From assembly GCA_026995935.1 (NCBI GenBank), contig JALWNK010000036.1, forward strand, positions 1 through 46,002: a stretch of 46,002 nucleotides of DNA, in the 5' to 3' direction. Position numbers and translations under genes: made by a program. Positions 1 to 46,002 of this stretch are shown here, in pieces. The DNA is from Deltaproteobacteria bacterium. Lineage in GTDB: Bacteria; Desulfobacterota; Dissulfuribacteria; Dissulfuribacterales; QOAL01. The notes under the pieces were generated by a model. That model was not told the DNA's origin and did not search any database. It worked only from the letters and a program-made list of their open reading frames with translations. Numbering within the stretch: position 1 is the first letter of the stretch; each line of letters opens with the position of its first letter.

Positions 1-134
1 TCCTGATAATACTAAACAGCAATGCCCTTGAAAGGTCCGAGGAGACGAAAAAGAACGGCTCCTGATCTTTCTTTTTTGGGCCTGCTTGACCTAGGTTTCA
101 AAGGCCCCATTCACTGGCATAAAAAAAACAACCC

Positions 135-1142
135 TTGAACCCACTGGATATCGACCCGTACAAGATCCTTGGAGTTGCGCGAGACTCTGACCTGGAGCAG
201 GTAAAAAGGGCCTACAGGAGGCTTGTGCGCCTATATCATCCCGATATCTGCGGCAGGAACATGGAAAACATAAAGAGGTTTCTTGCCATAAAGGACGCAT
301 ATCAAATCCTTAGACAAAAACTCCAGGCCACTGGCAAGGTGACGATTTTCTCGGCAAGTTCGTTGACAGAGGATGCCTCCAAACAAGAATCCGTTGAAGG
401 CACTTTCCTGTTCGTACAAATCGGCTTGAAAGAGGCCCTTTACGGTACAAGCGTCCAGGTGGAGATATGTGAAGGCGAGGACTTTTGCCAGGTGTGCAAG
501 GGACTAGGCAAGGTAGCCGATGACGTGCTCTCATTCTGCCCTTCATGTGGCGGTAAGGGCTACAGGAAGCTAAACTGGGGAGATGGAGACCTTAAGGTAA
601 TATGCTCCTCGTGCAGCGGAAGCGGCACAAAAGAGTTAAAAAGGTGCCCCCAGTGCGGTGGACGTGGAATAACAAACAAAAAGAAAAGGATTCGGCTGCA
701 GATACCCCCTGGCACAAAGGATGGCACCATTCTCAGGCTTGAACGGGGGCTCAAGAGGGCGCCTTATAAGGAGAATTCCACCATTTACGTTGAGGTGGAA
801 GTAAAGGCACCCCAGGGCTGGATAATCCACGGCAGGGACATAATATCCACGGTTGACGTGGACTGCTGGACGAAGCTTGGAGGTGGTTATATCCAGGTGG
901 AGACCGTTGACGGAAAAGAAGAGGTATTTATCACACCAGGACTGGGCCATGAGAAATTCATCAGGCTGAAAAACCGGGGCTGGGTGGACAGGAAAGGCCA
1001 GCGGGGTGACCACCTTTTGAGATTAAACATCCTTCCTCCCATGGGGCCCTGCCCAAGGGAAGCAATGGAGCTAATCAACAGGCTGAAGGCCCTTTGGCCT
1101 TGCAGTGGCAAAGGGCCGCTTGCCCTGCCAGGGGACAAGTGA
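135..1142 (+). CDS. DnaJ-like co-chaperone with zinc-finger domain
   Basis: Hsp40-type co-chaperone, expected to stimulate an Hsp70 ATPase in the cytoplasm. The N-terminal J domain (about residues 6-62) carries the HPD motif at 35-37. Four CxxCxGxG-type zinc motifs follow, with cysteines at 118/121, 135/138, 157/160 and 171/174, and then the beta-rich C-terminal substrate domain. Length is 335 aa, slightly shorter than classical DnaJ (about 370-380), because the Gly/Phe-rich linker is essentially missing: residues 63-90 are Ser/Thr/Lys-rich. The start is TTG at 135, directly after an in-frame stop and with no clear SD, but the J domain begins at the normal distance from it. No dnaK or grpE is adjacent, so it may be a secondary DnaJ paralogue rather than the housekeeping one. 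Confidence 0.85.
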   Translation: MNPLDIDPYKILGVARDSDLEQVKRAYRRLVRLYHPDICGRNMENIKRFLAIKDAYQILRQKLQATGKVTIFSASSLTEDASKQESVEGTFLFVQIGLKEALYGTSVQVEICEGEDFCQVCKGLGKVADDVLSFCPSCGGKGYRKLNWGDGDLKVICSSCSGSGTKELKRCPQCGGRGITNKKKRIRLQIPPGTKDGTILRLERGLKRAPYKENSTIYVEVEVKAPQGWIIHGRDIISTVDVDCWTKLGGGYIQVETVDGKEEVFITPGLGHEKFIRLKNRGWVDRKGQRGDHLLRLNILPPMGPCPREAMELINRLKALWPCSGKGPLALPGDK

Positions 1143-1188
1143 CTCGCTGAAACACCCCCAAGTTAGCCAAAATTTTCCTTTTTGATGC

Positions 1189-1216
1189 TCAAGGGCCGGG
1201 GAAGGTTTGTCGATAT
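1189..1216 (+). promoter_or_regulatory. Candidate sigma-28 (FliA)-type promoter of the chemoreceptor
   Basis: TCAAGGGC (1189-1196), a 12-nt spacer, then GTCGATAT (1209-1216), compared with the enterobacterial FliA consensus TAAAGTTT-N11-GCCGATAA. Placement about 40 nt before the start codon of a chemoreceptor gene makes it plausible. The match is partial. Confidence 0.35.
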
Positions 1217-1258
1217 TAAACTTAGAACGAAAAACTTATGTCGTTTCGGAGGACGATC

Positions 1259-3577
1259 ATGCTAAAGAACATCACTTCCATCTTTTCTCGAACTTCTCTG
1301 GTGGTAAGGATCCTAGGTGGTATAAGCGTAATCATTATTGCCCTCACTGCGATCCAGATATTTCAGATCAAGCTTGCCGCCAAGTCACAAATTGACACCA
1401 TTGAACGAAAGGCACTAAAGGGATCCGATGTCCTCCTTAAGGAGGCAGACACCATTGCCTCCAACAACCTGGTCATTGCAACCTTTATAGCAAATATGGC
1501 AAGGGTGAAGGAAGCCATTGAAAACCAAGACAGGGAATTTCTTCTTGAGACCATGAAGCCCATAATCGCATCCATTAACAGGAGAAATTCCACAAAAATC
1601 AAGGTGCATTTTCACGTACCTCCCGGACGCTCATTTCTGAGGGTCTGGAAACCCCAAAAGTTTGGCGATGACATATCCTCTTTCAGGAAAACAGTGGTGG
1701 ACGTGCTTACTACGGGGAAACCTGTTAAAGGAATCGAGGCAGGAAGGGTTGGACTTGCCATCAGAGGAGTGGCCCCAATATTCGGACAGGATAAGTCAAG
1801 GCCCATGGCAAGTGTGGAGGTCATCACTAACCTCGCAAGTGTAGCCGACCTGGTGCAAAGGAACAGTGACGGTGCAATCCAGCTATTTGGGCTTCAAAAG
1901 GTAAAATCCACGGCGAGCACTTCTAAGTTGGAACGCATAGGTAACTTCTCCGTACTTTCAAAGGGACCGGATGGGCTTTCTTCCCAGGTGACAGAAGGCT
2001 TTCTTAACAAGGCCCTCCATCAAGGAAAGGCCATGAAACAGGTGGGACATTATCTTATTCTTGGAGTCAGACTGCCAGACTACAAGAACGAGCCCACCGG
2101 AGTCTACGTCCAGTATCTGAACATGGCCCCTGTCTTTGCCAAGGCCAACAAGGAGATACTTCACAACCTCATAATTGCGGCAGTTGCATGCATCACTGCC
2201 ATCATCCTTATATACATCGGACTCAAGCTGAATCTTGAAAATCCCATATCCCGCATCATGTCCGTTCTTGAAGACGTTACAAACGGAGATCTCAGAAGGG
2301 GGCTTAAGCCAGAAGGCGCCCCACAGATAAGAAGGCTTGGGAAGATGACCAACAACATCCTTTACACCAACGGCCACCTTATAAATCTTCTTAAAAAACA
2401 AGCAGTTGGCATAAAGGACATTACAAGGGAGCTTGAAAGTGCAAACACGGTTGTCAGGGAAGGCAGCCAGGACATGGATGATGCGGCAAAGAGGGTAGCG
2501 GACGCCTCGTCAGAGGCTGCTGCAACCCTTGAAAACGTGGCAGGTGCCACCCAGGAGCTCTCAGAGGCCACAAACGAGATAGCACAAAATGTGGCAGAAT
2601 CAGCCAGGGCCACAAGCGAGGCACAAGAGAAGGCAGAGTACACCAACCAGGTCATCAAGGAACTTGGTGAAAATTCAGAAAAAATAGGGGGAATCATCCA
2701 GGTAATAAACTCCATAGCAGACCAGACTAACCTCCTTGCCCTTAACGCAACCATCGAGGCTGCCAGGGCAGGTGAGGCAGGCAAGGGCTTTGCCGTTGTG
2801 GCAAACGAGGTCAAGGAACTGGCCAAGCAGACATCAGAGGCCACCGAAGAAATCACAAAGATGATACAGGTCATACAGTCCGGAACGTCCAAGGCCGTCT
2901 CCTCTGTGGAAGAAATTACACAGACAGTGGCCCAGGTAAACGATTTTACCAACACCATAGCAAGTGCAGCCGAGGAGCAGACGGCTACGGTTTCCGAGAT
3001 AAACCAGAGCGTAATGGATGGGGCAGAGAAGGTGAGATCCCTTGAGGGGCAGGCCCATAAACTTGCAGAACAGGCCAATGACTTTTCTGCCGTGGCTGGC
3101 ACCATAGAGATGACAAAGACCATGGTAGAGGCATTTTCCAACCAGTTGAATGAGATATCTTCACTCTACGTATGCGACCAAAAGGTGCTGGAAAAGGCGG
3201 GCCGCTACACCCTGGCAAAGGCCCAGCTCATGGGGGCGGTACTTGCGCATTTCGCCTGGGTAGAAAATATAAGAATTGCCATTATGGCGGATATAGAGCC
3301 CAAGGTTGAACCCAACCCTGAAAACTGCTTCATGGGTAAATGGCTGGATAGGATCAGTAGTGATGGCTTTCCACCTGAGATGATAAACAGAATGAAACAG
3401 ATACACACCACACTTCATCAAAATGCAGGCGAGATTATAAAACTTACTCAGCAAGGCGCAAGCAGGAGGGAAAGACTGGCATTCTTCCTTGAAAGACTCC
3501 AGCCTCAAATGGAAGAGCTGATAGAGCTAGTAAATGACATAAAGGCTTCGTGGCCAGATAAGACAGCTATTAACTAA
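1259..3577 (+). CDS. Methyl-accepting chemotaxis protein with C-terminal CZB zinc-binding domain
   Basis: Transmembrane chemoreceptor signalling to CheA/CheW. A first membrane segment lies near residues 12-34. A periplasmic Cache-like sensor of about 250 residues follows, then a second membrane segment, a HAMP-like linker and the coiled-coil signalling domain with the conserved hairpin ([18 protein letters not shown]). The C-terminus matches the chemoreceptor zinc-binding (CZB) consensus exactly: H664xxW, x22, C690xMGxW, x20, H716xxxH720. The start is set at ATG 1259 because GGAGG lies 6 nt upstream (1248-1252); an upstream in-frame ATG at 1238 has no SD. That gives 772 aa. CZB domains bind zinc and in other bacteria help sense zinc or oxidants such as hypochlorite; the ligand here is unknown. 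Confidence 0.92.
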
Positions 3578-3578
3578 A

Positions 3579-3611
3579 CAAAAAAAAGGGCTGGACATAT
3601 AAGTCCAGCCC
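3579..3611 (-). terminator. Intrinsic terminator of the argA-secA-argJ operon
   Basis: A perfect 9-bp stem (GGGCTGGAC 3588-3596 with GTCCAGCCC 3603-3611) and a 6-nt loop, followed on the minus strand by seven T residues. It lies 53 nt past the argJ stop. It also sits just after the chemoreceptor stop, so it may act weakly on the plus strand, though no U-tract follows there. Confidence 0.85.
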
Positions 3612-3663
3612 ACCAAATATCAGCTTATTTGAAACCTCTAACCTTCTGATACAGACCCCAGCC

Positions 3664-4860
3664 TTAGGTCCTGTAATCCGCGTTTATGTGAATATACTCA
3701 GTGGAAAGATCACAGGTGAGCATGGAATAATCTGACTTTCCGGCATTCAAAAAAATCTCCACACAGAAACGATGTTTTTTCATCTGCTTTGCCGCCTCTT
3801 CCTCTGCCTCTTTTCCAACTGCCATCCCCTTTTCCACAACGAGCACGTTACCAATTCGGATATCCACCTCATCCTGCTGAAAGGTTGCACCAGAGCGTCC
3901 GGCAGCAGCCAGTATGCGGCCCCAGTTTGGGTCTTCCCCGAAAAAGGCCGTCTTTACAAGAGGAGAGTTGCAGATTGTTTGGGCACAAAGGCGCGCCTCC
4001 TCTTCCGTTGCCGCACCCTTTACCACCACCCTTACGCACTTGGTAGCCCCTTCCCCATCCATGACAATCTGTTCGGACAGGCTTTGAAGGACTTCAAACA
4101 GAGCGCTTGAAAAGGCCTTTGAAAGTTCACCGTATCCATCAATCACCTGGTTGCGGGCGTTTCCATTTGCAAGGCCAATGACAGTGTCATTGGTGCTTGT
4201 GTCCCCGTCAACGGTTATCCTGTTAAAGGAGCTATCCACTGCCTCCTCAAGGGTCTTTTGCCAAAACTCCCTATCAATTACTGCATCAGTGAGAACAAAG
4301 GCAAGCATGGTGGCCTGGGGCGGGCCCATGTTGGGTCCAATCATTCCTGCACCCTTTGCCATGCCAAAGACCCTGATTATGGAGCCCTTGTTGTCAATTT
4401 CCCTCACAGCCACCTTTGGCCTTGTATCTGTTGTGAGTATGGCCTCGGATACCTTCAGGAGGCCATCACCTGAAAGTGAGTTACATGCCTTTTCAAGGCC
4501 GTTTAGGTACTTTTCCATGGGAAGAAAGGCCCCAATTACCCCGGTGGATGCAACAAATATCTCATCTTCCTTACAATTAAGGAGATCAGCTGCCCTTTTT
4601 CGAATTTTTTTGCAGTCCTCAAGGCCCCTGTCACCTGTGCAGGCATTGGCGTTTCCGCTGTTTACAACTATTGCCCTAAAGGCCTCGCACCTTGACAAAA
4701 GCCCTATGGAATCAAGGACTGGGGCGGCCTTGACCAGGTTTCTGGTAAAGACGGCAGCTGGAGTACAGGAGGCCCTGGAATAGATTACCCCAAGATCGAG
4801 GCGATCCTTGTACTTTATTCCGGCATCAACGGCTGCCGCCTTAAAACCAGGGACCTCCAT
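3664..4860 (-). CDS. argJ: Glutamate N-acetyltransferase / ornithine acetyltransferase ArgJ
   Basis: Transfers the acetyl group from N-acetylornithine to glutamate in the cyclic arginine pathway; some members also use acetyl-CoA. ArgJ is an Ntn-type enzyme that self-cleaves before a catalytic threonine. That Thr is visible in an ATML motif after KGAGMI, but four residues (GPPQ) are inserted between the usual PNM and ATML. The ATG at 4860 is preferred over the in-frame ATG at 4878 because GGGAGG lies 6 nt before it. It overlaps the secA stop by one base (TAATG), so translation is probably coupled. This gives 398 aa, typical for the family. It is the last gene of the operon, just upstream of a strong terminator. 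Confidence 0.95.
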   Translation of the reverse strand: MEVPGFKAAAVDAGIKYKDRLDLGVIYSRASCTPAAVFTRNLVKAAPVLDSIGLLSRCEAFRAIVVNSGNANACTGDRGLEDCKKIRKRAADLLNCKEDEIFVASTGVIGAFLPMEKYLNGLEKACNSLSGDGLLKVSEAILTTDTRPKVAVREIDNKGSIIRVFGMAKGAGMIGPNMGPPQATMLAFVLTDAVIDREFWQKTLEEAVDSSFNRITVDGDTSTNDTVIGLANGNARNQVIDGYGELSKAFSSALFEVLQSLSEQIVMDGEGATKCVRVVVKGAATEEEARLCAQTICNSPLVKTAFFGEDPNWGRILAAAGRSGATFQQDEVDIRIGNVLVVEKGMAVGKEAEEEAAKQMKKHRFCVEIFLNAGKSDYSMLTCDLSTEYIHINADYRT

Positions 4861-7397
4861 TATTTCCTCCCACAGCACTTCTTATACTTTTTGCCGCTTC
4901 CGCAAGGACAGGGTTCGTTTCTGCCTATCTTTTTGTTCTTTCTCCTGACAGGCTTTGGCTTTGGTGCCTCTTCGTCCCCGTGGCTCATGCGAAGCTCCTG
5001 CTCCTGTTTGCTGCGCTGCCTTGCCTCGAGCTCTTCCACCTCTTCCGGTCTCATGGGGCGGATCCTGAGCATGAGGCTTACGGTCTCTTCCCTGAAACGG
5101 CGGACCATTTCAAGGAACATCTCGTATCCTTCCTTCTTGTACTCCTGGAGCGGGTCCTTTTGCCCGTATCCCCTGAGCCCTATGCCCTCTCTTAAGTGAT
5201 CCATGTTGAGGAGATGGTCCTTCCAGATGGTATCCAGATTCTGAAGCATTATGAACCTTTCCGCCATGGACATCTCCTCATCCCCGAAGAGTTCCACCTG
5301 GCGGGCATAGGCATCCTTGAGATAGGATTCTATAAGCTCCTTGAGCTCCTCCAATGAGGCAGGAAGGGTATCAATATCTCTTATGCCCTTTTCGACACCG
5401 AATCTCACCCTAAGTGTCTCATCAAGTCCCTTCCAGTCCCACTCTTCTGGTGGAAACTTTTCGTCAAAGTAGCTTTCAGCAAGCCTCTGGCTTATCTCCT
5501 CTATATAGGCGTGGATCTCTTCACGGAGGTTTTCGCCCTTCATTATCTGCTTTCTAAGGCCGTAGACAACCTCCCTCTGCTTGTTCATAACATCGTCATA
5601 CTCAAGGAGGTGCTTTCTTATCTCGAAGTTGTGGGCCTCCACCTTCCTCTGGGCATTTTCAATGGCCTTTGAAAGCATCTGGTGCTCAATGGGCTCCCCT
5701 TCCTGCATGCCCATCTTGTCCATGAGGGAGGCAATCTTATCAGAGCCAAAGATCCGCAGAAGGTCATCTTCCAGGGAGAGGTAGAAACGGGATGAGCCAG
5801 GATCCCCCTGGCGCCCTGAACGGCCCCTAAGCTGGTTGTCAATCCTTCTGGACTCGTGCCTTTCCGTGCCAAGGATGTGAAGGCCACCAAGCTCCCTTAC
5901 ACCGTCTCCAAGCACAATATCTGTTCCACGGCCAGCCATGTTGGTGGCAATGGTCACCCTTCCCTTCTCTCCGGCATGGGCAACTATCTCTGCCTCCCTT
6001 TCGTGGTGCTTTGCATTAAGGACCTCGTGGGGCACTCCCATCTTCTTGAGCATTTCAGAAAGCTTTTCAGAGTTTTCAACGCTCGTTGTTCCCACAAGGA
6101 CCGGACGGCCCTGCCTGTGGAGCTCCTGGATCTCCTTGGCGGCTGCCCTGAACTTTTCCTCAACGGTCCGGAAGACAACATCTGGATGGTCTTCACGGAT
6201 CATCGGCTTGTGGGTTGGAATTACCACCACGTCCAGATTGTAAATCTTCTTGAACTCTGCCGCCTCCGTGTCTGCAGTACCTGTCATACCTGCAAGTTTC
6301 TCATACATGCGGAAAAAATTCTGAAAGGTAATGGAGGCAAGGGTCTGGTTCTCGCTTTCAATCTTTACGCCCTCTTTCGCCTCAAGGGCCTGGTGAAGCC
6401 CGTCGCTGTACCGCCTTCCTGGCATGATCCTGCCGGTAAACTCGTCAACGATAATTACCTGGCCATCTTTTACGATGTAATCCACGTCCTTTTTGAAGAG
6501 TTTATGGGCCTTTAGGGCCTGCTGCACGTGGTGGAGGAGCTCGGAGTTTCTGGGATCATAGAGATTTTCCACACCAAGAAGCCTTTCGCACTGAGCGACC
6601 CCTTCCTCTGTCAGGGAAACGGCCTTTGCCTTCTCGTCTATTGTGTAATGCTCCTCCTTGAGAAAGGGGATTATCTGGTTCACCTTGTGGTAAAGCTCTG
6701 TGGATTCATTTGACGGGCCCGAGATGATGAGCGGAGTCCTAGCCTCATCAATGAGTATGCTGTCCACCTCGTCAACAATGGCATAGTAGAAATCCCTCTG
6801 GACCATGTCCTCCAGGGAATACTTCATGTTGTCCCGAAGGTAGTCAAAACCAAACTCGTTGTTTGTACCATAAGTTACATCGGCGTTGTAGGCGGCCTTT
6901 CTCTCCTCATCGTCAAGGCCGTGGACTATAACCCCCACGTCAAGGCCCAGGAAATTATATATCTTTCCCATCCACTCTGAGTCCCTCTTTGCCAGGTAGT
7001 CGTTCACGGTTACAACATGGACACCTCGGCCAAGAAGGGCATTTAAGTAAACGGGGAGAGTGGCCACCAGGGTCTTTCCTTCACCTGTCTTCATCTCAGC
7101 TATCTTTCCCTGGTGAAGCACCACGCCGCCAATCAACTGCACATCGAAATGACGCATGCCAAGGACCCTTTTTGAGGTCTCCCTCACAACTGCAAAGGCC
7201 TCGGGAAGGAGCTCGTCAAGGCTTGCCCCCCTTTCTATCTTCTCCTTGAAATACGGAGTCTTGGCCTTAAGCTCGTCATCTGTAAGCTTCTCTATTTCAG
7301 GCTCAAGGGCATTAATCTGCTGGACAATGGGCCTTATCTTCTTTATTTCCCTGTCGTGTTTCGTTCCAAAGACCTTTGTAAGTACCTTACCAATCAT
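4860..7397 (-). CDS. secA: Preprotein translocase ATPase SecA
   Basis: Motor ATPase that drives unfolded preproteins through SecYEG. The 845-aa protein has Walker A MKTGEGKT at 102-109, a DEVD Walker B motif, the helicase core, the preprotein cross-linking and scaffold regions, and a C-terminal zinc tail ([13 protein letters not shown]). The zinc tail is the SecB- and ribosome-binding type. The start ATG at 7397 has AGAGGA 5 nt upstream. It lies between an ArgA-like acetyltransferase gene (17 nt upstream) and argJ (1-nt overlap), so it is co-transcribed with arginine genes. Confidence 0.98.
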
Positions 7398-7414
7398 ATA
7401 TATCCTCTTTTATC

Positions 7415-7870
7415 TCATACCTCTATCAGAAGGGCCGTCTCATCGCATTCCGGGAACTTGGGGCACTTGACACAATCCGCCCATATCTTGTGGGGAAGCA
7501 CGGACTTATCAACCTCCCTGAAACCAAGCTTCTTAAAAAACTCAGGCTGATACGTCAGGGTAAATACCTTGTAGATATCAAGGGTTATGGCATCTGAAAT
7601 ACAGTACTCCACCAAGCTTCTTCCTATGCCGCCTCCCTGAAAGTCCTCCCGGACTGCCAGAGACCTGACCTCTGCCAGATTCTCCCAGCACACATGGAGG
7701 GCGGCAACCGCTATTATTTCCGCCTCTCCGTTTTCAATAACGGCGTAATCCCGCAAATGATCATAAAGGTCACTGAGGGAACGTGGCAGAAGCAACCCCC
7801 TTTCTGCAAAGTGGGACAAGAGCCCGTGTATGGACTTTATGTCCCCTATCTTGGCCTTTCTGATTCTCAT
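7415..7870 (-). CDS. argA: ArgA-like GNAT N-acetyltransferase (probable short N-acetylglutamate synthase)
   Basis: Single-domain GNAT acetyltransferase of 151 aa. The acetyl-CoA loop is visible as EDFQGGGIGRSL, after the SLAV strand. The tail (LPHKIWADCVKCPKFPECDE) carries three cysteines and is, from memory, typical of short ArgA-type enzymes in Desulfobacterota and Clostridia. Such enzymes can make N-acetylglutamate, the priming step of arginine synthesis. The same transcription unit ends with argJ, which supports the assignment. It is first in the operon, behind a consensus sigma-70 promoter. A different GNAT substrate is possible because no aspartokinase-like domain is present to confirm a classical ArgA. 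Confidence 0.7.
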   Translation of the reverse strand: MRIRKAKIGDIKSIHGLLSHFAERGLLLPRSLSDLYDHLRDYAVIENGEAEIIAVAALHVCWENLAEVRSLAVREDFQGGGIGRSLVEYCISDAITLDIYKVFTLTYQPEFFKKLGFREVDKSVLPHKIWADCVKCPKFPECDETALLIEV

Positions 7871-7918
7871 TTAAGCCTTTTTATTACCTGTCGGAATCAT
7901 CCACAAAGACTATGAAAC

Positions 7919-7933
7919 CACATGAAATATGTG
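7919..7933. promoter_or_regulatory. Inverted repeat in the argA-secA-argJ leader
   Basis: CACAT (7919-7923), 5-nt spacer, ATGTG (7929-7933). It lies about 30-45 nt downstream of the expected transcription start of the operon, a position where a repressor could block elongation. It does not match the E. coli ARG box well, so the binding protein, if any, is unknown. Confidence 0.25.
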
Positions 7934-7971
7934 ATTTTGATTGACCCCGAATTTCCAGGTCTTTCCATGCA

Positions 7972-8000
7972 AAAATAGGAACAAAGACCATTGATGTCAA
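7972..8000 (-). promoter_or_regulatory. Sigma-70-type promoter of the argA-secA-argJ operon
   Basis: On the minus strand a perfect -35 TTGACA (8000-7995), a 17-nt spacer and -10 TATTTT (7977-7972), about 100 nt before the argA-like start codon. This is among the clearest promoters in the window. Confidence 0.7.
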
Positions 8001-8053
8001 AGCGTGCGGCTTTTGAGGTAAATAACTGGCAACATGGCCCTATGGATATTGCC

Positions 8054-8860
8054 CTATTTGGAAACCTTAGTTACATAAGAGCGCAGACCCTCTTTGGTGG
8101 CAAGCCTGATGGAGGCCTTTTTGGCCTCTTCAAGACTCCTGTAGCGGCCTAGGTAGACCCTGTACCATATGCCCTTTCTGCCAAGGTTGGCGCTTTTTAT
8201 CCTGACAAAGTAGCCCTTTTTTCTCCAGCGCTGTGCCTCTTTCTTTGCCTGGGTCATGGTCCTGTAAGAGGCAATCTGAAGGGCAAAGGGCCTTGAGACC
8301 TCTTTTGCTGGCCTTGCTATCTTCTCTGTCTTTACCTTATGGGTGCTTTTGGCCTTTTTTGCGGCTTTCTTTGTCCCATTAATATTTTCTTGTGCTTGCG
8401 CCTTCTTCTTTGCGTGCTCCTTTACACCCTCTTTCTCTGAAACTGTCTGCTTCTCTTTTGACACTTCCCCCGCTGGGGTTTTCTCTTCTTTTGTGGCCTC
8501 GGAGGCAGCCCCAGGAAGCACCTCCGTCTTTATTCCCTCTTGAGACGCCTCTTCCTTAAGATTTTCCTTTATTGCGCTCAACTCCTTTTTTGCGACCTCG
8601 TCCTCCCTAGAGCCAATAAGCATCCCATTCTGACCACCCTGATGCATGAGGGATTCAGCGGGTGATGTTGCCTTGGCCGTTGGGGAATAGACTGACACCT
8701 TTGGTTCCTTGGAATTGCCTGTGGCAACCTTTTGCCCCATCCAGAAACCAAGAACAAAGGTCCAAAGAAGCACGCATACACAAGAAACCACAATGGCAAT
8801 AAGACCTGCCCAGCCAATCTGAAACTGGATGGCCTTGCCCCTTTGCTTACTTGCAGCCAT
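8054..8860 (-). CDS. SPOR-domain inner-membrane protein
   Basis: Probable septal or peptidoglycan-associated protein of 268 aa. A short cytoplasmic N-terminus precedes one membrane helix at about residues 16-42. A long Lys/Glu/Ala-rich linker (about 60-185) is probably extended in the periplasm. A C-terminal SPOR domain (about 190-268) begins near PFALQIASY and ends with IRLATKEGLRSYVTKV. SPOR domains bind denuded glycan strands at division sites. The layout resembles FtsN/DedD-type proteins, but no specific orthology is claimed. It sits 21 nt after argS, so the two are probably co-transcribed. The SD is GAGAGG, 6 nt before the ATG. Confidence 0.85.
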   Translation of the reverse strand: MAASKQRGKAIQFQIGWAGLIAIVVSCVCVLLWTFVLGFWMGQKVATGNSKEPKVSVYSPTAKATSPAESLMHQGGQNGMLIGSREDEVAKKELSAIKENLKEEASQEGIKTEVLPGAASEATKEEKTPAGEVSKEKQTVSEKEGVKEHAKKKAQAQENINGTKKAAKKAKSTHKVKTEKIARPAKEVSRPFALQIASYRTMTQAKKEAQRWRKKGYFVRIKSANLGRKGIWYRVYLGRYRSLEEAKKASIRLATKEGLRSYVTKVSK

Positions 8861-8881
8861 TTTTAACCTCTCATACCGGAC

Positions 8882-10546
8882 CTACATCTTTTCTGGCGCA
8901 TGGACCCCCAAAAGATCAAGCCCGTTTTTTAATACCGTCCTGGTGACTTCTGCAAGAAGAAGCCTTGCCTGGGTCAGCCCAGGGTCATCTCCAATAAACC
9001 TGTGTGTAGTATAGTACTTATGTAACATCCCTGCCAGTTCTGTGAGATAATAACTGATGCGATGAGGCTCAAGACTAAGTGCGCTTCCAGAAACCACCTC
9101 GGGAAACCTGGCAAGAAACTTCATGAGCCTGATCTCCTCAGGATCATCCAGGAGGGAAAGGTCCACCTCTTCTGGTTCCACAATACCTATGCCGCGCTCC
9201 CTTGCCATGGCAAATACACTTGAAAGGCGCGCATGTGCGTACTGAACGTAATAGACAGGGTTTTCCTGGCTCTGTTTCCTTGCCACATCAAGATCAAAGT
9301 CAAGGTGGCTGTCACACTTTCTTGTAAGAAAGATGAATCTTGTTGCATCCACCCCCACATCATCAAGGACCTGACGAAGGGTTACAAACTCCCCTGCCCT
9401 CGTGGACATGGCCTTGAGCTCCCCCCCTTCAAGAAGGTTCACCAGTTGAACCAGGAGCACGTTCAGCCTTTCCGGATCATGCCCCAAGGCCTTTATGGCA
9501 GCCTTTACCCTTGGAACATAGCCGTGGTGGTCGGCCCCCCAGATGTCCACAAGCATGTCGTAGCCGCGCTCAAACTTTTTCCTGTGGTAGGCGATGTCTG
9601 CTGCAAAGTAGGTGAGAACTCCGTTTGAACGCCTTACCACCCTGTCCTTTTCATCACCAAAGTCACTGGTTCGAAACCACAAGGCCCCATCCTTCTCATA
9701 GATTATTCCCTTTTTCTGAAGAAGAGAAATTGTCTCTTCAACGTAGCCTGAATCGTGAAGGGTGCGCTCGCTAAACCAGTTGTCAAAGTGGACCCGGAAA
9801 AGATCTAGGTCATCCTTTATGGACCTGAAAATCCTGGAGACAGCCTCTTTGATAAAAAATTCCAGGCAGTTATCAATCTCTTCTCCCAAAAACCTCTCTC
9901 CATGTTCTGAAGCGATCTCCCTGGCAATGTCTTTTATGTATTCACCCTTGTAGCACTCGTCAGGAAAATCCACATCCCTGCCAAAAACCTCCAGATAGCG
10001 AAGGTAAACGGAACGGCCAAGGGTGTTCATCTGGTTTCCCACATCGTTTATGTAGTACTCGCTTTCCACCTCAAAGCCTGCTGCCCTCATGATCCTGCAC
10101 AGGCTGTCCCCCACGGCAGCACCCCTTCCGTGGCCAACATGAAGCGGCCCGGTTGGATTTGCGCTTACAAATTCAACAAGAACCCTTTTGCCCTTGCCCG
10201 TATCGGTATGGCCAAAGCCTTCACCCTGTTCCTTGATATCAAGAAGACACCTGTGCCAAAAAGACTTAGAAAAGAAAAAGTTGAGAAACCCAGGGCCTGC
10301 CACCTCTATCTTTTCAAAATCGGGGTTATCTTTAAGGGCTTCCTGAATCTTCTCCGCGATTTTTCTTGGCGGCATTTTGAGTACAGATGCCATAACCAAG
10401 GCAAAGTTACTTGCATAATCGCCGTGCTGCTCCTTTTTGGGAACAGATATCAGATGGGAAGAGGATGGTTCCGCAACCGGAAGACCCCCGTTGTATGAAA
10501 GTTTTTTGAATGCCTCTTCTACTGCTTCCTTTATCACCTTGCGCAT
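8882..10546 (-). CDS. argS: Arginyl-tRNA synthetase
   Basis: Charges tRNA-Arg. Class I synthetase with a HIGH-type signature (HVGHGR, in NPTGPLHVGHGRGAAVGD), an N-terminal Arg-tRNA-synthetase-N region and a C-terminal DALR anticodon-binding domain ending GLDLLGVHAPEKM. The KMSKS position reads KAMSTR, as is common in bacterial ArgRS. The open frame continues 51 codons further upstream, but that stretch is low-complexity and AT-rich. ATG 10546 has an AGGTGAG SD 10 nt upstream and gives a standard 554-aa protein starting MRKVI. Confidence 0.96.
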   Translation of the reverse strand: MRKVIKEAVEEAFKKLSYNGGLPVAEPSSSHLISVPKKEQHGDYASNFALVMASVLKMPPRKIAEKIQEALKDNPDFEKIEVAGPGFLNFFFSKSFWHRCLLDIKEQGEGFGHTDTGKGKRVLVEFVSANPTGPLHVGHGRGAAVGDSLCRIMRAAGFEVESEYYINDVGNQMNTLGRSVYLRYLEVFGRDVDFPDECYKGEYIKDIAREIASEHGERFLGEEIDNCLEFFIKEAVSRIFRSIKDDLDLFRVHFDNWFSERTLHDSGYVEETISLLQKKGIIYEKDGALWFRTSDFGDEKDRVVRRSNGVLTYFAADIAYHRKKFERGYDMLVDIWGADHHGYVPRVKAAIKALGHDPERLNVLLVQLVNLLEGGELKAMSTRAGEFVTLRQVLDDVGVDATRFIFLTRKCDSHLDFDLDVARKQSQENPVYYVQYAHARLSSVFAMARERGIGIVEPEEVDLSLLDDPEEIRLMKFLARFPEVVSGSALSLEPHRISYYLTELAGMLHKYYTTHRFIGDDPGLTQARLLLAEVTRTVLKNGLDLLGVHAPEKM

Positions 10547-10627
10547 GATATAACCACTCACCTTTCTAGCCTGAAGACTTGTCAGATTACTGTCACTTTG
10601 GAACTTCAAAAAAAATAGACTATTTTC

Positions 10628-10657
10628 TTGGTTGAGATAAAATAAATGCATTATATT
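10628..10657 (+). promoter_or_regulatory. Candidate sigma-70 promoter of the PilZ gene
   Basis: TTGGTT (10628-10633), an 18-nt spacer and TATATT (10652-10657). If correct, transcription starts near 10665, downstream of the ATG at 10646. That would force use of the TTG start at 10745. Confidence 0.4.
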
Positions 10658-10744
10658 TGCAAGGATTCTGACAAAGGGAATTTTGGAAAAAGGGAGCAAA
10701 TTCTTAACGTAGGGAGATGGTTAAACCTGGGAGGTAAAAACCCG

Positions 10745-11074
10745 TTGACAGAGGAAAAAAGAAAGACCCACCGGTTAAAACTCAACATAGAGGCGGTTTG
10801 CCAAGGCAGAGACAAGTTTTTTAAGGCCTACGTGCTGGACATAAGCCCTGGGGGGCTAAAGATGGAAAGCCAGACCAGGCTGGAAAAAGGGGATAGGCTA
10901 AAGTTAACGGTTGAGTGGAAGAATCCTCTCAAGCTTGAAGGCACGGTCAGGTGGAGCCAGAAAGACGGCCTGCACCACATTTACGGGGTCCAGTTTACCA
11001 ATCTGAACGAAGAACAGGACGCAGGTATCAGGGAAATAACCCAGGACATCTTCTGGAAAAATTACGGGGGCTGA
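10745..11074 (+). CDS. PilZ-domain protein (putative c-di-GMP binder)
   Basis: Small stand-alone PilZ protein. The first c-di-GMP motif is weakened (EKRKTHRL in place of RxxxR with double Arg), and the second (D/NxSxxG) is intact as DISPGGLKM. The beta-barrel continues through GTVRWSQ and YGVQF. I chose TTG 10745 (109 aa), which has GGGAGG 10 nt upstream and places the PilZ domain at the N-terminus. An ATG at 10646 would add 33 residues with no domain match and no SD, and it precedes the likely transcription start. It converges on the archaemetzincin remnant, whose downstream frame overlaps its last 47 nt. Motility genes elsewhere in the window fit a c-di-GMP effector. Confidence 0.8.
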   Translation: MTEEKRKTHRLKLNIEAVCQGRDKFFKAYVLDISPGGLKMESQTRLEKGDRLKLTVEWKNPLKLEGTVRWSQKDGLHHIYGVQFTNLNEEQDAGIREITQDIFWKNYGG

Positions 11075-11617
11075 TGCCCTGATCTTCGCTGCAAATAACC
11101 TTTTTCACCTCTTTCCAGCATGACGGACAAAACTCAAAACCCTTCCTGTCCGTATCCGCCAAGCTATTTGAAAAGTACATGACACACCCAGGATTTGGGC
11201 AGTGAGGAAACCCGTCTCATGTACCGCTTCGGTGAAAAGACGCCTTAAAAAGATTTCATAATCATCTGGCAGTCCGTAAAAAGAGTTCCTGAGCCTCTTT
11301 GTTGACACCAGGGCACAGCCTTGAACACTTGATGCCATACCAAAGACAAAATTCAATTCAGGCACAAAGAGATCAAGGTCTGTTATGCAAAGGACAATGT
11401 CCTTTTGACCTTCTCTTAGGGCAAGAAGCCCGTCAAGTACCTTTCCCGCATGATACTGACCCCTTTCTTCACTGTAAAAGGCACGGGAGATGGAGATTTC
11501 ACCCCTTTCTAGGGCCGCCACACCAAAGATTCCCTCTAGGGCAATCCTTAGCTGGGAAATGATTGCCGGATCAGGAAGTTCGGCCCAGTAGATGAGAATC
11601 CTGTCAAACCTGCACAT
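11028..11617 (-). pseudogene. Archaemetzincin-like zinc metalloprotease, disrupted by a 13-nt deletion in the active site
   Basis: The upstream frame runs from ATG 11617 (or TTG 11629) through conserved archaemetzincin sequence (ALVSTKRLRNSFYGLP, then EAVHETG) and then loses homology. From about 11204 the continuation is in another frame: HC-x4-C-x-M followed 16 residues later by CPSC, matching the family motif HExxHxxGxxHCx4CxMx17CxxC. Between HETG and HC only 5 nt remain (11205-11209), where 18 nt are needed to encode HxxGxx. A 13-nt deletion has therefore removed two zinc-site elements and shifted the frame. The original frame now ends at 11105 and the shifted frame at 11028, inside the end of the PilZ gene. 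It lies downstream of the DUF3592 gene. A catalytically dead 170-aa product may still be made. Confidence 0.8.
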
Positions 11618-11672
11618 AAATAAGATCAATCAGACAACATCACAGGTCTCTTAAAATAAAAATGGTTGCTCT

Positions 11673-12137
11673 TTACGTCCTTCGCCTAAAAAGTAGCATT
11701 GATCTAACAAATGGAAAGGTGATGGAAAGGGTCACAAGGCCAAGGCCGGCCATCAAGAAGGCAGACCAGTTAAGCCCTGGCTCAAGAAGGCTTATCTCCG
11801 GTCTTTTGGGATTGTAATACACCTCAACCTTCTTCCCAACCGGATACCTCTTTAACACCTCCTTTACAAAATCCTCTGAGGCAAAACATCGCCAGCCGGA
11901 GTTGAGCCTGTGGCCTTCAAGTATTTTGTCCCCTACCATGTAGAGATATTCAAGGCTTAGGCAGAGCCTTGCAATGCGTATCCTGGAGGAGGTCCTAAGC
12001 TCTTCCACCTTGGACTTTATTATGCGACCCTTGGCCCTTGGCCAACTCCTGGCCTTGATTCCTTCCATTCCCATGGATATGCCAACGGCAAGGCACCAGA
12101 GCCCAAGAAAAGCAAAGATGAGACCGATAAATCTCAC
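11673..12137 (-). CDS. DUF3592 membrane protein
   Basis: Protein of 154 aa with an N-terminal membrane helix (about 3-24) and a C-terminal one (about 124-147). Between them lies a soluble region with the DUF3592-type YPVGKKVEVYYNPKRPEIS segment. The start is GTG 12137, with GGGAG 7 nt upstream. It shares 4 nt (GTGA) with the stop of the Hsp70 gene, so translation is very likely coupled. The function of DUF3592 proteins is unknown. The link to an atypical Hsp70 is the only contextual clue here. Confidence 0.75.
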   Translation of the reverse strand: MRFIGLIFAFLGLWCLAVGISMGMEGIKARSWPRAKGRIIKSKVEELRTSSRIRIARLCLSLEYLYMVGDKILEGHRLNSGWRCFASEDFVKEVLKRYPVGKKVEVYYNPKRPEISLLEPGLNWSAFLMAGLGLVTLSITFPFVRSMLLFRRRT

Positions 12138-14944
12138 TGGTCTTCTCCCTCTTCTGAAAGGATGAGCCCTTCTGGCAGGTGCTCTCCAAAGGCCACGTCC
12201 CTTTCCCTGGCCTCAAGCTCCTGGAACTGCCTTATGGGCTGGACCTGCTGGGATGTTGCACCAAGAAGCTCAAGCCATGTGCATATATCCTGCCTTGCCT
12301 TTTCTGGAAGATCCCTTGCCCTGTCACCGCAAAGGCGCGCCATGGAGACTACGCAGCTTATGAGGGAGGGAAGCTCCTTTTTGAACTCAAGCCTTTTTAG
12401 CCTCTCCACCCACTCAATGACCCTGGAGGCAGGCACCACCTTGTTGGCAGGCCCGTAAAGGGGAATCCTGGCACCAATCCTTCCAAGGCTCCAGAGCATG
12501 TCCTTTTTAAAGGCGCTCTTTGCAAGGAGTGAGACCGCCTGGTCTCCAAGCCCCATCTTGGTTTCGACTTCAAGGCGTTCAAGGTTTCCTGCGAAAAGCC
12601 ACATCTGCCTTGCCTCCTCGGTAGAAGGCTTAAAGACACGCACCTTTTTCTTTCTCCTGGTCTTTTTGCCAGGCGTTAGCACACTGGCCACTGGTGAGAA
12701 AAGCTGGGCCTGCTGACCGCTTCCAAGACCGCCTGCCACCCTTCTCCAGAATATCCACCATTGGAGCCTTGCTTCCAGTTTCTTTACGTTTGAAAGGCCC
12801 TCAAATGACAGGGGCCAGATCTTTTTTATGCGCCACGGGTCGGCAGGGTCCCCAAAGCCCGGCCTCATGCAAAAGCCCGCAAGATTAAACCAGCGGGCCT
12901 CGCGCATGAGGTCCCTCTTTCTTGCCTGCCTGACCTCAAGGAGTATATCGGCAAGACCCCTTAGTATGGCCATGCTCCAAAGCTCCTTGCCCATTCCAAA
13001 AATCTGGATGAGGCTGTTCAAGAGCTCTTTTGGATCAACCGCCTGGCTTCCGCCCTGGAAACAGGCCCTTATGACCTCTTCTGCCTCTGAAAGGGCCTTC
13101 CTGTCCTCGGCAGTAAGCTCTTTGGACAAGGGCTCCTTCACATCCTTTAGTGCAACGCGCACACCTTCAATGTGGTAGGACTCTTTGCGCTTTTCGCCAT
13201 CACCGGAGCGAAGGTCGAACTGAAGCCTCCACCTGTGGGGAGAACAAAGGGAGCGGCAGTAAAGCTCAAGGGTCCCAATGGTTGTGACCTTTGAGCCAAT
13301 GCGGACAGGTATCCTTTTGTCCTGGCTCCTTCTTCCATATTTCAAGACGGTCTGAAGAGGCGGAAGCCTCACAAACTCCCCTTCCTTCACATCCACCACG
13401 TCACCTATGTGGTCGTCCTGCCTTATGGTTGAGCTAAGGAGGGTGAACTTCACTGGCCTGTTAGTAAGGACCTGGAACTGCCTTTCTATCTCGACCTCCT
13501 GACCCTCTTCGGTGCCCCTTTCAATGAGGCATACGGCCTTTTCAAGGCCCTTAGCCCCCTGCCCTGAAGAAAGAGCGACAAAATAGGCCCTTGGTATGCC
13601 GCCTCCCACACGAAGCCCAAGGCCCTTTCTCACAAGGCCGTAATAGACTGCACCAACGGAAATGGCAAGATCAAGGGAGGCATTTTCAATGTCTGAGACC
13701 TCGCCCCCCTTCCACGCTGAAAGAACAGAGGAGATGCGTGCCCTGATGGATACGGGCTTAAGGGTTCCACCGTTAAAGAGGATTATGTCAGGCAGCCTGC
13801 CCTTTCCCTGAAGGGTGAGAAACCTTGCAAGGTGCCTTGTAACTGCCGGATCCGATTCAAAAGGAAGCCCCATCTCCTTTAGGGCAGAGGATGCCGTGGC
13901 CTCGTTTTGTGCCGCTTCAAGCCCTGTTTCCGGGAAAAATCCATCAAGGATTATGGACTCTATCTCCTTCTTTTCAAGCTCAACGGAGACGGTTCCGGCA
14001 ACCAGGGACCTTCCAGAGCCCACAAGCCTCACAGAGGTCTTGTCCAGGCCGTCTCTTGAAAGGAGGGCCTCCTTTGCCTGACGTGCCTGATGGAAAAGAT
14101 TCTGCCACTCAGTGGGGCTTAGACTCCTTCCTATCTTTTTTTCGCAAAGGGCAGCAATGGCAAGATCGATGTTGTCCCCTCCAAGGAGCAGGTGGTTTCC
14201 AACTGCCAGCCTTTCAAGCCTTGGCCCCTTCTCCCCCTTTTCACAGCCAATGAGGGTAAAGTCAGTGGTTCCGCCACCCACGTCACAAACAAGGAGAAGC
14301 TGACCCGGCCTTATCTCTTCCTGCCAGTCCTGCTCGTGGTGTGAAAGCCATGCATAAAAGGAGGCAAGGGGCTCCTCCAGAAGCACCACTTCCCCAAGGC
14401 CCGCCTCTCTGGCCGCCTTGAGGGTCAGCTCCCTGGCCACCTGGTCAAAGGATGCAGGCACAGTGAGCACTACCTCCTGCTCACTCAAGGGAACCTTCAT
14501 CTCGTATTCCCACGCCTGCCTGATATGCTCAAGATATCGGGCAGAGGCCGTTATGGGAGAGACCTTTTCCACATCCTCCTTTGAGCCCCAGGGGAGGATG
14601 GGGGCATCCCTGTCAACCCCGCCATGACACAGCCAGCTCTTTGCAGAGGAGACCAGCCTGCCAGGCACCAGGGCCCCCTGGTCCCTTGCGTAGACCCCCA
14701 CTGCGTAATCCCTCTTTTCATCCCAGGGTAAGGCAAAGATGCCCTTTTCCACATCAAATTTTGGGGGCAGATAGAGAAAGGAGGGAAGGGTCTTTGATCG
14801 TCCGAGCCTTCCTATTCCAACGAGCTGGGGGATGTCAAAGGACTTTATCTCTATGGAACCAGGGCTTGCATCGTGAAGGTCAATGTAGCCAACAGCGCTG
14901 TTAGTGGTTCCAAGATCGATTCCTACGATATATCGCTTTTCCAT
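12134..14944 (-). CDS. Large non-canonical Hsp70 (DnaK-related, probable DUF3731 C-terminus)
   Basis: Protein of 936 aa, far longer than DnaK (about 640). The actin-like ATPase is recognisable: phosphate-1 loop GIDLGTTNSA (8-17), TVPASFD (161-167), EEPLA (190-194), phosphate-2 loop DVGGGTTDF (221-229) and an adenosine motif near ILFNGGTLKP. A reduced beta substrate-like region (QVLTNRPVKFTLLSS) follows. The last roughly 300 residues are basic and helix-rich, resembling the family described as DNA-K related protein (DUF3731). It is not the housekeeping DnaK: no GrpE or DnaJ is adjacent and no EEVD-like tail is seen. It is coupled to a DUF3592 gene and diverges from recA. Clients and partner J-protein are unknown; the DnaJ-like gene at 135 is one candidate. 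Confidence 0.85.
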   Translation of the reverse strand: MEKRYIVGIDLGTTNSAVGYIDLHDASPGSIEIKSFDIPQLVGIGRLGRSKTLPSFLYLPPKFDVEKGIFALPWDEKRDYAVGVYARDQGALVPGRLVSSAKSWLCHGGVDRDAPILPWGSKEDVEKVSPITASARYLEHIRQAWEYEMKVPLSEQEVVLTVPASFDQVARELTLKAAREAGLGEVVLLEEPLASFYAWLSHHEQDWQEEIRPGQLLLVCDVGGGTTDFTLIGCEKGEKGPRLERLAVGNHLLLGGDNIDLAIAALCEKKIGRSLSPTEWQNLFHQARQAKEALLSRDGLDKTSVRLVGSGRSLVAGTVSVELEKKEIESIILDGFFPETGLEAAQNEATASSALKEMGLPFESDPAVTRHLARFLTLQGKGRLPDIILFNGGTLKPVSIRARISSVLSAWKGGEVSDIENASLDLAISVGAVYYGLVRKGLGLRVGGGIPRAYFVALSSGQGAKGLEKAVCLIERGTEEGQEVEIERQFQVLTNRPVKFTLLSSTIRQDDHIGDVVDVKEGEFVRLPPLQTVLKYGRRSQDKRIPVRIGSKVTTIGTLELYCRSLCSPHRWRLQFDLRSGDGEKRKESYHIEGVRVALKDVKEPLSKELTAEDRKALSEAEEVIRACFQGGSQAVDPKELLNSLIQIFGMGKELWSMAILRGLADILLEVRQARKRDLMREARWFNLAGFCMRPGFGDPADPWRIKKIWPLSFEGLSNVKKLEARLQWWIFWRRVAGGLGSGQQAQLFSPVASVLTPGKKTRRKKKVRVFKPSTEEARQMWLFAGNLERLEVETKMGLGDQAVSLLAKSAFKKDMLWSLGRIGARIPLYGPANKVVPASRVIEWVERLKRLEFKKELPSLISCVVSMARLCGDRARDLPEKARQDICTWLELLGATSQQVQPIRQFQELEARERDVAFGEHLPEGLILSEEGEDQ

Positions 14945-15046
14945 GAGTCCAATATTACTCTAATGATTAAATGGGGAAAAGTCCCACATAAACCCGGTTA
15001 GAACAAGACCGTCAGGGTGCTGTTGTTGCCAATGGAAAAAGTATGT

Positions 15047-15064
15047 GTAAAAGTGGTATATTAC
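15047..15064. promoter_or_regulatory. Inverted repeat overlapping a -10-like element upstream of recA
   Basis: GTAA (15047-15050), N10, TTAC (15061-15064), enclosing TATATT (15057-15062), about 110 nt before the recA start. A repressor site over a -10 element would fit SOS control by LexA, whose boxes differ between groups. The repeat is short and resembles no single published box closely enough to name it. Confidence 0.25.
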
Positions 15065-15174
15065 TTAAGCAATTTCAAGATGGCGCCTTTTTGGCCGGTA
15101 GCGCGATCTTTTTCCTGAAAGTGCCCAGTGGCTGCAAGCAGGCGCCCTTTTGATTCAAATTTTTGGAGGAATTC

Positions 15175-16233
15175 ATGAACACTTCTAAGGAAATGAAGGA
15201 TAAGGAAAAGGCCCTTTCCATCGCCCTGAACCAGATTCAGAAACAGTTTGGCAAAGGCTCTGTCATGAGGCTTGGAGAACGGGGCGGTGTGGTGGATATA
15301 CCTGTCATACCAACAGGATGTCTTCCCGTTGATATTGCAACAGGCATAGGCGGAATCCCTAGGGGAAGGATTGTGGAGATATTCGGCCCTGAGTCTTCTG
15401 GAAAGACCACCCTTGCCCTTCACATGATTGCCGAGGCGCAGAAACAGGGAGGCATCGCCGCCTTTGTGGATGCAGAGCATGCCCTTGACCCGGTCTATGC
15501 AAAGAAGCTTGGCGTAAACACGGACGACCTTCTAATCTCCCAGCCCGACTACGGGGAACAGGCCCTTGAAATAGTGGACGCCCTGGTAAGGAGCGGGGCA
15601 GTTGACCTCATAGTCATTGACTCGGTTGCGGCCCTGGTGCCAAAGGCGGAAATTGAAGGAGACATGGGAGACGCCCACGTTGGTCTTCAGGCAAGGCTCA
15701 TGTCCCAGGCGCTCAGAAAACTGACTGCCAACCTCAACAAGAGCCAGACGGCGCTCATCTTCATCAACCAGATCCGCATGAAGATAGGGGTGATGTTTGG
15801 AAATCCGGAGACCACCACTGGAGGCAACGCCCTCAAGTTTTACTCCACCATGCGCCTTGACATCAGGAAGATGACAGCCCTCAAGGAGGGCCAGGACGTC
15901 ATAGGAAACCGCACCAAGGTAAAGGTGGTAAAGAACAAGATCGCCCCTCCCTTCAAGCAGGCGGAGTTCGACATCTACTATGGCGAGGGGATCTCCCGTG
16001 AAAGCGCATTGATAGACCTTGCAGTTGCCCTAGACATCATAGACAAAAGCGGGGCCTGGTACTCATACAATGACGAACGCCTGGGCCAGGGGCGGGAAAA
16101 CGTCCGCCAGTTCCTGAAGGAAAACCCTGAGCTTGCAGACGAGATAGAGCAAAGGGTAAGGCAGGCCTATGGTCTAGCGCCCACGGAGACCTCCGGGCAG
16201 GCAGAAGAAGAGGTAAAGGAGAAACAGTCATGA
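15175..16233 (+). CDS. recA: Recombinase RecA
   Basis: ATP-dependent strand-exchange protein and SOS co-protease. The 352-aa protein has Walker [10 protein letters not shown] at 71-79, the [10 protein letters not shown] Walker B strand, loop L1 after MGDAHVG and loop L2 around [15 protein letters not shown]. The C-terminal tail is acidic. ATG 15175 is preferred over an in-frame TTG at 15163, because GGAGG (15165-15169) lies 5 nt before it and overlaps the TTG. The stop overlaps the alaS start as ATGA, so recA and alaS are likely co-transcribed. A recX gene, often found next to recA, is absent here. Confidence 0.98.
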
Positions 16234-18881
16234 AGGCGCTCAAGAGCCACGAGATAAGAAGGGCCTTTCTTGACTACTTCAGAGAAAAGGGCCACGAGAT
16301 AGTTCCAAGCTCCTCCCTTGTGCCTGCCGATGACCCGAGCCTCCTTTTTACCAACGCTGGCATGGTGCAATTCAAAAAGGTGTTTCTTGGCGAAGAAAAA
16401 AGACCCTACACGCGGGCTGCCTCGTGCCAGAAGTGCGTGCGCGCCGGAGGAAAGCACAACGACCTTGAAAATGTCGGCTATACTGCCCGCCACCACACCT
16501 TCTTTGAGATGCTTGGAAACTTCTCCTTTGGCGACTACTTCAAGAAGGAGGCCATAGAGTTTGCCTGGGAGTTCTTGGTTGAAAGGCTTGGCCTGCCAAG
16601 GGAAAAGCTGTGGGTCACCGTCTTTCGGGATGATGACGAGGCGGCAGAGCTGTGGCCAAGGCTTACGGGCATCTCCCCGGACAGGGTGGTGCGCCTTGAC
16701 GAGGAGGATAACTTCTGGGCCATGGGTGATACCGGCCCGTGCGGGCCATGCTCTGAGATACTCATAGACCAGGGAGAAGATGTCGGCTGCAAACGCCAGG
16801 ATTGCAAGGTTGGATGTGATTGCGACCGCTTCCTTGAGATATGGAACCTGGTCTTTATGCAGTTTTTCAGGGATGAGACAGGCAAGATGAGCCCACTTCC
16901 TGAGCCGTGCATAGATACGGGCATGGGCCTTGAAAGAATTGCTGCCGTTTGCCAGGGAAAGCTCAACAACTTCGATACGGACATATTTGAAAACATCATG
17001 GCCCTTCTCTCCAAGCTTTCAGGAAAGGCATACGGAAGCTCAGACGCCACAGACATTGCCATGCGGGTCATTGCAGACCACTCAAGGGCCGCTGCCTTTC
17101 TCATAGCAGACGGTGTCATCCCTTCAAATGAGGGAAGGGGCTACGTTCTAAGAAGAATTATCAGGCGGGCTGTCCGTTACGGAAGGGTCCTGGGGCTCAG
17201 GGACAAATTCATGAAAAAGACCGCCTTTCAGGTGGTGGAGGACATGGGAGAAGTCTATCCCGAGCTTGTAAAGAACAGGGAATTCATAGGCCAGGTGCTC
17301 GACCACGAAGAGGAAAGGTTTGCCCAGACCCTTGGCCTTGGCCTCAGGATGCTGGATGAGCACGTACAGGAACTCAGGCAAAAGGGGGAAGAGACCATAT
17401 CTGGAGATTTCATCTTCAAGCTCTACGACACCTATGGCCTTCCCGTTGACATCGTCCAAGACATAAGCAAAGAGCTTGGCCTTAGCCTTGACAGGGAAAG
17501 ATTTGAAAGAATGCTCCGGGAGCAGAGGGAACGCTCAAAAAAATCCGCCAAGGAAACGGTTACAGAGAAACTTCCTGAAGCGTATAAGAGGCTCATTGAT
17601 ACTGGAAAGGTCACGGAATTTACCGGCTATAAGGAAACCTCAAGCCGCGCCAAGGTGCTCGCCCTGATATCGGAAGGGAAAGAGACCGAGTCTGCACCCG
17701 AAGGCTGGAAGGGTGAGCTTGTTTCCGACAGGACCCCATTTTATGCAGAATCCGGCGGGCAGACAGGAGACAAGGGTGAGATTGAGACCCCTTCTGGAAA
17801 GGCCGTTGTAAGGGACACAATCAAAAAGGGAGACCTCATAATCCACAAAATCGAGGTGAGACAGGGACAGATTTGTATCGGGGAAGAGGCTTCCTTGAAG
17901 GTGCAGGAGGACAGGCGCCTTGATACTGCAAGGAACCACACTGCAACCCACCTTCTTCACGCAGCCCTGAGACAGGTTCTCGGCAAGCACGTGCGCCAGT
18001 CCGGATCCCTGGTTGAGCCAGAAAGGCTGAGATTCGACTTTACGCACTTTTCCGCCCTTTCAAGGCAGGAACTCAAGGAGATAGAAGCGATTGTAAACGA
18101 GAAGGTGAGGGCCGATCTTCCCGTTGAGACCCAGGTTCTTACCCAGGAGGAGGCAATTTCCTTGGGAGCCATGGCCCTTTTTGGGGAAAAGTATGGAGAG
18201 CTTGTCAGAGTGGTCACCATTCCTGATTTCAGCATGGAGCTTTGCGGAGGAACCCACCTTGAAAGGACAGGGCAGATAGGACTTTTCAAGATCATCTCAG
18301 AGTCTAGCGTTGCCTCTGGCATAAGGAGAATAGAGGCTGTCACAGGGGCAAGGGCGGTGGAGACCGTGCAGGAAATGGAAGATGAGCTCCTTGATATTGC
18401 TTCCAGGCTCAAGTGCCCTGTAAATGCAGTGGTTAAAAGGGTCGAAAGCCTCAGCGAGCGCATAAAGGAGCTTGAAAGGGAGCTCAAGGCCAGGGAGACA
18501 GGTGGCGCAATTAAGGACGTCAAAGGCCTTGTGGATAAAGCAGAAGAGGTTTCCGGTGTAAAGCTTGTGTCTTCAAAGGTGGAGGGCCTTGATGCCGCGG
18601 CCCTTAGGGAGCTTGGTGACAGGATTAGGGACAGGCTGGATAAGGGCGTTGTCATCCTTGGCTCTTCAAAAAATGGAAAGGCCATGCTCCTTGTAATGGC
18701 CACAAAGAACATAACGGATTCCATAAATGCCTCGGAGCTTATACGCGCAATCTCCAAGGAGATAAAGGGAGGAGGTGGAGGCAGGCCTGACATGGCCCAG
18801 GCAGGAGGCAAGGACCCTTCAGGAATAGAAAGGGCAATCAAAAAGGGAGTGGAAGAGGCAAAAAGGGCCCTTTCTTCCTGA
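16230..18881 (+). CDS. alaS: Alanyl-tRNA synthetase
   Basis: Class II synthetase of 883 aa that charges tRNA-Ala. The order is: aminoacylation core (N-terminus through about 240, with [15 protein letters not shown]), tRNA-recognition region, editing domain with zinc ligands H570xxxH574 and C672xxxH676, then a coiled coil and the C-Ala domain with the Gly-rich [14 protein letters not shown] segment. The start ATG overlaps the recA stop by 4 nt and has an AAAGGAG SD. The gene converges on trmFO with a 6-nt gap. Confidence 0.98.
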
Positions 18882-18901
18882 TCAGACTTAAGCCCCTTTT
18901 T
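18860..18901. terminator. Possible bidirectional terminator between alaS and trmFO
   Basis: AAAAAGGG (18860-18867) can pair with CCCTTTTT (18894-18901) across a 26-nt loop. The hairpin spans the two convergent stop codons and gives a T-run on either strand. The stem is AT-rich and the loop long, so this is weak. Confidence 0.3.
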
Positions 18902-20201
18902 CCTTCAAGAATCTGTCCAGGGCCTTTAAGGCCCTTTCTGCATAGGCCCTGCCGCGCTCCCTTTTTGGCATCTTCCTTTTGAGCCTTGGAAAGAGCCCAA
19001 AGTTTACGTTCATTGGCTGGAATGTGTCTGGATTTGCCTCGGCAAGATGGGTAATCAGGGCGCCAAGTGCAGTCTCGGCTGGTGGCCTAAGTGTTGATCT
19101 TTCTGAAAGTCTCCTTGCTGCATTTATCCCTGCAATAAGTCCCATGGCAGTTGATTCAACGTAGCCCTCCACTCCGCTTATCTGCCCTGCCAGGAAACAA
19201 CCTTTTTGCGCCTTGAGGGAAAGATCAGGGTCAAGGACCCTTGGGGCACAGACAAAGGTGTTCCTGTGGATGCTTCCAAGGCGCACGAACTCTGCCTTTT
19301 CAAGGCCAGGGATCATACGGAAAACGCGCTTTTGCTCATTCCACTTGAGCTTTGTCTGAAAGCCCACCATGTTGAACATGGTCTCCTGGCGATTTTCTGC
19401 CCGAAGCTGCACCACTGCCCACGGCTGCTCACCGGTTCTTGAATCCACAAGGCCAACGGGCTTCATTGGCCCAAAACGCAAGGTATCTAGGCCCCTTTCG
19501 GCCATTATCTCAACTGGAAGACAGCCTTCAAAGTACCTTGGAGACTCAAAGTCCTTTAGGGGCACCTTCTCGGCAGAAAGGAGCTCTGAGACAAAGTGCT
19601 CGTACTGTTTCCTGTCCATTGGGCAGTTTAGGTAGTCCCCCTGGCCAACAGGACCATAGCGCGACTGTCTGAAAACAACCTTTGTGTCAATGGAATCCGC
19701 GTCAACTATTGGGGCTATTGCATCGTAGAAGGAGAGAAAATCCTCTCCAACCAGTTTCTTTAGGGATGAAATTATGGCCTCTGAACTCAAGGGGCCCGTG
19801 GCAACAATCACCACCTGGTCAGAGGGTATTTCAGATGCCTCCTCCCGGATGACAGTGATAAAAGGGTGTTCTTCTATTCGCCTGGTTATAAATGAGGAAA
19901 AAAGCTCCCTGTCAACGGCGTGGGCCTTTCCTGCAGGGATCTTGGTTGCATCCGCTGCCTCCATGATGAGTGAGCCGCAGCGCCTTAGCTCCTCCTTTAA
20001 AAGCCCTATGGCAGATGTCACCTGTGCCGATCTCAAGCTGTTACTGCATACAAGCTCGGCAAGCCCGGGGCTTTTATGGGCAGGGGAAAACTTCTTGGGC
20101 TTCATCTCAAAAAGACGCACCCTCACCCCTTCTCTTGCCGCCTGCCAGGCTGCCTCGCACCCGGCTAGCCCTGCCCCTATTATCAAAAGTTCCCTTTCCA
20201 T
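18888..20201 (-). CDS. trmFO: Folate-dependent tRNA (uracil-54) C5-methyltransferase TrmFO
   Basis: Makes ribothymidine at tRNA position 54 using methylenetetrahydrofolate and FAD. The 437-aa protein has an N-terminal dinucleotide-binding motif ([13 protein letters not shown], 7-19), the characteristic [10 protein letters not shown] segment near 49-58, the [11 protein letters not shown]-like FEGCLPVE motif, and a C-terminal [10 protein letters not shown] sequence. All are typical of TrmFO rather than GidA/MnmG. It lies 63 nt downstream of the phosphoribosyltransferase gene on the same strand. TrmFO occurs mainly in Firmicutes, Desulfobacterota and related groups, in place of TrmA. Confidence 0.95.
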
Positions 20202-20264
20202 TTTTTTATGGCTTTTAAAGGCTTATCAGGCGGCTGATCTGTCCTGTCTTTCTGCCTCGTCCAG

Positions 20265-20954
20265 TTATCCAGCCTCCTTGAGCCTTTCGATCACCTCCTG
20301 GGGTTCAAGGTCGTACCAGTTTTGATATGCCTCTGCAACAGCAAAGTAAGGGCCACCCCTGATGTTGGGGCAGAATATCTCGTCTGCTTCGCCAGAAAGC
20401 CTCTCCATGGCCGTATCAGAGGCGGTGGGTGCGGCAACCACCACCTTTTTTGCCCCTGCTCCCCTTATGCCTCTAATGGCTGCAAGGGTTGTAAAGCCGG
20501 AGGCAAGGCCGTCATCTGCAACTATCACCGTCTTTCCAGCAAGGTCAGGTATGGGCCTGCCCTGTCTGAAAAGCTCGTTTCTGCGGGCAAGCTCTCTTCT
20601 CACCCTTTCTATCTGGCCCTCCACCTGCATGGGGTTTATGCCGAGCCTGTCTATAAGATCCTGGTTTAGAAAGAGGCCGCCTGCAAAGCTTAAGGCACCC
20701 ATGCCTGCCTCTGGGTTTCCCGGGATCTGTACCTTTCTCACTATGAAAAGATCAAGGGGCAGGTGGAGACGCTTTGAAATGGCAACGGCTATGGGCACAC
20801 CTCCTGAGGGAATGCCCATTACCAGCGTGTCAGTCCTGTCCTTGTAGTAGGGCTCAAGCATCCTTGCAAGCAAAAGCCCTGCCTCATCCCGATCCTTGAA
20901 GACAAAGGTCTTGTTCCTGAGTGCTGGTATGTCAAATATCCTGGCCCTTTTCAT
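20265..20954 (-). CDS. Phosphoribosyltransferase-domain protein, orphan type
   Basis: Type I PRTase fold, 229 aa. The PRPP-binding loop reads VIVADDGLASGFT (the usual hydrophobic stretch then D/E-D-x-x-x-T/S-G), and an early loop reads GIPSGGVPIA. The middle section (KVQIPGNPEAGMGALSF) matches stand-alone PRTases of unknown substrate that are common in Desulfobacterota and actinobacteria. The base specificity cannot be read from sequence and no nucleotide-salvage gene is adjacent. The SD GGGAGAG precedes ATG 20954. It diverges from coaE. Confidence 0.8.
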   Translation of the reverse strand: MKRARIFDIPALRNKTFVFKDRDEAGLLLARMLEPYYKDRTDTLVMGIPSGGVPIAVAISKRLHLPLDLFIVRKVQIPGNPEAGMGALSFAGGLFLNQDLIDRLGINPMQVEGQIERVRRELARRNELFRQGRPIPDLAGKTVIVADDGLASGFTTLAAIRGIRGAGAKKVVVAAPTASDTAMERLSGEADEIFCPNIRGGPYFAVAEAYQNWYDLEPQEVIERLKEAG

Positions 20955-21011
20955 TTTGATCTCTCCCTGTTTTATTCCTTAATAGGCGTTTTATTAAAAG
21001 ATAAGTTTCAT

Positions 21012-21041
21012 TTGAAACCATTAAAGGCCCTTGGATACAAT
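21012..21041 (+). promoter_or_regulatory. Candidate sigma-70 promoter of coaE
   Basis: TTGAAA (21012-21017), an 18-nt spacer and TACAAT (21036-21041), about 28 nt before the TTG start codon in the coaE/PRTase divergent region. Confidence 0.5.
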
Positions 21042-21068
21042 CTTCTTTATTTGGGAGGAAACACCTAA

Positions 21069-21659
21069 TTGCTCGTTGCGCTAACAGGATGTCTTGGTTG
21101 CGGAAAGTCCACGGTGTTAAAGATTCTCAGGGAACTTGGGGTACGCACAATAAGTGCAGACGAGATAGTGCACGAACTTCTTGATTCAAAGGAAGTAAAG
21201 GAAGAGATAAAAAGGCTCTTCGGGCCTGATGTCTTTTTAAAAGACGGCAGGGTTGACAGAAAAAGGCTCGCCCAAAGGATATTTTCCAACCAGAAGGAGA
21301 GGGAAAAACTGGAAGGACTTCTCCATCCCCTGGTCTTTAGAAGAATAGAGAAAGAATACGAAAAGGAGCCAGGAAGGCTCATGGTTGCAGAGATCCCCCT
21401 TCTTTTTGAGACAGACACCCAAAACCGCTTCTCAAAGGTAATAACGGTGTACGCCCCTTTGGAGGTGGCAATAAAGCGCCTAAAGAGTCGCGGTATGACC
21501 AGGGAGGACATTGAGGCAAGACTCAAAAGCCAGATGCCCATAGAGAAGAAGGTTGAAAGGTCTGATTTTGTAATTGATAATTCCAGGGGACTTAAGGAGA
21601 TACGAAAACAGGTGCAACAGGTTCTTGAGAAACTTCAAAAGGGCGAAACCAGGGCATGA
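21069..21659 (+). CDS. coaE: Dephospho-CoA kinase
   Basis: Last step of coenzyme A synthesis: phosphorylates the 3'-OH of dephospho-CoA. The 196-aa P-loop kinase has Walker A GCLGCGKST near the N-terminus, the ADEIVHELL segment after the first beta-strands, and the EIPLLFET strand and lid region typical of CoaE. The start codon is TTG 21069, with GGGAGG 10 nt upstream (21053-21058); no ATG is available nearby. Its own promoter lies in the divergent gap. Confidence 0.95.
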   Translation: MLVALTGCLGCGKSTVLKILRELGVRTISADEIVHELLDSKEVKEEIKRLFGPDVFLKDGRVDRKRLAQRIFSNQKEREKLEGLLHPLVFRRIEKEYEKEPGRLMVAEIPLLFETDTQNRFSKVITVYAPLEVAIKRLKSRGMTREDIEARLKSQMPIEKKVERSDFVIDNSRGLKEIRKQVQQVLEKLQKGETRA

Positions 21660-21829
21660 AACCTGGAAAAATTTTTGAAGAAAAGGTCCAGGAAAAATAG
21701 TTAGGTGAAATTAGTGAAATAGTCAGGGCTTATTCATGCATTCCTGCAAAGGATAGAAGGTTCTCAATAGCCCCAAAATACTGACTTCTCTGACTTCCAC
21801 TACCTTGTAAGAAAGCTGCTTGGAACTGC

Positions 21830-22255
21830 CTACACCCTCTTGTCTAAAAGACTGCCAAAACCCCGGTCCCTGTCAAACACAGTCCCCGAGATCACATCGG
21901 ATACCAGAACCGTTGCCACCTTTCCCTTTGTTTTCCTGTCCCGCACAAGGATTGTTCCTGAAGGTTCCCCCTCCCCTGCAAGAACGGCCTCAAGCCCAGG
22001 ATTTTCATCAAGAAAGTCCTTCATCACCTCTAAGGCATAGGCCGCCTCTTCCTCACTTGTCTCCGGCCTTCCTTCAATGTATTTCTGGCCCTCCCTCTGC
22101 CTTTTCCTTGACCGAAGGGTTGTGCGCTGGCCCTTTTTAACGGGCCGAACCGGTGGCTTTTCCTTGTCAGCCTCTGTAAAAAGCTGGGCAGGAAGAATAT
22201 TGAATGTCCTGAAGTCTATGCCCTTAAAGTCCATTGTTCCAAAAGTAGGGGGCAT
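21830..22255 (-). CDS. Hypothetical protein, 141 aa
   Basis: I do not recognise this protein. Residues 33-60 are strongly basic (KGQRTTLRSRKRQ). An amphipathic helix follows at about 67-90 (SEEEAAYALEVMKDFL), then a beta-rich tail (GTILVRDRK, ATVLVSDV). No membrane segment or signal peptide is seen. ATG 22255 has a GGGGGAG stretch about 13 nt upstream; ATG 22234 is an alternative. It lies downstream of the M23 gene on the same strand and converges on coaE across 170 nt that hold no gene. The helix-plus-beta layout loosely recalls FlaG, but the similarity is too weak to name it. Confidence 0.55.
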   Translation of the reverse strand: MPPTFGTMDFKGIDFRTFNILPAQLFTEADKEKPPVRPVKKGQRTTLRSRKRQREGQKYIEGRPETSEEEAAYALEVMKDFLDENPGLEAVLAGEGEPSGTILVRDRKTKGKVATVLVSDVISGTVFDRDRGFGSLLDKRV

Positions 22256-22324
22256 TGGCTTTTTAAAACTCCCCCATATATTTTGAATCGACCTTCAGGG
22301 CGTCTGGCTCCAATTTTTGGCTCT

Positions 22325-23215
22325 TTAACCCTTTTTTCCCAAGAGCCTCATGAGGGCTACCGGATCAACGCGCTGTCCAAGAAGGCTCACACCCCAGTGG
22401 AGGTGAGGGCCTGTGACCCTGCCAGTTGACCCTGATAGCCCGATAACCTGCCCCTTTCTAACCATCTGCCCCTGCCTGACATTTACCTTTGAAAGATGCG
22501 CATAGAGGCTGTAAAGCCCACCTCCATGGTCAAGGACAACGGTGTTACCACTAAGGTAGCAGTCCCTTACCAGCACCACCTTTGCATCATTGGGACTCTT
22601 AATTGGGGTGTTTTCCCTGGCCCTTAGATCAACGCCTGAATGGGGGCTTCTGGGCTTGCCGTTAAAAAAACGCCTGAGTCCAAAGGGGCTCAGAATCTTT
22701 GACTTTACTGGCCAGATGAACCCTTCCTTCCAGTAAATCACAGGCCTTATCCTGCTGCAGGCCTCCCTCACCGCCCTTTGATCCTCCAGGACCCGCTTAA
22801 GTATCTTTGGAGGAAAAGAAACCATCTTCTTTTTGACCTTCAGGTATTCGGCCTTGTATTTCTTGGCCTTTAAAACGATATACCTGGTGAGCGATAGGTG
22901 TTCGCCTTTGCTTAAAAGATAAAACCTCACCCTTTTTTTCCCAGGCCTTTCCTTAAGCCCTGCCCCAACAAGGACCATGTAACTGCCATCATCCCTGGCC
23001 TTAAAAGGAACGCTCTTGCCTGAAAAACTCACCCTTTTTAAAAGACAACCCCTTTGGACCCTGAACTCGATCTTGGCAATACCCCCCTGGTAAAGAACGT
23101 CAGGGGTTACCTTTAATGAGGTGATGCATCCCCTTTCCTTCGAAAGGCCTGAAGCGCTAAACAAAAAACAAAAGACCAGGCAAAAAAACGCAATAAAACA
23201 CCTTTTCCCCTTCAT
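22325..23215 (-). CDS. Secreted M23 (LytM) peptidoglycan endopeptidase
   Basis: Exported murein hydrolase of 296 aa. The signal peptide is MKGKRCFIAFFC through FSASG, with likely signal peptidase I cleavage after SASG. A beta-rich N-terminal domain and a basic linker follow, then the M23 domain (about 190-290). Zinc ligands are visible in HSGVD and in the HLHWG motif, so it looks catalytically competent. ATG 23215 is preferred to a start 12 codons earlier: it has GAGGG about 9 nt upstream and overlaps the xseA stop by 4 nt (ATGA). It is translationally coupled to xseA, where many genomes carry xseB instead. Confidence 0.88.
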   Translation of the reverse strand: MKGKRCFIAFFCLVFCFLFSASGLSKERGCITSLKVTPDVLYQGGIAKIEFRVQRGCLLKRVSFSGKSVPFKARDDGSYMVLVGAGLKERPGKKRVRFYLLSKGEHLSLTRYIVLKAKKYKAEYLKVKKKMVSFPPKILKRVLEDQRAVREACSRIRPVIYWKEGFIWPVKSKILSPFGLRRFFNGKPRSPHSGVDLRARENTPIKSPNDAKVVLVRDCYLSGNTVVLDHGGGLYSLYAHLSKVNVRQGQMVRKGQVIGLSGSTGRVTGPHLHWGVSLLGQRVDPVALMRLLGKKG

Positions 23216-24663
23216 TTTTCTAAGCCCTCTTTTACATCGGTGACCCTGCAAAGGAGGGCACCCCTTTTTAACTTTACCTCCACCTCTTCACCCACGCCTA
23301 TTTTACTGGCATCCGTAAGCACTTCCCCCGTGGATACACTGACCACAAGGGCAAAGCCCCTTTTGAAACAAAGGCCCGGGCCAGATGCACGAAGACGGGA
23401 GTCGAGTTTTAGATAATGCTCCTTTCTTAAATGCAAAAGGTCGCGCATCCTCTCCCTCATTTGGTGGGTATTTTGATTCAAAAGTACCGCAAGTGTCTGG
23501 AGCCTTGATAAAGGACTTGCCACTGAAAGCCTGGAGGATAGCCCTGAAAGCCCCCTTTCCTTTTGGGAAAGGCACCTTTCCATTGCCCCTGACATCTTTC
23601 CAAGGATGTCGTCCAGCCTGAGCCTTTGCTCTGTAATTGCGCCCCTTGGATGTTTAAGCCTTGAGGCAAGAAGGGCCAGGCTGTGCCTCTTTTCAAGAAT
23701 CAAATGGTCCATCTGCCGCCTAAGCCTTGTTTCTGCCTCCCTTACCCGTTCAAGTAGCACTGAAGCAGAGGGGCATACCAGCTCAGCGGCAGCCGTTGGG
23801 GTTGCAGCCCTCTTGTCTGAAACAAAATCGCAGATGGTAAAGTCCACTTCGTGACCAACACCTGAGACCACCGGTATATTGCAATCGTATATCCTTCTTG
23901 CAAGGGCCTCATGGTTAAAGGCCCAAAGGTCTTCCATGCTTCCACCGCCACGGGTAAGGACTATAACGTCACCCTCCCCTGCCGCCTCTTCCGCCAGGTC
24001 CAGTGCATCTAAAAGGCTTTTGGGCGCATCTTCTCCCTGCACCATGGAGGGGACAAGAACGATTCTAGCCGGAGGAAACTTTGCCCTGGCGGTCTTTAAA
24101 AAGTCCCTGAAGGCTGCCCCGGAGGGAGATGTGACCACGAAAATGGTGCCTGGCCACGCAGGAATTTCCCTCTTTTTCTCCTGGCTGAAGAGTCCCTCCC
24201 TTCCAAGGCGCTCCTTTAGCCTTTCAAATTCAAGCTTGAGCCTTCCCTCGCCCCAGGGCTCCACGTATTCAACAACTATCTGAAGATCCCCCCTTGCCTG
24301 ATACACGTTCACCCTGGCAAGGCACAAGACACTGGCCCCCTCCCGTATGTGTTCAATAAAGTCGCCGTGGCTGCTCCTGAAACATACTGACCGCAGAAGT
24401 ACCCTGTCGTCCTTGAGGTTAAAATAGTAGTGACCCGAAGAGGGCACAGTGACCTGTCCCACCTCCCCTTGGATCCATAGCGTTCCATACTCAAGGTCAA
24501 GAAGGGAATTGATGTGAAAAAGGAGCTCGCTTACGCTCCAGATCCTCCTCTCCTTCCTGGGCAAGACCTCGCCTTCATCCTCTTCATGCTCCTGATTAAG
24601 GACCTCACTCAAGGCCCCCTTTGGGAAAAGATCGTCAAAGGAATCTGAAAAGTCCATGGGCAC
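23212..24663 (-). CDS. xseA: Exodeoxyribonuclease VII large subunit
   Basis: Catalytic subunit of the ATP-independent single-strand exonuclease ExoVII. The OB fold lies at about 50-140 (WIQGEVG, SGHYYFNLKD). The catalytic domain has VVTSPSGAAFRDFL and VLTRGGGSMEDLWAFN, and a long coiled coil and a C-terminal extension follow. The roughly 40-residue acidic N-terminal extension before RRIWSVSELL is longer than usual. The start is GTG 24663 (GGAG 14 nt upstream) or ATG 24657; sequence does not decide between them. It diverges from the DUF1844 gene. No xseB is seen in the window. Confidence 0.94.
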   Translation of the reverse strand: MPMDFSDSFDDLFPKGALSEVLNQEHEEDEGEVLPRKERRIWSVSELLFHINSLLDLEYGTLWIQGEVGQVTVPSSGHYYFNLKDDRVLLRSVCFRSSHGDFIEHIREGASVLCLARVNVYQARGDLQIVVEYVEPWGEGRLKLEFERLKERLGREGLFSQEKKREIPAWPGTIFVVTSPSGAAFRDFLKTARAKFPPARIVLVPSMVQGEDAPKSLLDALDLAEEAAGEGDVIVLTRGGGSMEDLWAFNHEALARRIYDCNIPVVSGVGHEVDFTICDFVSDKRAATPTAAAELVCPSASVLLERVREAETRLRRQMDHLILEKRHSLALLASRLKHPRGAITEQRLRLDDILGKMSGAMERCLSQKERGLSGLSSRLSVASPLSRLQTLAVLLNQNTHQMRERMRDLLHLRKEHYLKLDSRLRASGPGLCFKRGFALVVSVSTGEVLTDASKIGVGEEVEVKLKRGALLCRVTDVKEGLEK

Positions 24664-24718
24664 AACCTGTCATCTCCAAAACTTTGGCCCTCGAAAAGGC
24701 CTTGTTAATACAAAATAA

Positions 24719-24746
24719 TTGCCTAATTTATATAATGGTATAATAT
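24719..24746 (+). promoter_or_regulatory. AT-rich divergent promoter region for DUF1844-ispE and xseA
   Basis: On the plus strand, TTGCCT (24719-24724) is followed after 16 nt by TAATAT (24741-24746). Two exact TATAAT hexamers overlap the area (24731-24736 and 24739-24744). The minus strand has TATTATA-type elements in the same block that could serve xseA. Exact -35/-10 pairing is uncertain. Confidence 0.45.
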
Positions 24747-24816
24747 CGCTACGAAAAATCAGCTCATTTTTTAAACGTAAAACCTGACATTACAATATCT
24801 TGACGGAGGTGTCTTC

Positions 24817-25131
24817 ATGGAAGAAAGGGAAAAGGCCAGACCAGAGGGAAACAGAGCAGAAGAGGCAAATTCTACTGAAATTCCTCTTCCAGAGGTGACC
24901 TTTGCAACCTTCATTTTGTCCCTGAACACTTCCGCCCTGGTTCACCTTGGAGAGCTTCCCGAGCCGGGAAAGGATGAACCAGAGATGGATCTTGCTCTGG
25001 CAAGACATGCCATAGACACCATTGCCATGTTAAAGGAAAAGACCAGGGGCAACCTCTCAAAGGATGAAGAGGCACTGGTGGACAACATACTCTTTGATCT
25101 CAGGATGAAATTTGTTCAAAAAACCGGTTGA
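24817..25131 (+). CDS. DUF1844 family protein
   Basis: Small acidic protein of 104 aa. After a charged, disordered N-terminus of about 25 residues it shows the DUF1844 core: VTFATFILSLNTSALVHLGE, then the AIDTIAMLKEKTRGNLS helix and a C-terminal helix. The family is conserved in Desulfobacterota and its function is unknown. The SD GGAGG lies 7 nt before ATG 24817. Its stop overlaps the ispE start (TGATG). XseB was considered because of the divergent xseA and similar size, but the XseB helix pattern is absent. Confidence 0.85.
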   Translation: MEEREKARPEGNRAEEANSTEIPLPEVTFATFILSLNTSALVHLGELPEPGKDEPEMDLALARHAIDTIAMLKEKTRGNLSKDEEALVDNILFDLRMKFVQKTG

Positions 25132-25970
25132 TGCGTTGGTTCAGATCCCCTGCGAAAATAAACAGATTTTTATACATAAAGGCGCGGCTTCCAAACGGAT
25201 ACCATGAGATAGTAACCCTCTTTGAAAAGGTGGCCTTCTTTGACGAGATAGGCATAGAGCTGAGGGAAAACGGCAGGCCCGGGATAGAAATTTCGTGCCC
25301 GGACTGGGTCCCTTCCGGCCCGGAAAACCTGGTCTACAAGGCCATAGAAGGGTTCATGGAGGCTTCCGGTCTTTCTTTCAGGGCCTACGTTGAACTTAAT
25401 AAACAGATTCCATCAGGGGCAGGGCTTGGTGGTGGAAGTTCTAACTGTGGAACCACCCTCAAGGCATTAAACGCCATGCTTGGGGAGCCTCTTTCAACAA
25501 AGGGCCTCTTTGAGATCGCCTCCCTGATTGGTGCAGATTGCCCCTTTTTCGTCTCTGACTGGACCCATGCACTTGGGAAAGGCACAGGAACCGAACTTGA
25601 GGAGGTGGTTCTCGAACCCAACTGGTACCTTCTGGTACTGCCCGATTTTTCCGTAGATACCGGTTGGGCGTACAAGAATTTCAAGTTGACAAGACAGGGG
25701 GATGAAACTATTTTTGAGCCTCGCAAGGGCCATTGGGATTATGAGTGGAGAAACGACCTTGAAAGGCCAGTTTGTGCAAGATTTCCGGCAATTTCAAGGG
25801 TCAAATCGAGTCTTCTGGACTCGGGAGCCAGTATCGCCTTGATGTCAGGGAGCGGCTCCACATGCTTTGGCGTATTCGACAGTAGGGAGCAGGCACTTGA
25901 TGCCAGGAATCAGGTGGAACGGGAAACGGGTTACAAGTGCCTGATCACCAGAACACTTGACAGGGAATAA
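25131..25970 (+). CDS. ispE: 4-diphosphocytidyl-2-C-methyl-D-erythritol kinase
   Basis: GHMP-family kinase of the MEP isoprenoid pathway. The 279-aa protein starts MRWFRSPAKIN, where Lys and Asn of the PAKIN motif contact substrate. The ATP-binding loop is PSGAGLGGGSSN, and the third GHMP motif lies near LMSGSGSTCFG. ATG 25131 overlaps the DUF1844 stop by one base (TGATG); an in-frame TTG at 25128 is less likely. It is followed by tRNA-Gln and prs, a familiar order in Desulfobacterota. Confidence 0.95.
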   Translation: MRWFRSPAKINRFLYIKARLPNGYHEIVTLFEKVAFFDEIGIELRENGRPGIEISCPDWVPSGPENLVYKAIEGFMEASGLSFRAYVELNKQIPSGAGLGGGSSNCGTTLKALNAMLGEPLSTKGLFEIASLIGADCPFFVSDWTHALGKGTGTELEEVVLEPNWYLLVLPDFSVDTGWAYKNFKLTRQGDETIFEPRKGHWDYEWRNDLERPVCARFPAISRVKSSLLDSGASIALMSGSGSTCFGVFDSREQALDARNQVERETGYKCLITRTLDRE

Positions 25971-25981
25971 ATCCTACGAGT

Positions 25982-26056
25982 TGGGGCGTCGTCAAGCGGT
26001 AAGACACGGGTCTTTGGAACCCGCATTCGCAGGTTCGAATCCTGCCGCCCCAGCCA
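25982..26056 (+). tRNA. tRNA-Gln (anticodon TTG)
   Basis: Full cloverleaf. Acceptor stem TGGGGCG (25982-25988) pairs with CGCCCCA (26046-26052), then discriminator G and an encoded CCA (26054-26056). The anticodon stem CGGGT/ACCCG encloses the loop CTTTGGA, with anticodon TTG at 26014-26016. The T arm contains GGTTCGAATCC. It lies between ispE and prs. Confidence 0.97.
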
Positions 26057-26160
26057 TTTTATTTTTGGCTCCTTGCAAAGGCAGATACTTGCCTGAATTT
26101 TTCATTTTAAGAAAGTGACTTTATTGAAATAAGTATGAATTTTTGGGGGACTGAAAGGCA

Positions 26161-27108
26161 ATGTCCATCAACAAGATAAAAATCTTTACCGGGAATGCCC
26201 ACACGTCTTTATCTCAAGAGATCTGCGACTATCTCAACATGCCCCTTGGAAGAGCCCAGGTCAGAAAATTCAGTGACGGCGAGACCTTCGTAGAGATAGG
26301 TGAAAACGTCAGGGGAGCTGACGTATTTGTGATACAACCCACCTGTCCCCCGGTAAATGACCACCTCATGGAACTCCTTATCATGATAGACGCCCTGAGA
26401 AGGGCATCGGCAAGGCGAATTACCGCAGTGGTGCCCTACTACGGCTACGCTCGGCAGGACAGGAAGGCAGCTCCACGTGTACCCATTTCAGCAAAGCTTG
26501 TGGCCGACATCATTACTACTGCAGGAGCAAGGCGTCTTCTTTCCATGGACCTCCATGCAGGCCAGATCCAGGGTTTTTTCAGCATCCCTGTTGACCATCT
26601 CTTTGCAGCCCCTGTTCTTTTAAAACACCTGCAGGAGTTCCCAAGGGACGAGGTGGTGATGGTATCTCCTGATGCAGGAGGTGTTGAAAGGACCAGGGCC
26701 TTTGCCAAACGCCTTGGTACGGGCCTTGCCATCATTGACAAAAGGCGGGAGAAGGCCAACGAATCCCAGGTTATGCACATAATCGGGGACGTTGAGGACA
26801 AGATCGCCATTCTCCTGGACGACATGGTGGATACGGCCGGCACCCTTTGTAATGCCGCACAGGCCCTGCAAGAGCACGGAGCAAAGGAGATTCACGCCTG
26901 CGCCACACATCCAGTCCTTTCAGGCCCGGCAGTTGAAAGGATAAAAAATTCGGTCCTTAAGTCCCTTATGGTTACAAACACCATACCGCTAGGAGAAAAG
27001 GCCAAGGAGCTTGGAGACAAGGTAAAGGTCTTCACGGTGGCCCCACTGCTGGGCGAGGCCATCTCCAGGATACATGACGACGATTCGGTCAGTTCACTCT
27101 TTGTGTGA
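26161..27108 (+). CDS. prs: Ribose-phosphate pyrophosphokinase
   Basis: Makes PRPP from ribose 5-phosphate and ATP, feeding nucleotide, His and Trp synthesis. The 315-aa class I enzyme has the flexible KFSDGE loop, the catalytic [12 protein letters not shown] segment, [13 protein letters not shown], and the PRPP-binding loop [13 protein letters not shown] 26161 follows a G-rich stretch (GGGGGACTGAAAGG). rplY follows after 33 nt. Confidence 0.98.
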
Positions 27109-27141
27109 CCGGTAAATAAAAAATACATTAGGAGTTAAGAG

Positions 27142-27777
27142 ATGATTCAGATAAATCTGGACGCAGAGGTTAGGACACAGGGCGGAAAGGGAGTCGCCAG
27201 GAAGCTCAGGAAGGCCGGCAAGATACCCGCTGTCCTGTACGGCCCCAAGAACGACCCGGTCAGCCTGAGCGTCAATGCACACGACTTCAATAAGGTCCTT
27301 ATAAAGGCTGAAGGTGAGCAGGTCATCTTCACCCTGAGACTCGACGGAGATGAGAGGCTTGCGCTCATAAAAGAGCTGCAGAGGCATCCTGTAAATGACA
27401 GCGTCCGTCACATTGATTTTTATTCCATTTCTGTGGAAGATAAGGTCGAGGTGGAAGTATCCATCAAGCCTGTTGGCAAGGCCAAGGGTGTTGAGATAGG
27501 CGGCGGTGTGCTGGAGATGATCCAGCGTACCATAACCATCAGGTGTTTGCCCCTTGCCATTCCAAAGGAGATCGAGGTGGACATCAGTGACCTTGACGTG
27601 GGTGACGCCCTCCATATTAGTGATCTCACGCCGCCTGAGGGGGTGGAATTCACTGAACCACCGGAAACCACCCTGATCACCGTTGTTGGCGCAACTGTCC
27701 AGGCTGAAGAAGTTGAAGAGGAAGAAGAGTTGGAAGAGGCAGAGGGCGCAGAAGAGGCTGCCACAGAGGAAGAATAA
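27142..27777 (+). CDS. rplY: 50S ribosomal protein L25 (CTC-type, long form)
   Basis: Binds 5S rRNA. The 211-aa protein has the L25 beta-barrel (about 1-90) and the TL5/CTC C-terminal domain (about 95-185), with an extra acidic Glu-rich tail of about 25 residues. The SD AGGAG lies 7 nt before the ATG. It ends just upstream of a strong intrinsic terminator, so it closes the DUF1844-ispE-prs-rplY transcript. Confidence 0.95.
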   Translation: MIQINLDAEVRTQGGKGVARKLRKAGKIPAVLYGPKNDPVSLSVNAHDFNKVLIKAEGEQVIFTLRLDGDERLALIKELQRHPVNDSVRHIDFYSISVEDKVEVEVSIKPVGKAKGVEIGGGVLEMIQRTITIRCLPLAIPKEIEVDISDLDVGDALHISDLTPPEGVEFTEPPETTLITVVGATVQAEEVEEEEELEEAEGAEEAATEEE

Positions 27778-27785
27778 ATATTTTG

Positions 27786-27835
27786 AAGGCCAGGCAGGAG
27801 GCCTTTTTGCAACCTGTCTGGCCTTTTAATTTTTA
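27786..27835 (+). terminator. Intrinsic terminator after rplY
   Basis: A 13-bp stem (27786-27798 with 27813-27825) with one G-T wobble and a 14-nt loop, followed by TTTTAATTTTT. It separates rplY from pth, although pth starts only 28 nt past the T-tract. Confidence 0.9.
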
Positions 27836-27862
27836 CTTTTCAGTTTTTTCAAATTACTTTAG

Positions 27863-28453
27863 TTGAAAAATATCCTTGTAACAGGTTTAGGCAATCCTGG
27901 TCGTAAGTATAAAGAGACAAGGCACAACATAGGCTTCTGGGTGGTTGACCGGCTGGCAGAGCAGGCATCCCTGGCCTTTAAAGAGGAAGGGGTTCCTTCA
28001 AAATATCAGCTCGCAGATACACACCTTTGGGGACAAAAGGTCTTCCTTTTAAAACCCATGGAGTACATGAACAGAAGCGGAGGTCCTGTCAAGCGGGTGG
28101 CCTCTTACTATGGAATAGCACCTGAAGACATACTGGTTGTACACGATGATCTTGATGTTTCCCTTGGAAGGCTGAAGTTTGTCCGCTCGGGTGGCCACGG
28201 AGGCCACAATGGCATTCGCTCCATAATAGAAGGGCTTGGCACCAGAAACTTTCCAAGGCTCAAGATAGGGATCGGGCGTCCACCCCAAGATGTTCCTGCA
28301 GACAGATACGTGCTTTCGAGTTTTTCGCCCCAGGAGAGAAAGGTGGTTGAAGAGGTGGTGGAGCTCTCGGTTAAGGGAATTGAGGAGTTCATAAGAAATG
28401 GCATAGATTCTGCCATGAATAAATTTAACGGAATCGAGGTAGCCCCTTCATGA
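27863..28453 (+). CDS. pth: Peptidyl-tRNA hydrolase
   Basis: Recycles peptidyl-tRNA released from stalled ribosomes. The 196-aa protein has the Pth signatures GLGNPGRKYKETRHNIGF with catalytic His (in RHNIGF), LLKPMEYMNRSG, and HDDLDVSLG. GGHGGHNGIRS follows. The start is TTG 27863, set by the family N-terminus (KNILVTGLGNPG); no SD is visible and a terminator sits immediately upstream, so expression may be low or depend on readthrough. The stop overlaps the next gene by 4 nt (ATGA). Confidence 0.95.
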   Translation: MKNILVTGLGNPGRKYKETRHNIGFWVVDRLAEQASLAFKEEGVPSKYQLADTHLWGQKVFLLKPMEYMNRSGGPVKRVASYYGIAPEDILVVHDDLDVSLGRLKFVRSGGHGGHNGIRSIIEGLGTRNFPRLKIGIGRPPQDVPADRYVLSSFSPQERKVVEEVVELSVKGIEEFIRNGIDSAMNKFNGIEVAPS

Positions 28454-29793
28454 AAAAACTGCTATCAATCATCTTTGTCTTTCTAATAGTCTTGACCATT
28501 GCGGCAGTAGCCTACTTTGGATACAGACTCTTTGAAGGCGATCCACCTGAAATCACTCCCGTCAAGGTCCCAAAAATTATTGGCAAAACAGGTGAAGTTA
28601 CCATCAGAGTAAGGGACGACCGTGCCGGAATAAGGCTGGTAAAGGCTAAAATCATCCAGGGAACGAAGCAGGTCCTCCTTGGAGAAAAGGCCGCTCCCAT
28701 TGAAAGCAGGTGGACAGGTTCTCCAGACAAGGAAATGGTGATTACATGGCAGTTGTTTCCCCATAGGGAGGGGCTTGCCTCTGGAAAGGCAACCCTTGTG
28801 ATCAGTGCCTTTGATGCATCCCTTAGAAACGGCTCCAAGGGCAACCAGTCCATCCTCAAGATTCCCCTCAATATAGACTATCTACCCCCTGTTATCACCG
28901 TTCTTTCCACCATACACAACATACGGGTTGGAGGTTCAGGTGCCCTATCCTTCTCAGTAAGCGAACCTGTGACCCGGGCAGGGGTCCAGGCAGGAAGCAG
29001 GTTCTTCAAGGCCTTTAAAGGTAGTGACAACATATACCGTGTCTTGTTTGCCATTCCCTTCAATGAGGACCACCCCAAGACCTTGCACATTGAGGCAGTA
29101 GACAAGGCCGGAAACAGGGCAATCGCAGGATTTGCCTTTCGCATTTTTCCCAGACGGAAAAAGGAGGACAGGATAAACATCCCGGACTCCTTTCTTCAGC
29201 AAAAGATGCCTGGATTTGCCTCCAGGTTTCCAGAGGTATCGGCCCCAAGCCTTATAGAGACCTTTATCAAGGTGAACCACATATTGAGGAAAAAAAATAA
29301 CGACTTTCTGCTGGCACTCTGCCAGAAAAGCCTTGATAAAATGCTCTTTTCCGGAAGATTCGTCCGCTTCAAGGGTGCCCAAAGGTCAGATTTCGCCGAT
29401 AAAAGACACTACTTCTACCATGGTAAGGAGGTTGACCAGGCCTATCACATGGGCGTGGATATCGCCTCTGTGGCCCATGCAAGGGTACCTGCGGCCAATA
29501 ACGGCCGCGTGGTCTTTGCCGGATACAACGGTATTTACGGAAACACCATCGTAATTGACCACGGCATGGGCCTTATGAGCCTCTATGCGCATCTAAGCCA
29601 GATGATGGTGGGTGTTGGCCAGGAGGTTGGCAAGGGCCAGGTGATTGGAATCACAGATTCAACAGGGCTTGCCGGAGGCGACCACCTGCACTTTGGAATG
29701 ATGCTGGGCGGCGTATTCATCAACCCATCCGAATGGTGGGATTCCCGCTGGATCAGGGACCACATAACCTACAACCTCTACTTGAAGAAATAG
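28450..29793 (+). CDS. Membrane-anchored M23 (LytM) peptidase
   Basis: Envelope murein endopeptidase candidate, 447 aa. One N-terminal membrane helix (about 4-24) acts as anchor or uncleaved signal. About 280 periplasmic residues with beta-sandwich character follow (the DKAGN segment suggests an Ig-like fold). The C-terminal M23 domain has zinc-ligand motifs HMGVD and HLHFG plus YAHLS, all intact. Translation is coupled to pth by ATGA. It is a different architecture from the other M23 protein in this window (22325-23215). Confidence 0.9.
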   Translation: MKKLLSIIFVFLIVLTIAAVAYFGYRLFEGDPPEITPVKVPKIIGKTGEVTIRVRDDRAGIRLVKAKIIQGTKQVLLGEKAAPIESRWTGSPDKEMVITWQLFPHREGLASGKATLVISAFDASLRNGSKGNQSILKIPLNIDYLPPVITVLSTIHNIRVGGSGALSFSVSEPVTRAGVQAGSRFFKAFKGSDNIYRVLFAIPFNEDHPKTLHIEAVDKAGNRAIAGFAFRIFPRRKKEDRINIPDSFLQQKMPGFASRFPEVSAPSLIETFIKVNHILRKKNNDFLLALCQKSLDKMLFSGRFVRFKGAQRSDFADKRHYFYHGKEVDQAYHMGVDIASVAHARVPAANNGRVVFAGYNGIYGNTIVIDHGMGLMSLYAHLSQMMVGVGQEVGKGQVIGITDSTGLAGGDHLHFGMMLGGVFINPSEWWDSRWIRDHITYNLYLKK

Positions 29794-29805
29794 GGAAGAA
29801 AATCT

Positions 29806-30477
29806 ATGTTTCGGCCCCTTCTAAGAAGAGACAGGATTCTAAGTTTCATACTTATCCTGGTTGCTTTGCCACTTTTATTGGGCTTTGACTTTTCCAATCC
29901 GAAGAAGCTTCGCCAGGATATCAGGAAAGAGATAAGGGCGGAGCTTGAAAAAATCATAGAAAAGACACCAAGTGGAAGGCTCAGAAACACCTGGTGGGAA
30001 AAACGGCGTGTTGCTGAAGAAAGTCTAAACGCAGCCCTCATGTTGGATGCACCAACCTACTGCCCCAAGAGTTGGGATGAGGCAGTAGCTCTCTTTAAAA
30101 AGGCCAAGAAATATGCATCAAAGAGGGAGTATAGAAAGGCCATTTATCTTGCCAAAAAGACAAAGGAATTTGCAGACAAGGCAACGTCCTGCGCCAATAA
30201 GTACATAGAGAAACAAAACAGTAAACTCAAGAAGGAATACCAGGAACTCAGAAATCGAATGGATGAGGTGATGGGGCTTATCCCGCCGGATGCAGAAGAC
30301 CTCATAAGGCAGGCAAGCGAGCTTTCCCTTAAGGTCGAGGAAGTCTCCTATGCCACAAGACTCAGGCAGTTTGACCGTGCCAAAGGCCTTTGTAAGTCCC
30401 TTAAAAAACGGATAACAGACCTTGAAAAAGCGGTAAAGACGTACAAAGAGGAGCATGAATCCCAGGAAGAACTCTAA
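29806..30477 (+). CDS. Helical exported protein of unknown function
   Basis: I do not recognise a named family with confidence. The 223-aa product begins with a basic patch and a hydrophobic stretch (about 12-27, ILSFILILVALPLLLGF), a signal peptide or anchor. The rest is highly charged and helical. Residues 75-130 contain an APTYCPKSWDEA segment followed by an ALFKKAKKYASKREYRKAIYLAKKAK-like pattern, recalling DUF4398-type TPR-like helical pairs in lipoproteins. No lipobox is seen. It lies 12 nt after the M23 gene and its last 23 nt overlap prmA, so it probably works in the same envelope module. Confidence 0.65.
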   Translation: MFRPLLRRDRILSFILILVALPLLLGFDFSNPKKLRQDIRKEIRAELEKIIEKTPSGRLRNTWWEKRRVAEESLNAALMLDAPTYCPKSWDEAVALFKKAKKYASKREYRKAIYLAKKTKEFADKATSCANKYIEKQNSKLKKEYQELRNRMDEVMGLIPPDAEDLIRQASELSLKVEEVSYATRLRQFDRAKGLCKSLKKRITDLEKAVKTYKEEHESQEEL

Positions 30478-31366
30478 ACGCCCGCTCCTTGTACGTATTA
30501 CCGTCCCTCTGTCCCTTCACGAAAAGGTCAAAAAAAACCTCATCCAAAAGCTAACCCCATTAATTTCAGGCTGCCCTCTGGAATTTCAAAACATGAATGA
30601 TGCCTTCCTGATGGTTAGAACCAGACTGCCTGAAGGCCTTATAGACGCCTTTCTCGGGCAAATCCTTTCTGTCTGTGACCAGTTGGACAGCAACATGACT
30701 GGCAGAGAAACAGAGATATTGGTAATGGATGAAAAGGCAAGTGAATGCTCTTTTGGCGCCAACGAGGCAGCCCTCACTGATAACTGGAGGGTGAGATTTG
30801 TTTGTTCTTCCAAGGAGGTCAATGGCCCTCCTCCTTCAAATACCATCCTCCTTTTTCAGGATATGGAGGCCTTTGGCACAGGTCTTCACCCATCCACCAA
30901 GCTTTCCGCCCAGGCACTGGAATATCTTTACAACTCGGGCAGACTTGACTCTGCCTCTGTCATGGACATTGGCACAGGCTCTGGAATCCTATCCATTCTT
31001 GCAATTTTTTTGGGGGCAGGCAGGGTCTTGGCCCTTGATATAGATGAAAGGATCGTTGAAGTTGCCAGGAGAAACTTCCTGCTTAACGGCATAAAGGAAG
31101 AGGCAGAGGCCACAACATGCCCTCTTTCCAAATTGCAAAGGCAGCAGGCAGATGTTATTGTTGCAAATCTTACACCCTCTGTAACCTTTGACCTTATGGA
31201 GAATATGGTCAAAAACCTCTGTGGTCGGGGTTGCCTTATCCTTTCAGGCCACAGCCTGAGAGCCAGGGACGAAATATGTCAAAGATTGCGCGCCCATGGT
31301 CTCTGGATGGAAAGGGACTTTTCACTCAACAACTGGAGTGCAGAACTATTCGTTTTCAGGAGATAG
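30455..31366 (+). CDS. prmA: PrmA-like methyltransferase (ribosomal protein L11 methyltransferase family)
   Basis: SAM-dependent methyltransferase, 303 aa. The N-terminal domain is poorly conserved. The C-terminal Rossmann fold has the PrmA hallmark AFGTGLHPSTKL and SAM motif I VMDIGTGSGILSI, then the acidic LALDID. Motif IV reads VANLTPS where PrmA usually has NI(L)A. This suggests L11 methylation, but a related protein substrate cannot be excluded. The start ATG lies inside the preceding gene (23-nt overlap), with GAGGAG close to it. Confidence 0.82.
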   Translation: MNPRKNSKRPLLVRITVPLSLHEKVKKNLIQKLTPLISGCPLEFQNMNDAFLMVRTRLPEGLIDAFLGQILSVCDQLDSNMTGRETEILVMDEKASECSFGANEAALTDNWRVRFVCSSKEVNGPPPSNTILLFQDMEAFGTGLHPSTKLSAQALEYLYNSGRLDSASVMDIGTGSGILSILAIFLGAGRVLALDIDERIVEVARRNFLLNGIKEEAEATTCPLSKLQRQQADVIVANLTPSVTFDLMENMVKNLCGRGCLILSGHSLRARDEICQRLRAHGLWMERDFSLNNWSAELFVFRR

Positions 31367-31369
31367 AAC

Positions 31370-31840
31370 ATGGATGTTTCTTTAATACTTATTCCTACAG
31401 ACTTTTCTGAATGCGCCATGAACTCCCTTGACTACGCCAAGGAGATGGCCCAGCAGTTTGGCTCCAAGCTCGTACTTCTCAACGTGATAGACAGCAGGGA
31501 GGCAAAACATTTTGCAACATACTCCAAGGAGGAGCTGGACAAAGTGCTTGATCGGCTTATGAACCAGAGCAAGCAGGCCTTTCGCAAACTCCTTAACAAC
31601 TGGGACGGCAAGGACCTTGTACAGGAAACACTCGTTTCGGTTGGCATGCCCTTTCAGGAAATAGCCATGAAGGCCAGGGACTTCCAGGTGGATCTCATCC
31701 TCATGGGAGGCTACGGAAGCAGGGGAAAGGGTGGCACCATAGAAGAGATATTCTTTGGCAGCACAGTGGAAAAGGTGGTAAGGCTCCTTCCCTGTCCTGT
31801 CCTGTGCGTACCAATTGGATGGCCTGATGAGCGACTCTAA
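31370..31840 (+). CDS. Universal stress protein (UspA family)
   Basis: USP fold, 156 aa. The N-terminal ILIPTDFSECAMNSLDYA contains the nucleotide-contacting Asp. The C-terminal GGYGSRGKGGTIEEIFFGST approximates the ATP-binding G-2x-G-9x-G(S/T) motif, and it ends with PCPVLCVP. It is therefore probably an ATP-binding type, role unknown. SD AGGAGAT precedes ATG 31370. glk follows after 2 nt. Confidence 0.9.
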   Translation: MDVSLILIPTDFSECAMNSLDYAKEMAQQFGSKLVLLNVIDSREAKHFATYSKEELDKVLDRLMNQSKQAFRKLLNNWDGKDLVQETLVSVGMPFQEIAMKARDFQVDLILMGGYGSRGKGGTIEEIFFGSTVEKVVRLLPCPVLCVPIGWPDERL

Positions 31841-31842
31841 AT

Positions 31843-32808
31843 ATGAGGGGCCTTGTCACTGACATTGGAGGAACAAATTCACGCATAGCCATAGTCAGGG
31901 ATCTTCAAATAGAGACCCTCAAGGTCTACCCCACCGGCAACTTCAAAAGCGCCACCGAGCTTTTTCTACATTTTCAGCAAGATACTGGACAAAAGCTGCC
32001 CCCAAGATGGGCAGTTGCCGCAGCAGGGGTCACAACCCAAGAGAAAATCCACGGCACAAACATCGGCTGGGACCTTGTGAGAAAGGAGCTTTCTGATGCC
32101 TTTCATCTTAAGACCTGCCTGCTTTTAAACGATTTTGAGGCAGCCGCCTATGGCCTTGCAGTGGTTGGTGGGGACAGGCTTGAAAAAATTGGTGGAGGGA
32201 AGCCTGGGAAAAATGAGGTAAAGATCGTTCTCGGTGCTGGTACGGGCCTTGGCGAGGCAACCTGCGTATTTTGCAAGCAGACCGGCTGGAAGGTCCTAAG
32301 GAGTGAGGGCGGACATTCAAGCTTTTCCCCAACAGACGAGTTAGAGATTGAGCTTTTCAGGTTCCTTAAGAAAAAATACGGGCACGTCAGCTTCGAGAGG
32401 ATACTTTCTGGCCCTGGCCTTCTTGAACTCTACCATTTTTTTCTTGATAAAAAGTCCATTAAAGAGGCCATGAAATTTGAAGAACCTTCCCAGGTGACAA
32501 AGGCTGCAGAACAAGGAGACAAGATATCCGGGGGCGCCCTTGACCTTTTTTGCAAAATCTACGGGGAAGAGGCAGGAAACTTTGCGCTCAAGACCCTCCC
32601 CCTTGGGGGTGTCTATCTAACCGGAGGCATTGTCCTTCACATCCTTTCCAGGCTAAAAGCAGGCGGCTTCATGAAAGGTTTTACGTCCAAGGGCAGGATG
32701 AAAGAGGTCTTAAAAGATATACCGGTCTTTGTGGTCAGGGAGCCCTATCTTGGAATCCTTGGGTGCGCCTACAGGCTTTTACAGGCCAGTGTGACCGAAA
32801 CCTCCTGA
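31843..32808 (+). CDS. glk: Glucokinase
   Basis: Phosphorylates glucose to glucose 6-phosphate. The 321-aa ROK-independent, E. coli-type glucokinase has [12 protein letters not shown] (phosphate loop), [11 protein letters not shown] with the catalytic Asp, [11 protein letters not shown], the [10 protein letters not shown] segment, and a C-terminal GVYLTGGI adenosine motif. It starts 2 nt after the USP stop with only a weak SD, suggesting coupled translation. Its last 30 nt overlap the convergent dut gene. Confidence 0.93.
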
Positions 32809-33231
32809 ACCCCTATCTGTCCTTGATAGCTCCTCAGCCTCCTGCCACATGACCCTGTAAACCCTGGAAAGAACCGCCTGGGCAATCCTCATGCCCCTTT
32901 TTATCTCAAAGTATTCCTGGCCAAGGTTGATCAGTCCCACTTTGATCTCCCCTCTGTAATCAGAATCAATTGTGCCTGGGGCGTTTATGACAGTGACGCC
33001 ATGCTTTATGGCAAGGCCGCTTCTGGGCCTTATCTGAAGCTCAAAGCCTGCGGGGATCGCAACGCAGATCCCCGTTGGTATAAGCACTTTTTTGCCTGGT
33101 AAAAGACAGACAGGCTCATCAATTGCCGCCAGAAGATCCATGCCTGAAGAGCCATTGGTGGCATAGGATGGAAGGGACAACCCCTCATAATGCGAAAGGG
33201 TTGAGACTGTTACCCCTACTTCCTTATCCAT
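32779..33231 (-). CDS. dut: Deoxyuridine 5'-triphosphate nucleotidohydrolase (dUTPase)
   Basis: Hydrolyses dUTP to dUMP, keeping uracil out of DNA and supplying dTMP synthesis. The trimeric-type enzyme (150 aa) has all five motifs: [28 protein letters not shown] (catalytic Asp), IAQAVL and [13 protein letters not shown] 33231 is chosen: GGAGG lies 5 nt upstream, and the ATG overlaps the M16 protease stop by one base (TGATG). A GTG directly before it is too close to the SD. It is the last gene of the long minus-strand operon. Confidence 0.96.
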
Positions 33232-34499
33232 CACCCCTCCAGTATCTTTTTGCAGTTGTTAATATCGGTATCAGAAAGGGGGCCCAGAAGGGCGGCCGCC
33301 ATACCCTCGGAGAGATATCTTTCAGCACACTGTCTTATCCTTCCTGCATCAATTGCCTCTATTTTTTCAACAACCTCCTCATATGAAACGTAATCTCCAA
33401 GGTCTATCTCGTTTCTGGCGATCCTTGTCATGCGGGAATCAGTGTTGTCTGCCGAAAGGAGTATTCCTCCCTTTATGTTGTCCTTGGCTGCCGAAAGCTC
33501 GGCCTGGCTCACCTCTTCCGAGGCCAGCCTTTCAAGTTCCTTTCTGATGAGGGAAATTACCTTGCAGGTATTTTCTGGCGCTACCCCGGCATAGATTCCC
33601 AAGAATCCTGCATCCTGAAGGGTGGAGACAAAGGAGTAGACGGCATAGGCAAGGCCCCGTTTTTCTCGTATCTCCTGAAAAAGCCTGGAGCTCATGGAGC
33701 CTCCCAGTATGACATTCATCAAGAGGGCCGGATACCTTTCTGGATCAACAGAAGATGGCCCGTTAAGCCCAACCATGATGTGCGTCTGTTCAAGCTCCTT
33801 CCTCTTAAAAAAGCAGTCGAAGTTCCCCCTTGGAGGGTGCCTCCTTTCCTTGCATACCCCGTTAGAAAGTCCGGAGAAAAGTGAGTCGATTTTCCGTGTG
33901 AAGCTTTCGTGATCAATGTTTCCTGCTGCAGAGACAAGCACCCTTGGAGCTGCGGCAAACCCTGCCATGTGATTTCTCAGATGGGAGCTTGTTATCCTTG
34001 ACACCGTCTCTGGCGTGCCAAGGATTGAACGCTCAACAGGGTTGCCCCTCCAGAATTTGTTATTGAAAAGCTCGTGAACAAGCTCATCAGGGGAATCCTC
34101 CACCATGCTAATCTCCTGGAGTATAACCTGACGCTCCCTTTCAACCTCCATTGGGTCAAAGGTGGAGTTGAGGAAGATGTCTGCCAGGAGCTCCAAGACT
34201 ATGTCCAAATGAGAATCAAGCACCTTTGCATGAAAACAGGTGGTCTCCTTGGATGTGAAGGCGTTTGAAAAGCCGCCAAGGCGATCAAAGGTCTTTGCTA
34301 TGTCAAGGGCACTCCTGTTCTCCGTGCCCTTGAATATCATGTGTTCAATAAAGTGGGATATACCAGAAAACTCACCGGGCTCATCCCTGCTACCTGTGGC
34401 AACCCAGATACCAACGGAGACCGCCCGGCTTTCAGGAAGCCTTTCGGTAAGCACCCTTACCCCATTTGAAAGGGTGGACTTTCTAAAATCCTGTTTCAT
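33231..34499 (-). CDS. M16 family zinc peptidase (processing-peptidase-like)
   Basis: Insulinase/mitochondrial-processing-peptidase family, 422 aa. The inverted zinc motif HFIEH (in [12 protein letters not shown], near residue 50) is intact, with a downstream Glu-rich helix supplying the third ligand. The second half ([36 protein letters not shown]) is the M16 C-terminal domain with its conserved R/Y substrate site. It sits between pnp and dut, the same neighbourhood as Bacillus mlpA/ymxG and many Desulfobacterota genomes. Physiological substrates are unknown. SD AGGAGG lies 9 nt before the ATG. Confidence 0.92.
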
Positions 34500-34520
34500 T
34501 GTCCATTGCCTCCTGTTGGA

Positions 34521-36605
34521 CTATAAGAGTGCTTTACGGCTGAGTTTTATCCTGTTCTGGTCATCTATGCCTATTACCTTGACCTTTACCCTGTCTCCTT
34601 CCTTTAACACGTCGCGCACGTTGTTTATTCGCCTGTTTTCTATCTGGGAAATGTGAAGAAGCCCGTCTGTCCCAGGAAGTATCTCCACAAAGGCACCGAA
34701 ATCCACGATACGCTTTACAACGCCCTCGTACACCTCGCCCACCTTTGGGACCCTGGTTATCCTCTCTATCTCCTTGACAGCCCTCTCAGCTGCATCTGGA
34801 GAGACACTGAACACGTGGACCTCTCCTGTGTCCTCAATGTCTATCTTGGCGCCTGTTTCTGCAACAATGGCCTTGATAGTCTTTCCACCAGGCCCAATGA
34901 GATCCTTTATCTTTTCAGGGCTTATGGTGAGATTTGTCACCCTTGGTGCATACTTGGAAAGCTCCTTTCTTGGCGTTGAAATCACATCCTGCATCCTTGA
35001 GAGGATAAACTCCCTGCCCTCCTTTGCCTGCATAAGGGCCTTCTTGAGGATATCCCTTGAGATGCCTTTTACCTTGATATCCATCTGGAGCGCTGTAATG
35101 CCTTCCTGGGTACCGGCCACCTTGAAATCCATGTCTCCAAGATGGTCCTCGTCTCCAAGGATGTCTGAAAGGATTACGGACTTCCCGGACTCCTGATCCA
35201 TTATGAGTCCCATGGCAATTCCTGCCACCATGTCCCTTATTGGGACTCCTGCGTCCATCATTGCAAGGCATCCTCCACAGACTGTGGCCATGGAGGATGA
35301 GCCGTTTGACTCAAGGACCTCGGATACCACCCTTATGGTATAGAGAAAATCATCTGGCAAAGGAACCACTGCCGCAAGGGCCCTTTCTGCAAGGGCTCCG
35401 TGACCTATGTCACGCCTGGCCGGCCCCCTCAGAGGGCGCACCTCTCCCACACTGAAGGGAGTGAAGTTGTAGTGGAGAATAAAGTGCTTGAACTCCTGCC
35501 CGGCAGGGGATTCAATCCTCTGCTCGTCCTCTGATGAACCCAGGGTGGTTACAGCAAGGACCTGGGTCTCTCCCCTGGTGAAAATTGCAGAGCCGTGGGT
35601 TCGGGGAAGCACTCCGATTTCGCAGTTTATGGGCCTTATCTCGTTGAACTTTCGCCCATCGATCCTGGTTTCCTTATCAAGGATCATGAAACGCATGATT
35701 TCCTTCTCAAGGTCCTTTAATACCGACGAAATCTCCGAGTCACTGTCCGGAAAGGCCACGGAAAGCTCCTCTACAATCCTTTCCTTGAGCATCTTCTTGG
35801 CATGATTCCTTTCCACCTTGGACGGAATGGATAGTGCAGACTCAAGCTCCTTTTGGGCAAGCTCCCTGACCTTCTTCTCAAGCTCCTCGTCCCTTTCAGG
35901 GGCAGTCACAACGAATTTCTTCTTCCCTGCCTTTGATCTCAGCTCATCCTGGAGCTCTATCAAGGGCCTGATGGCATCCTGTGCAAAGACAAGGGCGTCA
36001 AGTACCACCTCTTCACTCACTATTGAGGCGCAACCTTCCACCATGACTATGGCGTCCCTTGAACCTGCCACAATAAGGTTGAGATCCGACTCCATGAGCT
36101 GGGACCTGGTGGGATTTACCACATATCTGTCATCCACATGGCCGATTCGGATGCCTGCTATTGGCCCGTTAAAGGGGATGTCAGAAACCGTAAGGGCAGC
36201 AGAGGCTGCGGTTATGGCAAGAACATCCGCATCCACATCAGGATCAACGGACAAGGCAGAAACAATAATCTGGGTGTCATAGTTATAACCCTCAGGGAAA
36301 AGGGGCCTTAAGGGCCTGTCTATGAACCTTGAAGTCAAGGTCTCCTTTTCACTGGGCCTTCCTATCTCCCTTCTGAAATAGTTGCCCGGAATCCTGCCCG
36401 AGCTGTAGTACATCTCCTGATAATCAACCATAAGGGGCAGAAAATCCACCCCTTCCCTGGGCTTGCCAGAGCTTACGGCCGTTGCAAGGACAACCGTCTC
36501 CCCGTGTCTTGCCAGAACTGCACCGTTTGCCTGCTTGGCAAGGCGTCCCGTCTCCAAAACGTATGGAAGCCCATTAACATCTAACTCTACTTTTGTCATT
36601 GGCAT
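34521..36605 (-). CDS. pnp: Polyribonucleotide nucleotidyltransferase (PNPase)
   Basis: Phosphorolytic 3'-5' exoribonuclease and degradosome component. The 694-aa protein has two RNase PH-like cores separated by a helical domain, then KH (about 553-610, IGPGGKTIKAI) and S1 (about 618-690, VYEGVVKRIVDFGAFVE) domains. The second core has FTRGETQ and the catalytic DILGDEDHLGDMDFKVAGT region. The start is ATG 36605 or ATG 36599, two codons apart. It follows rpsO by 29 nt in the classical rpsO-pnp order. Confidence 0.98.
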   Translation of the reverse strand: MPMTKVELDVNGLPYVLETGRLAKQANGAVLARHGETVVLATAVSSGKPREGVDFLPLMVDYQEMYYSSGRIPGNYFRREIGRPSEKETLTSRFIDRPLRPLFPEGYNYDTQIIVSALSVDPDVDADVLAITAASAALTVSDIPFNGPIAGIRIGHVDDRYVVNPTRSQLMESDLNLIVAGSRDAIVMVEGCASIVSEEVVLDALVFAQDAIRPLIELQDELRSKAGKKKFVVTAPERDEELEKKVRELAQKELESALSIPSKVERNHAKKMLKERIVEELSVAFPDSDSEISSVLKDLEKEIMRFMILDKETRIDGRKFNEIRPINCEIGVLPRTHGSAIFTRGETQVLAVTTLGSSEDEQRIESPAGQEFKHFILHYNFTPFSVGEVRPLRGPARRDIGHGALAERALAAVVPLPDDFLYTIRVVSEVLESNGSSSMATVCGGCLAMMDAGVPIRDMVAGIAMGLIMDQESGKSVILSDILGDEDHLGDMDFKVAGTQEGITALQMDIKVKGISRDILKKALMQAKEGREFILSRMQDVISTPRKELSKYAPRVTNLTISPEKIKDLIGPGGKTIKAIVAETGAKIDIEDTGEVHVFSVSPDAAERAVKEIERITRVPKVGEVYEGVVKRIVDFGAFVEILPGTDGLLHISQIENRRINNVRDVLKEGDRVKVKVIGIDDQNRIKLSRKALL

Positions 36606-36634
36606 CTAACTACCTGTACCTTTGTTGTAATTTT

Positions 36635-36904
36635 TTATCGTCTAAGTCCCAGTTCCTGGATAATCTTTCTGTAACGACCCACGTCCTTTCTCTTCAGGTA
36701 ATCAAGAAGCCTGCGCCTTTGACCAACGAGCTTGAGAAGCCCCCTCCTTGATGAATGATCCTTTTTATGCACCTTGAAATGCTCAGTAAGGTCCTGAATT
36801 CTTGTTGTTAAAAGGGCAATCTGGACCTCAGGAGAACCTGTATCCCCCTCATGGGTCTTGAATTTGTCGATTATCTCCTTTTTCCGTACTGGATCTAGTA
36901 CCAC
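36635..36904 (-). CDS. rpsO: 30S ribosomal protein S15
   Basis: Primary 16S rRNA binder of the 30S platform, 89 aa, the standard length. Conserved [26 protein letters not shown] and [10 protein letters not shown] segments are present. It starts with GTG 36904 behind a strong AAGGAGG SD at 9-nt spacing. Confidence 0.98.
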
Positions 36905-36947
36905 AACTGTATTCCTCCTTGTAACATTTTGTTTTTTTAGCTTTCAA

Positions 36948-37895
36948 TCAGTTAGGGTTCCAAACCCTCAAAATCTCAAGGCCCTTTTTATCAGTGGTAA
37001 AATCGGGCCACTTTGCAATGCAGACCAGCCTGCCTTTGCCTTTACCTTCCCGAACCATCACCCTCAGGTAATCGGAATGGATTTGCGTAAAGCCTTCCAC
37101 CTGATCCTGCATGTATTCAACTACTCTAAGAAGCTCCATCCCCCTGCCCTGCTGAATAAAGAGGGCATCCCTGCTACTTACATAAATGGCCGGGATATGG
37201 GAAAGAACCAGCTCTACAGGCATTATTCTCTCTTTTATTTCGCGAGGCTCCCTGTCCATGACATACTCTACGGAAACGGCCTCATCCACTGAGAGAAGAC
37301 CGCTTCTCAGCCTCCGCAGCCCCGAGAGGGTGGCCCCACATCCAAGGGCCCTCCCCATTTCATGGGCCAAGGTCCGAACGTATGTCCCCTTTGAGCAGTG
37401 GACCAGGAAATCAAAATACGGGAGGCTAAGGTCTGTAATCTTAAAATCGTAAATGGATACAACTTTGGGTTCCTTTTTAACCTTCACACCCTTCCTGGCA
37501 AGCTTGTATAAAGGAATCCCCTTGTGTTTTGCGGCAGAATAGGCTGGAGGAACCTGTAGAATTTCCCCCCTGAATGAATCGGCCACCCTTTGGATGTCTT
37601 CCCTTGTAAGCCCACTGGGCACATCCCTCTGGCTCACCACCTTTCCGTCCATATCAAAGGTGTCCGTTTCCACACCCAAGATGACACGCCCCTGGTACAC
37701 CTTGTCCGCATCAGTCAGGAATCGGGCAATCTTGGTGGCGTTTCCGATACAGACCACCATCAGTCCCGTGGCCATTGGATCAAGGGTACCGGTATGACCG
37801 GCCTTCTTGACCCTGAGACGACGCTTTACGCACTCCACCACCTTGAAGGAGGTCATGCCCTTTGGCTTGTCAAGAATAAGAACGCCGTCTTTCAT
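36948..37895 (-). CDS. truB: tRNA pseudouridine-55 synthase
   Basis: Isomerises U55 in the T loop of tRNA. The 315-aa protein has LDKPKGMTSF, the catalytic Asp in GHTGTLDPMATG, VPPAYSAAKHKG and SKGTYVRTLAHEMG, then a C-terminal PUA-like extension. Its ATG overlaps the stop of the DHH phosphoesterase gene by 4 nt (ATGA). It lies 43 nt before rpsO. Confidence 0.97.
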   Translation of the reverse strand: MKDGVLILDKPKGMTSFKVVECVKRRLRVKKAGHTGTLDPMATGLMVVCIGNATKIARFLTDADKVYQGRVILGVETDTFDMDGKVVSQRDVPSGLTREDIQRVADSFRGEILQVPPAYSAAKHKGIPLYKLARKGVKVKKEPKVVSIYDFKITDLSLPYFDFLVHCSKGTYVRTLAHEMGRALGCGATLSGLRRLRSGLLSVDEAVSVEYVMDREPREIKERIMPVELVLSHIPAIYVSSRDALFIQQGRGMELLRVVEYMQDQVEGFTQIHSDYLRVMVREGKGKGRLVCIAKWPDFTTDKKGLEILRVWNPN

Positions 37896-38878
37896 GAGCC
37901 TTTACCACCAAGATATGAACCTATGACTTCAACGAGTCTTCCCTTGATTTCCTTGGGATTTCCTGCAAGCCTGAAGCCAGCCGCATTGAAATGGCCCCCG
38001 CCTCCAAACCGGCCTGCCACCTCTGCAACATTCACGAATCTCTTTGAACGGAGGCTTACGGACACCACCCCTGGCTTTGCCTCCTTTATAAGGACGGCCA
38101 CCTCCGCAGTATCAAGGGAACGTGCATAGGAGACAAAATCATCGGTCTCTGCCTCCTTGGCGCCACAAAGCTCAAACATCTCAGGGGTTATAATCATTAT
38201 GGAAAGAAGCCCACTGTAATAGACCTCAAGGGTCTCAAGGGCAAGGCCAAGGAGCTTAAGCTTTGAAAGGGGCCTGGACTCAAAGCACTTGAGGGCTATA
38301 TCGTAGGGATCAGCCCCGGCAAGGACCAGATCCCTGGCAAGTTCAAAGGTCCTGACACTGGTGTTACTGTACCTGAATCCGCCTGTATCTGTAAGAACCG
38401 CCGTGTAGATACAGGTTGCAACATCCTTATCAATGGACCAGCCAAGTTCCCTAAAAAGCTCAAAACACAGGGAGGCGGTTGCGCATGCGCTGGTATCAAT
38501 GACACTCACACAAGGGGAGGAAATATCCTCGCAAAAACCTTTGCCCAGATGGTGGTCAAGGATCAGGGCGCTTTCGCATCTTTCAAGGGCCCTTTCTCCG
38601 TCTCTTCCCACCCTGTCAATTTCATTACAATCAAGCACAAGGAGGCAGAAGGAACCTGGTTCCCAGTCTGGAAGCTCATGCACTATCTCTGAGACCCCAG
38701 GCAAAAAGGCCAGGGATGCAGGAACCTCGTCCTGGGTATACAGGGAATAGTCCTTTCCGTGACCACTCAGCATGCGCCCCATTGCCAAAATGGAGCCAAC
38801 GGCGTCCCCGTCGGGCCGTTCGTGGGCCGTAATAAGGAATCGCTCCCTGGAAGACAGGAGATTGGCAGCCTCTTTCAT
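37892..38878 (-). CDS. nrnA: DHH/DHHA1 phosphoesterase (NrnA-like oligoribonuclease / pAp phosphatase)
   Basis: Degrades short oligoribonucleotides and probably 3'-phosphoadenosine 5'-phosphate. The metal motifs are visible: TAHERPDGDAVGS (DxD), LDCNE, and DHH as LDHHLGKG. The C-terminal DHHA1 substrate domain ends with RFGGGGHFNAAGF. I chose ATG 38878: GAGG lies 5 nt upstream, it follows the rbfA stop by 7 nt, and it places the TAHE motif at the usual distance (328 aa). ATG 38899, with AGGA, would overlap rbfA by 14 nt and is a real alternative. Confidence 0.9.
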   Translation of the reverse strand: MKEAANLLSSRERFLITAHERPDGDAVGSILAMGRMLSGHGKDYSLYTQDEVPASLAFLPGVSEIVHELPDWEPGSFCLLVLDCNEIDRVGRDGERALERCESALILDHHLGKGFCEDISSPCVSVIDTSACATASLCFELFRELGWSIDKDVATCIYTAVLTDTGGFRYSNTSVRTFELARDLVLAGADPYDIALKCFESRPLSKLKLLGLALETLEVYYSGLLSIMIITPEMFELCGAKEAETDDFVSYARSLDTAEVAVLIKEAKPGVVSVSLRSKRFVNVAEVAGRFGGGGHFNAAGFRLAGNPKEIKGRLVEVIGSYLGGKGS

Positions 38879-38885
38879 CACTTCC

Positions 38886-39275
38886 TCATTCTTCTTCATG
38901 GATCTTCCTGAAAAGCTGCTCCAGGTGCTCCTGGTTCTTGAGAGTCTCATCCAACTTGAAATGGAGCTCAGGCACCCTTCTCATGCGAATACGTCTTCCA
39001 AGGCTTTTCCTAATAAACCCAGCGGCCTTTCCAAGGCCAATCATGGCCTTTTGTTCCTTTTCATCCCCTCCATGAACGGATACAAAGAGATCCGCATGCC
39101 TCAGGTCCTTTGTCACCTTTACCGAAATCACAGTCACCAGGCCTTGAACACGCGGGTCCTTTATCTCAAAAAGAAGCATATTGGCAACTTCTTCCTTGAG
39201 CAGATCTGCTATACGGTCTGCCCTGGAAAATGAAGGCCGCCTTGAAAATCCTGTGTCAAAAATCTCAAAGTCCAT
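38886..39275 (-). CDS. rbfA: Ribosome-binding factor A
   Basis: Cold-shock-type 30S maturation factor acting on the 5' helix of 16S rRNA. The 129-aa KH-like protein has SRADRIADLLKEEVANML and the C-terminal RRIRMRRVPELHFKLDET signature. The ATG at 39275 overlaps the upstream ylxP stop by one base within GTGATG; GTG 39278 is a weaker alternative. Confidence 0.96.
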   Translation of the reverse strand: MDFEIFDTGFSRRPSFSRADRIADLLKEEVANMLLFEIKDPRVQGLVTVISVKVTKDLRHADLFVSVHGGDEKEQKAMIGLGKAAGFIRKSLGRRIRMRRVPELHFKLDETLKNQEHLEQLFRKIHEEE

Positions 39276-39568
39276 CACTTACCCATGTGAATTATCTCAA
39301 GCCTGGAGTCCACAACATCAACCGGACACGATGTCTCTACGAAGCTCAGTATCCTTTCCATGACAGAGGACAGAGTGGGCTCACTGTTACCCACGGTGCA
39401 CACCCCTATCTCGCCAGTCTGCCACACGTCATGAAAACTCACCTCAGAGCAGGCCACGTTGTAACGGTTCCTCACTTGATTGACCATGCTCTTAACCACC
39501 TTCCTCTTCCCCTTCAGGGAGTGATTTTCTGGAAGGTGGAACTTGATTCTTGCAACTGCAACTACCAT
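39275..39568 (-). CDS. ylxP: DUF503 family protein (YlxP-like)
   Basis: Small 97-aa protein conserved between infB and rbfA in many bacteria; its function is poorly defined and probably linked to ribosomes. It shows the DUF503 pattern VARIKFHLPENHSLKGKR, NVACSEV, DVWQ and VCTVGN. The ATG immediately follows the infB stop (TAAATG), and the SD AGGAG lies inside the last infB codons. Confidence 0.92.
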   Translation of the reverse strand: MVVAVARIKFHLPENHSLKGKRKVVKSMVNQVRNRYNVACSEVSFHDVWQTGEIGVCTVGNSEPTLSSVMERILSFVETSCPVDVVDSRLEIIHMGK

Positions 39569-42463
39569 TTACTCCTGCTCGGATTTCTGCTTCTCCTCGC
39601 CGCTCTCAATGGAGGTCCCAATATCTGGAGCCACCTCTTCCATCTCAAAGGCCTCTATGACATCTCCAACTTTTATATCGTTGAACCTCTCAAGCCCGAT
39701 ACCGCACTCGTACCCGGCCTGCACTTCCTTGACATCTTCCTTGAAACGCCTGAGCGACTCTATCCTTCCGGTATAAACAACCACGTTGTCCCTGAGCAGC
39801 CTGGCCTGGGCGTTTCTCTTGATTACGCCTTCAAGCACGTAGCAGCCAGCAACTGTTCCAACCTTTGCAATATGGAAAGTCTGGCGAACCTCTGCCCTTC
39901 CAAGGGTCTTTTCCTTGTAAACGGGCTCAAGAAGCCCGGTCATGGCGCTCTTAACCTCTTCAAGGGCATGGTAAATGACGTTGTAGAACCTGATATCAAC
40001 ATGTTCCTTGGCGGCAAGCTGCTTTGCCTGGGGACCCGGTTTCACGTTAAAGCCGATGATTATGGCGTTTGAGGCCGATGCCAAAAGGACATCCGATTCG
40101 GTGATTGCACCAATACCGCCACGGACTATTTCTATCTTTATCTTGTCTGTGCTTAGCTTCCTTAATGCATCGCTAAGGGCCTCCAGGGAGCCCTGAACGT
40201 CTGCCTTAACAAGGACGTTCAGCACCTTGAGATCCTGCTCCTTCATCTTCTCAAACACGGTCTCAAGGCTGATACGGCTGCTCTTTGCAAGCTCCGCCTC
40301 CCTGGCCTTTCTCTGGCGGTACTCTGCAACCTCCCTGGCCTTTTTCTCATTGGGCAGAACCACGAACTGGCTGCCTGCCTCAGGTACCCCTGAAAGGCCC
40401 TGGACCTCAACAGGCTTGGACGGACCAGCCTCTTCCACCTTTCTGCCCTTGTCATCCAGCATGGCCCTGACCTTTCCGTGGTTGAGGCCGCAAACCATGG
40501 CATCACCCACCCTCAACGTTCCTTCCTTTATAAGCAAAGTAGCCACAGGCCCACGCCCCTTGTCCAGTTTGGACTCTATGACGTAACCTGAAGCCGGACG
40601 GTTCGGGTCTGCCTTTAGCTCAAGGACCTCTGCCTGAAGGACCATCATCTCAAGCAGTTCGTCTATTCCTGTTCCCATCTTGGCAGAGACGTTTACAAAT
40701 ATGGTATCTCCGCCCCAGTCCTCGGGCATGAGCCCGAGCTCGGAAAGCTCGGTCTTCACCCTGTCCGGATTCGCTCCGGGCTTGTCTATCTTGTTAACGG
40801 CAACGATGATGGGAACGCCTGCGGCCCTTGCATGATCAATGGCCTCCCTTGTCTGGGCCATCACTCCGTCGTCTGCGGCCACTACTAAGATTACCAGGTC
40901 GGTGACGCTTGCACCGCGGGCACGCATTGACGTGAATGCCTCGTGACCTGGGGTATCAAGAAATACCACCTGGTCACCAGAAGGCAGGTTGACCTCGTAG
41001 GCGCCTATGTGCTGGGTTATTCCACCTGCCTCCTTTGAGGCAACATCACTCTTTCTTATGGCATCTAGAAGGGTGGTCTTTCCATGGTCCACATGGCCCA
41101 TAATGGTCACAACTGGAGGCCTTGGTACCGGCTCTCCACCCTCAACTTTCTTTTGTACCTGCTCTATTATGTCTTCGGCTACACTCTTTCTCTCAACCTC
41201 GTATCCAAATTCAGAGGCCACAAGGGCAGCTGTGTCGTAATCAATGGTCTGATTGGCAGTGGCCATTACGCCAAGTGCCATGAGCTTCATTATCACCTCG
41301 GCCACCTTGACTCCCATCTTCTGGGCAAGCTCGCTGACCTGGATGGTTTCAACCATTGTGATCTTGCGTTTCCCTGCCTTGATGGGCGCAGTGCCTGTTG
41401 CCTTCTGTTCCTTCTGGGCCTTGGCACTCTTTGGCCCCTTCCTGCCAACCCTTGAGATTCCCTCCTCCTCCTTGAGTATCTCCCTTATGGCCTCCTTTTT
41501 GCCCTTTTTCTTCATGGGCTTTCTCTTCTTGGAGGGACCACCAAGATCCATGGCCTTTACCACCCTCTTACCCTTCTTTTTACCCTTGGCGGGCTTTGCA
41601 GGCCTTTCGGCAACGGGTTCACTGGGTGCCACAGCCCTTTGCTGCTTCTTCTTGGGAGGCTCTTTTTTCTCCGGTTTTTTTAGTTCTATTCTTGGCCTTT
41701 CAAGAATCTTTACAAACTGCTTTGGCTCTCTGGGTTTGGCCTCTTTTGTCTCTTTTGTCTTTTTAGACTCTGGTTCCTTTTCAGGCCTGGTTTCCTCACG
41801 CTTCTCCCCTGTTTCTAAAGCAGGCTCAACTGAAGGCGGGGCGCCTTGTTCAAGGGCCTTTTCCTCCTTTGCAACCTTTTCTTCAGGCCCCTTCTCTTCT
41901 TTGGAAACGGCTTCCTTTTCCTTGACAGTTGGCTTCTCTTGGGCATGTTCCAGGGGTTTCTCCCTGGTTTCCGCCTTCTCTAACGGCTTCTCAACCTTTT
42001 CAGGGCCTTCCTCTTCCTTTTTCACTTTGGAAGGCGCAGGACGTACGATTTTCACCTTGCCAGTTGTAACCGGCCTCTCTGGCCCTCTTTTCTCAACAAC
42101 CTTTGCCGCCTCGTCTTCCTTGGAAGTAACTTCCTGTGCCTTCTGCTCCACAGGTGCCTTGGGGGTGACCTCATGCTCTCCTTCAACAGATTCGGCCGGA
42201 GGGGTTTTCTTGATTATTCTTTTTATATGGAGCACCTTGTGCTTTCTGCGAATCACCTTTTTTTTGGGCACTTCTTCTGCTTTTTCGGCCTGTTTACCTG
42301 CCTCCTGGCTCTGAAGTCTTTTCCTTATCTCGCTGACCTCGTAATCTTCCAAGGTGCTCATATAATTTTTTATGGGATAGCCAAGATCCTTGATCCTGGC
42401 CTCCATTTCCTTACTTGAAATGCCAAACTCCTTGGCAAGTTCGTGAACTCTTATCTTTGACAT
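39569..42463 (-). CDS. infB: Translation initiation factor IF-2
   Basis: GTPase that places initiator fMet-tRNA on the 30S subunit. The 964-aa protein has a first IF2_N domain (1-50, [15 protein letters not shown]), a very long Lys/Glu/Pro-rich linker (about 55-365), and a second IF2_N domain (about 375-425, [12 protein letters not shown]). The GTPase core follows, with P-loop [11 protein letters not shown], switch [10 protein letters not shown] and NKID, then the IF2 domains 2-4. The start has a GGGGGTGA SD about 9 nt upstream. It follows ylxR after 89 nt with no visible terminator. Confidence 0.98.
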
Positions 42464-42552
42464 TTTAAAAAATCACCCCCGAATTACGTTGCTGCTATTT
42501 TCAAAAGCCCCAAAGGTTTTATGAGACATCTTTTGATATAAACTTTCCATTT

Positions 42553-42789
42553 TTAAATCTTAAGTGCCCTCTTGAGAATGCCTCTTTTGTCTGCCTCTGC
42601 CCTTTCAAGACATCTCCGACTTGTGCAGCAATAGGCTCCCCTTCCAGGAAACCCTGCCGTATCATCCCTTTTGATATGACCATTTACTGCAACAAATCTC
42701 ATCAACTTGCCCTTAGGGTAGCGTCCTTTGCAAAAGACGCACATTCTGACCGGTTCATGCCCTTTCCGACAATTTTCATCCCTGGCCAT
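42553..42789 (-). CDS. ylxR: YlxR (DUF448) RNA-binding protein
   Basis: Small basic protein of 78 aa, encoded between nusA and infB as in most bacteria; it is known as an RNA-binding or RNase P-associated factor. Motifs RMCVFCKGRYPKGKLMRFV and PGRGAYCC are present. The cysteines CVFC and CCTSRRC could bind metal. Its ATG directly follows the nusA stop (TAAATG). Confidence 0.93.
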   Translation of the reverse strand: MARDENCRKGHEPVRMCVFCKGRYPKGKLMRFVAVNGHIKRDDTAGFPGRGAYCCTSRRCLERAEADKRGILKRALKI

Positions 42790-44214
42790 TTAACCCTGTG
42801 AGGCCTCTTCCTTCTCTTCGTCCTTGGTATCAGAATCCCCTTTCTCCGCAACCTCTTCCATCTCCTCTTCAGGGGATTCCTCAACCGATTCCCCGGACTC
42901 CTGGCCACTCTCTTCCGTTTCTGGCGTGGTTTCCTCAAGTACGGCTGCTTCCTCTTCAGCCTCTTCGGCTTGCGTTTCTATAAAGGCATACTCCTGCCCA
43001 TACTCCTCCAGGAACTTCTGGGCCGCCTCCACAAAGGGTATTGCATCCTTTCTAAGCTCATCAGGATCTGCATTGGCAAGTTCTCCTATAGAGCGAATTC
43101 CCTTTTTGAACAGATGGTCGGCAACGCTTTCACTCATGCCAAGGTGCTCCAACATGGCCTGGTAATTTGGGTCCTGACTGTTTTTGTATCGCGTTTCACT
43201 CTTGACATCTATCTTCCAACCCATGAGCTTTGCGGCAAGTCTTACATTTTGCCCCTGACGCCCTATGGCAAGGGAAAGCTGATCGTCCGGGACGATGACC
43301 TCAAGGGCCTCATTGGCCTCATCAACAGTTACCTGGGTGACCTCTGCCGGGGCCAGGGCATTATACACATACTTGGCCGGGTCAGGGCTCCAGGGCACTA
43401 TATCAATTTTTTCGCCCCTGAGTTCCTGTACGATGGCCTGCACACGGGAACCCCGCATTCCTACACATGCTCCAACAGGATCAACGTCAATGTCACTGGA
43501 ACTTACGGCAATCTTTGTACGACTGCCAGGCTCCCTGGCAACACCCATGATCTGCACTATGCCATCTGCTATCTCAGGAACCTCTATCTCAAAGAGCTTT
43601 CTTATAAATTCAGGATGGGTGCGGGAAAGGATAATCTGTGTATCCCTTTGGGTCTTCTTTACCTCTACAATGTATGCACGAAGCCTGTCCCCCCTCCTGT
43701 AGCTTTCTGTGGGAATCTGCTCCGAGGGAGGAAGAAGCGCCTCGGTTCCGCCCAGGTTTATAATCACGTTGCCACGCTCAAATCTCTGAACGATACCGTT
43801 AACCACCTCACCTTCCCTGTCCTTGAACTGGTCATAGATGACGTCCATCTCTGCGCTTTTCATCTTCTGGATGATTATCTGCCGGGCAGACTGGGCCTCT
43901 ATCCTGCCAAGCTTATCCATGTCAAGGACCGTACCGATGCTGTCTCCCAGCTCGCTTTCAGGGTCTAGCTTCCTGGCCTCCTCCAGGGATATTTCAGTAA
44001 CAGGGTCTTTGACCTCTGACACCACGGTTCTGAACTGGTACACCTCCAGCTCTCCTGTGTTGTCATTATAGTTGACCTCTATATCCATCTTGGATCCAAA
44101 ACGCTTTTTGACTGCAGAGGAGATGGCCTCCTTTAACGCGGAAATCAAGACATCGCGCTCAAGCCCCTTTTCCCTGCTGACCTGATCTATTATTCTCTTA
44201 AGTCCTATATCCAT
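42790..44214 (-). CDS. nusA: Transcription termination/antitermination factor NusA
   Basis: RNA polymerase-binding pausing and antitermination factor, 474 aa. The order is N-terminal polymerase-binding domain (1-125), S1 (about 132-200), and two KH domains (about 205-345, with ACVGMRGSRVQAI and LAIGRQGQNVRLA). A helix-hairpin-helix segment follows (about 360-405, LGMSESVADHLF), then an acidic Glu-rich tail of about 60 residues. A single HhH-like domain is seen, not the duplicated AR repeats of E. coli. It follows rimP after 17 nt. Confidence 0.97.
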   Translation of the reverse strand: MDIGLKRIIDQVSREKGLERDVLISALKEAISSAVKKRFGSKMDIEVNYNDNTGELEVYQFRTVVSEVKDPVTEISLEEARKLDPESELGDSIGTVLDMDKLGRIEAQSARQIIIQKMKSAEMDVIYDQFKDREGEVVNGIVQRFERGNVIINLGGTEALLPPSEQIPTESYRRGDRLRAYIVEVKKTQRDTQIILSRTHPEFIRKLFEIEVPEIADGIVQIMGVAREPGSRTKIAVSSSDIDVDPVGACVGMRGSRVQAIVQELRGEKIDIVPWSPDPAKYVYNALAPAEVTQVTVDEANEALEVIVPDDQLSLAIGRQGQNVRLAAKLMGWKIDVKSETRYKNSQDPNYQAMLEHLGMSESVADHLFKKGIRSIGELANADPDELRKDAIPFVEAAQKFLEEYGQEYAFIETQAEEAEEEAAVLEETTPETEESGQESGESVEESPEEEMEEVAEKGDSDTKDEEKEEASQG

Positions 44215-44231
44215 TATTCTCCATCCTGTCT

Positions 44232-44705
44232 CTAAAGAATGTCTAATCTTGCCTTTTTTATGAGTCCAAGGGGCAGGAAAAACTCCTGGCCAGGGGCGTC
44301 TATAATGACCTCGTTCTGGTCTGAGACACCCCTTAAAAACCCCTTGAACTTTCTCCTGCCATCCACAGGTTCGATGGTCCTTACAAATACCTTCTGGCCG
44401 GAAAACCTTTCATAATCCTCTGCATTGACCAGGGGCCTGTTTATGCCAGGAGAAGACACCTCCAGATTGTAACTGCCAGGCACAGGATCATGCACGTCAA
44501 GCAGGTCACTGACCACCCTGCTCAACCTGCTGCAGTCATCCAGGGTGACCCCGCCTTCCTTGTCTATTACTAGACGAAGGGTGTTTCCTCTGGGCCCCTT
44601 TACAAACTCCACAAGGACCAACTCAAGTCCATTGTAATCGGTAAGTGGCTCAACCAACTCCCCGACCTTTTGCTCTATTTCCTTTTTCAGTTCCTCGAAC
44701 CTCAT
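44232..44705 (-). CDS. rimP: Ribosome maturation factor RimP
   Basis: Needed for 30S assembly. The 157-aa protein has the RimP signature VSSPGINRPLV and an N-terminal alpha/beta domain (ELVEPL, LVEFVKG, LRLVIDKEGGVTLDDC). It is the first protein gene of the nusA operon. Its ATG lies 23 nt downstream of an intrinsic terminator on the same strand. Confidence 0.96.
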   Translation of the reverse strand: MRFEELKKEIEQKVGELVEPLTDYNGLELVLVEFVKGPRGNTLRLVIDKEGGVTLDDCSRLSRVVSDLLDVHDPVPGSYNLEVSSPGINRPLVNAEDYERFSGQKVFVRTIEPVDGRRKFKGFLRGVSDQNEVIIDAPGQEFFLPLGLIKKARLDIL

Positions 44706-44728
44706 GATCTCACTTATTATTGCACTAT

Positions 44729-44753
44729 AAAAAAAAGTGGGCAGAGCCCACTT
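44729..44753 (-). terminator. Intrinsic terminator / possible attenuator between tRNA-Gly and rimP
   Basis: On the minus strand the 8-bp stem AAGTGGGC/GCCCACTT (44753-44746 with 44742-44735) has a 3-nt loop and is followed by a T-tract (44736-44729). It terminates the tRNA-Gly transcript or attenuates rimP-nusA-infB. A TATAAA element at 44785-44780 could start a second transcript just before it, but no good -35 is seen. Confidence 0.85.
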
Positions 44754-44855
44754 CCTGAAGAGACAAAGATATAAATGATTTTATACCTCCACTCATCGAA
44801 GTAAGCACTGCCATGCCGCTACCACGACACTTAGCAGCCAAACCTCAAAAAGGGA

Positions 44856-44931
44856 TGGAGCGGGCGACGGGCCTCGAACCCGCGACCCCAAGCTTGGGAA
44901 GCTTGTACTCTACCAGCTGAGCTACGCCCGC
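44856..44931 (-). tRNA. tRNA-Gly (anticodon CCC)
   Basis: Full cloverleaf on the minus strand. Acceptor stem GCGGGCG (44931-44925) pairs with CGCCCGC (44866-44860), then discriminator T and an encoded CCA (44858-44856). The anticodon stem CAAGC/GCTTG encloses TTCCCAA; the CCC anticodon is the complement of 44896-44898. The T arm contains GGTTCGAGGCC. Confidence 0.97.
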
Positions 44932-44980
44932 CTCAACTCTGTCTTTGATACTCCGGAAAACCAGATATCAGACGCAAAAT

Positions 44981-45008
44981 AATATAGGACTTGTGTATGA
45001 AATGTCAA
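44981..45008 (-). promoter_or_regulatory. Sigma-70-type promoter of tRNA-Gly
   Basis: On the minus strand a perfect -35 TTGACA (45008-45003), a 16-nt spacer and -10 TATATT (44986-44981), about 50 nt before the mature tRNA 5' end. It may also drive rimP-nusA-infB by readthrough of the terminator that follows the tRNA. No gene is seen elsewhere between rimP and motE. Confidence 0.7.
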
Positions 45009-45056
45009 GAATAGTAGGATACCGATGAATTAAACATGGAAGGAGTCAAAAAACTG

Positions 45057-45629
45057 CTATTGGTCATCATTTTTCCCGTAAAGACGTGCACTTATCCTTG
45101 CAGCCTTCTCTGGCGACATGTTGGCCAGGATCTTGGCAACCTTCTTGCTCTTCATTATGGCAAAAAGTTTCGTGACCGTATCCTCATCCAGCTTATTAAG
45201 GAGCGCTGCGGCTCTCACCGGATCCATGGAGCTGTAAACCCCTGCAAGGTGCTGGAGCCTTGCACCCTGTTCGAACCGCTGCTTTTTGACAGGCCCTTCG
45301 AGCCTGCGCTCAAGGTCTTTTAGCTGCTTTATCTTGTTTTCCAGGTCCTTTTTAAGGAGCTCAAGATCCTTCTCTCTTTTTTCAAGCTCCCTCTCTTTTT
45401 CATTGAGTCTGGCCATCTTGAGGCGAAGAAACCGCATAACTTCCGGGTTGCATGACCTTTCACCACTGCCTAAAGCCGGGGATGAAGGGTTGCTATTCTC
45501 TGTGGCAGCAGTAGCAACATCTTCAAGGGAAGAATTTGGACGGAAATCAAGCACCATGCCGCCAAAAACCAACATCTTGGCAACAAAGGCCACTGCCACA
45601 ACCCTTATCCATACCCTTCCCCAGTTCAT
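45057..45629 (-). CDS. motE: MotE-like flagellar protein (MgtE N-terminal-type domain)
   Basis: Protein of 190 aa with one N-terminal membrane helix (about 8-27), a long charged coiled coil (about 70-115, KERELEKREKDLE), and a C-terminal helical domain of the MgtE intracellular-N type (VYSSMDPVRAAALLNKLDED, NMSPEKAARI). This is the MotE architecture, a chaperone for the flagellar stator MotC in Sinorhizobium and found near fliJ in other bacteria. Its ATG overlaps the fliJ stop by 4 nt (ATGA). The name rests on architecture and neighbour; the exact role here is inferred. Confidence 0.8.
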   Translation of the reverse strand: MNWGRVWIRVVAVAFVAKMLVFGGMVLDFRPNSSLEDVATAATENSNPSSPALGSGERSCNPEVMRFLRLKMARLNEKERELEKREKDLELLKKDLENKIKQLKDLERRLEGPVKKQRFEQGARLQHLAGVYSSMDPVRAAALLNKLDEDTVTKLFAIMKSKKVAKILANMSPEKAARISARLYGKNDDQ

Positions 45630-46002
45630 GTCCTCTGCCCGTTACCTCCGCTGCTCTTCATCTGCCTGGCCCTTCCCAGGGAAACCAGGTCATCAAGCTC
45701 CTTTTGAAGCCTGGCATCCACCTCTTTTAAATACCGCTTAAGATCCCTCTCCTTTAGTCCTGATACAAGTTCAGTGTCTATGTGGCGCTGACGCAGTTGG
45801 CCCCTGGCCTGGGCCACGTCTAGCCTTGCCTGCTTGAGCCTCTTGTCTAGTTCCCTGCATTTTTGCTCCATCTGGGAGATGAGCTGACACCTAAAGTTAA
45901 AATCAGTTGACATGATTCCCTCCTCCATCTTTTCCCTGAGTTTATTCTCCTCTCTTCTAAGGGACTTCATGTTTTCCTCAAGTTCCCCTTCTATTGCCTT
46001 TT
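45626..46002 (-). CDS. fliJ: FliJ-like flagellar export protein (partial, 5' end outside window)
   Basis: Continuously helical, charged coiled-coil protein fitting FliJ, which connects the flagellar ATPase FliI to the export gate. An internal ATG exists at 45970, but the frame stays open to the window edge (KAIEGELEEN precedes it), so the true start lies beyond 46002. At least 124 residues are visible. Coupling to motE by ATGA supports a flagellar operon continuing upstream. Confidence 0.78.
   Translation of the reverse strand, partial: KAIEGELEENMKSLRREENKLREKMEEGIMSTDFNFRCQLISQMEQKCRELDKRLKQARLDVAQARGQLRQRHIDTELVSGLKERDLKRYLKEVDARLQKELDDLVSLGRARQMKSSGGNGQRT

Follow-up and report, generated by a model that had tools for sequence, protein, structure and literature searches.

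The window, by which we mean the whole stretch of 46,002 nucleotides that was analysed, carries on its minus strand a group of genes identified by Pfam matches, in this order, as RimP, NusA, IF2, DUF503, RbfA and a DHH protein. A tRNA gene and a structured leader precede rimP. The promoter in turn has FliJ upstream of it, along with a protein that matches MgtE_N (Pfam). The features on which the analysis rests, with the basis for each assignment in brackets, are as follows.

44979..45008, minus strand: putative promoter of the tRNA-leader(-operon) transcript (TTGACA, 16 or 18 nt, TATATT or TATTAT)
44856..44931, minus strand: tRNA-Gly(CCC) (ARAGORN; Rfam RF00005, 63 bits)
44842..44855, minus strand: block A, UCCCUUUUUGAGGU, the 5' strand of helix P1, the anti-antiterminator (position; comparison of leaders)
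44807..44841, minus strand: variable hairpin P2, between both strands of P1 (predicted fold)
44788..44806, minus strand: block B, GCUUACUUCGAUGAGUGGA, the shared strand, partner of block A in P1 or of block C and the terminator 5' arm in the antiterminator AT (position, swap test, pair counts)
44746..44775, minus strand: block C and terminator 5' arm (ending in GAAGUGGGC), the 3' strand of AT (pair counts, predicted fold)
44729..44756, minus strand: terminator T with U-run, a rimP-leader hairpin of the GGGC..GCCC type (scan; comparison of rows; motif of PMC2965389)
44232..44705, minus strand: rimP (Pfam RimP_N, DUF150_C)
42790..44214, minus strand: nusA (Pfam NusA_N, S1, KH)
39569..42463, minus strand: infB, encoding IF2 (Pfam IF-2, GTP_EFTU)

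Most elements of this layout had been proposed in the original prediction, and they were recovered here. The near-consensus promoter ahead of the tRNA shows 11 of 12 consensus matches at 45008-44979 (TTGACA-16-TATATT, or the 18-nt variant ending in TATTAT, by sequence scan), the tRNA-Gly(CCC) is called by both ARAGORN and Rfam, and the intrinsic terminator that follows has a stem of 11 pairs with a loop of 3 at 44756-44732 and a T-run reaching 44729, from which 23 nt lead to the rimP ATG at 44705. Such a scan by itself proves nothing, because the numbers of matches within 6 kb were no higher than in shuffled sequence (4 promoter-like matches against 3.6, and 9 terminator-like matches against 8.6). 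The same arrangement nevertheless recurs in all 30 whole-genome loci, where a tRNA-Gly(CCC) stands before rimP on the same strand; these are the window's own genome and 29 relatives, the best 30 of the 51 genomes, out of 60, in which RimP was matched. Amongst the 85 leaders having enough sequence, a promoter score of at least 10 was reached upstream of the tRNA in 35, as against 1 of 85 with shuffled upstream DNA, and between the tRNA and rimP in one. In line with the original prediction, the scan of the window showed no clear separate promoter for rimP. Between promoter and tRNA lies a small hairpin, GAUAUCUGG..CCGGAGUAUC (44947-44969, minus strand), whose pairing seems to be kept despite changed letters in one relative (L008). 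The only further tRNA reported by ARAGORN in the window is a tRNA-Gln(TTG) at 25982-26056 on the plus strand.

The comparison of the tRNA before rimP across Desulfobacterota, which the original prediction had proposed, showed that tRNA-Gly(CCC) recurs: it precedes the leader in 77 of the 90 loci that match a covariance model of the leader (described below) at E<1e-4. The 13 loci without it are eight of family f18 and L159, L171, L200, L204 and L207. A contig edge lies close to the gene in L159, L171 and two of the f18 loci, and L200, L204 and L207 are probably chance matches that show a terminator only. All 20 loci chosen because they had no match at E<1e-4 (L212-L231, with weak matches in L212 and L226 at E 0.002 and 0.005) likewise have this tRNA before rimP. 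It was found in 23 of 40 pieces lower in the NusA ranking, drawn from the higher-scoring, listed part of 379 matching genomes, and in one more piece where no rimP was found; one of the 40 (L251) repeats the genome of L159. In a contig scan by NusA it stood before rimP in 36 of 80 loci, none of them past the 40th rank. These sample sets of 30, 90, 20, 40 and 80 loci overlap. In the window's genome, glycine tRNAs with anticodons GCC and UCC are encoded elsewhere, and CCC occurs at rimP only, among the six leader-like or tRNA-like loci of the genome. Other tRNAs are also seen near rimP. One relative (L023, genome G010) has both a tRNA-Pro(GGG) and the tRNA-Gly(CCC) upstream of the gene, and in other lineages a tRNA-Gln(CTG) precedes rimP (L082, L085) or a tRNA-Cys(GCA) lies 0.5-0.7 kb before it (L100, L115). 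The NusA of L100 is 52% identical to the query, and the label of that record, a Klebsiella pneumoniae MAG, is doubtful.

Within the genus (8 genomes), the roughly 100 nt from the tRNA to the terminator are conserved at an identity of 0.86. The figure drops to 0.50 over the 45 nt that precede the tRNA and to 0.28 in the gap from terminator to rimP, and the first 300 nt of the rimP coding sequence reach 0.74. As the leader exceeds both its flanks and the coding sequence, the RNA is evidently under selection as far as the terminator. Three mutually exclusive helices can be drawn in this region. Block A pairs with block B to give P1, block B pairs with block C and the terminator arm to give AT, and the arm GAAGUGGGC pairs with GCCCACUU to give T. 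Block A directly follows the CCA end of the tRNA in the window, as in most leaders read from the order, and outside those leaders up to about 200 nt separate the two. Its positions C2-C4, G12 and G13 are invariant in the 83 leaders with a family label, and the G12.U wobble of P1 is present in 96 of 97 alignment rows. Block B reads GCUUACUUCGAUUAGUGGA, or GAUGAGUGGA in the genus of the window, and block C, which is CUCUGCUAAU in many members, continues into GAAGUGGGC, the 5' arm of the terminator. The distance from block A to the motif ACUUC varies from 15 to 58 nt in 88 distinct leaders, the misaligned L062 being excluded. This element is what the original prediction had overlooked: its tRNA and terminator leader of rimP-nusA-infB is kept as a layout in much of the phylum, and a conserved P1/AT/T element lies within it.

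The pairings were examined in an alignment of 100 matches, reduced to 97 distinct rows for column counts and to 89 leaders after removal of near-duplicates of the blocks; block B of L062 was re-anchored by hand, and L189, probably misaligned, was kept. Cells were paired at 94.2% for P1 (91.6% in shuffles, 58.5% in the best slid register), at 80.8% for AT (76.8% and 55.7%) and at 99.9% for T (96.9% and 62.1%), in an alignment (A3) that had been fitted to seven pairs of P1 and to T, and not to AT. Cells in which both sides had changed numbered 22 for P1 against 5.0 in shuffles, 83 for AT against 52.0 and 35 for T against 10.8, and none of 500 shuffles was as high in any of the three. Two measures that are less sensitive to relatedness gave weaker signals for all three helices. 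Pairs with a change on both sides numbered 5 against 3.1 for P1 (33 of 500 shuffles as high), 9 against 7.9 for AT (114 of 500) and 3 against 1.6 for T (53 of 500), and the corresponding pair types were 13 against 10.7 (47 of 500), 35 against 31.3 (12 of 500) and 8 against 6.8 (66 of 500).

Because these stricter measures were weaker, duplex energies were compared using one leader per family. The test drew on 83 labelled leaders, with L059, L061, L067, L069, L070 and L073 excluded and with the labels of L042 and L063 given by resemblance. In 21 families the cognate P1 duplexes came to -12.5 kcal/mol and the swapped ones to -11.0 kcal/mol, and for AT the values were -20.9 kcal/mol (cognate) and -17.5 kcal/mol (swapped). 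Over 30 draws, no draw had more than 1 of 2000 permutations as good, and with all 89 distinct leaders none of 20000 was. In 44 of 83 leaders, where 3.1 would be expected, all four letters before ACUUC, which lie outside the modelled P1, pair with GGGC; in families with GAGGG they may extend P1 instead. Exclusive helices that are each backed by sequence comparison, as looked for in a three-state attenuator, are thus present, with the stricter measures weak for all three, and we consider the P1/AT/T architecture likely.

When leaders were cut after GGGC, 47 of 89 were predicted to fold as AT, 35 as P1 and 7 as neither, and at full length 79 of 89 showed T with P1, 7 showed T alone and 3 had no T. 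The leader of the window, cut at the same point, folds as AT (0.94 of the ensemble) and at full length as P1 with T. The 35 leaders whose predicted winner is P1 even before the 3' arm of T exists count against a simple switch.

The distribution of the element was followed with a covariance model, R1, built from 23 leaders. At E<=0.001 it matched 39 of the 46 genomes in the order, among them G032 with its match split in two. At E<=0.01 it matched 134 of the phylum's 395 genomes, of which the 90 with E<1e-4 were inspected; in the control phylum, that of L079 (from a record titled Myxococcota), none of 146 genomes matched at E<=0.01. One cultured carrier is Desulfatibacillum alkenivorans DSM 16219 (L051), whose leader matches the model at E 1.3e-15. 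Downstream of the match, rimP lies on the same strand in 88 of the 90, and none of these 90 genomes holds a second match at E<1e-4. By subtraction of eight f18 loci, six f26 loci and L200, L204 and L207, the full element is present in 73 of the 90. Some true members, L217 for one, fall below the score line because of insertions.

Deviating loci of families f26 and f17, as well as L069, also speak against a simple switch. Eight loci of family f26 (L194, L196-L198, L206, L210, L226 and L228) keep blocks A and B, none of the eight has a rimP-type terminator with four T, and those looked at carry a GUGGACC:GGUCCAC hairpin in place of the B-C helix. As they keep the RNA without the terminator, the RNA there would do more than switch T, or something else. 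In ten f17 loci (L163, L175, L176, L185, L187, L188, L190, L193, L195 and L209) 0.4-1.8 kb separate T from rimP; reading frames within the insertion, TauE/SafE-like ones among them, were named by eye, and the tRNA, leader and terminator stay together. Two f17 loci, L172 and L191, are without it. The eight f18 loci (L192, L199, L201, L202, L203, L205, L208 and L211) have a terminator, but neither a tRNA nor blocks A and B in the available sequence, which stops at a contig edge in two of them; a promoter-like stretch leads straight into GGUCUGCUNNAAAAGCGGGC, with block C-like sequence before the terminator. Finally, L069 (from about position 5228) has the element behind what is apparently a decayed tRNA gene, of which only the 5' half matches, and an intact tRNA would therefore not be needed.

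The terminator itself belongs to a known type. The rimP-leader (Naville and Gautheret 2010) has a GGGc..gCCC terminator with a U-run before rimP-nusA-infB, as found here, and the 23 nt to the start codon fit the 4-130 nt between hairpin and gene start given in the part of PMC2965389 that deals with this leader. That account, a 2010 survey in which rimP ranks first among genes with predicted attenuation, presents the general form as a conserved stem and U-run with neither a larger element nor a visible antiterminator, finds an antiterminator only in some Gammaproteobacteria and considers NusA probably the best candidate for a factor. Unlike the general form, the leader described here has conserved antiterminator and anti-antiterminator strands behind a tRNA-Gly(CCC), and with this larger conserved element and its antiterminator pairing it is therefore a variant of the rimP-leader and not the plain form. 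A literature search, for which most subscription journals were outside coverage, returned no description of it.

A close counterpart is the gammaproteobacterial form (RF01770), which likewise has a tRNA followed by a possible antiterminator over the GGGC arm; in E. coli the duplex of AGGGUUCAGUUAU and AGAAUAACUGGGCUUU has an energy of -12.7 kcal/mol. The E. coli locus, whose layout with metY before rimP was also examined by us, had been cited as the precedent in the original prediction, and the relevant sections of PMC6511841 indeed describe metY and two terminators, t1 and t2, before rimP, with feedback by NusA. Here, unlike in E. coli, the tRNA is tRNA-Gly(CCC) and not tRNA-fMet, and P1 and P2 stand where E. 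coli has its second terminator. The logic of the leader may be the same as in the metY type despite the other tRNA. RF01770 exceeded its gathering score of 47 bits in none of 6 genomes, with listed weak matches only on contigs other than that of rimP among the at most 150 candidates scored per genome. Five leaders from the phylum of the window gave it no match with E as high as 0.5, compared with 102 bits for E. coli. Conversely, the score of R1 against the leader of E. coli was borderline at 12.6 bits (E 0.0053 for 1.5 kb), and we do not take it as homology. In B. subtilis, NusA stimulates termination within the leader of its own operon and so regulates itself (Mondal 2016, as related in PMC12288461); attenuation at an intrinsic terminator is common to both, and the portion of PMC12288461 concerned tells of no tRNA or P1/AT switch there.

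An Rfam scan of 44200-46002 returned the tRNA and two chance matches only, with no family for the leader element, and the T-box model gave no match in this interval up to E 5. Scanning further leaders against Rfam likewise yielded nothing beyond the tRNA and chance matches. T-boxes and the expression platforms of riboswitches use a mutually exclusive anti-antiterminator, antiterminator and terminator, the same three-helix logic as proposed here. The loop of P1 varies in both length and sequence, so no small-molecule pocket is evident. Two direct roles for the tRNA were considered and rejected. In the first, UGGA of block B would pair with UCCA at the tRNA end in the manner of a T-box, which is at odds with CGGA in distant members and with the half tRNA of L069. 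In the second, the anticodon CCC would pair with GGG in the terminator, which is at odds with GGGC in leaders that have no tRNA-Gly(CCC). For an upstream open reading frame as sensor, no conserved start codon was seen by eye.

Taken together, the comparisons suggest that the element acts mainly in cis, as a transcription attenuator of the rimP-nusA-infB operon, a reading to which we give a probability of roughly 0.6, set slightly lower because the stricter shuffle measures are weak. RNA polymerase would start upstream of the tRNA, and block B, once transcribed, could pair either back with block A or forward with block C and the terminator 5' arm. In the latter case AT would cover GAAGUGGGC and prevent the terminator; in the former, P1 would hold block B and leave the terminator free to form. 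Stabilising P1 or the terminator should then lower expression of the operon, and freeing block B should raise it. The switch would work co-transcriptionally, with readthrough from the tRNA promoter feeding the operon. Its effector is most likely NusA, in a feedback loop, or another factor of the operon; NusA in particular, favoured by analogy with known systems, is a tentative choice. In a fuller and rather speculative version, a previously undescribed switch, common in this phylum and physically tied to tRNA-Gly(CCC), would set the levels of RimP, NusA and IF2 through a dedicated factor that binds P1, be it NusA, RimP, IF2 or free 30S subunits via the Shine-Dalgarno-like GAGGU of block A, and the near-invariant G12.U would keep P1 weaker than AT, leaving the operon on by default and off by binding.

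The same RNA might instead serve as a processing site, in which blocks A, B and C form a long duplex cut by an endonuclease such as RNase III, freeing the tRNA and setting the decay of the operon mRNA, with the choice of pairing secondary. The parts of PMC5371410 and PMC6511841 that concern this region describe a site for RNase III in E. coli, located between metY and rimP, AT and the B-C helix together reach 18 pairs in L019, and the eight f26 loci without a terminator keep A, B and a B-C hairpin. Cleavage of this kind would predict neither two alternative partners for block B nor the pairing of the letters before ACUUC with GGGC of the terminator arm, and we regard it as unlikely to be the main role. 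A simpler view, that of the original prediction, has a plain tRNA terminator tuned by NusA, the conserved RNA being the trailer of the tRNA. It draws on the NusA feedback of E. coli and B. subtilis (PMC6511841 and PMC12288461, in the passages on those leaders) and on minimal leaders (L245, L250, L263 and L264) that consist of tRNA-Gly(CCC), about 10-17 nt, a terminator and rimP. A mere trailer would not be expected to keep an identity of 0.86 within the genus, and it leaves the better-than-swapped pairing across 21 families unexplained, which makes this view improbable; as a mechanism, the choice between P1 and AT is also more specific than tuning of the terminator by nothing but NusA. Least probable, and by our estimate very much so, is a separate small RNA released from the tRNA transcript and acting in trans, its link to rimP being positional only. 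The ten f17 loci that keep tRNA, leader and terminator at a distance from rimP would suit it, against the position of 88 of the 90 strong matches on the same strand upstream of rimP and the lack of any second match at E<1e-4 in those 90 genomes.

For the attenuator reading, the terminator of the rimP-leader was already known, and what is new is the pair of P1 and AT strands together with their coupling to tRNA-Gly(CCC). As the general leader showed no visible antiterminator, its control had stayed open, going by the treatment of this leader in PMC2965389. The leader described here has strands of both kinds, antiterminator and anti-antiterminator, that are conserved from family to family, and defined mutations in it offer a direct test of whether NusA, RimP or some other factor exerts feedback. 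It is also a further example of an operon encoding transcription and translation factors whose leader incorporates a tRNA gene.
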